Positions 1 to 64,000 of a stretch of DNA of 64,000 bases are shown piece by piece; position 1 is the stretch's first letter, and every line of letters begins with the position of its first letter. Made by a program: the position numbers and the translations under genes. The notes beneath the pieces were generated by a model, which made no database searches, was not told where the DNA came from, and saw only the letters and a list, made by a program, of their open reading frames with translations. The stretch is from assembly GCF_900180345.1 (NCBI RefSeq), contig NZ_FXLV01000001.1, forward strand, positions 1 through 64,000, given 5' to 3'. The stretch comes from Bathymodiolus heckerae thiotrophic gill symbiont (GTDB lineage: Bacteria; Pseudomonadota; Gammaproteobacteria; PS1; Pseudothioglobaceae).

Positions 1-1
1 A

Positions 2-112
2 GTGGAAAATGTAGAGAGTTATATTTATTTTTACAATTACAAAAGGATTCATTCAGCTATTGGGTATTTAACCCCAGCAGAAAAGATGGCTGAATTGAAA
101 AAAGTGGCTTGA
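2..112 (+). pseudogene. IS3-family transposase (OrfB) C-terminal fragment
   Basis: The frame starting at base 2 reads to a TGA at 110-112. It contains NYKRIHSAIGYLTPAEKM, the characteristic C-terminal stretch of IS3-family integrase-core transposases (DDE, rve domain). Only the last ~36 codons are inside the window, so the element may continue to the left or be truncated; the catalytic residues are not visible. The sequence just after the stop (about 117-140, GTCCAAGTTGATTAGATCA) could be the right terminal inverted repeat, but the other end is not visible. No intact transposase is seen elsewhere in the window. Confidence 0.75.
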
Positions 113-133
113 AATGTGTCCAAGTTGATTAGA

Positions 134-355
134 TCATTACATACCACTTGTCTTATCTAAAAAAGACCTTGTACAGAAAGTCATTCATATTAAGTTTGCT
201 ATACTTTTTATTCAGCCTCATGATATCGGGACTTTAAGCTTTGATAGCGTCGCTGAGTTTGATAGTTGTGAAGTCTATATAGAATATATTAATCATGTAG
301 CCACTTATAAAGCACGAGCAAGCAAAGCCTGCGATAGTTCTAAACGGAAAAATTA
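134..355 (+). other. unassigned open frame without a start codon
   Basis: After the IS3 stub a 74-codon frame stays open to a TAA at about 353-355. It includes FIQPHDIGTLSFDSVAEF and ends in a lysine-rich tail. There is no ATG/GTG start in the first third and no ribosome binding site, and I do not recognise the translation. It could be a gene fragment left by IS activity or chance openness. The 113-766 stretch holds no convincing complete gene. Confidence 0.2.
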
Positions 356-397
356 AAACATTTGTTAAGACCTTTGCAGATGTGTAAATTACAATGG

Positions 398-558
398 GAG
401 ACCTTTGCATAAATAGGGATGATTAGCAAAATTCAATTTTTGCCAGATTGGTGATTTTATTAAACCTTGTCCTAGCAGGGCTAAGGCTGGGTTTAAAAAA
501 TCGCCAAGCGGGTGAAAAGTGGATTTTTGATGATTATTCATATTTATGCAAAGGTCTC
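398..558 (+). mobile_element. MITE-like palindromic element, copy 1 (161 bp)
   Basis: A 161-bp element begins GAGACCTTTGCATAAATA and ends with its near-exact reverse complement TATTTATGCAAAGGTCTC. Direct repeats AATGG flank it (393-397 and 559-563), as expected of a target-site duplication. It has no coding capacity. Nested inverted repeats in the centre (TTAAACC...GGGTTTAA) make most of it self-complementary. Related copies lie at 4964-5063, 7918-8078 (inverted) and 17664-17763. Non-autonomous transposition by an IS in trans is inferred; no parent IS is in the window. A stray AGACCTTTGCA at about 368-378 may be a remnant of another end. Confidence 0.8.
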
Positions 559-766
559 AATGGGTTAACGACTCTTTAAACTTAAATCTCAGTTGTTTTC
601 TACCCTGAAGAAGACTGTGTATTTTCTGGTCATTTTGGACCCCTAAATTGTTGTAATTTAGTGCCCGAACTTCAGTATAAATTAAATAATATTTCAATCT
701 TAATTATTCAAAAAAGTTATTGAGTGCGTATAATCTCTTTTTTAATTAATTCTATATCTGCCTATT
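559..766. other. gene-free leader region
   Basis: Between the MITE copy and the DUF6172 gene there are about 200 AT-rich bases with no gene-like frame. A small inverted repeat (TAAATTgttgtAATTTA) lies near 644-660, and a promoter-like TATAAT is at 729-734. Nothing else is recognisable. Confidence 0.4.
706..734 (+). promoter_or_regulatory. putative sigma70 promoter of the DUF6172 gene
   Basis: A perfect TATAAT -10 box occurs at 729-734, preceded by TGCG, which resembles an extended -10. The -35 position (about 706-711, ATTCAA) is weak. It lies 33 bases before the ATG at 767. Assigned by pattern only. Confidence 0.45.
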
Positions 767-1084
767 ATGAAAAAAACATTCAGTTTCGTGCATTCTAAAA
801 AGAAAAGACCTAGAATGGTTGAGGCAATTAAATATGAACTTAAAAAATACATTAAACGCGAGCGTAATAAAAAATTACCTGATAATGTGGACTTTTGGGA
901 TTTTAATTGTCGCTACGGCGCAAATGAGGCTTCCGCTGACACGATTCATATTTCTGAAATCAACAAAGTAATTTCAGAAGCTGATGCAGAAGGCTTAGAT
1001 ACTTTCTTTTTAGAAGTGTTGGTCAAGCCAGGCGTTAGAGTTACTAAGCCTAAAGAAGAATCTATTGAGAATTTTTTAGATTAA
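767..1084 (+). CDS. DUF6172 family protein
   Basis: A 105-residue, basic, soluble protein of unknown function that matches my memory of the short DUF6172 family: MKKTF start, a [16 protein letters not shown]-like helix, then a conserved NVDFWDF core. No catalytic motif or membrane segment is seen. The ATG at 767 follows a good -10 box, but there is no strong Shine-Dalgarno sequence. Its last 9 bases overlap the end of the convergent thiG gene. Family assignment is by recall of the sequence pattern; the function is unknown. Confidence 0.75.
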
Positions 1085-1855
1085 GTTTTCCATTGGTGAC
1101 GAAGCGCTGGCGTAGGCTTTTTTCATCATTCTACCAGCAAGAAAAGATGTGCGCCCTGCTATAACTGCGTGTTTCATGGCACTTGCCATTAAGATAGGGT
1201 TGGTGGCATTGGCAATGGCTGAGTTCATGAGTACGCCATCACAGCCTAATTCCATGGCTTTGGCGGCATCTGAGGCGCAACCGATACCTGCATCAACCAA
1301 TACGGGAACATTGGCGTGCTGTTTAATGAGTTTGATATTGGCTGGGTTGGCAATACCTTGACCTGAGCCGATGAGTGAAGCAAGTGGCATAATAGCACAA
1401 CAGCCGATGCGCTCTAATTCTTTGGCGATGATTGGGTCATCGCTGGTATAAACCATCACATCAAAGCCGTCATCAACTAAGGTTTGTGCGGCAGATAGCG
1501 TCTCAACAATGTTGGGATATAGAGTTTTTTCATCACCCAAAACCTCCAATTTGATTAAATTATGTCCGCCTAAAAGTTCACGGGCTAATTGGCAAGTACG
1601 CACTGCATCTTTGGCATTATAGCAACCTGCTGTATTGGGCAAAATAGTGTATTTTTCCGGTGAAATGACATCTAATAAGCTAGGCTCTTCCTTATCCTGT
1701 CCGATATTAGTACGGCGAATGGCAACGGTGATAATATCAGCCTCAGCGGCTTCGGTCGCCAGTTTGGTTTCATTAAGGTCTTGGTATTTTCCCGAACCAA
1801 CCAGTAAGCGAGAGTTGTAAGTTTTTCCTGCGATTACTAAAGGTGTGTCAGTCAT
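1076..1855 (-). CDS. thiG: thiazole synthase
   Basis: ThiG forms the thiazole phosphate moiety of thiamine from 1-deoxy-D-xylulose 5-phosphate, dehydroglycine and ThiS thiocarboxylate in the cytoplasm. The 259-residue protein has the family's usual length. It carries the NTAGC segment, the Schiff-base lysine in [10 protein letters not shown] (K102), the [11 protein letters not shown] phosphate-binding loop and VLVDAGIG near the C-terminus. The usual small partner gene thiS is not directly upstream, where there is only a dispersed repeat and a tRNA, so it must be elsewhere if present. The gene is transcribed alone, with its 3' end overlapping the convergent DUF6172 gene by 9 bp. Confidence 0.95.
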
Positions 1856-1930
1856 AATAGGGTTGATTGATAGTGATAAAATAATCTGAAAATTTTACCT
1901 AATTTTCGTATTTTATTAGGCTTTACGCAA

Positions 1931-2053
1931 GTATTTTTTTTTCCTTACTGTTTAGCGCCAATAAGGCAAATTTTAGAAACACGAAGGCACATAGTAAAAA
2001 TCTATGCAACTAGGTATTTTTTTAAATTTAACGCCGTAGAATGAAAAAAGACG
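1931..2053 (-). repeat. diverged copy of the 123-bp dispersed repeat found in the nuo operon
   Basis: This stretch shares ordered blocks with the tandem units at 58804-59028: GTATTTTTT..TCCTTA, GGCAAAT, ACACGAA, a CATAG-type hairpin with CTATG, TTTAACGC and GAAAAAAGACG. It carries small indels, so the frame is broken here. It sits between thiG and tRNA-Ser. Its presence at two distant loci marks it as a dispersed family rather than a nuo-specific sequence. Homology is judged by eye. Confidence 0.55.
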
Positions 2054-2061
2054 CAATAATA

Positions 2062-2154
2062 TGGTGGAGAGTGAGGGATTCGAACCCTCGATAGGGGATA
2101 AACCCTATACACCCTTAGCAGGGGCGCGCCTTCAGCCAACTCGGCCAACTCTCC
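2062..2154 (-). tRNA. tRNA-Ser (anticodon GCU)
   Basis: Reading the minus strand, GGAGAGTTGGCCGAGTTGGC opens a class II tRNA. Its anticodon loop CTGCTAA (anticodon GCU, decoding AGC/AGU) is followed by a long variable arm and a T arm with GGTTCGAATCC. The acceptor stem closes with ACTCTCC and an encoded CCA. Length is about 93 nt, typical for tRNA-Ser. The large variable arm and the GCU anticodon agree on serine identity. Confidence 0.95.
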
Positions 2155-2166
2155 ATAAGAGGGCGT

Positions 2167-2172
2167 ATTATA
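2167..2172 (-). promoter_or_regulatory. -10 box of the tRNA-Ser promoter
   Basis: On the minus strand TATAAT lies about 12 bases before the tRNA 5' end. It is followed by a GC-rich ACGCCCTC discriminator of the kind seen at stringently controlled stable-RNA promoters. The -35 (near 2190-2195, TTTTAA) is poor. The box lies in a small palindrome, GCGTATTATACGC. Confidence 0.5.
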
Positions 2173-2189
2173 CGCTAAGAAATAGCGAC

Positions 2190-2642
2190 TTAAAAGCCGT
2201 AATTGTATCGAACTTTTATTGCACCAGGGTCTTTGCCCTCCAAGCCTTGCATTTTAAGCTTTATCTGCCCCCAGCTACCTTCGGCACTCATTTTTTCTTG
2301 CAATGCTTGTAGTTTTATTTTTGCACCCAGAATCATTCTCTCGGACTTGTTCCATTGATGATCGTTATGAGCTCTAGGGGTGCCTAGTTGGCGTTCGTAG
2401 TAAAGCAGTTGTTGGCTAATGTCATCTGCTTGAACTGAAACTTTGAATGCATCAAGCCCCATTTTTAATTTATTTTCAAGTGCTGATAAGTCGTAATGTA
2501 TTGCTTTAATTTTCTTGGTCAAAGGGTGGCTATTTTTGTCATGTGCTTCCGTAAGTTACTCGTGCTGTGCATCGCTTGCCACAGTGTTTAATGACAAAAA
2601 GTAAAAACAAAAAATGCAAATAAATAACCTTAAGAAAACCAA
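2190..2642 (-). pseudogene. secreted hypothetical protein gene interrupted by an in-frame TAA
   Basis: A 110-residue frame (from a TTG at 2522) has no good start. Reading further upstream in the same frame reveals 11 more codons (LTEAHDKNSHP), then TAA at 2556-2558. Before that come 28 codons, from a TTG at 2642, that look like a signal peptide: FICIFCFYFLSLNTVASDA. The natural gene was therefore probably about 150 codons encoding an exported, helix-rich protein. A single nonsense codon now separates the signal peptide from the mature part. Start assignment is tentative. The 5' end overlaps the upstream membrane-protein gene by 13 bp, suggesting they were co-transcribed. I do not recognise the family. 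Confidence 0.55.
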
Positions 2643-2860
2643 TGATAAATCCCCAACATATTAACACAAACAAAAACGGCATTAAGCAACACTAAAGAGT
2701 TGTCATTATTTTTAGCTCCTTGAGCAATCCAACTAATGGCCGATGCCATAAAAAAGATATAACCAAATTTAGACCATTCAAAATTAAGCGCTACCAACAA
2801 ACCACCCGTAATGCCTGTTACTGTGCCAAACCAGCCCCAAGCATTATTCATGGACTTCAA
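2630..2860 (-). CDS. small inner-membrane protein, unknown function
   Basis: A 76-residue protein with about three hydrophobic segments (residues ~9-25, ~31-46, ~55-73), predicted to be an integral membrane protein. The ATG at 2860 overlaps the end of the OsmC-like gene by 17 bp, so it is probably translated from the same mRNA as trpC and osmC. The repeated membrane pattern and AISWIAQGAKNND turn vaguely recall short nicotinamide-transporter-like proteins, but that is not enough to name it. Confidence 0.6.
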   Translation of the reverse strand: MKSMNNAWGWFGTVTGITGGLLVALNFEWSKFGYIFFMASAISWIAQGAKNNDNSLVLLNAVFVCVNMLGIYHWFS

Positions 2861-3257
2861 AATCGTGCGTTACCTTGGCAGTTTTTCCCAGCATGATTGA
2901 AGCGGAGCAGTATTTATCAGCCGATAAACTAACGGCTTTTGCTACTTTTTTCTCGTTGAGATTTTCTCCTTCTACAACAAAATGAATATGAATATTGGTA
3001 AAAACTTTGGGATGCTCATCTGCTCGCTCCGCAGTGATTTCGGCACGGCAATCACGCACAGTTTCACGCATTTTTTTGAGTGTTGAAACTACATCAATAG
3101 TTGTGCAGCCACCCATACCGAGTAGCAACATCTCCATAGGACGGATGCCTAAATTTTTACCGCCCAGCTCTTCAGGTCCGTCCATAACCACACCGTGGCC
3201 ACTGGCAGATTCGCCAACCATCATCATGTCATTAATCCACTTAACGACTGTCTTCAT
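2844..3257 (-). CDS. OsmC/Ohr family protein
   Basis: A 137-residue OsmC-superfamily protein. Members use two cysteines to reduce organic hydroperoxides or act as general thiol-dependent redox proteins in the cytosol. Both cysteines are present: C51 in MGGCTT and C117 in KYCSAS. The spacing and the early M[10 protein letters not shown] helix resemble the YhfA-like subgroup more than Ohr. The start overlaps the end of trpC by 4 bp (ATGA), so the two are translationally coupled. The in vivo substrate cannot be decided from sequence. Confidence 0.88.
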
Positions 3258-4051
3258 ACAAAAATCTCCTGCAAGGCGTTACCTGGGTCGTCATGGCGCA
3301 TAAAGGCCTCGCCAACCAAGAAACTATAAATATTGTGTTTGTGCATAAATGCCACATCTTTTGCACTCAAAATACCGCTTTCGGTAATGATTAAGGTGTC
3401 GTCTTTAATCTCGCTTAACAATTCAACTGTTGTTTGTAATGACACCTTAAACGAGCGTAAATTGCGATTGTTAAAGCCAATCATTGGTAGGCGTAATGCC
3501 AGTGCGCGTTGCAGTTCCTCTAAATTATGCACTTCAACCAAAACATCCATATTGACAGCAATAGCACGCATTGCAAAGTCTTCCATTTGCTCATCGCTCA
3601 AACAAGCAACAATCAGTAAAATGCAATCAGCGCCCAAGACTCTGGATTCATAAATTTGATAGGGATTAATAATAAATTCTTTGCGCAAGACAGGTAGCGA
3701 TACAGCGGCACGCACATCGGTTAAATATTGATTATCACCTTGAAAAAAATCTTTATCGGTTAAAACAGACAAGCAAGCTGCACCTGCTTTTTCGTAACTT
3801 TTGGCAATTTCAACTGGATTAAAATCCTCTCGTATTACACCTTTAGATGGCGATGCTTTTTTGATTTCTGCAATAATGGCGTTCTGTTTAAGGTCTGCTT
3901 TATCCTTTAAGGCTTGATAAAAATCTCGTGTATTGCGATTTTTATAAGCGTCTTCAAGCATTTTATTTGCAGAAATATTGTTTTCACATTCGGCAACTTC
4001 TTCTTCTTTGCGCTTGATAATTTTTTTTAGAATATTGGGTGTATTTGTCAT
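3254..4051 (-). CDS. trpC: indole-3-glycerol-phosphate synthase
   Basis: TrpC closes the indole ring in tryptophan biosynthesis, converting CdRP to indole-3-glycerol phosphate with loss of CO2 and water. The 265-residue TIM barrel carries [11 protein letters not shown] (residues 61-71, catalytic region), LRKEFII with general acid K124, [15 protein letters not shown] and TESGI. It is monofunctional, with no TrpF domain fused. The gene leads a short minus-strand operon with the OsmC-like and membrane-protein genes. It diverges from kdsA across a 57-bp intergenic region. Confidence 0.97.
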
Positions 4052-4108
4052 ATTTGCTATTTTAAACGAATATAATTAACGCTGAGTTTTTTGTATAGAT
4101 TATAAACG

Positions 4109-4942
4109 ATGAAATTATTAGATTTTGAAGTCGGCATTGATCAGCCATTTTTCCTCATTGCAGGGCCTTGCGTCATTGAGTCTGAAGCATTGGCGCTAGA
4201 AACTGCCGCTTATTTAAAGAAAATTACTGAAAATTTAGGCATTAATTTTATTTACAAATCATCCTACGATAAAGCGAACCGCACCAGTACCAATAGTTTT
4301 AGAGGCTTGGGCGTTAAAGAGGGTTTACGCATTTTGCAAAAAGTTAAAGACGAGATAGGCGTGCCAGTGTTGACTGATGTGCACGAAGACACGCCACTTA
4401 ATGAAGTAGCGAGTGTGGTTGATATGATGCAAACCCCTGCTTTTTTGGTTCGTCAAACCAATTTTATTCAAAATGTTTGCAAGCAAGGCTTGCCCGTTAA
4501 TATTAAAAAAGGACAATTTCAAGCACCGTGGGATATGCAAAATGTGGTCGATAAGGCTTACGAAGTAGGCAATAAAGCAATTACTGTTTGTGACCGTGGC
4601 ACTTCGTTTGGCTACAATACTTTGGTTTCTGATATGCGTGGCTTGGCGAGTATGCGCAGCACAAATTGCCCCGTGGTCTTTGATGCCACACATTCTGTGC
4701 AGCAGCCCGGTGGACAAGGCACAACCTCAGGCGGGCAACGAGAAATGGTGCCCGTATTAGCAAGAGCAGCGGTTGCTGCTGGTATTAGCGGTATTTTTAT
4801 GGAAACTCACCCAGACCCTGAAAATGCCAAAAGTGATGGGCCTAATTCGATGCCAATTGACAAGATAGGCGAACTACTCAAAACCTTGCAAGATTTAGAC
4901 AACCTAACTAAGAAAAATGGTTTTTTAGAAAATAGACTATAA
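4109..4942 (+). CDS. kdsA: 3-deoxy-8-phosphooctulonate synthase
   Basis: KdsA condenses phosphoenolpyruvate with arabinose 5-phosphate to give KDO 8-phosphate, for lipopolysaccharide inner core. The 277-residue protein is close to the E. coli length. It has the family blocks [62 protein letters not shown] and [15 protein letters not shown]. Its presence implies a KDO-containing outer membrane. The gene stands alone and converges on the cytochrome b561 gene, with a MITE-like element between them. Confidence 0.97.
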
Positions 4943-4963
4943 AAACCTTAATTTTTATTGATA

Positions 4964-5063
4964 GAGGTCTTTACATAAATACGGATGATTAGCAGAATTC
5001 AATTTTTGTCAACTTGGTAAAAAGTAGATTTTTGATGATTATTCATATTTATGCAAAGGTTTC
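4964..5063 (+). mobile_element. MITE-like palindromic element, copy 2 (100 bp)
   Basis: The element runs from GAGGTCTTTACATAAATA to TATTTATGCAAAGGTTTC and is flanked by direct repeats TGATA (4959-4963, 5064-5068). It is a 61-bp internal-deletion form of the 161-bp element. The deletion joins a CAACTTGGTA-like motif that occurs twice in the long form. It lies between the 3' ends of kdsA and the cytochrome b561 gene, where its hairpin could act as a transcription terminator. Confidence 0.8.
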
Positions 5064-5109
5064 TGATACGAGGTATCCACCTAAAATCTTTGCTTTGAGT
5101 GATAAGTAT

Positions 5110-5667
5110 TTATCTTCTACCAAGCATTCTACGTAGGGTACTGTCTTTATCGATAAAATGATGCTTAAATGCACCAATAATGTGCAGTGTGATAGCAAAT
5201 ATCATAATATTTCCACCCAATTCATGCAAAGTATGTCCCAAGCCTGCAAGTGATTTACTCAGTGGTATCACCTTGCCTGGATTCAATTCATCTGGATTAC
5301 TTGCCAGTAGTTCTAAACCAAAGATAGACAAGCCGTATCCACCCGCACCTGACATCAACATACCAGAAATTGGCATCATTACCGTGCCAATAATGAGCAC
5401 CCAATGAATGGTTCTTGCCCCTATTTGCTCAATTTTTTTGTATTGACTAACAGGCTCAGGCCAGCCGCTTTTGATACGCCAAACCACACGGATTAAAATT
5501 ACACTAAAAAGCAACATTCCTATTGATTTGTGTATTGGGTATAGAAAAAACACCTCGTTTTCTTCCATATATATGCCCACCGCAATTAAGCTGATAAGCA
5601 CAATGGCAATTAGCCAGTGTAGTGTGGTAGTGATTGGAGATAGTTTTTTCTTACTGTCTTTTATCAT
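5110..5667 (-). CDS. cytochrome b561 family protein
   Basis: A 185-residue integral membrane protein with four hydrophobic segments, of the bacterial b561/CybB type that binds two b hemes and moves electrons between quinol and periplasmic or membrane acceptors. Candidate axial histidines lie in TTLHWLIA, YPIHKSIGM, TIHWVL and in the last segment (ITLHIIGAFKHH). The conserved RIxW element is seen as VVWRIKSGW. It is not adjacent to an obvious partner. The ATG at 5667 follows an AGGAAT-like ribosome site. Confidence 0.9.
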   Translation of the reverse strand: MIKDSKKKLSPITTTLHWLIAIVLISLIAVGIYMEENEVFFLYPIHKSIGMLLFSVILIRVVWRIKSGWPEPVSQYKKIEQIGARTIHWVLIIGTVMMPISGMLMSGAGGYGLSIFGLELLASNPDELNPGKVIPLSKSLAGLGHTLHELGGNIMIFAITLHIIGAFKHHFIDKDSTLRRMLGRR

Positions 5668-5757
5668 TTTGTATTCCTCTTAAAAAGTTAATGAGTAATG
5701 CATATAATAATACAAATCAACAACCAAAAACCTTAATTTTTTTTATTTTTTTAATTC

Positions 5758-7884
5758 ATGCTTAAAAGTAAACACCAGCTACTACAAAACACCTTTGGAT
5801 TTGATGAATTTCGCCCATTGCAAGAAATAGTAGTGGATAAAATTTTAAACCACGAAGATGTGTTATTAATTTTGCCAACGGGTGGTGGGAAATCGCTATG
5901 TTATCAACTACCGGCGTTATTAATGGAAGGCATAGTGGTTGTAGTTTCTCCCTTGTTGGCATTGATGCAAGACCAAGTGCATGGGCTGATGGCAAAGGGT
6001 GTTCAAGCGGCAATGATGTCGTCCATGCAGGATATGGAAGAAATCATACAAGCACAGAATGATTTACGAAATGGTGCAGTGAAGCTAGTTTTTGTTGCCC
6101 CTGAGCGCTTACAAAATGGTCAATTTTTACAATTTTTAAGCACACTGAATATCGCCTTTTTTGCCATTGATGAGGCACATTGTGTGAGCGAATGGGGGCA
6201 TGAATTTCGGGCAGATTATCGCCAGCTGGGTATATTAAAATCCCATTTTCCCGAAGTGGGTATCGCTGCTTTTACGGCAACGGCGACCACGCAGGTGGAA
6301 AAAGACATTGTTAATCAGCTGAAGTTTAAACAGAGCAATAACATTGTTCGTGGTAAAGTTTATCGGCATAATTTATTTATCAGCGTCCAATCTCGACAAG
6401 GTAATGGAGGGCAACAATTGCTCGATTTTTTGCAGAACCATCAAAACGAACAAGGCATTATTTACACCTTATCACGCAAAAATACCGAATCATTAAGTGA
6501 TTTTTTAAATGCCCAAGGTTTAAAAGCACGGGCTTATCATGCAGGTTTGCCAACTCAAGAGCGTCGTCAGGCATTTAGTGACTTTGTAAATGATGAGATT
6601 GATATCATGGTCGCTACCATCGCATTCGGTATGGGGATTGATAAAAGTAACATTCGCTTTGTGGTGCATATGTCTATTCCAAAAACCATGGAAGCTTATT
6701 ACCAAGAAATGGGTAGAGCGGGTAGAGACGGATTAAAAAGTGAGGTTTTGCTACTTTATTCCACTCAAGATTTAGGCTTGTTGGGGCGTTTTATTGCCGA
6801 TATTGAAAATGAGGAGTATCGAAATTTAGCCTATCACAAGCTTAATTTAATCAAAAAATACGCCTTCTCTGAAGGTTGTCGGCACCAAGCATTAAGTCAT
6901 TATTTTGACGATGAAATGCCCAAATGCCAAACTCAATGCGATAATTGCCTTAATCCTGATGTTAAACGCAGTGATATTAGCAAACAGGCAAAGATGTTTT
7001 TATCCGCCATTTATCGTACCGACCAGCGTTTTGGACAAGGGCACATTGTTGATGTTTTATTAGGCTCAAAAAACCAAAAAGTACTCAACAGTGGACATCA
7101 AAACTTATCCGTCTATGGTATTGGTAGCGCCACGAGTAGAGCTTTGTGGAAAATTATTGGCGACCGTTTATTGGAAATAGATGCCTTAATGATAGGTGAA
7201 TTTAAGGTTTTAAAATTAACTAATATTGCTAAAAATATTTTAAAATCAAAGCAAACAGTCGATATTCGTCAAAGTAATTTGCAAATGCAAAACAAGGCAT
7301 TTAAACAAATTAAACAACAAGAATATTCAGTAGATGAGGCAATTTTAGGCGCACTACAAGCACTCAGACGAGAGATTGCCCAAGAAGAAAGTATGCCTGC
7401 TTACATTATTTTTGACAACAAGGCTTTAACAGAAATGGCGCACTTTCTGCCTGATAGCGAAGCAAAATTATTACAAATCAACGGTGTAGGTCAAGTTAAA
7501 TTGGAAAAATATGGCGCTCGCTTCCTAGACTTATTAGCCACCTTAAGGGTCGATGGTTTTCAAGAACCTGCACCCAAAGTTGAGCCTATTGTACAAAAAT
7601 TACACCCTACTTACCAAACTACTCTAGAATTAATAGAACAAGATACAAGCATAGAAAGCATCTGCCAACAGCGCAATTTAGCCCTCACCACCGTGCTAGG
7701 GCACATTAACAAATTAGCAAATATCGGCAAAATCGAACACACCAAAAGACAGCAGTTATTTACCACTGTCCCCACTGACGAAGCCATTACCCACTGGATT
7801 TTACAAGGTCTTGAGCAAATAGACTCAATCGAAAAAATTCAACACCATTTGGCAGTTTTTAAGCAACTCAATCAAATAAATTGA
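5758..7884 (+). CDS. recQ: ATP-dependent DNA helicase RecQ
   Basis: A 708-residue 3'-5' superfamily 2 helicase for recombination and replication repair. Domain order: helicase core with Walker A TGGGKS (41-46) and DEAH (138-141); TATAT motif III; motif VI in QEMGRAGRDG; zinc-binding subdomain with cysteines in EGCRHQ and CQTQCDNC; RQC winged helix; HRDC domain (about residues 515-595); then a C-terminal helix-turn-helix-like tail. This is longer than the 609-residue E. coli protein because of the tail. A 32-bp stretch of its interior (6469-6500) is repeated exactly just after its stop codon. Confidence 0.97.
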   Translation: MLKSKHQLLQNTFGFDEFRPLQEIVVDKILNHEDVLLILPTGGGKSLCYQLPALLMEGIVVVVSPLLALMQDQVHGLMAKGVQAAMMSSMQDMEEIIQAQNDLRNGAVKLVFVAPERLQNGQFLQFLSTLNIAFFAIDEAHCVSEWGHEFRADYRQLGILKSHFPEVGIAAFTATATTQVEKDIVNQLKFKQSNNIVRGKVYRHNLFISVQSRQGNGGQQLLDFLQNHQNEQGIIYTLSRKNTESLSDFLNAQGLKARAYHAGLPTQERRQAFSDFVNDEIDIMVATIAFGMGIDKSNIRFVVHMSIPKTMEAYYQEMGRAGRDGLKSEVLLLYSTQDLGLLGRFIADIENEEYRNLAYHKLNLIKKYAFSEGCRHQALSHYFDDEMPKCQTQCDNCLNPDVKRSDISKQAKMFLSAIYRTDQRFGQGHIVDVLLGSKNQKVLNSGHQNLSVYGIGSATSRALWKIIGDRLLEIDALMIGEFKVLKLTNIAKNILKSKQTVDIRQSNLQMQNKAFKQIKQQEYSVDEAILGALQALRREIAQEESMPAYIIFDNKALTEMAHFLPDSEAKLLQINGVGQVKLEKYGARFLDLLATLRVDGFQEPAPKVEPIVQKLHPTYQTTLELIEQDTSIESICQQRNLALTTVLGHINKLANIGKIEHTKRQQLFTTVPTDEAITHWILQGLEQIDSIEKIQHHLAVFKQLNQIN

Positions 7885-7887
7885 TTT

Positions 7888-7919
7888 TTATCACGCAAAA
7901 ATACCGAATCATTAAGTGA
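7888..7919 (+). repeat. 32-bp exact copy of recQ interior sequence
   Basis: Bases 7888-7919 are identical to 6469-6500 inside recQ, which encode LSRKNTESLS. Identity stops on both sides (C vs T upstream, T vs G downstream). The copy ends in GA, which is also the first two bases of MITE-like copy 3 (GAGACC from 7918). The repeat is therefore fused directly to the mobile element with a 2-bp shared junction. Confidence 0.9.
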
Positions 7920-8078
7920 GACCTTTGCATAAATACGAATCATCATCAAAAACCCACTTTTTACCAACTTGGTAATTTTTTTAAACCCAGTCTTAGTCTT
8001 GCTAGAACAGAGTTGAAAAAAATACCAATTTGACAAAAATTGAATTTTGCTAATCATCCATATTTATGCAAAGGCCTC
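7918..8078 (-). mobile_element. MITE-like palindromic element, copy 3 (161 bp, inverted)
   Basis: A full-length 161-bp member with ends GAGACCTTTGCATAAATA and TATTTATGCAAAGGCCTC. Its internal sequence matches copy 1 only when reverse-complemented, so it is inserted in the opposite orientation. Unlike the other three copies it has no flanking 5-bp duplication (left AAGT, right ACATA). Its left flank is the recQ-derived repeat, which points to rearrangement after or during insertion. It lies between the convergent recQ and HAD-phosphatase genes. Confidence 0.8.
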
Positions 8079-8124
8079 ACATACATAAAAAAATCAAGAT
8101 ATCAGCGCCGATTAAACTTAAAAA

Positions 8125-8778
8125 CTAAGTCCAATCCATACATTGCCAGCTTTTTTGCTTGGCAATTTCTAATAATTTTTCATCACCATGTACGACAATG
8201 GGATTATCAACCAATTCCAATAATGGTAAATCATTATGTGAATCGGAGTAGAAATAAGCGCCGTCTAAGATTTCGTTATTGGTTTTACACCACGCTTTTA
8301 GTTTATGGACTTTGCCGATTTGAAAACAGGGCTCGCCTGATACTTTTCCGCTAAACTCACCGTTCACTATTTCAGGCTCAGTGGCGAGCAAATCCTTGAT
8401 ACCGTAGGCTTGGGCAATTGGGCGGGTGACGAATGAATTAGTGGCAGTGATGACCAGCGCCCTATCGCCATTTTTTTTGTGTGCATCTACCACTTTTTTG
8501 GCTTTTTCTAAAAAAATTGGCTGGATTTTTTCAACCATAAATTGCTGGTGCCATTTGCTGAGTTGTTTGATAGAATTGTGTGCTAAAGGTCTTAGGCAAA
8601 ATTCTAGATATTGATTAATATCCAATTCTCCTCGTGCATAATCATCAAAAAACACCTGATTTTGCTTTTGGTATTCATCAACATTAACTGCGCCGATTTC
8701 GGACAGAAACTCGCCCCACAAAAAATCGCTATCACCGCCTAATAAAGTTTTATCTAAATCAAATAATGCAAGTGCCAT
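8125..8778 (-). CDS. HAD-superfamily IB phosphatase
   Basis: A 217-residue phosphatase of the SerB-like HAD-IB subfamily. It begins MALALFDLDKTLLGGDSD, with the nucleophile aspartate and DxD-type motif I. It has ITATNSF as motif II (T in place of the more usual S), a lysine in GKVHKL and motif III in YSDSHNDLPLL. The start at 8778 is preferred to an upstream ATG at 8811 because it puts motif I at the N-terminus and follows a GAGG ribosome site. The substrate is uncertain; relatives include phosphoserine phosphatase and CicA-like proteins. Confidence 0.88.
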   Translation of the reverse strand: MALALFDLDKTLLGGDSDFLWGEFLSEIGAVNVDEYQKQNQVFFDDYARGELDINQYLEFCLRPLAHNSIKQLSKWHQQFMVEKIQPIFLEKAKKVVDAHKKNGDRALVITATNSFVTRPIAQAYGIKDLLATEPEIVNGEFSGKVSGEPCFQIGKVHKLKAWCKTNNEILDGAYFYSDSHNDLPLLELVDNPIVVHGDEKLLEIAKQKSWQCMDWT

Positions 8779-8884
8779 ATTAATAAACCTCGTTGTGCAT
8801 ATCAACATCAATTAATATGATTTGATTATTTTTTTAATTACAATACGATATTTACGATGGTATTCATCGTATGATTAAAAATTA

Positions 8885-10171
8885 TTATACTAACTTTTTA
8901 AAACATTTTTCCGCCTTTTTAATAGTATGTTCAATATCGTTATCGTTATGTGCCGTGGAGATAAACCCTGCCTCGTAGACGCTGGGCGCTAAATAAACAC
9001 CCTCTTTTAGCATTAAATGAAAAAACTGATTAAAACGCTCAACATTGCATTGTGAAGTTTGCACAAAGTTCGTCACCGTATCAACATCGGTAAAAAACAA
9101 ACCGAACATGCCACCCACTACATTAGCCGTCATTGAAATATTGTTTTCTCGTGCTTTTTCTACAATGCCGTTGGTAAGCTTGGTGGCTTTTTGCGCTAAA
9201 TTCTCGTATAAGTTTTTGTCCTTATCAATTGCCTCTAGCATTGCCAAACCTGCTGCCATTGACATGGGATTGCCTGAGAGCGTGCCTGCTTGATAGACTG
9301 CACCCAAAGGGGCAATGCATTCCATAATGGCTTTTTTGCCCCCAAATGCACCAACGGGTAGCCCACCGCCAATCACTTTTCCAAGTGTTGTTAAGTCAGG
9401 TTGAATGCCAAATTTCTCTTGCGCACCGCCTTTTGCAACCCTGAATCCAGTCATTACTTCGTCAAAAATTAGCACCGTACCATATTCATCACAAACCTCT
9501 CTAAGTCCTTGCAAAAACCCATCAACGGGCGGAATACAGTTCATATTACCAGCAACAGGCTCAACGATAATACAAGCAATCTCGCTGCCTTTTTCGGCAA
9601 ACACTTCTCGCACTTGCGCTAAATTGTTGTATTCCAAGGTCAATGTATACTTGGCAAAATCTGCCGGCACACCTGCTGAATTTGGCTCACCAAGTGTTAA
9701 TGCGCCTGATCCTGCTTTGACCAATAACGAATCTGAATGCCCGTGATAGCAGCCTTCAAATTTCACAATGGTATCACGCTGAGTAAAGCCTCGCGCCAAG
9801 CGAATAGCGCTCATAGTGGCTTCTGTGCCTGAACTCACCATACGCACCAATTCAATAGAAGACACCATTTCACATACTTTTTTTGCCAGCTTAGTCTCAA
9901 TCTCGGTCGGTGCGCCAAAACCCAAACCATTGTGCAGGACTTTCTCCACTGCACTCACCACGCCTTGGTTAGCATGACCCAAAATCATTGGCCCCCATGA
10001 GGCGACATAATCAATGTATTGATTATCATCGACATCAAACAAATAAGCACCCTCACCTCGGGTAAAAAATATCGGCGTGCCGCCTACGCCTTTGAATGCT
10101 CGAACGGGGGAATTCACCCCACCTGGAATGTAGTGTTGTGCTTCGCTAAAAAGTTGTTCTGATTTTGTCAT
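8885..10171 (-). CDS. hemL: glutamate-1-semialdehyde 2,1-aminomutase
   Basis: HemL makes 5-aminolevulinate from glutamate-1-semialdehyde in the C5 tetrapyrrole pathway, using pyridoxal phosphate. The 428-residue protein has [12 protein letters not shown] at the N-terminus, [16 protein letters not shown], the cofactor aspartate in [10 protein letters not shown], and the PLP lysine K265 in [10 protein letters not shown]. The start directly abuts the end of holB (one base apart), so it is the last gene of a tmk-holB-hemL transcript. Heme supply would serve the cytochromes found elsewhere in the window. Confidence 0.97.
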
Positions 10172-11179
10172 TTATTTATTCTCCAATATTTGTGGGTAGG
10201 TTTTTAGATGAGTAATATGCGACCATACAATCAGCACATCATCCAATAATAATTTTATATTTACGCTAGTTTTTGCTAGGGCAATAGCACGAGAAATGTC
10301 TTGTAATAATTTGAATAAAAAATCTGTTTTTGCTAAGTTGATGATTTGATTTAGCTCAACCAAGCCTCCTTCTCGTTTAAGTGCTTTGAGTCGAATACCC
10401 TCGATAACCAAGTGTTGTAGGCAACTCAAGACTTCGACTTCGTTGCTGTCAAAGCCTTCTACTTTGTTGATAGTGGCTGGATGTAGGGCAACGCTTAATA
10501 ATTGATTTTGCCATTTTTGATAATGAATAAAGTCATCCCCTGCAAGCCCGTCAATAACCTTAAAAGGCACGCCGTGTGCGGCTTCTAATAGTTGCATTGT
10601 GTCAAAATCCTCTTTGTGTTCAATATGTTGCTCAATCCACGCTTTAGTGTCTTGGTCGTAAGCAGGGCCAATATGCACGCTCTGACAACGGGAAACAATC
10701 GTAACTGGTAGATTTTTAGAATTGTGTGCCAGCAGAATAATCAAGGTATTTTCTCTAGGCTCTTCCAGTGTTTTTAACAAACTATTGGCAGCATTAATGT
10801 TCATTTGGTCGGCGTAAAAAATAACGCCTATCTGCAATTTATCAGCAGTTTTGTTTAACGCTTCACAAAATGCACGCACCTGATCAACACGAATATCTTT
10901 AGAGCGATTTTTGGTATTTGGATTAATTTCACCCGCACGACAATAAATCATATTCGTGTAATGAGAGCGTCTAATCAACACAGCGTTGTCCAAATCCTGC
11001 TGCACATCGTCCTTTCTAATAATTTCCTCGTCATTCAGCAAAGTGCCAACGAGTTGTTGCATTAGTTCAAACTTGCCTATCCGAGAAACGCCTGTAATCA
11101 ATAACGCATGGGGTAGATGATTTTGGTCAATCATTTGTTTGAGTTTTGCAAATGCATCTTGGTGCCAAGGAAGTGTCAT
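10172..11179 (-). CDS. holB: DNA polymerase III subunit delta'
   Basis: A 335-residue clamp-loader subunit. The N-terminal AAA+ region begins with PWHQDAFAKLKQMI and LPHALLITG and has a degenerate P-loop, GVSRIGK, as expected of the non-hydrolysing delta' subunit. It also has LLKTLEEP and the IVSRCQ sensor (SRC motif). The zinc-binding cysteines typical of many delta' proteins are not obvious here. The start overlaps the end of tmk by 4 bp, a common tmk-holB pairing. Confidence 0.93.
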   Translation of the reverse strand: MTLPWHQDAFAKLKQMIDQNHLPHALLITGVSRIGKFELMQQLVGTLLNDEEIIRKDDVQQDLDNAVLIRRSHYTNMIYCRAGEINPNTKNRSKDIRVDQVRAFCEALNKTADKLQIGVIFYADQMNINAANSLLKTLEEPRENTLIILLAHNSKNLPVTIVSRCQSVHIGPAYDQDTKAWIEQHIEHKEDFDTMQLLEAAHGVPFKVIDGLAGDDFIHYQKWQNQLLSVALHPATINKVEGFDSNEVEVLSCLQHLVIEGIRLKALKREGGLVELNQIINLAKTDFLFKLLQDISRAIALAKTSVNIKLLLDDVLIVWSHITHLKTYPQILENK

Positions 11180-11793
11180 AGCAAATCCAGAATAACTTTA
11201 ATTTGTTGTTGAGTATAGGCTATCGTTTGCATGGCATTAATTAATTTAATGCGTTCAGGGTGTTGTTTAGAGCGAGTAATATAAGCCTCACGCACACGAT
11301 TAAAAAAATCAAAATCCTCCTGCTCTATGCGGTCTTTTTTACCTCTGGACTCCACACGCTTCATGCCAATATCCACAGACACATCCAGTAGCAGCGTCAT
11401 ATCAGGGGTAAATGCTCGCAACACCCAGTCTTCTAATTGTGCAATGCGTGCAACATCCAAGCCACGACCGCCACCTTGATAAGCATAAGAAGCATCGGTA
11501 AATCTATCACTCAAAATCCAATTTCCTTGCGCCAATGCTGGGATTATTTTGCTTTGAATGTGCTCGTTTCTGGCGGCAAACATCAGCATTAGTTCAGTAT
11601 CAGCATGCATCTCGCCAGTTGAATTACTCAATAACAAGGTACGAATTTTTTCGCCTATTGCTGTTCCGCCTGGCTCTCGAGTGAGCACAACATTAACACC
11701 CTTATCCGCCAAATATTGACAAATAAAATCAATTTGTGTGCTTTTTCCTGCGCCCTCTACGCCATCAATGGTGATAAATTTTCCTTTTTGCAT
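11176..11793 (-). CDS. tmk: thymidylate kinase
   Basis: A 205-residue kinase that phosphorylates dTMP to dTDP. It shows the P-loop GVEGAGKST (11-19), the DR(F/Y/H) motif as LSDRFTDASYAYQGGGR, and a lid region with KKDRIEQE typical of bacterial enzymes. The length matches the family. It heads the tmk-holB-hemL operon. The 3' end of mltG and a hairpin lie 87 bp upstream, consistent with a separate promoter. Confidence 0.96.
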   Translation of the reverse strand: MQKGKFITIDGVEGAGKSTQIDFICQYLADKGVNVVLTREPGGTAIGEKIRTLLLSNSTGEMHADTELMLMFAARNEHIQSKIIPALAQGNWILSDRFTDASYAYQGGGRGLDVARIAQLEDWVLRAFTPDMTLLLDVSVDIGMKRVESRGKKDRIEQEDFDFFNRVREAYITRSKQHPERIKLINAMQTIAYTQQQIKVILDLL

Positions 11794-11857
11794 AAAGTCT
11801 TATTTTAACGAGTCCACTTTCAATAAATAACTTAAATTTACCTTACCTTTAGCAAAG

Positions 11858-11889
11858 AAAAAATTGAGAAGCCCGGCTTCTCAATTTTT
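11858..11889 (-). terminator. rho-independent terminator after mltG
   Basis: A perfect inverted repeat, AAAAATTGAGAAGCC / GGCTTCTCAATTTTT, begins inside the last codons of mltG (its TGA stop is in the stem). On the minus strand it ends in a run of T. It separates pabC-mltG from tmk-holB-hemL. Confidence 0.8.
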
Positions 11890-12837
11890 AGTTAACAAGT
11901 GCTTTTTGATATTGAGGCGATGTTGTTGGTAAGTTTTTGCAAAGGCATGGGTGCCATTTTTCTTAGCAACAAAAAACAAGGTATCGCCTGACGCAGGGTG
12001 CATTACCGCACGCAACGAAGTGATACTAACTGAGCTAATTGGCGTTGGCGGTAAGCCGTGATTTCGATAGGTGTTGTAAGGGCTGTTGAATTTTAAATCT
12101 TGTCGCGTTAAAAAACCACGATATTTTTCACCCAAACCGTACACAACTGTTGGGTCGGTTTGCAGGCGCATACCTATTTGCAAACGGCGCATAAATACGC
12201 CTGCTATTTGTGATTTTTCGGCGTTGTGTGCGGTTTCTTTTTCAATCAAAGATGCCAATATCAAGGCTTGAGATGCGTTCTTTAGGCGCAGAGTTTTATC
12301 CCGATTTTTCCATTCAGAATTTAATATTTCTTGCATAATTTGATGCGACCTTTTAAAAATACTGGCAACACTATCGCCGTAACGCACACGGTAAGTATCT
12401 GGCCAAAAAATCCCTTCATAAGGCGCTTTAACGCCTGCCAAACGCATCGTATTCGCCAGCGATCCATTGGATTTTAATGCCTCAATGCTTTGCAATTGTT
12501 GGTAATAATGACGCACAGTTTTACCTTCAATTAGGGTGATATTGCGCTCAGCTACTGTTGCCGATACAAAATTATCAAGCAAATCCATCACTTTCATATT
12601 TGGTGTTATATCATAATAGCCAGATTTTAATTTAGACTCAAAGCCAAAAACCTTGGCCGCTATACGCAAGAAAAAAGAGGAGCGAATCACGCCTTGTTTT
12701 TCAAGATTATTGGCGACTGAAACAATATTAGCGCCTTGAGACAGGTGATAAACAACTGGGTGGGTGGTTTTAATGGTATTTACCCAATAAGACCAAGTTA
12801 GCACCAGTATAGCAACAGTTATTAGAATTTTTTTCAT
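11881..12837 (-). CDS. mltG: endolytic murein transglycosylase MltG
   Basis: A 318-residue inner-membrane lytic transglycosylase (YceG family) that cleaves nascent glycan strands and helps set their length. It has a single N-terminal transmembrane helix (about residues 4-19), a LysM-like segment, then the YceG catalytic domain. The conserved ILASLIEKETA carries catalytic glutamate E199, followed by LQTDPTVVYGLG and SPYNTYRNHGLPP. The start overlaps the end of pabC by 4 bp. The pabC-yceG-tmk-holB order is the same as in E. coli. Confidence 0.95.
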   Translation of the reverse strand: MKKILITVAILVLTWSYWVNTIKTTHPVVYHLSQGANIVSVANNLEKQGVIRSSFFLRIAAKVFGFESKLKSGYYDITPNMKVMDLLDNFVSATVAERNITLIEGKTVRHYYQQLQSIEALKSNGSLANTMRLAGVKAPYEGIFWPDTYRVRYGDSVASIFKRSHQIMQEILNSEWKNRDKTLRLKNASQALILASLIEKETAHNAEKSQIAGVFMRRLQIGMRLQTDPTVVYGLGEKYRGFLTRQDLKFNSPYNTYRNHGLPPTPISSVSITSLRAVMHPASGDTLFFVAKKNGTHAFAKTYQQHRLNIKKHLLTKN

Positions 12838-13640
12838 CGTAGTTTTTCTTCTAAAGCTTGCGCTAATTGCCGTGTAATGGTATGTTGGTCAAAGCATTTT
12901 TCATTAATAGCTGTAACGGGTTTAATACCAATTATACTATTGCTAATAAATATTTCATCACAATCGTTCAGCGCTTGCAATGTTAATATACCCACCTTGA
13001 CCTGTAAATCTAGTGCCGTGGCAATTTTTAATATCACGGCTCGTCGTGTCCCTGCAATACCGCATTTTTCTAAGCTTGGTGTTAATAATACGCCCGATTT
13101 TATGGCAAAAATATTGCCCTGTGTAACCGAAATCACCCAGCCATCATCATTCAACATAATACACTCATCAGCACGCAAATCACTGCGTGCTAATATTTGC
13201 TCAAGACGATTGCAATGCTTAATATTGGACAACAATTGATGATTAGCATAGCCGCTATTACAAACACTAAGGGTGTATTCGCTCAGTATTTTATCGGGCA
13301 TTTTTGAGACAATAACAAGTCGTGTTGGCTCAATATCTGCTTCAAACCCATATCCTCGCATACTTTGCCCACGAGACAATACTACCTTGACCACGGCTTG
13401 CTCTAACTTAGCGATTGAAAGTGCTTTGGCAATATCTTTTAGCCATTGTTGTTCGCTAATACGATTAATTTTAAGTTGCTTACGACCTTTTTCCAACCTA
13501 GAAAAATGCGCTGACCAAAATAATAATTGCGCATTTTTGACCACGCAAGTCTCAAACAAACCATCTCCAAACTGCGTTAAGCGATTAAACACGCTAAGTT
13601 GGGATTGTTGTTTTCCATTAATTAAAACGACTTCTTTCAT
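12834..13640 (-). CDS. pabC: aminodeoxychorismate lyase
   Basis: A 268-residue fold-type IV PLP enzyme that converts 4-amino-4-deoxychorismate to p-aminobenzoate for folate. Features include an early FGDGLFETCVV element, KVVLSRGxxxRGYG, NIKHCNRLEQILAR with the region binding the cofactor lysine, GWVISVTQGNIF and IAGTRR. Context supports PabC over a branched-chain aminotransferase: it is followed by mltG with a 4-bp overlap, as in many gammaproteobacteria. Confidence 0.9.
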   Translation of the reverse strand: MKEVVLINGKQQSQLSVFNRLTQFGDGLFETCVVKNAQLLFWSAHFSRLEKGRKQLKINRISEQQWLKDIAKALSIAKLEQAVVKVVLSRGQSMRGYGFEADIEPTRLVIVSKMPDKILSEYTLSVCNSGYANHQLLSNIKHCNRLEQILARSDLRADECIMLNDDGWVISVTQGNIFAIKSGVLLTPSLEKCGIAGTRRAVILKIATALDLQVKVGILTLQALNDCDEIFISNSIIGIKPVTAINEKCFDQHTITRQLAQALEEKLR

Positions 13641-13698
13641 AGATTCTATTATAATTGCCAGTGGGCTTTAATTTAGCCGAAATCACAATAAAACCCTA

Positions 13699-14427
13699 AT
13701 GAAAAAAACCTTCTTCGTGTTTCTGAACAGCTTGCTAAACAGTGCTAAAGACTTAGCACCGATTGTATTGGTGATTGGTTTTTTTCAACTGGTTGTACTG
13801 CAACAAAATATCCCTAATTTTGCCGATATTATCATTGGTACAGGATTTGTGTTATTAGGTTTAACTTTATTCGTCTATGGCTTAAATCTAGGGCTGTTCC
13901 CTATTGGCGAAGCACTGGCGTTTGCCTTTGTTAAAAAAGGCTCACTGGTTTGGCTGTTAATATTTGCCTTTGCACTTGGATTTGGCACCACGGTGGCAGA
14001 GCCTGCGCTGATTGCTGTTGCTAATGAAGCGGCAAATGTGGCACAACTTGGTGGCATTATTGACAACGAGGCGGTAGACAATTACGCACAAACACTGCGC
14101 TATACAGTAGCAATATCGGTTGGTTTATCGGTGTTATTAGGGGCGCTGAGGATTATTAAAGGCTGGGCGCTTACTTATTTGATTATCGGCGGCTATTCAC
14201 TTGTTATTATTGCCACTATTTTTGCCCCTGAGTTTATTATTGGTATTGCTTATGATGCAGGCGGGGTAACCACTAGCACCATCACCGTACCGCTCGTTAC
14301 TGCATTAGGCGTTGGCTTAGCTAGCTCAATCCGTGGTAGAAATCCAATGACCGATGGTTTTGGCATGATTGCCATTGCCTCGTTATTACCTATTGTTGCA
14401 GTTATGATTTTTGGCATATTATGGTAA
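13699..14427 (+). CDS. DUF1538 family membrane protein, first copy
   Basis: A 242-residue protein with about six to seven hydrophobic segments, no signal peptide, and the DUF1538 pattern: [18 protein letters not shown] in the middle and [16 protein letters not shown] near the end. Both glycine/threonine-rich motifs also occur in the adjacent paralogue, so they are probably functional. The family is a predicted transporter of unknown substrate. It overlaps the next gene by 7 bp and begins a four-gene operon with a PII-like and a CBS protein, which suggests regulated transport. Confidence 0.85.
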
Positions 14428-15170
14428 ATTTATTACAACCTTTTATCGATATGCTTGGGGATGTGGCGCCCATTGCCTTGGTGTTGTTTGGGTTTCAGCT
14501 TCTCATTCTTAAACAAAAAATTCCCAATCTAAAAAAAGTTATTATTGGCTTTATTTTGGTTTGGATTGGACTGACCTTGTTTATTGTTGGACTAGAGAAA
14601 GCACTTTTCCCACTTGGAAAACTCATGGCAGACCAACTTACCAGTGTTGATTTTATTGGCACTAATACTAACTGGGGCAGTTATTATTGGGTGTATATTT
14701 TCGCCTTTGCCATTGGGTTTGCTACCACAATTGCTGAACCTTCGCTGTTAGCAGTTGCCATTAAAGCCAATCAAGTATCGGGTGGTTTTATTAAAGTCTG
14801 GTCACTTCGTATGGTTGTCGCATTTGGTGTTGCAGTGGGTATTTCTTTGGGTAGTTTCCGTATTGTGGCTGGGCTACCTATTCACTATTTTATTATTGCG
14901 GGTTATGTGGTTGTTTTGATACAAACTTATTTTGCACCAAAAAACATCATTGCACTAGCCTATGACACAGGTGGTGTAACTACTTCTACCGTTACCGTGC
15001 CGTTAGTTGCTGCCCTAGGCTTGGGTTTGGCGAGTACAATTGAGGGCAGAAACCCAATCATTGATGGTTTTGGACTGATTGCTTTTGCCTCGCTATTTCC
15101 AATCATGAGTGTGCTAGCGTATGCACAAATAACCAATTTTTTAAACAGGAGAAAAAACGATGCACTTTAA
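14421..15170 (+). CDS. DUF1538 family membrane protein, second copy
   Basis: A 249-residue paralogue of the preceding gene, sharing the [16 protein letters not shown] and [20 protein letters not shown] blocks. It differs in its middle loop ([18 protein letters not shown]). Two tandem, non-identical copies suggest the proteins pair as a heterodimer in the inner membrane. It overlaps the preceding gene by 7 bp and the next by 11 bp, so all are translated together. Confidence 0.85.
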
Positions 15171-15510
15171 ACTGATTATTGCCTTTGTCGATAGCAATAA
15201 AACTGACTTAATCCTTGAGGCGGCTAGAGAAAAAGGTGCAACAGGATCGACCATTATTTCTCAGGCTCGAGGCGAAGGCTTAAAGCATAATAAAACATTT
15301 CTAGGGCTTAATATTGAAACTCCAAGGGATGTCTTATTACTACTCGTGGAGCAACATCTTTCTCGATCAATTCTAGAAAGTATTGCCATAGCAGGAGAGT
15401 TCGACCGTGATGACCAAGAGGGCATCGCCTTTCAAATTGATGTAGAGGATGCTGTTGGTGTCATACATCAAATACAAGCATTAGAAACAACCGTGGAGGA
15501 AAAACTATGA
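15160..15510 (+). CDS. PII-like signalling protein
   Basis: A 116-residue protein that reads as a small ferredoxin-like-fold PII relative: LIIAFVDSNKTDLILEAARE at the N-terminus, then ATGSTIISQARG, as in PII proteins entering the T-loop. The T-loop is short, and the uridylylation tyrosine context of GlnB/GlnK is absent. It is therefore not a standard nitrogen regulator. By analogy with PII proteins encoded next to transporters, it probably binds a nucleotide and gates the DUF1538 proteins; this is inference from position. Confidence 0.75.
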   Translation: MHFKLIIAFVDSNKTDLILEAAREKGATGSTIISQARGEGLKHNKTFLGLNIETPRDVLLLLVEQHLSRSILESIAIAGEFDRDDQEGIAFQIDVEDAVGVIHQIQALETTVEEKL

Positions 15511-15902
15511 ATATCCCAGTATTAGTCAAAGACATTATGTGGACAGAAGTTGATATTATCAACAGCAAATGCACCGTACAAAACGCTTTAAGAAATATGA
15601 AGCACAAAAAAACCAAGATGTTAATCGTTGATAAAGCGCATGAACATGATGAATATGGCGTGGTGCTGATTGCTGATATTGCTGCCAAAGTAATCGCCAA
15701 AGGGCGTTCGCCAGACCGTGTTAATGCCTATGAAGTTATGACCAAGCCCGCCATTTCTGTCCATCCTGATATGGAGATTCGTTACTGCGCCAAATTACTC
15801 ACTCGATTGAATTTATCTCGTTGTCCAGTGTTAGATAACGGCAAAATAGTCGGCATGGTTAGTTTAACCAATATTGTGCTGAATGGCTTACATATTGTAT
15901 AA
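15507..15902 (+). CDS. CBS-domain protein
   Basis: A 131-residue protein made almost wholly of two CBS motifs (about residues 8-60 and 73-130). Typical signatures are VKDIMW with CTVQNALRNM, then YEVMTKPAISVHPDMEIRYCAKLL and LDNGKIVGMVSLTNIV. Paired CBS domains bind adenine nucleotides and often control transporters. The start overlaps the PII-like gene by 4 bp, making it the last gene of the operon with the DUF1538 pair. Confidence 0.85.
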   Translation: MNIPVLVKDIMWTEVDIINSKCTVQNALRNMKHKKTKMLIVDKAHEHDEYGVVLIADIAAKVIAKGRSPDRVNAYEVMTKPAISVHPDMEIRYCAKLLTRLNLSRCPVLDNGKIVGMVSLTNIVLNGLHIV

Positions 15903-15924
15903 GAAAATTATTATATAGTGATAA

Positions 15925-15953
15925 ACTTGCACTGTATTAATAGGCTGTTAGAA
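15925..15953 (+). promoter_or_regulatory. possible promoter of the DUF302 gene
   Basis: In the 94-bp gap after the CBS gene, TTGCAC is followed after about 16 bases by TAGAAT, then AAGAGAGA just before the ATG at 15997 as a ribosome binding site. It is a plausible sigma70 promoter, from inspection only. Confidence 0.35.
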
Positions 15954-15996
15954 TACTCAACTGTTTTAACTTTATAACCAACAAGAGAGAATAAAA

Positions 15997-16611
15997 ATGA
16001 ATACAATTAGATTTATTAAATGGGTGCTGATTATTATTGGCGCAGTTTCAACTTACTATATGGTGTTATTACAGGCACAATACGGTATTACCAGTAAAGT
16101 TATCAGTGAGATGATTTCACCAACATTACACCCACAATCAATGGAAAAAGTTTATATGCCGATTGCTAACACTTTATTAGATACGGGCGATCTTGCCATG
16201 TCAAGTATTGTCAAAATACCCGTTGCCGACGACCTTTCAAATGAAGATGTTGAAGATGCCATGGAAAGCATTGCAGTAGAAAGAAGTATTCGTTCGGTGG
16301 GTATGTTGCCACTCTCAGAAATGGTTGAATTACAAACAGGTGAAAAACAGCGTTATTTAAAGATTTATCAATACTGCTCACCTAGAACAGCAATGATTAT
16401 GGTTGATCATTCAGATGCATTTTCAGCTTATCTTCCTTGTCGTATTGCTATCATTGAAGACAAACAAGGCAAAAGGTGGTTATACACCTTGGACATGAAC
16501 GCAATGATTTATGGTGGTACGCCACTGCCAGATTACCTACTTGAAAAAGCATTGGCAGTCAAAGAAACTATGGATGCCATTCAACAGGGTGGAGCAACAG
16601 GCGATTTTTAA
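15997..16611 (+). CDS. membrane-anchored DUF302-domain protein
   Basis: A 204-residue protein with one N-terminal membrane helix (about residues 7-28), which exports or anchors it facing the periplasm. A DUF302 (TT1751-like) domain follows. The domain shows VKIPVADDLSNEDVEDAMES, then GMLPLSEMVE, a lone cysteine pair in QYCS and LPCRIAI, and the terminal WLYTLDMNAMIYGG. The function of DUF302 is unknown; sulfur oxidisers often carry several copies. It ends at a strong terminator, so it is probably monocistronic. Confidence 0.8.
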   Translation: MNTIRFIKWVLIIIGAVSTYYMVLLQAQYGITSKVISEMISPTLHPQSMEKVYMPIANTLLDTGDLAMSSIVKIPVADDLSNEDVEDAMESIAVERSIRSVGMLPLSEMVELQTGEKQRYLKIYQYCSPRTAMIMVDHSDAFSAYLPCRIAIIEDKQGKRWLYTLDMNAMIYGGTPLPDYLLEKALAVKETMDAIQQGGATGDF

Positions 16612-16631
16612 AGTCGTTTGAGTAAATATTT

Positions 16632-16658
16632 AAAAACCGCCCTTTTAGGCGGTTTTTT
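16632..16658 (+). terminator. rho-independent terminator after the DUF302 gene
   Basis: The stem AAAAACCGCC / GGCGGTTTTTT has a 6-nt loop and is followed by T-rich sequence. It starts 21 bp after the stop codon. Confidence 0.9.
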
Positions 16659-16713
16659 ATTGCCTAAAAAAGAGGTTTTACCTTGCTTAAAAAATAATTA
16701 AAATAGAGGTGTT

Positions 16714-17658
16714 ATGAAGCCTATTTATCACAACCTTGATTTTGGTATTACTTGCATTGACACACAGTATATGCGTGATGATTTTGTTGCCGCTTATTTA
16801 ATTGAAGACGGCAAGCGGGCTGCCTTTGTAGATACTGGCTGTTATTTGTCAGTGCCGACACTATTGGCAACACTTGATAAAAAGAACATCAAACGAAAAA
16901 ATGTAGATTATATTATCTTGACACACATTCATCTAGACCATGCAGGTGGTGCGGGTGAGCTGATTAAACACTTGCCTAATGCCAAAGTTTATGTACATGA
17001 ATATGGTGTAAACCACTTAATTGACCCATCAAAATTACGCACAGGCGTTATTCAAGTATATGGCGAATTATTTTTTAAACAATTTTTAGGAGATTTAATC
17101 CCCATTCCCAAAAATCGTATCATTATCGCTAAAGACAATGATGAAATAAGCTTAGGCAATCGAGTATTAAAATTTATCGACACACCGGGTCATGCGCGCC
17201 ACCATGTGTGTATTTGGGATGAGAAATCGCACGGTATTTTTAGTGGTGATACCTTAGGTGTGAGTTATCGGGAGTTTGACACTCACCAAGGCGAGTTAAT
17301 TTTTCCACCCACTACGCCAATTCAATTTGACCCAGAAACTTGGAAAAACACCATCAAGCAACTGATGAAACTTAAGCCAAAATACGCTTATTTAACGCAT
17401 TTTAATCGCATTGAATTTACTCAAGACTGTGCCAATATGCTTATTCAGCATATAGATGGCTTTGTCAAAATTGCCACGATACTTAAAAACACACCCAATC
17501 GTCATAAGGCAATTAAAACGACATTATTAGATTATTTGTTAGAAATCTCTACCAAACATAGAGTGACGCTCGATAAAATACAACAAATTAAACTGTTTAA
17601 AGGTGATTTAGAAATCTGCGCCCAAGGTCTGGGCGTTTGGCTGGATAAAAACTCTTAA
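16714..17658 (+). CDS. metallo-beta-lactamase-fold hydrolase
   Basis: A 314-residue MBL-fold protein with the zinc ligands HIHLDH (H71, H73, D75, H76), then GHARHHV and SGDTLG, plus a C-terminal histidine in LTHFNR. The C-terminal ~90 residues (after about 225) form a helical extension. The arrangement is close to uncharacterised hydrolases related to glyoxalase II and persulfide dioxygenases. No substrate-specific motif lets me choose between them. The stop codon at 17656-17658 directly abuts the target duplication of MITE-like copy 4. Confidence 0.88.
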   Translation: MKPIYHNLDFGITCIDTQYMRDDFVAAYLIEDGKRAAFVDTGCYLSVPTLLATLDKKNIKRKNVDYIILTHIHLDHAGGAGELIKHLPNAKVYVHEYGVNHLIDPSKLRTGVIQVYGELFFKQFLGDLIPIPKNRIIIAKDNDEISLGNRVLKFIDTPGHARHHVCIWDEKSHGIFSGDTLGVSYREFDTHQGELIFPPTTPIQFDPETWKNTIKQLMKLKPKYAYLTHFNRIEFTQDCANMLIQHIDGFVKIATILKNTPNRHKAIKTTLLDYLLEISTKHRVTLDKIQQIKLFKGDLEICAQGLGVWLDKNS

Positions 17659-17663
17659 TAATA

Positions 17664-17763
17664 GAGATCTTTGCATAAATATGGATGATTAACAGAATTC
17701 AATTTTTGTCAACTTGGTAAAAAGTGGATTTTTGATGATTATTCATATTTATGCAAAGGTCTC
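17664..17763 (+). mobile_element. MITE-like palindromic element, copy 4 (100 bp)
   Basis: A short-form element (GAGATCTTTGCATAAATA to TATTTATGCAAAGGTCTC) flanked by TAATA direct repeats (17659-17663, 17764-17768). It is inserted in the few bases between the convergent MBL-hydrolase and ppnP genes, and its final C now forms part of the ppnP stop codon (TAG, 17763-17765). Removing the element and one TAATA restores a TAT-TAA ending, which would add one tyrosine to the ancestral PpnP. Confidence 0.82.
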
Positions 17764-18042
17764 TAATAAGAACAACAATAATCAATCACTTCTTTGACCT
17801 GTAATTTAAAACTTGAATTTTTTGGCACTTCAAACGATGTGCCTTTTGTAAAGGTTTGCCATTCATGTTCATTTGGCAGTAGTACATCCGCTTCGCCTGT
17901 TTGAATTTCTACCAATTCATTCTCAGTAGTATCAAACGCATAATCACCTGCCATCGGAAAACTCAACAGTGCGGCTGCTCACTCTGCCCTAAAAATAAAT
18001 ATTGGCTTCTTTGATGACAGTTACATTTTCAAAATTTGACAT
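17763..18042 (-). pseudogene. ppnP: pyrimidine/purine nucleoside phosphorylase, degraded
   Basis: The C-terminal 67 codons (MAGDYAFDTTENE, then VLLPNEHEWQTF and FKLQVKEVIDYCC) match the small cupin-fold phosphorylase PpnP (YaiE, DUF1255, about 95 residues). The true start is the ATG at 18042, nine bases after pepA, encoding MSNFENVTVIKEANIYF. That frame hits TAG at codon 18 (17989-17991), continues as GRVSSRTVEFSDG, then fails because several codons are missing and the frame shifts into the downstream part. There are thus a nonsense codon and an internal deletion, plus a mobile element at the 3' end. Confidence 0.85.
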
Positions 18043-18051
18043 CAAAATTCC

Positions 18052-19371
18052 CTAAACTGAATCTAAAATATATTGAGTTAATAATGGTACTGGTCTCCCA
18101 GTAGCGCCTTTTTTAGCACCACTTACCCACGCTGTGCCAGCAATATCTAAGTGCGCCCAACAATAGTCTTTGGTAAATTTAGCCAAAAAACTTCCAGCGA
18201 CGCTAGAACCAGCTTCACGACAACCACTAGAATTTGCCATATCAGCAAAATTAGATTTAAATAATTCATTAAACTCTTCATCTAATGGTAACTGCCACAC
18301 TGTGTCCATAGAGTTTTTACCTGCCTTAATTAAATCATCAGCTAAGTCTTGGTCGTTCACCATCATTCCAGAATGGTGCTTACCGAGCGCCACAATCACC
18401 GCACCTGTAAGCGTGGCAACATCAATTACCACTGCTGGGTTAAATTTGGCAACATAAGTCAGCGCATCACACAAAATCAAACGCCCTTCTGCATCGGTAT
18501 TAAGAATTTCAATCGTCTGCCCTGACATAGATTTAACCACATCGCCCGGCTTGGAGGCATTATGCGCTGGCATATTCTCAACTGTTGGTACCACAATAGT
18601 TAAATTAACCTTGAGTTTCATCTCAGCCACCGCATGCATTGTGCCAAGCACAGATGCTGCACCGCACATATCATATTTCATCTCGTCCATACTCGCACCA
18701 GATTTGAGTGAAATACCGCCACTATCAAAAGTAACTCCCTTGCCCACCAACACAATGGGCTGAGCACTGTCATTGCCTTGGTAGCTCAAACTGATGAGCT
18801 TTGGTGGCTCAATTGAGCCCTTAGAAACCGACAATAAAGAACCCATGCCTAATTTTGACATATCAGATTCTTCTAGCACTTGACACGCAAGATTAAATTC
18901 TTGTGCCATGTTTTGTGCCGTTTCTGCCAAATAAGTCGGCGTACAGACATTCGATGGCAAATCACCCAACCTACGAGTAAGCGCCATACCGCTTGCAATT
19001 GCTAGCGCCTTGTCAATACTAGCCTGTTCACCTTGTTCAAAAACCACTGTTTGTAATGTATTTTCTTCGGGTGTTTCCAGCTCAATTTTTTGTATTTGAT
19101 AATCATTATTCGCTATTGCTTGAGTAACAATTTCAACAAAGTTTTCAACTTCAAGCATAGGCAAGAACAATGCTTTCAAATTAAACTGATTGGCAGTTTT
19201 AGCCAAAGTTATTGCTAATTTTTGAACTGTTTTGTCGTTAGGTATTTGGTCTCCAAGTCCAATTTTTAATTTATTAGCGCCATCAAACTCTACCTTGTTT
19301 AATTTCAGCATCTCATCAAAAACAACCTGTATTTGTGCCTCCGTGGCAGATTTATTAATTTTAAATTCCAT
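18052..19371 (-). CDS. pepA: leucyl aminopeptidase, M17 family
   Basis: A 439-residue cytosolic di-zinc aminopeptidase. The catalytic domain carries [15 protein letters not shown] (metal and catalytic lysine, K211 onward), KYDMCGAA and the family signature NTDAEGRL (291-298), ending in HLDIAGTAW. The N-terminal domain (residues 1-110) is shorter than in E. coli PepA (503 residues), so the total is about 60 residues below usual. All catalytic residues are retained, so it is probably active. The gene is followed by the ppnP pseudogene on the same strand. Confidence 0.93.
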
Positions 19372-19437
19372 TATTTCTGCAACCTATTTTATAAAGATGC
19401 GTATAATTTTACACATCTCACACTACCATAAAAAATT

Positions 19438-20145
19438 ATGTTTAAAAAGATACTACTTACTCTCGCCCTCGTTAGTACCCAATCTATTGCCGACAAGTCT
19501 ACCATTGAAAACCTAAATTCAATATTCGGCACTATAGATATTGAAAAAACCCCTTTTAAAGGCGTTTATGAAGCCATTGCTCAAAACCCAATTCAATCTT
19601 TTTTTGTCTCGGAAGATGGTAAATACTTGATTCAAGGTGATATTATCGACTTAACCACTCGCCAGAAAATGCCAAACAGCAACAAAGTGCGGCAACTAAA
19701 AAAAGCGCTGTTAGATAGCGTTGAAGATAAAGATAAAATTATCTATCCGGCAAAAAATGAAAAATATGTAATACATGTATTTACCGATGTAGATTGCCCA
19801 TACTGCAAAAAACTACATAGACAAATGCCCAAAATAAATGAATTTGGGATTACCGTCAAATACCTCGCCACACCATTGGCATCATTGCATCCAGAAGCAC
19901 AAGGAAAAATGGAAAAAATTTGGTGCGCTAAAGACAGAAAAAAAGCGATGCACGACTATAAAACTAAGAGTATTGTGCCTAATTCGGATGACTGTAAAAA
20001 CCCAGTTGCGCAGCAATTGCTATTATCTCAGCAACTAGGAGTGAACGGCACACCTGCTATTTTCCTTTCTGATGGTACGCACTTGCCAGGCTATCTACCG
20101 GCCGACAGACTCTTGCAAGCCATCAAGCGCACACTTGGAAAATAA
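19438..20145 (+). CDS. dsbC: DsbC-like thiol:disulfide interchange protein
   Basis: A 235-residue periplasmic disulfide isomerase. It has a signal peptide (about residues 1-18, cleavage near SIA-DK), an N-terminal dimerisation domain, and a thioredoxin domain with active site CPYC (C120, C123) in VDCPYCKKLH. It also has the cis-proline loop GVNGTPAIF and a second cysteine pair (IWCAKD and SDDCKN), as in DsbC. It is presumably active on multi-disulfide exported proteins and c-type cytochromes. The gene overlaps the start of rsmB by 11 bp. Confidence 0.92.
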   Translation: MFKKILLTLALVSTQSIADKSTIENLNSIFGTIDIEKTPFKGVYEAIAQNPIQSFFVSEDGKYLIQGDIIDLTTRQKMPNSNKVRQLKKALLDSVEDKDKIIYPAKNEKYVIHVFTDVDCPYCKKLHRQMPKINEFGITVKYLATPLASLHPEAQGKMEKIWCAKDRKKAMHDYKTKSIVPNSDDCKNPVAQQLLLSQQLGVNGTPAIFLSDGTHLPGYLPADRLLQAIKRTLGK

Positions 20146-21382
20146 CACCCGAACCATTGCCCTAGGCGCAATCTGTTCAGTTGTTTTAGAGAAAAAATCA
20201 CTCTCCACTTTCATCTACCCAGCAGAGGTTAGTGCACTAACAAAATCTCTAGTTTTTGGCACAATTCGCTTCTACCACCAGCTCAACGATATTGTCTCTA
20301 GACTACTAAAACACTCACTTAAAAAAGAAGACTTAGATGTTCACTGTTTAATGTTGCTCGGCGCTTATCAAGTCTTACATTCTAATGTAGCAACACACGC
20401 CAGTATTTTCGAAACTGTGAATGTCGTTAATGAGCTCAACAAGCCTTGGGCAAAACCCCTAGTGAATGCCATTCTTAGGGAAATAGACCGACAAAAAGAC
20501 GATTTACAGCAACAAACACATTACACCCATCCAACTTGGTTAGTGAAAAAAATTAAACAATATTACCCCAATAATTTTGCACAAATCTTCACCCAAAACA
20601 ACACCCAAGCCCCAATGACGCTACGCATTCACCCTAATTTCAACCAACGAGCCTTGCCCGTCTTTATGGATGGGCAAGGCTCGTTGGTTGAAATTGCACC
20701 ACAGGCAATAATTTTAAATAAAGCGGTTAATGTTTACGATATTCAAGATTTTGATAAAGGCTCGTGTTTTGTGCAGGATGCCTCGGCCCAATTAGCTGCA
20801 CCTTTGTTAAACCCAAAAGAGGGGGATTTGATTTTAGACGCTTGCTGTGCGCCAGGCGGAAAAACTACTCACCTTAGCGAATTAGCCCCAAATGCCACAA
20901 TCATTGCACTAGATAACAACAAGGAAAGGCTAAAACGCGTGCAAGAAAATATTGAGCGATTTACCATAAAAAACATCGCCCTACTACAAGGAAAAGCACA
21001 AACGCAAGACTGGTGGGATGGCAAATTATTTGATAAAATCCTGCTGGATGCGCCTTGTTCGGCCACGGGTGTAATTCGTCGCCATCCTGATATCAAACTA
21101 CTTAGAAAACCTAAAGATATCAGCGCTTTAGTCGCCCTACAAAAAGACATTTTAGACAATTTATGGACAATGCTCAAGCCAGGAGGCGTGCTACTATATG
21201 CTACTTGCTCAATTTTAAAAAACGAAAATGAAGCTCAAATTGCACAGTTTTTACAAAACCACTCAGACGCAGTTGAGGAAAAAATCATGCTTGATTGGGG
21301 GGTTGAAGCCACTCACGGCAGACAACAAATTCCGTGTTATGAATTTGACGGATTTTATTATGCTAAATTAACAAAAATATAG
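20135..21382 (+). CDS. rsmB: 16S rRNA (cytosine-967-C5)-methyltransferase
   Basis: RsmB methylates C967 of 16S rRNA. The 415-residue protein has an N-terminal NusB-like RNA-binding domain, then a SAM-dependent domain with FVQDASAQLAAPLL, DACCAPGGKTTHL, ALDNNKERL, and the two catalytic cysteines in LLDAPCSATG and ATCSILKNE. I prefer the TTG at 20135 because the frame upstream lies over dsbC and makes no sense as protein. An AGT-type start is not available nearby, so this start is uncertain. A 24-bp perfect inverted repeat lies in codons about 168-187, with odd local sequence ALPVFMDGQGSLVE. Confidence 0.9.
   Translation: MENNTRTIALGAICSVVLEKKSLSTFIYPAEVSALTKSLVFGTIRFYHQLNDIVSRLLKHSLKKEDLDVHCLMLLGAYQVLHSNVATHASIFETVNVVNELNKPWAKPLVNAILREIDRQKDDLQQQTHYTHPTWLVKKIKQYYPNNFAQIFTQNNTQAPMTLRIHPNFNQRALPVFMDGQGSLVEIAPQAIILNKAVNVYDIQDFDKGSCFVQDASAQLAAPLLNPKEGDLILDACCAPGGKTTHLSELAPNATIIALDNNKERLKRVQENIERFTIKNIALLQGKAQTQDWWDGKLFDKILLDAPCSATGVIRRHPDIKLLRKPKDISALVALQKDILDNLWTMLKPGGVLLYATCSILKNENEAQIAQFLQNHSDAVEEKIMLDWGVEATHGRQQIPCYEFDGFYYAKLTKI
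20636..20695. repeat. 24-bp perfect inverted repeat inside rsmB
   Basis: Bases 20636-20659 are the exact reverse complement of 20672-20695, with a 12-base spacer (gtctttatggat). The arms read AATTTCAACC...TTGCCC and their complement. An extended perfect hairpin inside an essential-type coding sequence is unusual; it encodes roughly residues 168-187 of RsmB. It looks like a templated inverted duplication that kept the reading frame. Confidence 0.95.
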
Positions 21383-21395
21383 TCGGAAAGAGGCA

Positions 21396-21425
21396 AGAGA
21401 CCACTGGGTTAATACAGCGGTCTCT
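21396..21425. terminator. hairpin between convergent rsmB and lon
   Basis: AGAGACC-A-CTG and CAG-C-GGTCTCT form an imperfect stem with an 8-nt loop between the two stop codons. The tract ACAATTATTTTT follows on the plus strand, so it can serve as a terminator for rsmB. Confidence 0.6.
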
Positions 21426-21429
21426 ACAA

Positions 21430-23766
21430 TTATTTTTCTAGTGCAATATCCAGCACCTCATCAATCCACTTAACTTTTATTACTTTGAGTTTGCTTTTGA
21501 TTTTCTCAGGCACTTCAGAGAGTTCTCGTTCGTTGTCGTCGGGGATGATGACGGTTTTGATGCCGCCACGCAATGCCGCTAGCATTTTTTCTTTGAGTCC
21601 GCCGATTGGGGTGATTTCACCACGCAGGGTAATTTCGCCAGTCATTGCCACATCGGCTTTAACCTTGCGTCCTGTAAGTACGGATACAAGTGCAGTGCAC
21701 ATCGCTGCGCCTGCGCTAGGTCCGTCTTTTGGGGTGGCGCCATCGGGCACATGGATGTGAATGTCAAGTTTTTCATCGAAATGTTCGTCAATACCAAATT
21801 TCTTGGCTCTACTTCTAACCACAGATTTGGCCGCTTGAATGGATTCCTGCATTACATCGCCTAATTGACCTGTGTAATTGAGCTTACCCTTGCCCTTGTA
21901 AGCGGCAGCTTCGATGGTGAGCAAATCACCACCTACAGAAGTCCATGCCAGTCCTGTTACTTCGCCAACTTGGTTGTTTTCTTCTGCTAAACCAAAGCGG
22001 AATTTTTTAATACCAAGATATTTTTCTAAACTTTTAGCATCAATAATGGCTTTTGTTTTGCGCTTCTTAATAACAACTTCTTTAACGATTTTGCGACAAA
22101 TAGTGCTAATGGTTCTACTTAGGCTACGCACGCCTGCCTCACGCGTGTAATAACGAATAATGTCCAAAATAGCCGAATCTTTGAATACAATTTCATTCAT
22201 TTCAACGCCGTTATTTTCCATCGCTTTTTTAATTAAATGACACTTAGCAATCTGCATTTTTTCATCTTCGGTGTAACCAGAGAGTTCAATAATCTCCATT
22301 CTATCTAATAGGGGCTGTGGCAAATCTAGCGTGTTGGCGGTTGCCACGAACATAACTTGCGAAAGGTCGTAGTCGATTTCTAAATAATGGTCGTTAAAAG
22401 TGTGGTTTTGCTCAGGGTCCAGCACTTCCAGCATAGCTGATGAAGGGTCACCCCGATGATCGGACGCCATTTTCTCAATTTCATCAAGCAAAAATAGAGG
22501 ATTTTTAACCTTCACTTTTTGCATTTTTTGAATAATAGAGCCTGGCATTGCACCAATATAGGTGCGTCGATGTCCACGAATTTCTGCCTCATCTCGAACA
22601 CCGCCAAGTGCCATACGCACGAATTTACGGTTCACTGCCTTGGCAATTGATTCGCCGAGTGAAGTTTTTCCCACACCTGGTGGTCCAACTAAGCACAAAA
22701 TATTTGCCTTGTTGTGGGTAACACGAGTTTGCACTGCCAAATGCTCCAAAATACGCTCTTTTACCTTGTTTAGCCCGTAATGATCATCATCTAAAATATG
22801 TTGCGCCTTGGCTAAATTCTTATTAATGCGGGTTTGTTTTTTCCATGGCACATCGCAGAGATTTTCAATATAAGTGCGAATAATAGATGCATCAGATGAA
22901 TGCGATGACATTCTTGAGAGTTTTTTTAATTCACCTTCTGCTTGTTTTTTAGCATCTTTAGGCATCTTGGCTTGGTTGATTTTTGCTTGTAAATCTTCAA
23001 TTTCATTCTCATCTTCTGCCTGCCCTAATTCTTTTTGAATGGACTTCATTTGCTCATTCAAGTAATAATCTCGTTGGTTAGATTCCATTTGTTTGCGTAC
23101 ACGGGATTGAATTTTCTTCTCAGTGCCTAAAACATCAATTTCACTTTGAATTACTGATAAGATTTTATCTAATCGAGTTTGCGCATCTTTGCCGCTTAAC
23201 AGTTCTTGTTTCTCAGCAGTTTTTAGCGATAAATTGGCAATAATGATATCGCTAAAACGCTCAACATTACTCACTTCTTTGAGCATATTAAGCACTTCTT
23301 CGGGGATTTTTTTGTTAAGTCTAATATAGGTCTCAAAGTTCTCTAATGCCAGTCGCATCATCGCTTCAACTTCAATATTTTTACCAACATCCAACGCAAA
23401 TTCGCTCACTTCAACTTCGGTATAGCCATCCGCTTCAACAAATTCCTCAACCTTGGCGCGCTTTACTCCTTCGACTAAGACTTTGATAGTGCCGTCAGGC
23501 AATTTCAACATTTGCAAAATCGTTGCCAAAGTACCAACAGTGTGCAGGTCTTCATTCTTCGGGTCTTGTGTTTTTTCGTTTTTTTGTGCAACCAAAAATA
23601 TATGTTTATTCGTCCCCATAGCCTGGGTAATTGCATTAACGGAACTTTCCCTACCAACAAAAAGTGGCATCACAGTATGTGGAAAAACCACCACATCTCG
23701 CAGTGGCAATAAAGGTACTCGTTGTTGTGTTAAATCTATTACCTCTGTTATGGCTTCTGTTCCCAT
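21430..23766 (-). CDS. lon: ATP-dependent protease Lon
   Basis: A 778-residue serine-lysine protease that degrades misfolded and regulatory proteins. Domains in order: LON substrate-binding N-domain (residues ~15-210), coiled-coil region (~220-300), AAA+ with Walker A GPPGVGKTS (361-369) and LLDEIEKM, and the protease domain with S684 in DGPSAGAA and K727 in GGLKEK. The length matches E. coli (784). The start overlaps the end of hflX by 19 bp. The usual hupB gene does not follow it; the convergent rsmB does. Confidence 0.98.
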   Translation of the reverse strand: MGTEAITEVIDLTQQRVPLLPLRDVVVFPHTVMPLFVGRESSVNAITQAMGTNKHIFLVAQKNEKTQDPKNEDLHTVGTLATILQMLKLPDGTIKVLVEGVKRAKVEEFVEADGYTEVEVSEFALDVGKNIEVEAMMRLALENFETYIRLNKKIPEEVLNMLKEVSNVERFSDIIIANLSLKTAEKQELLSGKDAQTRLDKILSVIQSEIDVLGTEKKIQSRVRKQMESNQRDYYLNEQMKSIQKELGQAEDENEIEDLQAKINQAKMPKDAKKQAEGELKKLSRMSSHSSDASIIRTYIENLCDVPWKKQTRINKNLAKAQHILDDDHYGLNKVKERILEHLAVQTRVTHNKANILCLVGPPGVGKTSLGESIAKAVNRKFVRMALGGVRDEAEIRGHRRTYIGAMPGSIIQKMQKVKVKNPLFLLDEIEKMASDHRGDPSSAMLEVLDPEQNHTFNDHYLEIDYDLSQVMFVATANTLDLPQPLLDRMEIIELSGYTEDEKMQIAKCHLIKKAMENNGVEMNEIVFKDSAILDIIRYYTREAGVRSLSRTISTICRKIVKEVVIKKRKTKAIIDAKSLEKYLGIKKFRFGLAEENNQVGEVTGLAWTSVGGDLLTIEAAAYKGKGKLNYTGQLGDVMQESIQAAKSVVRSRAKKFGIDEHFDEKLDIHIHVPDGATPKDGPSAGAAMCTALVSVLTGRKVKADVAMTGEITLRGEITPIGGLKEKMLAALRGGIKTVIIPDDNERELSEVPEKIKSKLKVIKVKWIDEVLDIALEK

Positions 23767-25055
23767 AATAGTGTTACCCCTTTTAAACTTAGTAATTTAG
23801 ATAGATAGTGATGAGTGACATTGATTTCAAGTATCCATTGCCCAAAATCATCCACTTTTTCATTATGGATATAGCCAATATTGTGAATTTCACTACGAAT
23901 ATAAGCACTAGTTACATCCAGCTGTATTCTGGCGCGTGTCATTGTTCCACTGAGTTGCTCTGCTAACGCTTGATAAAGAAAATCAATGCCTGCACCCGTT
24001 TGCGCCGAAATCCAAACACGAAAAATTCTGTTGTTCTCGTCTCTATCAATTCTTGGCTCGAAATTATCTAGGCAATCAATTTTATTCATCACCAAAATAC
24101 TAGGGACTTTGTCAGCCTCAATATCAAAAATAATAGCTTGCACTTGGTCGATTTTTTCTCTGTTATATTCATCAGCTGCGTCCACCACATGGAGCAGCAC
24201 ATTGGCACGCCGTGTTTCTTCCAAGGTTGATTTAAAAGCTGCCACTAAATCATGAGGTAGGTTTTGAATAAAACCTACGGTATCAGCAATTACCGCTTCA
24301 CCAGAAGCAGGCAATATCACGCGTCTAATGGTGGAATCAAGCGTGGCAAATAATTGGTCATTGGCAAAAACTTCTGCTTGGGTTATGTAATTAAACAGCG
24401 TGGATTTTCCTGCATTGGTGTAGCCTGCCAAAGCAATCATCGGTAATTCGTTCTTAATGCGTGACTTACGCCCTAAATCTCGTTGTTTATGTACTTTTTC
24501 TAAGCGTTTACTGATATTTTTAATACGCACAGCAATTAATCGTTTATCGGTTTCTAATTGTGTCTCACCCGGACCACGCATACCAATACCGCCTTTTTGT
24601 CGCTCTAAGTGCGTCCAACCACGCACGAGGCGAGTGGATAAATGCCTAAGTTGTGCCAGTTCCACTTGTAATTTACCCTCAAACGAACTTGCTCTCAATG
24701 AGAAAATATCCAAAATCAGACCTGTGCGATCCATTACTTGGCATTCTAAGTGTTTTTCTAAATTGCGTTCTTGTGAAGGAGACAATTCAGCAGAAAAAAT
24801 GACCAAATCTAGCGCTAGTTCTTTAACCAAATCTGCCAATTCTTCCACCTTGCCAGAGCCAATAAAATACCTAGCATTCGCATTATTGCATGTTACTTTT
24901 AGGTTTTGAATGACATCCAGTCCAGAGGATTGCGCTAATTCTAAAAGCTCATCTGCACCATTGTGACTATGTCGATTTTGAGGAAGCTCTATATAGACCA
25001 GCAAGGTTCGCTCGCCTTGACCAACTGCCTCTTTTTGCTTATCAAATAATTCCAC
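23748..25055 (-). CDS. hflX: ribosome-associated GTPase HflX
   Basis: A 435-residue GTPase that binds the 50S subunit and splits or rescues stalled ribosomes. It has the N-terminal HflX domain with SPSQERNLE and GIGMRGPGETQLETD, then the G domain with G1 AGYTNAGKST, G3 DTVGFI and G4 MNKID. Some HflX proteins also have helicase activity. Here it lies between clpX and lon, whereas in many gammaproteobacteria it follows hfq. Its 3' end overlaps lon, so it is probably part of the same transcript. Confidence 0.95.
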   Translation of the reverse strand: MELFDKQKEAVGQGERTLLVYIELPQNRHSHNGADELLELAQSSGLDVIQNLKVTCNNANARYFIGSGKVEELADLVKELALDLVIFSAELSPSQERNLEKHLECQVMDRTGLILDIFSLRASSFEGKLQVELAQLRHLSTRLVRGWTHLERQKGGIGMRGPGETQLETDKRLIAVRIKNISKRLEKVHKQRDLGRKSRIKNELPMIALAGYTNAGKSTLFNYITQAEVFANDQLFATLDSTIRRVILPASGEAVIADTVGFIQNLPHDLVAAFKSTLEETRRANVLLHVVDAADEYNREKIDQVQAIIFDIEADKVPSILVMNKIDCLDNFEPRIDRDENNRIFRVWISAQTGAGIDFLYQALAEQLSGTMTRARIQLDVTSAYIRSEIHNIGYIHNEKVDDFGQWILEINVTHHYLSKLLSLKGVTLLWEQKP

Positions 25056-25067
25056 TAACGGCTGCGT

Positions 25068-26342
25068 TTAAGAGGCTTTTTTAGCCTTTTTAGCTGTTGC
25101 TTGTTTTCCAGCCAACTTATATACTATCAAGGGTTCGGTTTTCTTTTCAACCACATTTCTGTCAATAACCACTTCGCTTACATCACTCAATGAGGGCAAT
25201 TCAAACATTGTATCTAACAACATATATTCCAAGATAGAGCGCAATCCTCTGGCGCCTGTTTTACGCTTAACGGCTAATTTAGCAATCGCTGATAAAGCGG
25301 GCTTTCTAAAAGTTAATTTAACACCTTCCATGGCAAAAACTTCTTGAAATTGCTTGATTACTGAATTCTTTGGCTTGGTTAAAATTTGAATAAGTGCCTC
25401 TTCGTCTAATTCACCTAACGCTGTTTGTACCGGCAAACGACCGACTAATTCTGGAATTAAACCATAACTAATCAAATCTTCTGGCTCAATAAGATTGAAT
25501 AATTCTGTTAGATTCTTCTCTTCACTCAAATCTTTCACATCTGCACCAAAACCAATGCCTGTGGCTTTTTCTACCCGCTTACCGATAACTTTGTCCAAGC
25601 CATCAAATGCACCGCCACAAATAAATAAAATCTTTGAAGTATCAACATCAATGGTTTCTTGATTTGGGTGTTTGCGTCCGCCTTGTGGTGGCACAGAAGC
25701 CACAGTACCTTCAATCAATTTTAACATTGCTTGTTGTACACCTTCGCCAGATACATCACGAGTAATGGAGGGCGAATCAGAACGGCGAGAAATCTTATCT
25801 ATTTCATCGATAAAAATAATGCCATGTTCAGCACGAACTGGGTCAAAATCACATTTTGACAACAGACTTTTAATTACATTTTCAACATCATCACCCACAT
25901 AGCCTGCTTCAGTTAAAGTGGTCGCATCTGCCACGGTAAATGGCACATCCAAAAGTCGTGCCAGCGTTTGTGCTAACAATGTTTTGCCCGAACCTGTGGG
26001 GCCAATCATTAAAATGTTGGATTTATCCAGCTCAACATCGTTGGATATATGCCCACTTTGCAAGCGCTTGTAATGATTGTAAACTGCAACAGACAACACT
26101 TTTTTAGCATGATCTTGTCCAATCACATATTCATTCAGAAAATCATGCAACTGCTTCGGCGTGTAGCTCCAATCTTGATGTGCGTCAATAACTGCCTGCG
26201 AGGCTTGCTCTTCAAGTAAACCATAGCACGATTCAATACATTCGTTGCAAATGTAGACACCAGGTCCTGCAACCAATCTATCAACCTCGGATTTTGCTTT
26301 GCCGCAAAATGAACAATTAAGCTTTTTCGTATTTTCTGCCAT
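25068..26342 (-). CDS. clpX: ATP-dependent Clp protease ATP-binding subunit ClpX
   Basis: A 424-residue AAA+ unfoldase that feeds substrates to ClpP. It has an N-terminal zinc-binding domain with C10, C13, C32 and C35, Walker A GPTGSGKT (114-121), Walker B in [10 protein letters not shown], the pore and [16 protein letters not shown] region, the IGF-type ClpP-docking loop as TGIGFGA, and [10 protein letters not shown] sensor 2. A lysine-rich C-terminal tail ([12 protein letters not shown]) is a little longer than typical. It follows clpP after 36 bp. Confidence 0.98.
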
Positions 26343-26378
26343 TAACTTAGTCCTTTACTGAATAAAATAAAACAGGAT

Positions 26379-26975
26379 TTAACGCTGTGTCAATACCTTA
26401 TCAATCAAACCGTATTTAGCCGCTTCGTCAGCCGACATAAAATTGTCTCTATCCGTGTCTTTTTGGATGGTTTTGATAGCCCGACCCGTATGAAACTTAA
26501 GGATATTATTGAGTTTTTCCCTCACTTTGAGGATTTCTTGCGCATGAATGTCAATATCACTGGCTTGACCAGAAAACCCACCCAACGGCTGATGAATCAT
26601 ACACCTAGCATTTGGCAGTGCAAATCGTTTGTTCTTAGCGCCAGCAGTTAACAATAACGCACCCATACTCGCTGCTTGACCAATACACAGGGTTGAAATA
26701 TCAGGCTTGATAAACTGCATAGTATCATAAATCGCCAAACCTGCAGAAACCGAACCTCCCGGAGAATTAATATACAAATGAATGTCCTTGTCAGGGTTTT
26801 CGGATTCTAAAAACAACATCTGCGCAACAATGACATTCGCCATATAGTCTTCAACAGGGCCGACCATAAAAATAACGCGTTCTTTTAGAAGGCGTGAATA
26901 AATATCGTAAGCTCGTTCACCACGGGCAGATTGCTCTACCACCATTGGAATTTGATTTAGATTTTGAATACTCAT
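26379..26975 (-). CDS. clpP: ATP-dependent Clp protease proteolytic subunit
   Basis: A 198-residue serine protease subunit forming tetradecameric chambers. The catalytic triad is visible: S103 in [11 protein letters not shown]128 in [10 protein letters not shown] and D177 in TDRDNFM. A short N-terminal propeptide precedes [20 protein letters not shown]. One base separates it from the end of tig, so tig-clpP-clpX form an operon. Confidence 0.98.
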
Positions 26976-26976
26976 T

Positions 26977-28272
26977 TTATTGCTGTTGGGTTACTTCTTG
27001 GAAATCTTTCTTATTGATAGTAACTTTGGCGCTCTTTAAAATCAAATCTTGCACCATTTGCTCTACCACAATCAACTCAATCGTTGCTAATCTAGAAGAG
27101 TCTGCGTTGTAATAATCCAACATTTGTTGAGAGTTTTTACCATACGCCTGTGCCATTTCTTTAAGTTTTACATCAATTTGTTCTTTACTGGCATTAAATT
27201 TATTATCACTAGAAATCTGATTAACCAGTAAACCTAACTTAACACGGCGTTCTGCCTCAGGATTAAAAGTAGCAGCTGGCATATCGCCTTGATCAGGCAT
27301 ACCTTGTTGTTGTAAGCGTTGTTTCATCTCTTGCAATAGGCTTTGTGCCTCGTTATTAATGCTTTCTTGTGGCACTTCAAAGTCGTTTGCTGCTAACAGC
27401 GCACCAAATAAATCGTCTTTATTTTGATTGGTCAGGCGACTGTCAACTTCAACACGCATTTGCTTTTTCATACTCTCTTGCAAAGCATCCATGTCTTTTT
27501 CGCCAAATTTCTTAGCAAATTCATTGTCTAGTTTGGGCGCTGTGGGCATACCTACTTCGGTAACTTCGACCTCAAAAACCACGGCCTTACCCGCTAATTG
27601 AGGGGCGTGATAGTCTTTTGGAAAGGTTAAGTCCAAGGCAGTTGATTCTCCAGCAACAACGCCTTTAAGTCCATCTTCAAAGCCCGCAATCATCGAGCCT
27701 TTGCCCAGTATCATTTTAAAATCTTTGGCAGTGCCGCCTTCAAATACTTCGCCATCAATCATGCCTTTAAAGTCAATCGTTACTTGATCGCCATCGCTAG
27801 ACTTGCGTTTAACTGCCTTATATTCAGTTGATTGCTCAGTTAGCCCCTTTAAGGTTCTTTCTTCATCCGCTTTGGTGATTTCGACTTGCGTTTGCTCAAC
27901 TTTTAACTTAGAAAAATCAACCACTTTGATTTCTGGATACACTTCAAATTCCACCGTGTAAGAAAAATCTTTTTTACCTTCTGTATCAATTTTTGTAATG
28001 TTTGGTTGTGAGGCGGGTGTTACTTTTACCTCCGTCAACGCATCAAGCAAAGTGTCATCAACAAGCTTATTAACCGCATCAGAATTAGCATGCTTGCCAA
28101 ACTGCTTGCGCATAACAGGCATCGGCACTTTGCCTTTTCTAAAGCCATCAATATTTACTTGGGAAACCATTTTTTTCAGAATTTTATCTGTTGCTGCCTT
28201 AAAGACCTTAATGGGCAATTCAACTGTTAATGATCTTTTTAGACCGTCTAATGTTTCTAGAGAAGTTTTCAT
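26977..28272 (-). CDS. tig: trigger factor
   Basis: A 431-residue ribosome-associated chaperone and peptidyl-prolyl isomerase. It has an N-terminal ribosome-binding domain with [17 protein letters not shown] (the GFRxGKxP signature), a central FKBP domain with [15 protein letters not shown] and a C-terminal helical chaperone domain. The length equals that of E. coli (432). It begins the tig-clpP-clpX-hflX-lon run. Confidence 0.97.
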
Positions 28273-28405
28273 TTGTTATTAAATCCGATAGTGTACTTAA
28301 AAAAGATAGATTATACCCGATAAAACAACATACGACTTTAGTCCCAATGCAGGAATCAAACAGAGTAATCTCTATTTTTGAATCAGAACATAGAAATTTT
28401 GGTTT

Positions 28406-28774
28406 TTATTCTAACGCCTCATTTCTTTTGCGTTGCCATATTGCCGATAGTGAATTCTTAATAGTGTTTGCGCGAGCTGAAGTAGAAGGGCTTGAGGCGT
28501 AATAACTGGGTGAAAACTTAACTCCAGATGATTTCAACTCTGCCACACCATTAATTTTTTTAATAACTGCTAAATCATAATTTCTAGACTTTCTGTTGTA
28601 GATAATAATCTCCCCTTGACCGCCTTCCACCCAAGAAAACCACTCATCGCCTTTTAAATATCCATTAAAAGTTGAACCATTCGCTTGTGTAAAAGTTATT
28701 TCGCCAGGATATGCCATCACTGCAAATAGCGATGTTGAAAAACTAAATAAAACAATGGATAATATTTTTTTCAT
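28406..28774 (-). CDS. small exported protein resembling an M6-peptidase propeptide
   Basis: A 122-residue protein with a signal peptide (about residues 1-18), then AYPGEITFTQANGSTF and YLKGDEWFSWVE. That pattern is what I associate with the N-terminal region of secreted M6 (immune inhibitor A-like) peptidases: P-G-x-x-x-x-x-Q-x-D/N-G-S/T, then GDEW/F. It ends in a basic helix. The gene is 9 bp downstream of the M6 metalloprotease, so it may supply a separate prodomain, inhibitor or chaperone. This role is inferred. Confidence 0.6.
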   Translation of the reverse strand: MKKILSIVLFSFSTSLFAVMAYPGEITFTQANGSTFNGYLKGDEWFSWVEGGQGEIIIYNRKSRNYDLAVIKKINGVAELKSSGVKFSPSYYASSPSTSARANTIKNSLSAIWQRKRNEALE

Positions 28775-28783
28775 CTCATCTCC

Positions 28784-31642
28784 TTAATTTTTAATGACGG
28801 TAATAGTCATTGTATCGCCTGCAGCAGATATATCAGTAACACTCACACCACTAGGATTTCCATCATAACGCTTGGAATTTGGAGTACTCTCGTTACCAAA
28901 AGTAACGCTATTGTTACTAAAAAATAAGTTGTTAATGTGTCCTCCTCCCCCATTGTTGTGATTAGGGTTTTTGTCTAATTCAGCATTGTTCGCCTCTTCC
29001 ACATCTACCCATCTATAATTTTTATCACTATTACTTTCCTTATTGTCATTAATGTGAAGAATCAGTAACCCACCAGGAAACAAACTGCCATCAGAGTTTC
29101 CGTTAAGCACATGCAAACCCAAATCATAACCACGACCAGCACGATTTTCAATCAAGAAATATTCTTTATCGCTGCCTGTTTCTACTTTATAGGCTCGATA
29201 CTTATCACTTGCAGTACTTTCAACAGATAAATCACTATGCGTGCCTGTCGCTAATGCAATCGGATAAGTAAATCTTGAATTTGCTTTGCTCCAAGCAGTC
29301 ATATGTGTAGGTGTTTTTCCTGGCTGTTCGCTCTCTTTCTTCCCCCAACTTCCAGCACCCATTAAACCAAATTGACCAATACCCTCTGTGTTTTCACTGG
29401 TGTCGTAAAGGTCTGGTAAATTAAAGGCGACGTGTCCAAGTTCGTGCGCAATAATACCAATAGTGGCGTCCTTATTATCAGAGTGCTTTTCACCAAACAT
29501 AGAATAATACCTTAATTTAACACCGTCATGAGTAATAGGATTAGTGACAGAGGCAGCATGCGCCCAAACACCAGGAGATTGTCCTATTGCACTTTCGCCA
29601 CCAGCAACTAAAAACAGTAGTTGCAATTCATCTTGGGATATTTCGCCATCTTTATTTGTGTCATATTGCGAAAAATCGATAGAACTGTCTGCAAATATTA
29701 GTGCATCAACTATGCCTTTCTGAGCAAAATCTCGTCCTGAATTAGGATGGTTTATAGCAAGCGTTGCAGTAATAACACCGTCATTGGTAGTACCCTGAGT
29801 CTCCACGGCTTTCACAAATTGATAACGCCCCTGCGATATTTCATTAAAATAATGATTCAACTGCCCCTCACTAGAGCCGAATATTTTTTTTGCCCAAATA
29901 CTTGCACCATGATCAAAAGTCATGTCATTAAATTCAATCCTAACCACCACCAATGGTTGCTGCTTAATCACTTGAACAGAAAGTGGCTTTGTGGTAGTGG
30001 CAGTGCCATCAGAAGCCTTAATATCAAGTTCATAAACATTATTGGTATTGACATCGACAGCATTTTCAAAGTCAGGTGCAGATTTGAAAGTAAGTGCGCC
30101 AGAGCTACCATCTAATTCAAATAAATCCTTATCCACACCACTTAAATTATAAGTTATTGCATTGCCTTCAGCATCAGTAGCACTAGCAGTATAACCAGCA
30201 TCAATGTTGTTTTCAACAACATTAATACTTCCAGCACTATTAATAACGGGGGCGTCATTGACTTGGGTTACTGCAATGGTAAAGCGCTGAATTGCTGTTA
30301 GATTACCACTATCAGTTACGCTTAGTGTTATCTCGCCTGAGGTGGTTACACCTTCTAATGGTGTCCAATTGATTTGACCCGTGCTGGTATTAAGTGTCAT
30401 ACCAGTGGGTTTTCTTGGGATAGACCAGGTGTGGGTATCACCATTATCCACATCTCTCATATTGGCATCATAACTATAAATCGTATCTTCTGTTGCGGTA
30501 GTAGGAGCAATTGTGGTAATGACAGGAGCATCATTGACTTGGGTTACTGCAATGGTAAAGCGCTGAACTGCTGTTAGATTACCACTATCAGTTACGCTTA
30601 GTGTTATCTCGCCTGAGGTGGTTACCCCTTCTAGTGGCGTCCAATTGATTTGACCTGTGTTAGAGTTAAGCGTCATATTGGCGGGCTTTCCTGAGATAGA
30701 CCAGATATGGGTATCACCACTATCATAATTCACATTGGCGTTATAACTGTAAAGTGTGTCTTCTGTTGCGGTAGTGGGGGCGGTCGTAGCAATAACAGGA
30801 GCATCATTGACTTGGGTTACTGCAATGGTAAAGCGCTGAATTGCTGTTAGATTGCCAGTACCATTGTCTGTGACGGTTAATGTTATTTCGCCTGAGGTGG
30901 TTACCCCTTCTAGTGGCGTCCAATTGATTTGACCTGTGTTGGAGTTAAGCGTCATATTGGCGGGCTTTCCTAAGATAGACCAGGTATGGGTATCACCACT
31001 ATCAGCATCATTCACATTGGCGTTATAACTGTAAAGTATGTCTTCTGTTGCGGTAGTGGGGGCAGTCGTAGCAATGACAGGAGCTATATTTATGTTCTCA
31101 TTTTTTAAGGTTTTTATAAAATGAGCGATCGCTTTTGATTCACTTATTAGGGTTTTATTAGCTTCATGAACTACAGCACTTGCAGAAACATCAGCATCAG
31201 CAATATCGACGATTGTAGTAATATCTTCACGAGTATCGACAGTAATCTTAACCCCGTTATCGGGATTGCTATCCTCATCCAAAGTTTGCAATATTTGCAA
31301 TATTTTAATCATCTGAGGATTTGTTACATTATTTCTATCCACGCCAACCAAATCGGTTGGAAACACCTTGTTATCAACATTAATCTTAGACAAAAGAAAG
31401 TCTTTTTTTAGGGTTAATCCACCAATTTTAAAAGTAACCTTGCTATCACTGCTTGAATAATCAAATTTACCCGTTTTATCGGTATATTGTTCTACACCGC
31501 CATCTATACTATAACCCAAGCCTTCAACGGCGCTATCTAATATATTCGCCGATTTATTAATCGATGGGGTTGGAGAGCCGCCACCGCAAGCAGTTAAAGC
31601 TAAAGCACCGAGTAAAACAATAATTACATTGAATTGTCTCAT
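28784..31642 (-). CDS. M6-family metalloprotease lipoprotein with Ig/cadherin-like repeats
   Basis: A 952-residue exported protein. A lipoprotein signal with lipobox LTAC (C19) comes first. Then come an N-terminal domain of about 165 residues, three near-identical putative-Ig (He_PIG-type) units of about 92 residues each (187-463), one cadherin-like unit (~464-565), and an M6 zinc peptidase domain with HELGH (733-737) and the downstream NLPDLYD and GLMGAGSWG. A GDTMTITV tail ends it. It probably acts at the cell surface or on a host surface. Its ATG overlaps the TGA of the upstream cytochrome c gene. Confidence 0.88.
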   Translation of the reverse strand: MRQFNVIIVLLGALALTACGGGSPTPSINKSANILDSAVEGLGYSIDGGVEQYTDKTGKFDYSSSDSKVTFKIGGLTLKKDFLLSKINVDNKVFPTDLVGVDRNNVTNPQMIKILQILQTLDEDSNPDNGVKITVDTREDITTIVDIADADVSASAVVHEANKTLISESKAIAHFIKTLKNENINIAPVIATTAPTTATEDILYSYNANVNDADSGDTHTWSILGKPANMTLNSNTGQINWTPLEGVTTSGEITLTVTDNGTGNLTAIQRFTIAVTQVNDAPVIATTAPTTATEDTLYSYNANVNYDSGDTHIWSISGKPANMTLNSNTGQINWTPLEGVTTSGEITLSVTDSGNLTAVQRFTIAVTQVNDAPVITTIAPTTATEDTIYSYDANMRDVDNGDTHTWSIPRKPTGMTLNTSTGQINWTPLEGVTTSGEITLSVTDSGNLTAIQRFTIAVTQVNDAPVINSAGSINVVENNIDAGYTASATDAEGNAITYNLSGVDKDLFELDGSSGALTFKSAPDFENAVDVNTNNVYELDIKASDGTATTTKPLSVQVIKQQPLVVVRIEFNDMTFDHGASIWAKKIFGSSEGQLNHYFNEISQGRYQFVKAVETQGTTNDGVITATLAINHPNSGRDFAQKGIVDALIFADSSIDFSQYDTNKDGEISQDELQLLFLVAGGESAIGQSPGVWAHAASVTNPITHDGVKLRYYSMFGEKHSDNKDATIGIIAHELGHVAFNLPDLYDTSENTEGIGQFGLMGAGSWGKKESEQPGKTPTHMTAWSKANSRFTYPIALATGTHSDLSVESTASDKYRAYKVETGSDKEYFLIENRAGRGYDLGLHVLNGNSDGSLFPGGLLILHINDNKESNSDKNYRWVDVEEANNAELDKNPNHNNGGGGHINNLFFSNNSVTFGNESTPNSKRYDGNPSGVSVTDISAAGDTMTITVIKN
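30254..31084 (-). repeat. three tandem ~280-bp repeats encoding Ig-like units
   Basis: Three consecutive blocks (boundaries near 31084, 30803, 30525 and 30254) share long identical stretches such as GACTTGGGTTACTGCAATGG at 30535, 30814 and 30263. The high nucleotide identity, not just protein similarity, suggests recent duplication or conversion. Unit number may vary between strains. Confidence 0.85.
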
Positions 31643-32277
31643 AAGCCAGAAATATAAGCGGCAACGGCATCAATCTCTTGATTGGTTAAATTCTTAGTAA
31701 AGTTAATCATCATACCTTCATAATCGTTGGTTCTATTAGGCTTATTTTCACCAGTTTGTAGATTAATCGAATATTGGCGAAATAACTTAAGTTGCTTAGA
31801 CACATACATTGCGTGTTGTGATGCCAATGCAGGGAATCCTGCTGATGGAACACCTCTACCTTTTGGTCCATGACAAGCAATACAAGCAGTAACATCGGTT
31901 GCCTTCTTACCGCCACGATAGATTTTCTGACCTAATGCAAACAAAGCACCGGATGCGCTCACACCTTTAGAGACTTTTTGAGACGCGTAATAAGCCGCTA
32001 AATTAGCCATGTCTGCTTCCGTCAATGGGGCAACTATACCTGCCATCACGCTATCAACACGAGATTTGGATTTAAATTCTTTCAGTTGTTTGAATAAGTA
32101 GCCTTCGTTTTGTCCTGCCAATTTTGGAAAAACAGGTGCAGGTGCATTACCATCAACGCCGTGACAACCAGTACAAGTAGCCGACTTAATTTTCCCCTTA
32201 GCCGCATCGCCTGTGGCAAAAGTATATGTTGAAACTAAGACCAATGCCATCGTAAAAATCAATGCTAATCTATTCAT
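31639..32277 (-). CDS. di-heme cytochrome c (c4-like)
   Basis: A 212-residue exported cytochrome with a signal peptide (about residues 1-21) and two CXXCH heme sites: CTGCHG (C35-H39) and CIACHG (C132-H136). Each is in a class I-like domain with a PKLAGQNEGYLFKQLKEF or PALASQHAMYVSKQLKLF helix, the duplicated structure of cytochrome c4. It probably carries electrons in the periplasm to a terminal oxidase. The stop overlaps the M6 protease start by 4 bp (ATGA). Confidence 0.92.
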   Translation of the reverse strand: MNRLALIFTMALVLVSTYTFATGDAAKGKIKSATCTGCHGVDGNAPAPVFPKLAGQNEGYLFKQLKEFKSKSRVDSVMAGIVAPLTEADMANLAAYYASQKVSKGVSASGALFALGQKIYRGGKKATDVTACIACHGPKGRGVPSAGFPALASQHAMYVSKQLKLFRQYSINLQTGENKPNRTNDYEGMMINFTKNLTNQEIDAVAAYISGL

Positions 32278-32363
32278 AAAGACTTCCTTTTCTGCAAAAA
32301 AATAAGCTGATATTATACTTAATATCGGCTTATCGTAATATAGAATTTAACGCTTAAATTCTA

Positions 32364-32663
32364 TTACTGTTTAGCCAGCCAGTCTGCAATCGCTTGCTCT
32401 TTGCCAACAACCATTGCTGCCATTGCATTCATAGTAGGATCTTTACGAGCGCCAGATTGAAAATCTTTAAGTTGCTTAACTGTGTAAGCTGCATTTTGTC
32501 CGCTAAGGTGAGGATACATAGAAATCGCTGATTTACCTGTAGCACCATGACAACCACCACAACCACCAGCAGCATAGGCTGCGCCGCCATCTGCTTGAAC
32601 CAAAGAACCCATTGACATAACTGTCGCCGCTACCACTAAAACTTTTTTACTTGTTGAAAACAT
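32364..32663 (-). CDS. mono-heme c-type cytochrome
   Basis: A 99-residue exported cytochrome with a signal peptide to about residue 24 and one heme site, CGGCHG (C35-H39), in a class I fold. The YPHLSGQNAAYTVKQLKDFQ and AIADWLAKQ helices match half of a c4 protein. It lies 86 bp upstream of the di-heme cytochrome on the same strand and probably heads the transcript. It likely shuttles electrons in the periplasm. Confidence 0.9.
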   Translation of the reverse strand: MFSTSKKVLVVAATVMSMGSLVQADGGAAYAAGGCGGCHGATGKSAISMYPHLSGQNAAYTVKQLKDFQSGARKDPTMNAMAAMVVGKEQAIADWLAKQ

Positions 32664-32740
32664 ACTATCTCCTTATTTTTAAAAATATATAATGGCAACT
32701 TAAAATTACCATAACGCAAATTATACCTTTATTAAACCTA

Positions 32741-33340
32741 ATGAACAATTTTTATCACCGAGCCAAATTCCTACTTTCCTGCCCGTCGCTCAAAGGCTGT
32801 CCAACAGACCAAGGCTACGAGGTGATTTTTGCCGGGCGTTCCAATGCAGGAAAATCCAGCGCCATCAACACCATCACCTTGCAGAAAAAACTGGCAAAAG
32901 TCTCCCGTACCCCCGGTAGAACTCAGCATTTGGTTTTCTTTGAACTCGATGAAAACCGTCGCCTAGTTGACCTGCCAGGTTACGGCTACGCCAAAGTGCC
33001 CGAACGCATTAAAAAACAATGGCACATTGACATGGGCGAGTATTTTTCCCAACGAAAATGCCTAGCAGGCGCAGTCTTAGTAATGGATGTACGCCGCCCA
33101 CTCACGCCGTTTGACCAAATGATGCTAGACTGGTGCGTTGATGTGAATTTGCCCACACAAATACTACTCACCAAATCTGACAAACTCAAAAAAGGCGCTG
33201 CCAGCAACGCCCTGCTTAAAGTCAAAAGCGCAATTAAGCCCCACCCTTTTGTCCAAGTGCAATTATTTTCCAGCCTCAAAAAACAAGGTCTAGATGCACT
33301 AAGCACTCGACTTGACACCTTCTTCGGCCATGTGGATTAA
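32741..33340 (+). CDS. engB: ribosome biogenesis GTP-binding protein EngB (YsxC/YihA)
   Basis: A 199-residue GTPase needed for 50S subunit assembly. G motifs are visible: [12 protein letters not shown] (G1), [11 protein letters not shown] (G3) and LTKSDK (G4). The region is richer in C than its AT-rich neighbours, a feature that grows in the next gene. It overlaps the downstream nuclease gene by 11 bp. Confidence 0.95.
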
Positions 33341-35765
33341 CGCCCAATTAAACAAAATTAGCAAAGAGGACACCATTGTCTTGGCCAACAACCGCCAAGT
33401 ATTGGCGTTTAAAAAAACTTGGCACTTGCAAAAAGGCAACTGCGCCCTACCAAAATCCCTATCTTGGCAGCAATACCTAATACAAACTTGGCGTACCTTC
33501 GCCCCCAATTCGTCAAAACGCCTCATCTCCAACATTGAATCTCGCACATTGATTGCAAAATCCATGCGCAAACTCAGGCAAAAAACCGACAATCGCCTAC
33601 TCAATGAAGTCATAAAAAATAACGACTACTGTCACGCCCATTTGATCCAATACTCGCAATTATCCACTTCACAAAACTGCGACCTGTTTACCGCTTGGCT
33701 GCAGGATTATCAACAAACCAAACTGACTCACAATCTACTGGATATTAACGACTTGCCCGCCTTAATCATCGCCCAACACAGCACCCTGCCCAAACCCCAC
33801 CTCTACGGCTTCAAAACCCTCACCCCGCAACAATCCTTATTATTCGACACAATCGGCCACCAAGTGCTTGAAACGCAGCAAAAAAACACCCAAAGTAATA
33901 ACAAAATCTTCCAAACAACCGATGATGAAATCCTGTCCGCTGCCCAGTGGGCACAAGCACACCACACACGCCACCCACACCACCACATTGCCATCGTTTG
34001 TCCTACACTAAGCAGCCAACACCACCAAATCAAATCCATCTTTAACCAAGTATTTAGCGATACCCTCACCGAAACAGGGCAAAAAGCCTACAATATATCC
34101 CTAGGCTTACCGCTCACCGACGCCCCGCTAATTCGCCATCTCCTTGCCCTGCTAGAACTCTGCCAACAACTACCAAACAACCGCATTAGTACCAAATTGT
34201 TTAACACCGTCATCACCTCGCCCTACCTCCATCACGCCCAAGCAGAGCGCTCCAAGCGTGCCTTGTTGGTCAATCGCGTCTTGTCCTTTTCACAAACGCA
34301 CTTCAAACTTACCCGCCTCTCCCCCTACCTAGACACCGCTCCCCACCTGCAAGCCCTGCTCAGTGATATTACCCTCTCTGCCCCAAAACAACAAACCCAT
34401 GACCAATGGCTTATTCACTTTAATACCCTCATGCAAAACTGCGGCTTTGCCACCGATAGAACCCTCTCTAGCACCGAATACCAGCTCTTTAACAAAACCC
34501 AAAACGCCAGCCTAGGGCTAAACCAGCTCGCACAAACCCACCACAAAGTCAGTGCCACCCACGCCCTACTTGATTTAGAAAACACTCTCTCACAAGTCAT
34601 TTTCCAAGCACAATCCGCCCCCACTCCCATCCAAATACTCGGTTCCTTAGAGGCAGAAGGGCTAATCTTTGACCGCGCTTGGGTCTTAGGCATGAGTGAC
34701 GATTTCCTACCCATGGCACTCAATTCCCCCACATTCATCCCCCACACCATCGCCCAGCACCACCAAATCCCCCACACCAGCTTTACCCTCATTACCAAAG
34801 ACGCACAAAACACCCTTAACAACTTAATCAACCTCTCCAGCGAAGTCATCTGCTCCTACGCCAAATCACACTTCAACACCGAACAACGCCCCTCCCCCTT
34901 GTGCCAATTCACCCATGAGCTGCCCGCCCTTACCCGCCACCACCAAGCCCCAGCACAGCACAGTCTGCCCGACCAGCACGCTCGCCCCCTGCCCGACCCC
35001 CACATACACAATGGCGTTAATACCTTAAAAGACCAAATGTCCTGCCCCTTCAAAGGCTTCGCCCACCGCCTCAACATCCAATCGTTTGACCCACCACACA
35101 TCGGTCTAGACAGAAGGCAACAAGGCAAAATCATCCACACTGCCCTGCAATACTTCTACCAGCAAATTACCACACAAGCCGCACTACTAGCCCTCAAACC
35201 CACAGAGCTAGACACTCTCATCCAGCGCAAAATCACCCAAGCCCTCGCACACTACACCGTCTCCGCCTTCAGACAAAATGAGCAAAAAAGACTCCTTACC
35301 ATCCTCCACCAATTCATCCGCATTGACCAACAAAGAGACCCCTTCACCGTGCTTGCCACCGAGCAACAAATCACCACCAATATCGCCGGCCTTACCTTCA
35401 CCACCCGCCTAGACAGGCTTGATGAAACCCACAACGCCGACAAAATTATCTTTGACTACAAAATCTCCAACCCCACCACCAGCCACTGGAACGCCCCTGT
35501 CATCAAAGAGCCACAGCTTCCCATCTACGCCATTAGCAACCCAGTCCAAGGCATTGCCTTCATCCAGCTCAACGCCGACAAAGTCGCCATCAAAGGCCTG
35601 TTCAAAGCCAAAGACCCACAACAATGGCAGCAACAAACCAACGCATGGAAAACCACCCTAGAAACCACCAGCAAACACTTTCAACACGCTCACGCCGCCG
35701 TCCTCCCCAACAACACAGCCTGCCAATACTGCCCACTCACCCCCCTCTGCCGAGTTAAAGGTTAA
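33330..35765 (+). CDS. AddB-like PD-(D/E)XK nuclease repair protein
   Basis: An 811-residue protein. The N-terminal part resembles an inactivated UvrD/AddB-type helicase fold, with no intact Walker A. The C-terminal part (about 610-811) is a RecB-family nuclease. It carries the LDRLDE segment, IFDYKISN (the D...xxK core), and a cysteine cluster [10 protein letters not shown] that would hold an Fe-S cluster as in AddB. This matches the 'probable DNA repair protein' group I recall (TIGR03623 type). Start ATG 33330 is chosen over 33312 because it shortens overlap with engB. Codon use is strongly C-rich and G-poor, unlike its neighbours. No AddA/UvrD partner follows. Confidence 0.75.
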
Positions 35766-35831
35766 AGGTTAATTGTTAATTGTTAATTATTAAAAGTTGA
35801 TTTAGAGGCAAAGCTTAATTTTAATTACCCC

Positions 35832-35854
35832 TTGTCAAGGTTGAACCTTGACAA
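35832..35854. terminator. perfect 23-nt palindrome between convergent genes
   Basis: TTGTCAAGGTT-G-AACCTTGACAA has 11-bp arms and lies between the nuclease stop and the hda stop. The following AACAAAAATT is not a strong U-tract. It could terminate either transcript or bind a protein dimer. The gap also contains short direct repeats (TTAATTG) near 35768-35790. Confidence 0.5.
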
Positions 35855-35900
35855 CAAAAATTGCTTGTCTTAGAGAAAGGAAAGGGTTTATTTTATCTTG

Positions 35901-36569
35901 CTACTTGTGCAATGTTTTTTTGATTAGGGGAATGGTAATGCTGCCTTTGGTTTGTAGTGAGACTGTGTCTAATTGGTTGATGACATCTAGTAACTCGCTT
36001 AAATCTCTTGAATAATGTTTGAATAGATAGGCGTATATTTTCTTGTCAATGCGGATGTTTTTCTGCGTCATTTTGCTTTGTAGAATGGTTATTTTTTGTG
36101 TATCGGTGAGGTTTTCAAGGGTGAAATTAACACCTTGAGACAGTCGGGTTTTTAAATCCTTTAACAAAGTGGCACTCAGGTGTTCGGCGCTGAGGATGAG
36201 CTTGGTTTGTGTGTATTTGATTTGGTTGTATAAATCGAATAACTCTTGCTGCTGCGTGTTATTTAGATAATCGATATTATCAATACACGCCCAGTCAGCG
36301 CCAGATAGCCCAGCAATAAATCCCTCGGGCAATTCTTGCTTGATGTCAATATAGAGTGCACTGAGTTGTTTGCCCATTGCCGCAACAGCGCAACCTTGTA
36401 GCAGATGGGTTTTGCCGCTGGATTGCTCGCCTAATACCATTACAACACTTGAGTTGTTGTGGTCAAACAAGGTATTAATAAAAGTTAAAATTTGACTGTT
36501 TTTATTGCCAATAAAATTATTAAGTTGCATTTTTGCATTGAGTAAAACAGGCAAACCAAGTTGTTTCAT
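35901..36569 (-). CDS. hda: DnaA regulatory inactivator Hda
   Basis: A 222-residue AAA+ protein of the DnaA/Hda family, which with the sliding clamp stimulates ATP hydrolysis by DnaA. An N-terminal clamp-binding-like QLGLPVLL, a P-loop GEQSSGKTHLL, Walker B CIDNIDYLNN and a C-terminal sensor/lid are seen. It lacks the DnaA DNA-binding domain. It lies 2 bp downstream of pgsA on the same strand, the usual hda neighbourhood next to purM. Confidence 0.85.
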   Translation of the reverse strand: MKQLGLPVLLNAKMQLNNFIGNKNSQILTFINTLFDHNNSSVVMVLGEQSSGKTHLLQGCAVAAMGKQLSALYIDIKQELPEGFIAGLSGADWACIDNIDYLNNTQQQELFDLYNQIKYTQTKLILSAEHLSATLLKDLKTRLSQGVNFTLENLTDTQKITILQSKMTQKNIRIDKKIYAYLFKHYSRDLSELLDVINQLDTVSLQTKGSITIPLIKKTLHK

Positions 36570-36571
36570 GG

Positions 36572-37132
36572 TTAATTTTTTTTTTCTTGGGAAATGGCTT
36601 TTTCAGTCCAAATCCAAATGTAATCTGCGCCACTAAGCACTGTTGAGGTAGCAACGATAATAAAGAAAATCGTCGCCCATGAGGACAATGCGGGGTACAA
36701 CTGCACGGTAACTAGAAACAATACCAATGTGATTTGCAATGCGGTGTTAATTTTTGAAAGTTTAGAGGGTGTTAGTAGGATATTTTTGGCGTGTCCATTG
36801 CCCATAAAACTGCCTACCGTGCCTGAGACAATCATCAAATCCCGTAAGAAAATCAGCGCCAACAGCCACAATGGCAAAAGCCCGATAATATAAAGCACGA
36901 TAAAACTACTGACCAATAAAAGCTTGTCGGCGACAGGATCAAGGATAGATCCAAGTCTGGTTTGAAAAGCGTATCGTTTGGCAATCCAGCCGTCTAAGGC
37001 ATCGGTAATGCCAGCAACAAAGAACAATACCATCGCTAAAAAATATTGATGATTTAACAAAGTTAAAGCCACAGGCACTGTTAAAATAATGCGTAAAATT
37101 GAAAGTGCGTTTGGCAGTGAAGAAAAGCTCAT
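36572..37132 (-). CDS. pgsA: CDP-alcohol phosphatidyltransferase (phosphatidylglycerophosphate synthase-like)
   Basis: A 186-residue membrane enzyme with the CDP-alcohol phosphatidyltransferase motif spread over residues ~44-68: DALDGWIAKR, then G, then DPVADKLL (D-x2-DG-x2-A-K/R...G-x3-D-x3-D). Four to five hydrophobic segments follow. In phosphatidylglycerol synthesis it joins CDP-diacylglycerol to glycerol 3-phosphate; related enzymes make cardiolipin or phosphatidylserine, so the substrate is probable, not certain. It diverges from purM. Confidence 0.83.
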   Translation of the reverse strand: MSFSSLPNALSILRIILTVPVALTLLNHQYFLAMVLFFVAGITDALDGWIAKRYAFQTRLGSILDPVADKLLLVSSFIVLYIIGLLPLWLLALIFLRDLMIVSGTVGSFMGNGHAKNILLTPSKLSKINTALQITLVLFLVTVQLYPALSSWATIFFIIVATSTVLSGADYIWIWTEKAISQEKKN

Positions 37133-37174
37133 TGTAAGACGAATAAAATTGAATAATTATACGGAAAAAAATCT

Positions 37175-38176
37175 ATGTCATCATTGACTTACCAAGACGC
37201 TGGCGTTGATATTAACAAAGGCAACGATTTAATCGAACAAATCAAACCCATTGCCAACTCCACCAGCAGAGAAGGTGTGTTAGCGGGGTTAGGCGGTTTT
37301 GGTGCGATGTTTGAATTGCCTATCAACAAATATAAAAACCCCGTACTCATCTCTGGTACTGATGGCGTAGGCACTAAGCTCAAAGTAGCTGAAATGCTGG
37401 GCAAGCACGATACCATTGGCATTGATTTGGTAGCCATGTGTGTGAATGACTTAATCGTCCAAGGCGCTGAGCCTTTGTTTTTTTTAGACTACTACGCCAC
37501 GGGCAAACTAAACACTGATATTGCGGTATCGGTCATCTCTGGTATTGGCGAAGGTTGCAGGCAATCAGGTTGTGCGTTGATTGGCGGGGAAACAGCCGAA
37601 ATGCCAGGTATGTATGCAGGTGAAGATTATGATTTGGCGGGTTTTTGTGTCGGCATTGCCGAAAAAGAAGCAGTGATTGACGGCAGCAAAGTAGCCAATG
37701 GCGACCACATTATTGCACTCGGATCGTCGGGTCCACATTCTAACGGTTATTCGTTAATTCGCAAGGTGTTAGAACGCACCAAACCCACTGAAGAGCAACT
37801 ACAACAGCTGATTGAGCCAACTAAAATTTATGTAAAATCCGTTTTATCCCTACTCGAAAAACACTCAGTTCACGCCATTTCACATATTACTGGAGGTGGC
37901 TTGTTAGAAAACATTCCTCGAGTGTTGCCAAACAATTTGGCGGCAAAATTAGACGCAAATTCTTGGACATTGCCTGCCATTTTTCAATTCTTACAGGACA
38001 ATGGCAATATTGAAACGACAGAAATGTATCGGGTATTTAATTGTGGTGTAGGCATGGTGCTGGTGCTCAGTAGCAGTAAAAGTGCTGATGCCATCAAACA
38101 CCTAGAAGCACAAGGCGAGGTGGCTTGGCTGATTGGTGAAATCGTTGAAAACAATGGCAAACAAGTCATTGTCTAG
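37175..38176 (+). CDS. purM: phosphoribosylformylglycinamidine cyclo-ligase
   Basis: PurM (AIR synthetase) makes 5-aminoimidazole ribonucleotide in purine synthesis. The 333-residue protein opens with [11 protein letters not shown] (family signature) and has [40 protein letters not shown] and HITGGGL. The length is near the E. coli value (345). It overlaps purN by 20 bp. Confidence 0.97.
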
Positions 38177-38729
38177 CGTCGTTATTCTTATTTCGGGTTC
38201 AGGTTCAAACCTGCAATCCATTATTAACAATGCCGATAATATCGGCATCAAAATCGACTGCGTGATTAGCAATAAAATCGATGCTTTTGGTTTAGAACGA
38301 GCGAAAAACGCAGGCATTGCCACCAAAGTCATTGACCACACGCAGTTTGCCACTCGTGAAGACTTTGACCAAAATCTAACACAACACATCAATACCTTTA
38401 ATCCAGAATTAATTATATTAGCAGGCTTTATGCGTATTTTATCGGCTAAATTTATTGATGCCTTTGCAGGGAAAATCCTTAATATTCATCCTGCTCTTTT
38501 GCCAAAGTTCAAAGGACTTAATACCCATCAACGCGCAATTGATGCGAGGGAGAAATTTGCTGGCGCAAGCGTACATTTTGTTACCAATAAATTGGATTCT
38601 GGCGAGGTAATATTGCAAAAATCAGTGGCAATTGAGGCAAACGATGATGCACTAAAACTAGCAAAAAAAGTGCTAGAACAAGAACATATTCTCTATCCAA
38701 AAGCCATTCAAAAGGTTTTGCAAAGATGA
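38157..38729 (+). CDS. purN: phosphoribosylglycinamide formyltransferase
   Basis: PurN adds a formyl group from 10-formyl-tetrahydrofolate to GAR. The 190-residue protein begins after the SGSGSNLQ phosphate-binding loop motif near the N-terminus ([13 protein letters not shown]). It has AGFMRIL, the catalytic [12 protein letters not shown] and [16 protein letters not shown] prefer the ATG at 38157 to 38133 because the longer start runs into purM and adds a non-conserved extension. Confidence 0.95.
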
Positions 38730-39316
38730 GGTTTTTATTGCTACTCCTACTGTCTTCTTCGGCATTGGCGCTCAAACCGCATACAGCTATTTATACCATA
38801 CTCCACACTGGTACAGGCGTTGAAGTTGCTACTGAACGGCGTGTCCTTAGCAAAGAAGATGGAGTGTATCATTACAACGCTACTGCAAGACCTTCTGGGC
38901 TTGGTGCACTTTTTGCCTCGGGCTACAAAATAGATGCCAAATCAAGTTTCATTATTAACAAGGCTGCGCTAGTGTCAGTCCATTTTCAATACCTTGAGCG
39001 TAACGATGATAAAGTCAAAAAAGATTATGATATTTATCCAAAAGACCAGCAAATTGATCAGTTGGGCTTGTTTCTAGCTTTTACCAATGCATTAGAGAGA
39101 AATCCAAACCAAACTGATTTTTACTTCACAGTTCATGATGGAAAAAAGGCGGAAAAAAATCACTACCAACAAGTCTCAAATAAGGATAAAAATTTAATTA
39201 AAATTATCGATTCAAAATATATGGAAGCCTACTTTGCTAAAGACAAATATTATTTACCTGTCTTGGTCAAACTTAAGAATATTATTTATGAATTAACATC
39301 AGTTCAATTTCAGTAA
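38726..39316 (+). CDS. DUF3108-domain exported protein
   Basis: A 196-residue protein with a signal peptide ([14 protein letters not shown]) and a DUF3108 beta-rich domain that follows: [20 protein letters not shown], then [19 protein letters not shown]3108 proteins are periplasmic and of unknown role, often next to purN. It overlaps purN by 4 bp, and its 3' end overlaps the convergent uvrA by 18 bp. Confidence 0.82.
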
Positions 39317-42124
39317 GGACTTCAAGTATTGCCCTGTGTAAGATTTTTTGACTTTTACAACTTCTTCTGGGGTTCCCGTTGCAATAATATCGCCGCCTTT
39401 ATCGCCGCCCTCAGGACCCAAATCAACAATCCAGTCTGCCGTTTTAATCACATCAAGATTATGCTCAATAATGACAATGGTATTTTCTCTTTCTCGTAGG
39501 CGAGTAATCACGGATAATAACTGCTTAATGTCGTGAAAATGCAGACCTGTGGTCGGTTCATCAAGAATATACAAGGTTTGTCCTGTGTCTATTTTTGATA
39601 ATTCTTTGGCGAGTTTAATACGCTGTGCTTCGCCACCAGATAAGGTTGTGGCATTTTGCCCCAGAGTGATATAAGACAAACCCACATCCATCAAAGTTTG
39701 TAATTTTTGCTTAATTTTTGGAATAGGTTCAAAGAACGCAACAGCGGTTTCAACCGTCATATCCAACACCTGTGCAATGGTTTTACCTTTGTAAGAAATT
39801 TCTAAAGTTTCACGGTTGTAACGATGCCCATCACACACATCACAAGACACATAAATATCAGCCAAAAAGTGCATTTCTACTTTAATTAGCCCATCACCCT
39901 TACACGCCTCACAACGACCACCCTTAATATTAAAACTAAATCGTCCCGCTTTGTAACCACGAGAACGCGCCTCTAAGGTTTGCGCAAACAGATCGCGAAT
40001 AAGCGTGAATACACCTGTGTAAGTAGCAGAATTAGAGCGAGGCGTGCGCCCAATCGGACTTTGGTCAATATTTACCACTTTATCAAAATAATCCAAACCT
40101 GTGATAGATTTATACGGCGAGGGCGTAGTTTGCGCACGATTAAGATGTTTGGCAGCCAACGAATACAAAGTATCGTTAATCAGGGTGGATTTTCCAGAGC
40201 CGGAAACCCCTGTCACACAAGTTAAAACGCCCACAGGGATAGACAAATCCACTTGCTTTAAATTATTACCCGTGGCGCCCTTGATGTGTAGCCACTTACT
40301 TGATTTTTTGCGTTTCTTCGGCACAGCAATACTTTGGCGACCGCTGATATAATCCCCAGTGATTGAGTTAGGATTGTCGGCAATTTGTTGTGGTGTGCCA
40401 GTGGCAATAATTTCACCACCATGCACGCCTGCACCAGGACCAATATCAACCACAAAATCTGCTTGTTTAATAGCGTCTTCGTCATGTTCGACCACAATCA
40501 CTGTATTGCCAATATCACGCAAATAAGTTAAAGTATTTAGCAGTTTTTGGTTATCGCGCTGATGTAGTCCGATAGAAGGCTCGTCCAATACATACAACAC
40601 ACCCATAAGTCCTGCGCCAATCTGACTGGCAAGACGAATTCGTTGCGCCTCTCCGCCTGACAGTGTGTTGGAACGGCGGTCTAGGCTTAAATACTCCAAA
40701 CCAACATTTAGCAAAAACTCCAGCCGTTGGATAATTTCTTTAAGAATTTTCTCAGCAATCTCACCACGAACACCTTCAAGATTTAAATTTTTAAAAAACT
40801 CATGGCTGCTGGCAATCGAAAGTTTGGTAATATTAGATAAATTGTAATCGGCAATAAAAACATTTCTAGCAGATTCGTTCAGTCGGTTGCCATCGCAACT
40901 TGTGCAATCTTTACTCACAACGAAACGAGACAACTCCTCTCGCACCGAGCGAATCTCGCTTTCCTCGTATCGGCGCATCATTCTAGGAATCACACCTTCA
41001 AATGGCTTGGGCTTGTTTGACCAACCTTTACGCCCTTTAATTTTTGAAAAATCAATGGTATCTTTGCCACTACCATATAGTACAATCTTTTTATGTTCGG
41101 CACTTAGCTGCTTATATGGTGTCTCAATACTAAAGCCATAATATTGCCCAACCAAAACCAAAATCTGATAAAAATAAGCATTTGAACGGCCCCAGCCGTA
41201 AATTGCGCCATCGGCTAAACTGATTTTAGGATTGCTAATCACTTTATTCTCATCAAAAATATCTTTAACACCCAAGCCATCACAACTTTGGCAAGCGCCA
41301 ATAGGGTTATTAAATGAAAACAATCTAGGCTCAAGTTCGGTTAAAGAATAACCACATTCAACACAGGAAAATTTGGCTGAAAATACCAACTCCTCTTGCT
41401 CTGAATCTTCATCTATTGAAGCAATACGCACCAATCCAGCACTTAAATTTAGTGCTGTTTCTAATGACTCAGACAAGCGTAATACCACATCTTTTCGCAC
41501 TTTAAGACGGTCAACAACAATTTCAATGGTGTGATAAACCTTGCCATCTAACTCATCCATAGCATCTAAATAAACCACTTCCCCATCAACCCGAGCACGC
41601 AAAAACCCCTGATGAGAAAGCTCTGCTAGCATTTTGGTGTGGCTGCCTTTACGGTTTTGCACCACAGGCGCAAGCAGCATAATTTTTTCGCCCTCTGGCA
41701 AAGTCATAATATTGTCCACCATTTGTGAAATGGTTTGCGACACTAAATCAATCTTGTGTTCAGGGCATTTTGGTATACCAACGCGTGCAAATAACAACCT
41801 TAAATAATCATAAATCTCGGTAATGGTACCAACAGTTGAGCGAGGATTATGTGAGGTGGATTTTTGCTCAATGGAGATAGCGGGCGATAAACCCTCAATA
41901 TGATCCACATCAGGTTTTTCCATTAACGACAAAAATTGCCGTGCATAGGCTGATAACGACTCAACATAACGGCGCTGCCCTTCGGCATAAATCGTGTCAA
42001 ATGCCAGCGATGACTTACCCGAGCCAGACAAGCCCGTAATGACCACCAATTTGTTACGAGGAATATCAATATCAATATTTTTTAGATTGTGGACTCTGGC
42101 GCCACGAATGCTAATTTGTTCCAT
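39299..42124 (-). CDS. uvrA: excinuclease ABC subunit UvrA
   Basis: A 941-residue DNA damage sensor of nucleotide excision repair. It has two ABC ATPase halves, with [12 protein letters not shown] and [13 protein letters not shown] Walker A motifs and two LSGGEAQRI signature motifs. Zinc-binding cysteine pairs are in CVECGY/CQSCDG and [14 protein letters not shown]. The start at 42124 (MEQISIRGA) is chosen over 42139 because it matches the canonical UvrA N-terminus and length (940 in E. coli). It diverges from pyrH. Confidence 0.97.
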
Positions 42125-42198
42125 AAATATGTCAGGCAAAGGATTAATTATAACGGTAAAATTGCCATATTTAAAATATTTAAATCAATATCCCAATC

Positions 42199-42912
42199 AT
42201 GAGTAAATATAAACGCATTCTCTTGAAACTTAGCGGCGAAGCACTTGCTACTGAGAACAACACGCTAGACCCAAAGACGCTCAGTCAAGTGGTGGATATT
42301 ATTCACTCAGCGCTTAAACAAAAAGTGGAAGTGGGCATTGTTGTCGGCGGTGGTAATATCTTTAGAGGCGCAGCACTTGCTAAAGTAGGTATGAATCGTG
42401 TAACGGGCGACCACATGGGCATGTTAGCTACCGTGATTAATGCTTTGGCGATTGGCGATGCTTGCAGGCGTGCAAATATTGATGTGTTGGTCATGTCAGG
42501 CTTTACTATTGGTGGTGGGGTTTGTGACCCCGTTGATCACAACAAAGCTAAGCAAGCACTGAGTGCTGGCAAAGTAGTGATTTTCTCAGCAGGTACAGGC
42601 AGTCCGTGTTTTACGACTGATACAGGTGCGGTATTACGAGGCATTGAAATTGAAGCGGATGTGGTTTTTAAAGCCACTAAAGTTGATGGCGTTTACACCG
42701 ATGACCCAGTAAAAAACCCTAATGCCACACGCTACGAAACCCTGAGTTTTAACGAAGCCATTGAAAAAAACCTACAAATTATGGACACAGCAGCGTTTGC
42801 ACTGTGTCGTGAACACGGTTTAGATATTTGTGTTTTTAGTATGCTTGAAAATACCAATACACTGTCTGATATTTTAAATGGCAAGCCTTCTGGCACCATT
42901 ATTCACCCTTAA
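42199..42912 (+). CDS. pyrH: UMP kinase
   Basis: A 237-residue bacterial UMP kinase that makes UDP from UMP, of the amino-acid-kinase fold. It has [12 protein letters not shown] at the N-terminus, [11 protein letters not shown], the allosteric/UMP-binding region ATVINALAI and [13 protein letters not shown]. It lies 9 bp upstream of frr; this pairing is widespread (tsf-pyrH-frr), although tsf is not present upstream here. Confidence 0.97.
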
Positions 42913-42921
42913 GGATTAACT

Positions 42922-43479
42922 ATGTTAAATGAAATACAGCAAGACGCTAATGAACGCATGAACAAAAGCATCGTCTCATTAGAAAATAATTTTAGTAAAA
43001 TTAGAGCAGGTCGTGCACATCCTTCTCTGCTTGAGCAAATCCAAGTTGATTATTACGGCTCGATGGTGCCTATCTCTCAAGTCGGCAATATTGTTGCCGA
43101 AGACTCACGCACACTCAAAGTTTCCGTTTGGGAAAAGGACATGGTAGCCACAGTAGAAAAAGCCATTATGGTATCAGATTTAGGTCTTAATCCTCAGCCT
43201 ATGGGGCAAGTTATTCGCATTCCACTTCCATCCCTCACTGAAGAGCGCAGGCGTGATCTTGTAAAGGTCGTCAGAGATGAAACCGAACAAGCCAAAGTTG
43301 CGATTCGTAATATTCGCCGTGATGCCAATTCTGATTTTAAAGAATTGCTAAAAGACAAAGAAGTTTCAGAAGATGAGGCACGCAAAGCAGAAGAAAATAT
43401 TCAAAAAATTACCGATGATCACATTAAATCAATCGACGCTAAATTAAACGAAAAAGAAAACGCACTGCTTGAAATCTAA
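42922..43479 (+). CDS. frr: ribosome recycling factor
   Basis: A 185-residue tRNA-mimicking protein that with EF-G splits post-termination ribosomes. It has the three-helix domain with [45 protein letters not shown] and [12 protein letters not shown]. It ends 14 bp before a strong terminator. Confidence 0.97.
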
Positions 43480-43493
43480 AAAGAGCAGATAAT

Positions 43494-43521
43494 AAAAAAG
43501 CCCGCAATTGCGGGCTTTTTT
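43494..43521. terminator. bidirectional rho-independent terminator after frr
   Basis: The GCCCGC-AATT-GCGGGC stem is flanked by A6 on the left and T6 on the right. It can stop transcription of frr (plus) and of the secreted hypothetical (minus, from 43543). Confidence 0.92.
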
Positions 43522-43542
43522 ATTATGTTTAGTTATTTGATA

Positions 43543-43920
43543 TTAGCCACCATGTGCATCTACACAAGCTAAGTAACTGTCCCATCTCTTAGGTGAAAAC
43601 AATGTACCAAATGAATCAATTGGACCTGTATTATATAAGTAACCGTCAACTTTTGCTGCCTTAAAAATAGCAATATTACTATCAGATAAACCAAGTTTGT
43701 CTTGACAAGCAATATGTGCACGAATAGATACGACTTTATTACCTACGGTTAATTTCAGCGTCTTTGGGGCTTGAGGGCTCTTAACAGATGGGCTATGCTC
43801 AACGCTTGGCATCATTGCCTCTAATGACTCTACTGGACCTGTATCACGGTCATCGCCACCAGCGATAACGCCCGCCGATAAAGTTAATGCTGTTACTAAA
43901 TTTAAAATATTTTTTATCAT
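43543..43920 (-). CDS. exported hypothetical protein
   Basis: A 125-residue protein with a signal peptide (about residues 1-20) and a mature part containing two cysteines (IACQDK and LACVDA) that could pair in the periplasm. Two short stretches look alike: DTGPVESLEAMMPS near the start and NTGPIDSFGTLFSP near the end. A proline/serine-rich linker separates them from the central KLTVGNKVVSI. I do not recognise the family. It ends at the shared terminator with frr. Confidence 0.6.
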   Translation of the reverse strand: MIKNILNLVTALTLSAGVIAGGDDRDTGPVESLEAMMPSVEHSPSVKSPQAPKTLKLTVGNKVVSIRAHIACQDKLGLSDSNIAIFKAAKVDGYLYNTGPIDSFGTLFSPKRWDSYLACVDAHGG

Positions 43921-43986
43921 TTTTCTAACTCCAAGTAATTAAAATGCTATTGCCCAAGTGCATATTATATATAACTACAAACCTCT

Positions 43987-44943
43987 ATGATTAATAATTT
44001 TGCAAAACAATGTTCACAATCAAAATTATCAACAGAATGCGAGCAACTCATTGATATATCAAGAGAGTCTCTGTCTGTTAATAATGGAAATATTCCTAAA
44101 TGGGAGGAAGCTATTGATGAAATTAACAAATATAGCAAAGGTGGAATTGACTATCAAGCACCTTATTTAAAGATTGACACTAAAAATAACAACAGTGAAC
44201 ACCTGCAAAAATCCTTAAAAAAACTGATTCCATGGCGTAAAGGTCCTTATCAAATAGGCAGCTTACAACTTGACAGTGAATGGCGTGGCGATATGAAATG
44301 GGATAGAGTATTATCAAATATTCAACCATTAAAAGGAAAAATTGTGCTAGATGTTGGCTCTGGCAATGGCTATTTCACTTATTTGATGGCATTAGCGGGG
44401 GCAGAATTGGCGCTGGGTATTGAGCCATTTTTATTATTCAATTACCAATTTAGCGCAATTCGCACATTAATAGATAATCCGCCTAATGCGTTTGTCTTGC
44501 CACTCAAACTAGAGCAAATGCCGAAAAAACCATTATTTGATACTGTGTTTTCAATGGGAGTTTTATACCATCAAAAAGACCATTTATTACATTTGGAGCA
44601 ACTTAAAACCGTGCTGACAGAAGATGGAGAACTGATTTTAGAAACACTCATTATTGACAAAAAACAAGGTAATAAAATTATCCCCAAAGACCGTTATGCC
44701 AGAATGCGCAATGTTTGGTGTTTGCCATCAACGGACACATTGCACACTTGGTTAAAAGCAGTTGGGTTTAAAAAAATAAAACTGGTAGATGTAACAAAAA
44801 CCACGCCTGAAGAGCAACGAGCTACGCATTGGATTGGTGATAACACACAATCACTCAAAGATTTTTTAGACCCTGATGATGATAATTTAACCATTGAAGG
44901 ATTGCCAGCACCTCGGCGTGCTATTTTTATTTGTCAAAAATAA
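43987..44943 (+). CDS. cmoB: tRNA U34 carboxymethyltransferase CmoB
   Basis: A 318-residue SAM-superfamily enzyme that converts 5-hydroxyuridine at tRNA position 34 to 5-carboxymethoxyuridine using carboxy-SAM made by CmoA. Key blocks are WRKGPYQIGSLQLDSEWRGDMKWDR, split here as WRKGPYQIG and SEWRGDMKWDR, then VLDVGSGNGYF, GIEPFLLFNYQF, SMGVLYHQKDH, RYARMRNVWCLPS and GLPAPRRAIF. cmoA is not next to it in this window. Its last bases overlap an upstream extension of the following frame only. Confidence 0.95.
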   Translation: MINNFAKQCSQSKLSTECEQLIDISRESLSVNNGNIPKWEEAIDEINKYSKGGIDYQAPYLKIDTKNNNSEHLQKSLKKLIPWRKGPYQIGSLQLDSEWRGDMKWDRVLSNIQPLKGKIVLDVGSGNGYFTYLMALAGAELALGIEPFLLFNYQFSAIRTLIDNPPNAFVLPLKLEQMPKKPLFDTVFSMGVLYHQKDHLLHLEQLKTVLTEDGELILETLIIDKKQGNKIIPKDRYARMRNVWCLPSTDTLHTWLKAVGFKKIKLVDVTKTTPEEQRATHWIGDNTQSLKDFLDPDDDNLTIEGLPAPRRAIFICQK

Positions 44944-44983
44944 ATTAAGTAGTATAATTATTTACTTTTTGGTGCAAATCATT

Positions 44984-45901
44984 ATGATTTCTCGCTCACT
45001 CTTGGTAGCAATACTGTTATTTTCCACAAACGCCTTTGCAACACCCAATATTGTGGTTAGTATTAAGCCTATTCATTCTATTGTTAGCAGTTTAACGCAA
45101 GGAATAACAACGCCAAAATTATTGCTAAAAACCAGTCAATCGCCAGAACATGCCTATTTAAAACCTTCTCAATTATCTTTATTGAGTCATGCGGACTTGG
45201 CTGTTTTTATTCATCCTATTTTTGAAAGTGGATTGAAAAAAGCAATGGACAACCTTGATGCCAACAAAAAACTCATTATTGGCAATATGGAGGATATTTA
45301 TCTTATTTATAATGAGGGATATGAAAGACATGAAGAGCATGAAAATGAAGGGCATAAAGATGAACATGGGCATAGCGAACATCAGGAGGTGGTCAACTAT
45401 CATCTTTGGCTAGATATAAATAATATGCAAATATTTGCAAAAAAATTGACTGGAAAATTGATTAAAATTGACCCTGATAATCAATCAAATTACACCGCCA
45501 ATTTAAACAATCTTGATAAAAATTTGGACAAACTCAAGCAAGCTATTAATCAAAAAATATCAATTTATAAGTCTAGCGTGCTTGCAAGTTATTCCAATAC
45601 TTTTGATTATTTCACCAACGCCAATCAGTTAAAAAAATCAGTCAATATTACGAGTTATCATGGTGAAAGGCTAAGTATACTTAAAATGCTTAAGGCTAAA
45701 AAAATAATGAAAGATACGCAAACAAGATGCTTGCTTGCCACCACAGAAGTACCAAAAAAACGCACCAATTCACTTGTTGAAGGCTTGAATATCAATTCAG
45801 AAAATATAGACATTATAGGCTTTGATATAGCGCAGGGTCCCAAGCACTATTTTGAACTCATACATAATATTGCCAACAAAGTCGCACAATGTCTCAAGTA
45901 A
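44984..45901 (+). CDS. znuA: zinc ABC transporter substrate-binding protein, ZnuA-like
   Basis: A 305-residue periplasmic metal-binding protein with a signal peptide (about residues 1-17). It has VVSIKPIHSIVSSLTQGI, SPEHAYLKPSQLS with the first metal histidine, and a His/Glu/Asp-rich loop (EHENEGHKDEHGHSEH) typical of ZnuA. NYHLWLDINN and ITSYHGE follow with further histidines. The ATG at 44984 is preferred, since an upstream start at 44894 lies in cmoB. No znuB or znuC membrane or ATPase genes are adjacent, so transport partners must be encoded elsewhere. It overlaps bioC by 13 bp. Confidence 0.88.
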   Translation: MISRSLLVAILLFSTNAFATPNIVVSIKPIHSIVSSLTQGITTPKLLLKTSQSPEHAYLKPSQLSLLSHADLAVFIHPIFESGLKKAMDNLDANKKLIIGNMEDIYLIYNEGYERHEEHENEGHKDEHGHSEHQEVVNYHLWLDINNMQIFAKKLTGKLIKIDPDNQSNYTANLNNLDKNLDKLKQAINQKISIYKSSVLASYSNTFDYFTNANQLKKSVNITSYHGERLSILKMLKAKKIMKDTQTRCLLATTEVPKKRTNSLVEGLNINSENIDIIGFDIAQGPKHYFELIHNIANKVAQCLK

Positions 45902-46674
45902 GGTCGGCATTTAATAAAGTGTACTCTCAATACAACGAGCACGCTTTTTTACAAAAAGAAATCGCTATGCGTCTTGACACAAAACTAGAGGTAATTTCTG
46001 GCAATACAGATACTATTTTAGATTTAGGCGCAGGGACAGGTTTGTTGTCCCAATTTCTATTAACACGCTTTCCAAATTCAAAAATAATTTGCCTAGATTT
46101 TGCACAAAAAACGCTTAAAAATAATCCAATAGATTACAAACTATGTGCTGATGCCAATCATTTGCCTTTGGCGAACAACAGTGTTGATGTTGTTATTTCT
46201 AATTTGATGATGCAATGGTGTGGCGACCTTAGTCAACTGTTTGCAGAATGCCATCGAGTGTTGAAAAACGATGGCTTAATATTGTTCTCCACTTTTGGCC
46301 CTGATACACTCAAAGAGTTAAAAAAAAGTTGGGCAGTGGTCGATAATGAAGCCCATGTAAACACCTTTATTGATATGCACGACATTGGTGATAGGCTATT
46401 AAAAAACGGTTTTCAATCACCAGTAATGGAAATGGAGACCCTAACCTTGACCTATCAAACGGTAACGGATTTATTAAAAGATCTAAAAGCCATTGGCGCA
46501 CAAACGGTCGGCTCACGCTCCAAAGCCCTTACAGGTAAGGACAAATTTCAATCAATGATTAAGATGTACGAATCTTATCGCCAAAACGACAAACTGCCTG
46601 CTACTTATGAAGTAATTTACGGACACGCCTGGAAGAGAATAAATAAATTAGGCGCTATTCAGTTAGCGCAATAA
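45889..46674 (+). CDS. bioC: malonyl-ACP O-methyltransferase BioC
   Basis: A 261-residue SAM-dependent methyltransferase that masks malonyl-ACP to start biotin synthesis. It has FNKVYSQYNEHAFLQKEIA near the start, motif I LDLGAGTGLLSQFL, VVISNLMMQWCGDL, the FSTFGPDTLKEL block and a C-terminal LLKDLKAIGAQTVG region, all characteristic of BioC rather than UbiE-type enzymes. It lies isolated from other bio genes, converging on nuoN. Confidence 0.92.
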   Translation: MSQVRSAFNKVYSQYNEHAFLQKEIAMRLDTKLEVISGNTDTILDLGAGTGLLSQFLLTRFPNSKIICLDFAQKTLKNNPIDYKLCADANHLPLANNSVDVVISNLMMQWCGDLSQLFAECHRVLKNDGLILFSTFGPDTLKELKKSWAVVDNEAHVNTFIDMHDIGDRLLKNGFQSPVMEMETLTLTYQTVTDLLKDLKAIGAQTVGSRSKALTGKDKFQSMIKMYESYRQNDKLPATYEVIYGHAWKRINKLGAIQLAQ

Positions 46675-46695
46675 AACGCAGAAAAAAATACGACT

Positions 46696-48153
46696 TTAGA
46701 ACAGTGAAAGTGCCAACTGCATCCAAAAATCTGGGAACAATCCTACCACCAGAATCAACACAGCATTAATAGAGACAACCAGCTGTATATCTATTGGCGC
46801 TGGAATACTTTCTTGCGCTTCATCACCGTCTTCAAAATACATTGATTTGATAATTTGTAAATAGTAATAAGCACTGATCACAGCAAACACAACGACAATA
46901 ATTGCCACAGTTATCATGCCACTAGATATTACCTGCTGCAAGATGAATAGTTTTGCATAAAAGCCGATAAACGGGGGAATGCCCGCCATAGACAGCATAA
47001 TTATTAACATCATCAAGGCAGACCAAGGCGAGTGAGCGCTTAAGCCCTTGTAATCACTGATTAAATCTGCTTCAAAGCCTTTTTTATTGAGCAAAATAAT
47101 AACACCGAATGCTGCCAAACTCATCAATACATAAACCAGAATATAAAAGACTGCCGCACCATAACCCGTAATCACACCTGTAGCAAAACCCAATAAAACA
47201 AAACCAATATGAGAGATGGTCGAATACGCCAACAGTCGCTTGATATTAGTTTGCAGCAGCGCCACAATTGAACCCAGTACAATAGACAATATTGCCAATA
47301 CCGTAAATAAATCTGACCAATAAGGCTGCATTGCACCCAAACCATCAATCAACAAACGCACCAACATAGCCACCGCAGCAATCTTTGGCACAGTAGAAAT
47401 AAACATAGTTACTGAAGTGGGTGCACCTTGGTAGACATCTGGCACCCACATATGGAATGGCACTGCGCCAAGTTTAAAGGCAATACCAATCACCAAAAAC
47501 ACCAAGCCAAAATTAATAATCAAGACTTCTCTCGAGGCTAGCGTTGCACTGTTAGCAAATACAGCAATTTCACTAATATTAAGACTACCACTAATGCCAT
47601 AAATCATGCTCATACCATACAGCAACAAACCCGATGCGATTGCACCCAGTACAAAGTATTTAAGCGCCGCCTCAACTGCTCCTGCTCTATTGCGAGCAAT
47701 GGCAATCAAAGTGTAAAGAGACAAGGATAAGATTTCCAAACCCAAGTACAGGGTTAGCAAACTATGACCTGATACCATTACCATCATGCCCAATATTGAC
47801 AACATTACTAAAACAAAATACTCGCCTCTGAATAAAGAATGTTGCAATAAATAATGGCGTGAATACACCATTGCCACCATGGCTGCTACCATCATAAAGA
47901 CTTTAAACACCGATGCCATGTCGTCTAATATAAATGAATTGCCTAGAATAATTGTCTCTGGCTCTCCAATCAAGTTAAACGCTAATACGCCCGTTGTTAA
48001 CAAACTCAACTGTGTCAGGTAATAAGTTACTTGTTTAAACGGCTTGGTTAAGAACAAATCTAATAATAAGACAACAACAATAGCACTTAATAAAAAGATT
48101 TCTGGCAAAGCTGCCATCAGCGAAGTGGTATCAAATAAGGGTGTATTTATCAT
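46696..48153 (-). CDS. nuoN: NADH-quinone oxidoreductase subunit N
   Basis: A 485-residue antiporter-like membrane subunit with about 14 transmembrane helices and a central lysine in the MRP-like region (GIAFKLGAVPFHMW), then LAYSTISHIGF. It is the last gene of the nuoA-N operon, overlapping nuoM by 4 bp. It pumps protons in complex I, driven by quinone reduction. Confidence 0.96.
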   Translation of the reverse strand: MINTPLFDTTSLMAALPEIFLLSAIVVVLLLDLFLTKPFKQVTYYLTQLSLLTTGVLAFNLIGEPETIILGNSFILDDMASVFKVFMMVAAMVAMVYSRHYLLQHSLFRGEYFVLVMLSILGMMVMVSGHSLLTLYLGLEILSLSLYTLIAIARNRAGAVEAALKYFVLGAIASGLLLYGMSMIYGISGSLNISEIAVFANSATLASREVLIINFGLVFLVIGIAFKLGAVPFHMWVPDVYQGAPTSVTMFISTVPKIAAVAMLVRLLIDGLGAMQPYWSDLFTVLAILSIVLGSIVALLQTNIKRLLAYSTISHIGFVLLGFATGVITGYGAAVFYILVYVLMSLAAFGVIILLNKKGFEADLISDYKGLSAHSPWSALMMLIIMLSMAGIPPFIGFYAKLFILQQVISSGMITVAIIVVVFAVISAYYYLQIIKSMYFEDGDEAQESIPAPIDIQLVVSINAVLILVVGLFPDFWMQLALSLF

Positions 48154-49655
48154 AATTTTGAGCTTAACGCTTGATTAAGTAAGTGGTCAATTGAACTGTG
48201 CATCACTTCAATCAATGGTTGTGGGTATAGACCTACAATCAGCACAGCCAGCGCCAAGATTGCTAAAATTGAGAATTCACGGCCATTAATGTCATTCAAT
48301 GTTGCTACTGCTGGATTGGTAATCTTTCCCCAAAACACTCGTTTTACCATCCATAAGGTATAAGCCGCACCGACAATCAGCGTAGTTGCCGCTAACACTG
48401 CGTACCAAATATTGGCTTGTACAGCACCTAAAATCACCATAAATTCGCCCACAAAACCTGAAGTACCTGGCAAGCCTGCGTTTGCCATTGCAAACAGCAC
48501 CGCAAAGCCTGTGAATTTTGGCATAGAATTAATCACGCCGCCATAAGTTGAAATCTCTCTTGAATGCAGGCGGTCATATAGCACACCGACCACCAAGAAC
48601 ATCGCAGCCGAGATAAAGCCATGTGAAATCATCTGCACCATTGCACCCTCAAGGCCCAATAATGCACCTTCTGCGCTACCGGGCTTATAAGCTAAAAACA
48701 AGGCAAACACACCCAATGTTACAAAACCCATGTGTGAGATTGATGAATAAGCAATCAGTTTTTTCATATCTCTTTGCACCAAAGCCACAAAACCAATATA
48801 AACAATAGCAATCAACGACAAAGCAATTACTACATCTGAAAATTGTAAAGACGCATCAGGTGTGATTGGCAAAGAGAAACGGAAGAAGCCATAACCACCC
48901 ATTTTCAACATAATCGCCGCCAGAATTACCGACCCCCCAGTTGGCGCTTGCACATGCGCATCAGGCAGCCAAGTATGCACAGGAAACATTGGCACTTTAA
49001 CTGCAAATGCCATAAAGAATGCCCAAAAAATCCACGCCTGTTCTGTTGCACTTAAACTAAGATTATGCATATCTAAAATTGAAAACGAGCCGCCTTTGTT
49101 ATACATATAAATTAAAGACACCAGCATAAACACCGAGCCCAAAAAAGTATATAAGAAGAATTTAATCGCTGCATAAACACGATTGTCGCCACCCCAAATA
49201 CCCACAATCAACAACATTGGAATCAACGATGCCTCCCAAAAAGCATAGAACAAAATAGCATCAAGCGATGAAAACACACCAATAATCAAGCCTTCCATCA
49301 TCAAAAATGCCGCCATATAATGCGCTGGTCGTTTTTGAATCACTTCCCAGCCTGCGGCAATGACTAAGATAGTTGAAAAAGTTGTTAAAATAATCAGTGG
49401 CATAGAAATACCATCAATCCCTAAATGGTAGTGAATGTTAAATTGTGTAATCCAAGCGCTCTTTTCAACAAACTGCATTAAATGTGTCGATGAATCAAAC
49501 CCCGCCCACAGGCTCAACGACATTACAAATACCAAAATTGAAATGACCAGACTTACCCAACGAGCCGTACTCGCTCGCTCATTACCCAACAAGATAACCA
49601 ACCCGCCACCTATAATCGGCAACCAAATCAACAAACTAAGTAAAGTGTTTTCCAT
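48150..49655 (-). CDS. nuoM: NADH-quinone oxidoreductase subunit M
   Basis: A 501-residue antiporter-like subunit with about 14 membrane helices. Conserved blocks are VGIWGGDNRVYAAIKFFLYT, FAVKVPMFPVHTWLPDAHV and LIAYSSISHMGFV. It forms one of the three proton channels of complex I. It ends in a 4-bp overlap with nuoN and follows nuoL after 2 bp. Confidence 0.97.
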   Translation of the reverse strand: MENTLLSLLIWLPIIGGGLVILLGNERASTARWVSLVISILVFVMSLSLWAGFDSSTHLMQFVEKSAWITQFNIHYHLGIDGISMPLIILTTFSTILVIAAGWEVIQKRPAHYMAAFLMMEGLIIGVFSSLDAILFYAFWEASLIPMLLIVGIWGGDNRVYAAIKFFLYTFLGSVFMLVSLIYMYNKGGSFSILDMHNLSLSATEQAWIFWAFFMAFAVKVPMFPVHTWLPDAHVQAPTGGSVILAAIMLKMGGYGFFRFSLPITPDASLQFSDVVIALSLIAIVYIGFVALVQRDMKKLIAYSSISHMGFVTLGVFALFLAYKPGSAEGALLGLEGAMVQMISHGFISAAMFLVVGVLYDRLHSREISTYGGVINSMPKFTGFAVLFAMANAGLPGTSGFVGEFMVILGAVQANIWYAVLAATTLIVGAAYTLWMVKRVFWGKITNPAVATLNDINGREFSILAILALAVLIVGLYPQPLIEVMHSSIDHLLNQALSSKL

Positions 49656-49657
49656 AA

Positions 49658-51619
49658 TTAAATCACCAGTAATGGCTTGTCACCCATAAACAGCGTCCAA
49701 GTTAAAATAATTAATAAACTAAAAATCATAAAGAAGGCATAATGATAAACATAACCTGTTTGAATTGGACGCACCATAGAGCCAATAAAACCAATAAATC
49801 TAGCGCTGCCATTCACTATCATCGAATCAATCACCATAGAATCGGAAACCTTCCATAAAACATTACCCAGCTTCTTAACTCCATTTACAAAGACAATCTC
49901 GTTAAAACGGTCAAAACCATATAAAGATTGCAACACATAATCAACAACGGAGAATTTTTTCTGCACCCAATCTGCCCACTTAGTTCGATAAATTGAGAAC
50001 ACCCAAGCAACTACAATACCACCAACCATCATCCAAAATGGTAAAGTTTGCACAGCGTGAGAAATCATCTCCGCTGCCCCATGAAACTCACCACTCAATT
50101 CAGCCATCGATAAATGCCTTGAGGCAACACTAATAGCATTGTCCAACCAACCTGCAAACAGCATTGGCTCAATCGTAAAATAACCAATAATCGCCGAAGG
50201 AATGGCCAGCATTATTAACGGAAAAGTAATTGATGCTGGCGACTCGTGTAAGTGTTGTTCAGTGTGATGATCAACACGCGATTCTCCATGAAACACCAAG
50301 AAAAACATTCTAAATGAATAAAATGCAGTAATAAAAACACCCGCAACCACGGCATAATAAACCCAGTCAGCATACGGTAATTGCGAGAAATGCACCGCTT
50401 CAATAATCATATCTTTCGAATAAAAGCCTGCAAAACCTGGGAAACCAATAAGTGCCAGCGTGCCAATCAAGCCTGTCCAGTAAGTAATAGGCATTTTCTT
50501 ACGCAAACCACCCATTTTACGAATATCTTGCTCGTGGTGCATAGCAACAATTACCGAACCTGCACCCAAGAATAATAACGCCTTAAAAAATGCATGTGTC
50601 ATAAGATGAAAAATTGCCACCGAATAAGCACTTACACCTAAGGCGACCGTCATATAGCCCAGCTGTGACAAGGTCGAATACGCCACCACTTTCTTAATAT
50701 CATTTTGCACAATACCAAGCAAACCCATAAATAAGGCGGTAATCGCACCCACAACCATAACCACAGTGAGTGCCACATCGCTCATTTCAAACATCGGCGA
50801 CATACGCGATACCATAAAAATACCCGCTGTTACCATAGTGGCAGCGTGAATCAGTGCTGAAATTGGTGTTGGGCCTTCCATTGAACCTGGCAACCAAACA
50901 TGAAGTGGTACTTGCGCTGATTTACCCATCGCACCAACAAACAACAACAAACAAATCACGGTAATTAAATCCATACCCCAGAGTGTTTGATTAACTGTGT
51001 TATCAAGGCTGGCAAACACTTCCATATAGTCAAGCGAGCCACTAAATGCCAATACTAAACCAATGCCCAATAAAAAACCAAAATCGCCAACACGATTAAC
51101 TAAAAAGGCCTTTAAATTCGCCTCAACAGCACTTTCTTTGTGATGCCAAAAACCAATCAATAAATAAGAAACCAATCCCACTGCCTCCCAGCCAAAGAAC
51201 AACTGCATAAAGTTATTACTCATTACTAGCATAAACATTGAGAAAGTAAACAGAGAAATATAACTAAAAAACTTGGTGTAATCCTTATCATCATGCATAT
51301 AGCCAATGGTGTAAATATGCACCATTAACGACACAAACGACACCACCACCAACATCACAGAGGTTAGGTTATCAACTAAAAACCCAACACTCACATTCAG
51401 ATTACCAATTTGCATCCAAGTATAAAGGTTTTGATTAAAAACTTCGCCCCGCTCCAACACATGATGATTAAAAACCATGAGCGCAAGCACCGTAGAAACC
51501 AACACCCCTAAAATGGTAATGGTGTGTGTGGCAGAACGACCCAATACACGCCCAAAAAAACCAGCAATAATAGCGCCTATTAAAGGAGAAAGTGCAATTG
51601 TTAAATAAAAATTTTCCAT
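49658..51619 (-). CDS. nuoL: NADH-quinone oxidoreductase subunit L
   Basis: A 653-residue antiporter-like subunit with about 16 membrane helices, the distal pump of complex I. It has GWEAVGLVSYLLIGFW, GAMGKSAQVPLHVWLPGSMEG, VVAYSTLSQLGYM and the long amphipathic helix HL region near the C-terminus. The length is close to the E. coli protein (613), with a slightly longer C-terminal part. Confidence 0.97.
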   Translation of the reverse strand: MENFYLTIALSPLIGAIIAGFFGRVLGRSATHTITILGVLVSTVLALMVFNHHVLERGEVFNQNLYTWMQIGNLNVSVGFLVDNLTSVMLVVVSFVSLMVHIYTIGYMHDDKDYTKFFSYISLFTFSMFMLVMSNNFMQLFFGWEAVGLVSYLLIGFWHHKESAVEANLKAFLVNRVGDFGFLLGIGLVLAFSGSLDYMEVFASLDNTVNQTLWGMDLITVICLLLFVGAMGKSAQVPLHVWLPGSMEGPTPISALIHAATMVTAGIFMVSRMSPMFEMSDVALTVVMVVGAITALFMGLLGIVQNDIKKVVAYSTLSQLGYMTVALGVSAYSVAIFHLMTHAFFKALLFLGAGSVIVAMHHEQDIRKMGGLRKKMPITYWTGLIGTLALIGFPGFAGFYSKDMIIEAVHFSQLPYADWVYYAVVAGVFITAFYSFRMFFLVFHGESRVDHHTEQHLHESPASITFPLIMLAIPSAIIGYFTIEPMLFAGWLDNAISVASRHLSMAELSGEFHGAAEMISHAVQTLPFWMMVGGIVVAWVFSIYRTKWADWVQKKFSVVDYVLQSLYGFDRFNEIVFVNGVKKLGNVLWKVSDSMVIDSMIVNGSARFIGFIGSMVRPIQTGYVYHYAFFMIFSLLIILTWTLFMGDKPLLVI

Positions 51620-51634
51620 AGTTTATCTCTTTTA

Positions 51635-51940
51635 TTAACCCTTCAAACTGTTAGTAACATCAACATTAATAGAGCCTTTATTTCTAAACAATAAAGTTAG
51701 AATTGCCAGCCCAATAGCCACTTCTGCTGCTGCCACTGTCAAAATAAAGAAAACAAAAATTTGCCCCGCTTCATTGCCTAAAAAGTGCGAGAAGGCAATA
51801 AAATTAGTATTCACTGCCACTAAAATTAACTCAACACACATCAGTAAAGTAATAATATTGGTTCGATTAACAAAAATACCCACCAAGCCAATACAAAAAA
51901 TAATGGCACTTAGAATTAAATAATCACTCAAACTAACCAT
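51635..51940 (-). CDS. nuoK: NADH-quinone oxidoreductase subunit K
   Basis: A 101-residue subunit with three membrane helices. Conserved glutamates are in [11 protein letters not shown] and [12 protein letters not shown], as expected for the proton path in complex I. Its start shares one base with the end of nuoJ. Confidence 0.96.
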
Positions 51941-52551
51941 TATTTTCCCTCCTTATTCGGCGTGGTAATTGAAACCAAGTACACTCTGTCTTTGGCTTTA
52001 ACACTAACCTGCTCTGCAATATTTTGAGTCTTACGATTGCCTTCGTTTCTATGCACCAAGGTAATTGCTGCAATAATCGCAATTAACAACAATACCGCTG
52101 CCAATTCAAATGGATACACATAATCAGTGTAAAGTTGTAATGCCAAAACGGTAATATTGCTGTAATCTGCTGCGTGCCTCGCCGGTGCTGCCATCATCTC
52201 TAAACCAAACTGATTGTTACCTAATACCAGCGCCATTTCAGCGGCAATAATGGCTGCCACAATCAAACCCAGTGGCAAATAACTCGCAAATTTCGCACGC
52301 AGACTAGATTTATCAATATTAAGCATCTTAATGACAAATAGGAACAACACCATTACTGCACCGACATACACCAAAATCAAGGTAATCGCTAAAAACTCTG
52401 CCTCAAGTAAAATCCAAATACTCGCCGCAGAAAAGAAAGCCAAAATTAAAAACAATACGGCTTTTGCTGCATTGCGTGAAAAAATCATCGCCAATGAGGC
52501 AGCAATAAACCAAAATGAGAAAACATAAAATAATATTTGATCAAAGCTCAT
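51940..52551 (-). CDS. nuoJ: NADH-quinone oxidoreductase subunit J
   Basis: A 203-residue membrane subunit with five helices ([20 protein letters not shown] is split here: [10 protein letters not shown] then [20 protein letters not shown]) matching NuoJ. A hydrophilic C-terminal tail ends it. The ATG at 52551 overlaps the end of an inserted HEPN-type gene by 11 bp; in most bacteria nuoI directly precedes it. Confidence 0.95.
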
Positions 52552-52924
52552 AATTTTTACCTATATTTTTAGCAAGGTTGGTTAGTATCTGCAAATAACC
52601 CTCAAGTTGAGCATAGATTTTATCTGCCAAATCTTCATTATAGGTGTGCGTGGTTAGATTGCGATTTTGCACCATATCGGCAAACATTTCTTCCTCTTCT
52701 ATCAAGCCTAATTTAAACGCTTGTTTAAAACAATTTTTTGGCGAATTACAAACCTCTAATCCTTCATTTTTTAACTGTTCTTGTATTGATTTCCATGACA
52801 ATTCGTAACAAATTTCATAACGCTTAATCGCACTATCCCACACAATATCGGTTTTATTTTCCAACAAAACCTCTTGCAGTTTACTTGTCGATTGTCTAAA
52901 ATTTTTGTATCTTATTGTGTTCAT
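52541..52924 (-). CDS. HEPN-domain toxin-like protein (HI0074/HepT type)
   Basis: A 127-residue all-helical HEPN protein of the nucleotidyltransferase substrate-binding group. It carries RNLTTHTY (R88, H93, Y95), i.e. the RX4HXY motif known in HepT, where the Arg/His pair is needed for RNase activity and the tyrosine is the site AMPylated by MntA. An early WDSAIKRYEICYELSWKSI helix fits the family. It overlaps the upstream MntA-like gene by 4 bp and the downstream nuoJ by 11 bp. Toxin activity is inferred from the motif; it has not been shown here. Confidence 0.88.
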   Translation of the reverse strand: MNTIRYKNFRQSTSKLQEVLLENKTDIVWDSAIKRYEICYELSWKSIQEQLKNEGLEVCNSPKNCFKQAFKLGLIEEEEMFADMVQNRNLTTHTYNEDLADKIYAQLEGYLQILTNLAKNIGKNYEL

Positions 52925-53211
52925 AATAGAATCGAACTGTGGTTAATTTGTTTTTTCAGTTCGGCACTAGCATCATTAATATCAAGTAAATCGACGCTAT
53001 ATAAAGTAGGCATATTGTCAATAAAATTTTGAAATTTTCGCATTTTGTTGCCGTCTAATTCTTGTGTGTGTTGAATGGCCAAATCGATATCCGAATATTG
53101 GCTGGCAGTATTATTTGCCCTCGAACCAAACAACAACAAAGATACATTGACATCAAAAATCTGATGAAATTCGCTTGCAATAGTACGAATAATATTATCT
53201 ACTCTATTCAT
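52921..53211 (-). CDS. MNT-type minimal nucleotidyltransferase, antitoxin-like (MntA type)
   Basis: A 96-residue minimal nucleotidyltransferase with the GSX10DXD motif: G29-S30 in LLFGSRANN and D41, D43 in SDIDLAI, plus a third acidic residue in VDLLD (D74). This is the catalytic set of MntA, which AMPylates and blocks the HEPN partner. The gene lies between nuoI and the HEPN gene, overlapping both by 4 bp (ATGA). Confidence 0.88.
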
Positions 53212-53729
53212 CGGTATTTCGCATCTTCTAATTTGGTCTCGTTAATCATTTGTTCGTTGTTATCGCCGACCTCTAATAGGTGCGCCTTGTCAATAATACT
53301 GCCTTCTCTAGAATCAACAAAAGCATAATCAAAAATTTGCGTTTCTACAATTGCATCAACAGGACAAGCTTCTTCACAAAAACCACAAAAAATACACTTG
53401 AATAAGTCAATGTCGTATTGCGTGGTGCGTCTAGTACCATCATCACGCATTTCAGATTCAATGGTAATGGCATTTGCTGGACAAACCGCTTCACACAATT
53501 TACAAGCAATACACCGCTCTTCACCATTTGGGTAACGACGCAAAGCGTGTAAGCCCCTAAACCTAGGTGAAATCGGCGTTCTCTCCTCAGGAAATTGAAC
53601 AGTAATTTTTTTGTTAATCAGTTCTTTGGCTGTGATTTTTAGCCCGCCACGAAGCTCACTTAAGCTAAAGTCTTTTATTAATTTTTTAATATTATTAATC
53701 ATAAAATTACTCAGATGAATTAAAACCAA
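53208..53729 (-). CDS. nuoI: NADH-quinone oxidoreductase subunit I
   Basis: A 173-residue ferredoxin-like subunit carrying two [4Fe-4S] clusters in [12 protein letters not shown] and [12 protein letters not shown]. It has the N-terminal amphipathic region and the [18 protein letters not shown] lead-in typical of NuoI. The stop overlaps the MntA-like gene. It precedes the insertion in the otherwise standard nuo order. Confidence 0.97.
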
Positions 53730-54784
53730 GGGCCTATTTTAAGTTGCGTCATCAATGCTACCACAAAAATCCAAACAATCGTCCATGGTAAAAACACCTT
53801 CCAAGACAAGCGCATAATTTGGTCATAACGAAAACGCGGAAAAGTCGCACGAATCCACAAATATAAAAACATAAAGAAAGTAGATTTTGCCAATAACCAA
53901 ATAATGCCCGGCACCCAAGCAAAACCTGCCTCTAAATACGCAATACCTTCAAACGGAGAATGCCAACCACCGAAAAACAATATCACTGCCAACACTGCCA
54001 TAAAAATCATATTGGCATATTCTGCTAAGAAGAAAACTGCAAAAGTCATACCCGAATATTCAACATGAGTGCCGCCGACAATCTCAGATTCCCCTTCCAC
54101 CACATCAAATGGCGCACGGTTAGTTTCTACCAAAGCCGAGATAAAAAAGATAATCATCATTGGGAACAAAGGAATCCAATACCAATTTAAAATACTGCCT
54201 TTTTGTGCCATCACTATATCGTTCAGATTGACACTACCTGCAATCATTACCACAGTTACCAACGCAAAACCAATCACAATTTCGTAAGAAACCAACAGCG
54301 ATGCACTTCGCAATGCACCTAGCAATGGATACTTAGAATTTGATGCCCAACCCGCTAGAATAATGCCATAAACACCCACCGAACCAATCGCTAATACATA
54401 CAATAAGCTAATATCTAAATTGGCGACATACATACCTTCATCAAAGGGAATAACCGCCCAAATAGCGATTGCAGGTGCAATTGCCAAGACTGGTGCTAAT
54501 AAAAACAGGTAGATATTCGCCTTACTTGGGAAAATTATTTCCTTGGTCATTAGTTTTAAAGCGTCTGCAATAGGTTGCAACCAGCCTTTTGGCCCAACAC
54601 GATTCGGCCCGACACGCAGTTGCATATAGCCAATCACTTTACGCTCAGCATAAGTGAAGTAAGCCACAACCAACATCAGCGGCATCACTAAAGCAATGGC
54701 TTTAATTAAGATAATCACAATAGTGGCAATTGCCCCATCAAACCAAGGTATTAACGCATGTATCCACTGCCAAAATGCAATCAT
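53720..54784 (-). CDS. nuoH: NADH-quinone oxidoreductase subunit H
   Basis: A 354-residue membrane subunit with eight helices that forms much of the quinone channel. It has [21 protein letters not shown] (shortened here as [18 protein letters not shown]), [33 protein letters not shown] and [11 protein letters not shown]. It overlaps nuoI by 10 bp and nuoG by 4 bp. Confidence 0.97.
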
Positions 54785-57033
54785 AACTCACCTCTAATTG
54801 GCTTATTTGTATTCACAAAAACGCAATTATTGGCAACTGATTCACGGATTGAAACTGGCACACCTAGATAGTTGTCATTTTCAGCAACTTCCAATTTCTT
54901 AGCCGTGGCTTTGTTCATCGACGCACTATGCATTTGACCGATTTTAGTGGCTTGCAAGGCGCTGGCATGCCTAGATAAAGCATCAACCGCATAAGGTGAT
55001 TTTTGCCAAATCACATTCACACTGCGTTTAACCTTAATGTCAAGCTTCTTATTGCTAACATTTTGCTTGTGTCCTTGATTAGAAATTTCACTGGTAACTT
55101 GCATAGAATTGGCAAAGTGAAAGCCTGGTAATTGTAATAAATCTGCCAATACTTTTAGCACTTTCCATGCTGGCTTAACATCGCTTGGCGCACTGACAGA
55201 CGCACAGAATGACTGCACTTTGCCCTCAATATTAATATGTGAGCCTGAGGTTTCATAAAAACTTGCGATTGGCAACATCACATCTGAATATTGCGCAACC
55301 GCCTCATCTTTAAAACTGTTCATGGAAATAACAAAGGCATCTTTCTTACTTAATGCTTTAATCGCTTGGGCAGGATGATGAAAATCGAAGTGCGGATAAA
55401 CATCTAGCAGAATGTAAGCCTTTAAGCCTGTTGCCAACATTGCATTTGCATCCAGCCCTTTTTTTCCAGGAACAAATTCTGTCAAATCACCTGCCATTGA
55501 ATTCGCCGTTGCACTAATATTCAGTGTTGTAGAATTGGTTTGCTGAGCAATCTCGTTAATCAATTGCGCTATGCTTGATGCCTGTGGGTTATTAACCATA
55601 TGCTCGCCCAAAATAATCACCGAATTATCTGCATCTAGCAATCTATCTGCCAATTGTTTTGCTGTATCGCTCGCCTCAATCTTACTCAGAGCCTCTGGAA
55701 TCTCAGCATTAGAGGCTTGTAAAATTAACTTTAGCACCTCTGCCAACATGAATGCTATTTGATTTGGTGTAACGATATTTTCGCTGTTTAATTGATAATT
55801 AAAATCAAATGCCATGACATTAATCACATCAATACTTGCACCAGATAGCGACGCTTTGCGCAAACGATGGTTAATCATTGGTTGCTCTAATCTTGGATTA
55901 GAGCCAATAATCAACACATGATCAACGCCCTCTAATCCTGCTAATTTAATATTGGATTCTAATGTAACTGTATTTTCTAAATCCTTGATATTGAGACGGT
56001 AATCAATATTTTCAGAACCTACTTCTCTTAATAATTTTTGCAATAAATGGAATTCTTCAAGTGTCGCAGTATTTGAGGCTAATGCGCCTAATTTATTAGC
56101 CTCTCCTGTGTTTAATACCTTGTCAGTCAGGCCGCGCATAGCAAATTCAAGCGCCTCATCCCAGCTAACTTCCCGCCATTCACCTTTCACTTTGATTTGC
56201 GGGCTAAGCAATCTATTCTCATGTGCCAAACCCTCATAAGAAAAACGGTCTCTATCAGAAATCCAAGTCTCATTAACGCTGTCATTGTCTTTGGCAACAA
56301 TACGCTTAACCCTACCTTTGTAGGTTTGCGTAACAATATTGGAGCCAGTCAAATCGTGTCTAGCAATATTGGAAACAGAATTCATCTGCCATGTCCTTAA
56401 TTCATAACGAAATGGCTTGGAAGTCAACGCGCCCACTGGGCAAACATCAATCATATTACCCGAAAGTTCTGATTGAATACCCTCAGCTAAAAACGGCTCA
56501 ATCTTCAAGTCTTCGCCGCGACCAGTGCCACCCATTTCCATAATGCCACCAATCTCAGCGCCAAAACGCACACAACGAGTGCAGTGAATGCAACGGGTCA
56601 TATCGGTTTGAATCAATGGACCAATATCGCCATCCACAACCACTCGCTTACCTTCGCTAAATCGTGAAACATCCGAGCCATAGTCCATTGCCACATCTTG
56701 CAATTCACACTCACCACCTTGATCGCAAATCGGACAATCTAAGGGGTGGTTAATAAGTAAAAATTCCATCACTGCTTTTTGTGAGGCCTTAACTTTTTCA
56801 TTATTGGTGTGCACTTTCATACCTTCATTAATCGGCGTAGAGCACGCAGGTTGTGGTTTTGGTGCGCCCTCCACATCCACTAAGCACATACGGCAATTTG
56901 CCGCTACTGATAGTTTTTTGTGATAACAAAACCTAGGTACACTGATGCCTTCTCTGTCAGTAACAGCAATGAGCATCTCACCCGCTTTGGCACTTACTAA
57001 ATTTCCGTCAATTTCAATTTCAATATCAGCCAT
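54781..57033 (-). CDS. nuoG: NADH-quinone oxidoreductase subunit G
   Basis: A 750-residue peripheral-arm subunit. The N-terminus has a [2Fe-2S] ferredoxin domain ([15 protein letters not shown]), followed by the [14 protein letters not shown] and [15 protein letters not shown] cluster-binding region. The rest is a molybdopterin-oxidoreductase-like fold without a cofactor. It is shorter than E. coli NuoG (908), a common variation in this fold. Confidence 0.95.
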
Positions 57034-58301
57034 TATCCTTTCACCATTGACTTGCCGTGTTTAATATAATATTCAAACTCTGGTCTAAAATTTCTTAAAA
57101 AACTCTCCACTGGCATGGCAGCCGCATCGCCCAGTGCACAGATGGTATTGCCCATAATTTTGTCACTCACTCCCAGCAATAAATCAATATCATCTGCTTT
57201 ACCATCGCCGTCCATAATGCGTTTTAACACACGATATAACCAGCCTGTGCCTTCACGACACGGCGTGCATTGCCCACAAGATTCATCATAATAGAAATGC
57301 GCTAGACGGGTTAAGGTTGCAACCATACAAGTTGAATCGTCCATTACAATTACCGAGCCTGCACCAAGCATTGAGCCTGCTTTTTCAATGCCGTCGTAGT
57401 CCATAGTCATTTCCATTGCTACTTCTGCTGTTAGTACTGGGGTTGATGATCCGCCTGGAATCACGGCCTTTAGTTTTCTGCCTTTTTTAATACCACCAGC
57501 CATCTCTAATAAATCTTTGAACGGTATGCCCATTGGCACTTCAAAATTAGATGGCTTTTGCACATGACCCGTTACTGAAAATAATTTACAACCGCCAGAA
57601 TTTTCTACACCAATATCAGCAAACCATTGCCCGCCTTGGGATAGGATTTCAGGTACAGAAGCAAAACTTTCGGTGTTATTAATGGTAGTTGGCTGACCAA
57701 ATAAACCCACATTTGCAGGGAACGGCGGCTTAAATCTTGGTTGCCCTTTTTTGCCCTCAATAGACTCTAAAAGAGCTGTTTCTTCGCCGCAAATATAAGC
57801 ACCTGCCCCTAAATGAGTGTGTAAATCAAAGCTCACACCGCTGGCGCCAATGTTTTTTCCCAATAAGCCTGCTTTGTAAACTTCTTTTAATGCACCTTCA
57901 AAACGCTTGAACGGCTCCATAAATTCGCCACGGATATAGTTATAACCCACGCTGGCATTCATTACAAAGCCACCAATCGCCATACCTTCAATCACGGCAT
58001 GGGGGTTATATCTAAGAATGTCTCTGTCTTTGCAAGTGCCTGGCTCGCCTTCGTCTGAGTTGCAAACTACATATTTTTGCATACTAGCATTGCGTGGCAT
58101 AAAACTCCACTTAAGCCCAGTGGGAAAGCCTGCACCGCCACGACCACGCAGGCCTGAGGCTTTTAATTCATCAATGATTTCTTCAGGTGTAAGCTCGCCT
58201 TTTAGGATTTTGCGCCAAATGCTATAACCGCCACTTTGCTCATACACCTTAAGCGAGTAGCATTTTTTCTTATCTAAGTTTTTAAAACAAACTTCATTCA
58301 T
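57033..58301 (-). CDS. nuoF: NADH-quinone oxidoreductase subunit F
   Basis: A 422-residue NADH- and FMN-binding subunit. It has [16 protein letters not shown] (NADH), [16 protein letters not shown] and [19 protein letters not shown], then the [4Fe-4S] site [12 protein letters not shown]. It overlaps nuoE by 4 bp and nuoG by 1 bp. Confidence 0.97.
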
Positions 58302-58771
58302 TTTAAATTATCCACAATTTCATCAATTTTTTGCTTGGTTAGGTTTTCATAATACTGTTCACCAATTTGAAACATTGGCGCACCAACACAAGCGCCTAAG
58401 CACTCAACTTTTTTCACATTGACTAATCCATTTTTTGTTACTTTACCTGTTTTAACGCCGAGTTTCTTTTCTAAATATTTAACCAAATCATCAGCACCGT
58501 TGAGCATACAAGAAATATTGTGGCAAATGCGAATGGTGTGTTTTCCTACTGATTTATGATTATAGTTTTCATAAAATGTTGCCACCTCTTGAGCGGCAAT
58601 ACTAGGCATATCTAAATAATCGGCCACCGCTTGAATGATGTCAGCACTCAGTCTGTTTTCATTTTCTGCCTGTACAATCTTCAACGCCTCCATCACCGCA
58701 GAGCTTTGGCGTCCTATTGGGTATTTTGCTACCCAAACATCAATTTGTTTTTTTGCTTGATTAGAAATCAT
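58298..58771 (-). CDS. nuoE: NADH-quinone oxidoreductase subunit E
   Basis: A 157-residue thioredoxin-like [2Fe-2S] subunit. Ligand cysteines are in [12 protein letters not shown] and [13 protein letters not shown]. Its ATG at 58771 overlaps the end of the 91-codon repeat frame by 4 bp. In most genomes nuoD precedes it directly. Confidence 0.96.
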
Positions 58772-59043
58772 AACACCAAACCCCTCATTTTTATAGAAGC
58801 CAATATTTTTTCCTTATGCAAAGCAAATATAGGCACGAATGAAGGAGCATAGTTTTTACTATGTGACCGAATGAGTGGCAAGTTTAACGCAGCAAAAGGG
58901 AAAATAAAGCCCCTTACAGAAACGAGTATTTTTTCCTTATGCAAGGCAAATGCAGACACGAATGAGGGAGTATAGTTTTTACTATGTGACCGAATGAGTG
59001 GCAAGTTTAACGCAGCAAAAGGGAAAAAGACGAAGTTTCTCAT
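58768..59043 (-). other. open 91-codon frame over a tandem repeat between nuoD and nuoE
   Basis: From ATG 59043 (overlapping the nuoD TGA by 4 bp) to a TAA that overlaps the nuoE ATG by 4 bp, the insertion stays open. It is made of two 41-residue repeats: FPFAALNLPLIRSHSKNY, then a PSFV...FALHKEKIL tail, in each. The product would be short and basic. It is not a known family, and a diverged non-coding copy occurs at 1931-2053, so coding may be incidental. The retained overlaps could preserve translational coupling across the insertion. Confidence 0.5.
58804..59028 (-). repeat. tandem 123-bp dispersed repeat (two units) in the nuo operon
   Basis: Two units (from 58804 and 58927; period 123 bp, 41 codons) share TATTTTTTCCTTATGCAA, GGCACGAATG, the CATAGTTTTTACTATG hairpin, TGACCGAATGAGTGG and AGTTTAACGCAGCAAAAGGG. 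A related diverged copy is at 1931-2053. A fragment CGAGTATTTTTTCTTTT at 61421-61437 may be a further trace. Confidence 0.85.
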
Positions 59044-60293
59044 CGGTCTATCTCTCCGAAAACTATATCCTGCGTGCCGATAATAGTTACTACATCTGAA
59101 AGCATATGCCCTTTTGCCATCTCATCCATTGCTGCTAAATGGGCAAAACCTGGCGCTCTAATTTTTACTCTATAAGGCTTATTTGCGCCATCGGAAATTA
59201 AATAAATACCAAACTCCCCTTTAGGATGCTCAATAGCAGAATAAACTTCACCTTCTGGCAGGCAATAGCCTTCAGTAAACAGTTTAAAATGATGAATAAG
59301 TGATTCCATATCGTCTTTCATGGCTTCACGATTTGGCGGTGCGACTTTGTGGTCGTTGCTCATCACTGAGCCTGGATTAAGCCTTAGCCAATCTATACAC
59401 TGTTTGATGATATGATTAGACTGGCGCATCTCTTCCATACGCACCAAATAGCGGTCGTAACTATCACCTGTCACGCCTACGGGAATGTCAAATTCTAATT
59501 TATCGTAAACTGCATACGGCTGATTTTTTCGCAAATCCCATGCCACGCCAGAGCCACGCAACATGGGGCCTGTAAAGCCTAATTGTTTAGCGCGATTGGC
59601 AGAAACAATGCCAATATTCACCAAACGCTGTTTCCAAATACGGTTGTCTGTTAATAAATCATCATATTGTTTGATGCTTTTTGGGAATTCTTTGACAAAA
59701 TCATCAATAAAATCCAATAACGAGCCTTGACGATTTTTGTTCATTACCTCTAATTCTTTAGGCTTACGGAAATCGTTTTTTAAATATTGCGGCATTTTCT
59801 CGGGCAAATCACGATACACGCCGCCTGGGCGATAATAAGTCGCATGCATTCGTGAGCCTGATACCGCTTCATAGCAATCAATTAATTTTTCTCGTTCACG
59901 AAAAGCGTACAAGAAAATACTCATGGCACCTACATCAAGCCCGTGCGTACCTAGCCACATTAGGTGGTTAAGAATGCGGGTAATTTCATCAAACATCACC
60001 CGAATGTATTGTGCCCGCTGTGGTACTTCCAGCTCAAGCATGGTTTCAATGGCCCGCACATAGGCATGCTCGTTGCACATCATTGAGACATAATCAAGCC
60101 TGTCCATATAGCCAATAGACTGGTTGTAAGGCTTAGATTCAGCAAGTTTTTCAGTGCCACGATGAAGTAGCCCGATATGTGGGTCGGCGCGTTCGATCAC
60201 CTCGCCATCAATTTCCAAGATAAGACGCAAAACGCCGTGTGCCGCAGGATGCTGTGGACCAAAGTTAAGTGTATAGTTACGGATTTCAGCCAT
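59040..60293 (-). CDS. nuoD: NADH-quinone oxidoreductase subunit D
   Basis: A 417-residue 49-kDa-type subunit lining the quinone site. It has [15 protein letters not shown], the quinone-site region [30 protein letters not shown] and [18 protein letters not shown] at the C-terminus. It is separate from nuoC, unlike the fused gene in E. coli. The TGA is overlapped by the ATG of the repeat frame. Confidence 0.97.
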
Positions 60294-60304
60294 TTTATAA
60301 AACC

Positions 60305-60919
60305 TTATTTCCTGATTACTCTAGGTACATTAATATTCGGCTCGATACTCACTGGCTCATATACCACACGACCCAATTTTTCATCATAACGCATCTCAAC
60401 TTCGCCAATCATGGGAAAATCCTTGCGCAATGGATGCCCAACAAAGCCATAATCAGTCAAAATACGACGCAAGTCTGTATGATTTTCAAACAAAATACCC
60501 ATCAAATCAAACGCCTCTCGTTCATACCAATCTGCTACTGCCCAAACGCCTGTTACTGTTTTAATCATGGGTTGTGCTTCATCGACAAACGCTTTTACTC
60601 GAAGTCGGTGATTCTTACGCACTGAAAGCAAATGATAGACTGTAGCAAAGCGCTTATCATGCCTGTCTTCATCGATCTGCGCTTCGCGTGCTCTGCCAAA
60701 ACCTGAAGAACTGGCGTTGGCATCCCAATCAGACTGACCATAAGTCAAATAATCTACGCCACACAAATCAATCAAAGTATCAAAGAAGAAAACATCTCTG
60801 AGTTTTAAACACGATTTAATAATATCAGCGGCATCAACCGTTAAAGTTAATTCGCCAAATGCTTCAACAACTTTGTCTTTGCCAAATTCTTCCACTAATT
60901 GTGTTTTTAAGTCTTGCAT
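60305..60919 (-). CDS. nuoC: NADH-quinone oxidoreductase subunit C
   Basis: A 204-residue 30-kDa-type subunit, separate from nuoD. It has the family block [24 protein letters not shown] (here [12 protein letters not shown] and [14 protein letters not shown]), then [19 protein letters not shown]. It abuts nuoB (0 bp gap). Confidence 0.96.
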
Positions 60920-61399
60920 TTATGTCCTTGCAATGGTGTTAGTGCGTTTGATTTTTTCTTGTAATTGTAAAATACCATACAACAATGCTTCTGCCGTTGG
61001 CGGGCAACCGGGTACATACACATCTACTGGCACAATACGATCGCAACCTCTAACGACTGCGTAAGAATAATGATAATAGCCTCCGCCATTCGCACACGAC
61101 CCCATAGAAATCACCCATCTTGGCTCAGGCATTTGGTCATAAACTTTGCGCAAAGCAGGTGCCATTTTGTTAGTCAGCGTACCAGCCACAATCATCAGAT
61201 CTGACTGGCGTGGCGTAGGTCTAAAAACAACGCCAAAACGGTCAAGGTCATAACGCGAAGAACCCGCCTCCATCATCTCTACCGCACAACACGCCAAACC
61301 AAAAGTCATCGGCCATAACGAACCCGTTCTCGCCCAATTAATGACTTTGTCAAGCGAAGTGGTTACAAACCCTTCTTTCATTAAGCCTTCAATTGCCAC
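60920..61399 (-). CDS. nuoB: NADH-quinone oxidoreductase subunit B
   Basis: A 159-residue subunit carrying the N2 [4Fe-4S] cluster next to the quinone site. Ligands include the tandem CC in [11 protein letters not shown], then [16 protein letters not shown] and [14 protein letters not shown]. Length and motifs are standard. It lies 51 bp downstream of nuoA; the gap holds a partial copy of the 123-bp repeat. Confidence 0.97.
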
Positions 61400-61420
61400 A
61401 CAAACCTCTTGTCAAATAAG

Positions 61421-61437
61421 CGAGTATTTTTTCTTTT
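61421..61437 (-). repeat. short trace of the 123-bp repeat family between nuoA and nuoB
   Basis: CGAGTATTTTTTCTTTT matches the opening of the units at 58923 and is followed by AGCAAGACAGAG, which no longer matches. Short and low-complexity, so it may be coincidental. Confidence 0.35.
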
Positions 61438-61450
61438 AGCAAGACAGAGT

Positions 61451-61807
61451 TTATTCCCATTCCAGCGCTCCCTTCTTCCATTCGAAAATAAAACCCACTA
61501 CCAATAAAAATAAAAAGATACTAATAGCCACAAAACCAAACCAGCCAAGTTGCGACTGAACCACTGCCCATGGAAAGACGAAGGCGACCTCTAAATCAAA
61601 CAAAATAAACAAAATTGCTACTAAATAATACCGCACATTAAAATACATACGAGAATCGTCAAACGCAGGAAAACCACACTCAAACTGAGAATTTTTCTCT
61701 TCATCTGGTTTGCTTGGTCCTAACAAATAGCCGATTAACATTGGACCAATGCCAAATGCAATCCCTAAAAAAATAAAAACCATAATGGGTAAATAATTTT
61801 CTAACAC
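61451..61807 (-). CDS. nuoA: NADH-quinone oxidoreductase subunit A
   Basis: A 118-residue subunit with three membrane helices and the conserved loop [24 protein letters not shown] (shortened: [20 protein letters not shown]), then [16 protein letters not shown]. It begins with GTG at 61807 and is the first gene of the nuo operon. The 127-bp gap to tldD should hold the operon promoter, but I do not see a clear one. Confidence 0.96.
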
Positions 61808-61934
61808 TTTGTCTCTCTTATTGACAGAAGTAAAACATTATAGCCAATTTATTGGAGATTTTTTCGTAATTATGGTGTATTTCTGTTTTAGCTCGCTTAA
61901 CACATCAGGGTGACTAATTTAATTAATGCTTGCC

Positions 61935-63356
61935 TTATTCGACTTGTGTGCCACCAATGGTGAGTTCATCGATTTTAAGGCTTGGCTGACCCACGCCTAC
62001 TGGTACACTTTGCCCGTCTTTGCCACAGACACCAACGCCACCATCGAGTTTCAGGTCGTTGGCAACCATGGAGATTTTTTTAAGGACTTCGTCGCCAGCG
62101 CCGATGAGCGTTGCGCCTTTGACGGGGTGAGTAATTTTGCCGTTTTTGATGAAATAGGCTTCGTTGGTAGAGAAGACGAACTTGCCCGAGGTGATGTCCA
62201 CTTGCCCGCCATCAAAGTTTACGGCGTAAATACCTTCATCAACTGAAGCGATCATCTCCTCTAAAGTGTCCTCTCCGTTAAGCATATAAGTGTTGGTCAT
62301 TCTAGGCATGGGAATGTGGGCATAAGATTCGCGTCGCCCATTGCCAGTGAGGGGTTTTCCCATTAATTTTGCATTCATTTTGTCGAATAGATAGCCCTTT
62401 AGAATGCCATTTTCAATCAAGGTGGTGTTTTGTGTTGGCGTGCCTTCATCGTCAATAGTGAGTGAGCCACGGCGATTGGCCAAGGTACCGTTATCCACAA
62501 TAGTGCATTTTTCACTTGCCACTTGTTCGCCAATTTTGCCGGTAAAAACTGAAGTGCCTTTACGATTAAAGTCCCCTTCCAACCCATGACCAATCGCCTC
62601 GTGTAATAATACACCTGGCCAGCCTGAGCCTAATATCACGGGCAGTTTGCCAGCAGGAGCTTCTTGCGCCTCAAGTGCGACCAAGGCTTGGCGAATTGCC
62701 TCGTGAGTGTAGATTTCATCTAAATTATGGTCAATAAAATAACGATAATCATAACGACCACCACCGCCGCTTGAAGCTTGCTCAATTCGGCCGTTATGTT
62801 CCACAATCACACTGACGCTGACACGCACCATTGGGCGATAATCTTTTTGATAAACGCCGTCCGTTGAGGCAATCAATACTTCGGTATAAGCGCCTGACAA
62901 TGAAGCACTGACTTGTTTCACTTTTGGCTCTTTTCTGGCAATAGCGTCAATTCTTTTTAATAAATCAACTTTTTCTACTGAGGTTAAGCTACCTAGAGGA
63001 CTAAGTCCGCTGTATTTAGCCACTTGAGGTATGAATTGAAACGGCATAATGGTTTGTGATGTTTGATGTTTAGAAATGCCTTTGGCAAAATTAATGGCCT
63101 TTTCAATAGCGTCTATATTCAAATCATCTGAATACGCAAAGCCTGTTTGTTCGCCTTTAATCGCACGCGTGCCGACACCATGGCTGATATTATAGGCACC
63201 TGATTTGACAATTTTCTCTTCTAAAAACCAAGATTCAGCAACAGAATGCTGGAAATACAAATCGGCATAATCAGTGCCTTTGACAAATAAATCTGAGAGC
63301 AGATTTTCAATTTTTCCTTGATTTAAATGATGCTGGCTTAACAATTGTTCAATCAT
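61935..63356 (-). CDS. tldD: metalloprotease TldD
   Basis: A 473-residue TldD subunit of the heterodimeric TldD/TldE zinc protease, which processes modified peptides and degrades unfolded proteins. It contains HEAIGH (252-257) in LLHEAIGHGLEGDF, and the downstream FDKMNAKLMG and GRRESYAHIPMPRMTNTY blocks. TldE is not in the window. It ends 127 bp before nuoA. Confidence 0.95.
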   Translation of the reverse strand: MIEQLLSQHHLNQGKIENLLSDLFVKGTDYADLYFQHSVAESWFLEEKIVKSGAYNISHGVGTRAIKGEQTGFAYSDDLNIDAIEKAINFAKGISKHQTSQTIMPFQFIPQVAKYSGLSPLGSLTSVEKVDLLKRIDAIARKEPKVKQVSASLSGAYTEVLIASTDGVYQKDYRPMVRVSVSVIVEHNGRIEQASSGGGGRYDYRYFIDHNLDEIYTHEAIRQALVALEAQEAPAGKLPVILGSGWPGVLLHEAIGHGLEGDFNRKGTSVFTGKIGEQVASEKCTIVDNGTLANRRGSLTIDDEGTPTQNTTLIENGILKGYLFDKMNAKLMGKPLTGNGRRESYAHIPMPRMTNTYMLNGEDTLEEMIASVDEGIYAVNFDGGQVDITSGKFVFSTNEAYFIKNGKITHPVKGATLIGAGDEVLKKISMVANDLKLDGGVGVCGKDGQSVPVGVGQPSLKIDELTIGGTQVE

Positions 63357-63390
63357 ATTTGTATTGTAAGGGGTTCAACCTCTTACATCC

Positions 63391-64000
63391 TTATTGTATT
63401 TTCTTAATAACAGGGTTGCTCCATGGACCTGTGATTTTATATTCAAACTCTGCTACTCCATCAACAAATTTGTTGATTATTTTACCATCAAATAGTGCCT
63501 CGTCCACCAGCCACACACCCAACCCAACCAGTCCACCACCTGCAAGATAGGTCGCTATAGGTACTGCATCACCAATGGCAGGCGTTACTTTTGCCACCAA
63601 ATCATATTGCTTATCAACAATATTACTTTGCCCGCTTAGCGTAATGCTGCTTGATGAAGCTTCAAGATTAAAATATTCAATCTTAGCTTTCGCATCTTGT
63701 AGATGGATTTTCGTGGTTATATTGTCATAAGTAAAGCCTTTATTGGTCACATCAGAGAGATTTAGTTTCAGGCGTTTGGCAATTGATTTGATGTTTAACA
63801 GTGATAGAATACGCCCAATATTAGGGTCTTTATCGGTAAACACACCTTCTTTCACATTCATAGTAATATGGCCAGTGATATATTGATAATTCATATTCCA
63901 CGGGGCACATTCACAAGCAAGGTGCACATCAAAGTCAAACTCTCCGCCAGTGACTTTTTCTTTCACTTTTAGTTTTTCCAAGAACTCAGTCAAGCCTTTG
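63391..64000 (-). CDS. YhdP/AsmA-like protein, C-terminal part
   Basis: The frame is open to the window edge, so only the C-terminal ~200 residues are visible. It ends in a segment typical of YhdP: NVKEGVFTDKDPNIGRIL, LLNIKSIAKRLKLNLSDV, AGGGLVGLGVWLVDEALF and the terminal YKITGPWSNPVIKKI. YhdP is a large AsmA-like envelope protein implicated in phospholipid transport to the outer membrane. Its position directly upstream of tldD is the same as in E. coli, supporting the call. The true start lies beyond 64000. Confidence 0.85.
   Translation of the reverse strand, partial: KGLTEFLEKLKVKEKVTGGEFDFDVHLACECAPWNMNYQYITGHITMNVKEGVFTDKDPNIGRILSLLNIKSIAKRLKLNLSDVTNKGFTYDNITTKIHLQDAKAKIEYFNLEASSSSITLSGQSNIVDKQYDLVAKVTPAIGDAVPIATYLAGGGLVGLGVWLVDEALFDGKIINKFVDGVAEFEYKITGPWSNPVIKKIQ

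Follow-up and report, generated by a model that had tools for sequence, protein, structure and literature searches.

The hairpin inside the rsmB gene of the Bathymodiolus heckerae thiotrophic gill symbiont (genome G000) is, in our judgement, very probably explained by an intragenic REPIN that moved into the gene before this species and its sister species (G003) split. The whole stretch of DNA analysed (the window) comprises 64,000 nucleotides, and the gene concerned codes for a predicted RsmB, the C967 methyltransferase of 16S rRNA. Its product scores 462.7 bits against NCBIfam PRK10901 (cut-off 375) and 356.3 bits against TIGR00563 (cut-off 269), in both cases above the curated cut-off used to call an RsmB equivalog, and its best solved relative is the SUN protein, 1sqf/1sqg (E 4.5e-90). 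The gene appears to start with TTG at 20135, so that its start region overlaps the 3' end of the upstream ORF 19438-20145. The elements discussed below are the following.

20135..21382, + strand: rsmB, 16S rRNA (cytosine-967-C5)-methyltransferase, predicted from profile scores and the solved relative 1sqf/1sqg.
20636..20695, + strand: the whole inverted repeat, with 27-bp arms, one G·T and a 6-nt loop; codes for NFNQRALPVFMDGQGSLVEI.
20636..20645, + strand: outer left arm AATTTCAACC, coding for N-F-N-Q (N-F-K-Q in G003).
20646..20662, + strand: left REP AACGAGCCTTGCCCGTC, sharing 16 of 17 bases with the contig-32 REP GACGAGCCTTGCCCGTC.
20648..20683, + strand: REPIN core CGAGCC...GGCTCG, 36 nt (12 codons), from the alignments of G000, G003 and the outgroup G011.
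20669..20685, - strand: right REP in inverse orientation, the + strand reading GATGGGCAAGGCTCGTT; 15 of 17 bases shared with the contig-32 copies.
20686..20695, + strand: outer right arm GGTTGAAATT, with TTGGTTG in G000 where G003 and G011 have TTACTTG in common.

Each of the arms, 20636-20659 and 20672-20695, is the exact reverse complement of the other; they form 24 pairs around a 12-base spacer and occupy rsmB codons 168-187 counted from the TTG at 20135, just as the preliminary description had it. With one G·T allowed they extend to 27 bp (20636-20662 and 20669-20695) and leave a loop of 6 nt. The same description had placed the hairpin in the linker before the catalytic domain; it does lie inside rsmB, but within the RsmF-B ferredoxin-like domain (Pfam PF22458, residues 133-201 of the predicted protein) and not in a free linker. 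Folded as RNA, the segment 20620-20710 reaches -54.2 kcal/mol, against a mean of -20.6 for shuffled sequences (z = -10.7; 0 of 200 shuffles as low). Among the seven inverted repeats listed in the window (arms of at least 16 nt, at most 100 apart), the rsmB hairpin is 96% complementary and the six others 78-81%.

A search of the symbiont's own genome with 111 bp around the repeat yielded two further hairpins on contig 32, C32:1621-1663 (91% identity) and 2999-3041 (89%), both outside the listed ORFs (at least 60 aa) and each preceded by a copy of a porin-like gene (named by eye) and a terminator-like hairpin. Inspected by eye, the contig-32 arm GACGAGCCTTGCCCGTC is itself an imperfect palindrome (G-C, A-T, C-G, G-C, an A·C mismatch, G-C and C-G, with a CTT loop), a structure typical of REPs, and the rsmB hairpin can be read as an inverted REP pair. 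The arrangement of two inversely oriented REPs around a short spacer is that of a REPIN, and we hold with high confidence that the hairpin core is one, even though the REPINs first described lie in extragenic space and this copy is inside a gene. Five of the six reading frames through the 38-nt REP pair are open. The 36-nt core, which sits between CAA and a leucine codon (the next bases in G011 and G003 being TTACTTG), is the likely inserted unit, and the outer left arm reads as mostly native to rsmB. In both arms the outer 10 bp pair perfectly and lie outside the REP; about five bases of the left outer arm recur in the contig-32 copies and none of the right, so that REPIN copying alone leaves the full 27-bp arms unexplained.

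At up to two mismatches the REP pattern has eight matches in G000, against one for the reversed control, namely the rsmB pair, the two contig-32 pairs and one match each on contigs 14 and 22. The dispersal is above chance, though the copy number is low and the places are few. The match on contig 14 is likely a single REP, and that at C22:12994, inside an ORF that we take to be ribosomal-protein-like, may be due to chance. By eye, no GTAG stands beside the REPs of rsmB or contig 32, which sets them apart from the GTAG superfamily with its unpaired GTAG at one end. The CGTC superfamily is described as having an unpaired end CGTC, complementary A/T at the first two stem positions and no associated transposase (PMC3733652); here the CGTC that ends the contig-32 arms is paired and the REP family adjoins a RAYT, which places it outside that superfamily too.

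Directly beside the second contig-32 hairpin lie pieces of a RAYT gene that has lost its 5' part and whose body is split by an abundant MITE-like inverted repeat. These pieces are 80-89% identical to the intact RAYT of G003, and it is by this likeness that the remnant is identified as a putative broken RAYT; its open 67-aa piece gave no Pfam match when run alone. At the orthologous locus of G003, on contig 119, the porin-like gene and terminator are followed by a REPIN, an intact RAYT (PF01797, 35.6 bits, cut-off 23) and then two more REPs. The REP pairs flanking this RAYT on both sides have the same head as in G000 and a different stem. The head GCCTTGC recurs across species, and the stem varies (GAAAGCCTTGCCTTC in G003, AGAGGCCTTGCCTCT in G011 and, at two loci, ACAGGCCTTGCCTGT). 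In G003 the stem GAAAGCCTTGCCTTC has 26 matches at up to one mismatch (control 0); it has a single, inexact match in G000, and the G000 stem has none in G003 at up to one mismatch. Although the RAYT of G003 adjoins the G003 stem, the old copy within rsmB of that species resembles the stem of G000; either the stem type changed at the RAYT locus or two stem types coexisted.

RAYT association of this REP family is seen in the contig-32 remnant of G000, in a RAYT fragment near REPs on contig 70 of G022 (Ca. Ruthturnera sp. CSMAG_640) and in the intact gene of G003, there with the other stem beside it. With that different stem beside it, the RAYT of G003 is no more than a candidate recogniser of the rsmB REP type. 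The other RAYTs found in the window's genome are 35-69% identical to that of G003 over the aligned pieces, and the stretches fetched around them contain GCCTTGC once each, without a REP stem around it. The RAYT on contig 26 has its own REPIN type; this second family, TCCCGAGCCGGG, occurs at L083 1927-1989 and L005 7931-7976 and has eight matches in the genome, all exact (control 0), one pair being beside that RAYT. Similar hairpins (AATTGAGACGCCGGGCTTCTCAATT and the like) at L286 952-978 and 1635-1663, on both sides of the contig-16 RAYT, possibly form a third REP family. The MITE-like inverted repeat, with ends near GAGACCTTTGCATAAATAT, is found in the window at 17659-17768 and 4955-5071 and also at L005 3160-3334 and 10505-10667; it is very abundant (143 matches in the own-genome search, many of them both strands of one palindrome), and the repeat splitting the contig-32 RAYT is one of its copies.

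The history of the insert could be followed among relatives. A match to rsmB was found in 51 of the 58 genomes searched (11 of 12 in genus g1), and 30 rsmB loci were fetched and aligned, the comparison that the preliminary description had proposed. Only G000 and G003 have the insert; the other 28 are without it, and no aligned distant relative has the arms, which would have spoken for a conserved functional element. The suspicion that the stretch is foreign to rsmB and keeps the frame was therefore well founded. G011 reads F-H-K-Q-S-L-L-A-V where G003 reads F-K-Q-[RSLPIFMDGQG]-S-L-L-E-I. On either side the two species have identical AAACAA and TTACTTG; in G011 AAACAA runs straight into AGC-TTACTTG, and in G003 the AAACAA and TTACTTG flanks enclose the insert. 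The net in-frame gain is about 33 nt in our reading of the alignment, the total gain in length over G011 being 30 nt, as G011 has one extra codon. Eight other members of the genus have five residues fewer than G000 and align poorly at the site, so the exact boundary of the insert is given by G011 alone.

Between G000 and G003, 9 of the 60 bases of the insert differ, as do 136 of the 1188 other bases of the gene. The dS values, 0.550 in the insert and 0.553 in the rest of rsmB, being equal, the insert would be about as old as the split between the two species, which fits one insertion event before it. With dN/dS of 0.16 in the insert and 0.07 elsewhere in rsmB, and 16 of the 20 residues of the insert region common to both species, the peptide appears moderately constrained, on few sites.

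From this point of view, a REPIN, which as two inverse REPs is a miniature element of a kind presumed to be mobilised by a RAYT (an HUH/Y1 transposase), would have entered rsmB before the two species split, and the RAYT lineage of contig 32 and G003 may have moved it as a single-stranded hairpin. Mobilisation by RAYT is here deduced from the sequences. The insertion may have been tolerated because the 12-codon unit is free of stop codons in the frame in which it is read and because the site lies in a stretch of the ferredoxin-like domain that varies in length among relatives. The insert would now code for RALPVFMDGQGS in the predicted RsmB, most likely as a tolerated passenger with no further function. 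Since the RAYT of G000 most similar to that of G003 is broken, REPs of this type can probably no longer move by themselves in G000.

A function of the hairpin itself, maintained by selection and exerted at the DNA or mRNA level through translation pausing or mRNA stability, appears very unlikely. In its favour, when changes in the core are polarised by the contig-32 copies, all five fall on the G003 branch and none on that of G000, against 36 and 54, respectively, in the rest of rsmB (46 unresolved); Fisher's p for 0:5 is 0.013, a post hoc value on small numbers. A value of 0.0005 for 0:9 was set aside, as three outer-arm differences look derived in G000. Maintenance is, however, hard to reconcile with the state of the sister copy, where the same 111-nt stretch folds at -20.3 kcal/mol in G003 versus -55.8 in G000 and 6 of the 27 pairs are lost and one is a G·T. 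As we read the five G003 core changes, three break a pair, one turns a pair into a weaker wobble and one strengthens an existing wobble. The hairpin is also absent from the other aligned relatives, and it is the peptide that is little changed.

Slightly less probable still is that the whole hairpin was made by template switching, a piece of rsmB having been replaced by the complement of its neighbour, as the preliminary description had proposed. The very high identity of the arms and the perfect pairing of their outer, non-REP 10 bp would favour such an origin. Dispersed REP copies of both core arms, one of them abutting the RAYT wreck, rule it out as the origin of the core, and the gain of about 33 nt relative to G011 does not correspond to an equal-length replacement; the core arms being dispersed REPs, the palindrome would have arrived ready-made. 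For a late, small matching of the outer arm only, template switching is plausible. In our reading of the alignment, the G000 branch has changed relative to G011 from AAA to AAC on the left and, at adjacent positions, from AC to GG on the right, the latter being what a templated event may produce, and jointly these changes complete the outer-arm pairing. Template switching can both create and repair stems (PMC8794818), and it may have polished the element rather than made it. It is a speculative and rather doubtful extension that the palindrome polices itself in the window's lineage, hairpin-templated correction keeping the arms alike and spreading the pairing into native rsmB codons while the sister copy decays; if true, a mobile-element insertion would keep rewriting the protein around itself. 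A chimera or assembly artefact at the hairpin, conceivable in a draft of 119 contigs, is practically dismissed by the separate genome G003, in which the same codons carry a diverged version whose dS matches that of the rest of the gene.

The intragenic REPIN of rsmB has counterparts in other genomes. G022 contains 13 matches of an almost identical REP with no more than one mismatch (control 0); CAACC, considered as a tail or target common to the rsmB and contig-32 copies, is absent beside them (by eye). Its pepN (PF17432) has an in-frame REP with five residues gained relative to all 18 aligned relatives. Another of its genes, presumably ygfZ, has two in-frame REPs 21 bp apart, its length equalling that of G012 and exceeding by four residues that of 12 genus-g1 loci (13 loci aligned); the two stand in tandem with a 21-bp period at L052 1480-1515, with a RAYT fragment within 1 kb. 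The REP in frame in the presumed tilS of G022 was rejected as an insertion, 16 of 18 aligned loci having the same length at the site and two being one residue shorter. Of the 26 matches in G003, one is inside a gene that we take to be amgK-like and a second lies close to the 3' end of a different long ORF; the former was likewise rejected, as most family members have the same length and three are two residues shorter (19 relatives aligned). Clean length gains are thus those of rsmB and pepN, and the other in-gene REPs may reflect replacement, conversion or chance. A match in G021, which reads like the C-terminus of SecA and which we assume to be that, was put aside. The REPIN pattern, scanned across the collection (a scan that may pass over records close to the window), gave six stretches, two from G022 and four from unrelated taxa; REPIN-like palindromes matching the 12-base arms exactly are present at L098, L099, L101 and L103, in Nocardioides, Salinisphaera, Streptomyces and Kiritimatiellae records.

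Several known systems bear comparison. The perfect inverted repeats in translated mitochondrial genes of Nematomorpha (PMC6649704) resemble the present case, but both of their arms encode conserved protein regions, whereas the rsmB core is a dispersed repeat. The Rickettsia palindromic elements (RPE, cited in PMC3733652) are, by their description, also in frame in protein genes and belong to a lineage other than that of the window's organism. The stem mismatch of the E. coli group in the TnpAREP/REP system (PMC8266576) may be likened by eye to the A·C mismatch of the contig-32 arm; there a conserved GTAG precedes the palindrome, while none is seen here, where the comparison is drawn from sequence alone. 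Related too is the REPIN/RAYT concept of extragenic hairpins formed by inverted REP doublets (Bertels and Rainey 2011, PMC3116915), with which our case shares the doublet hairpin and the REPs next to a RAYT gene; the rsmB copy differs in being coding, and the most similar RAYT in the genome is broken.

In-gene REP dimers have already been published. Di Nocera et al. (2013; PMC3733652) described intragenic GTAG/CGTC REPs as short palindromes inside ORFs of conserved proteins, more than half of them in dimers or groups; many of the genes concerned act in the synthesis and repair of DNA, and some modify RNA. The relevant passages of that paper do not name rsmB, and in the portions of the literature on this bacterial family that we retrieved we found no report of in-gene REPs of this kind. 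The rsmB repeat shares with those elements the palindromic dimer inside the ORF of a conserved protein and differs in that no unpaired GTAG or CGTC tag is seen. It adds another instance, in which a REPIN would have entered a conserved housekeeping gene in a single event and for which the site before insertion (G011), a sister copy with a weakened hairpin (G003) and the RAYT locus of that sister are all available. Taken with pepN and ygfZ, which have in-frame REPs in another genus, the case suggests that core proteins of the family acquire new peptide segments from RAYT-associated repeats. It also offers a small test of whether selection or template-switch repair keeps palindromes perfect.
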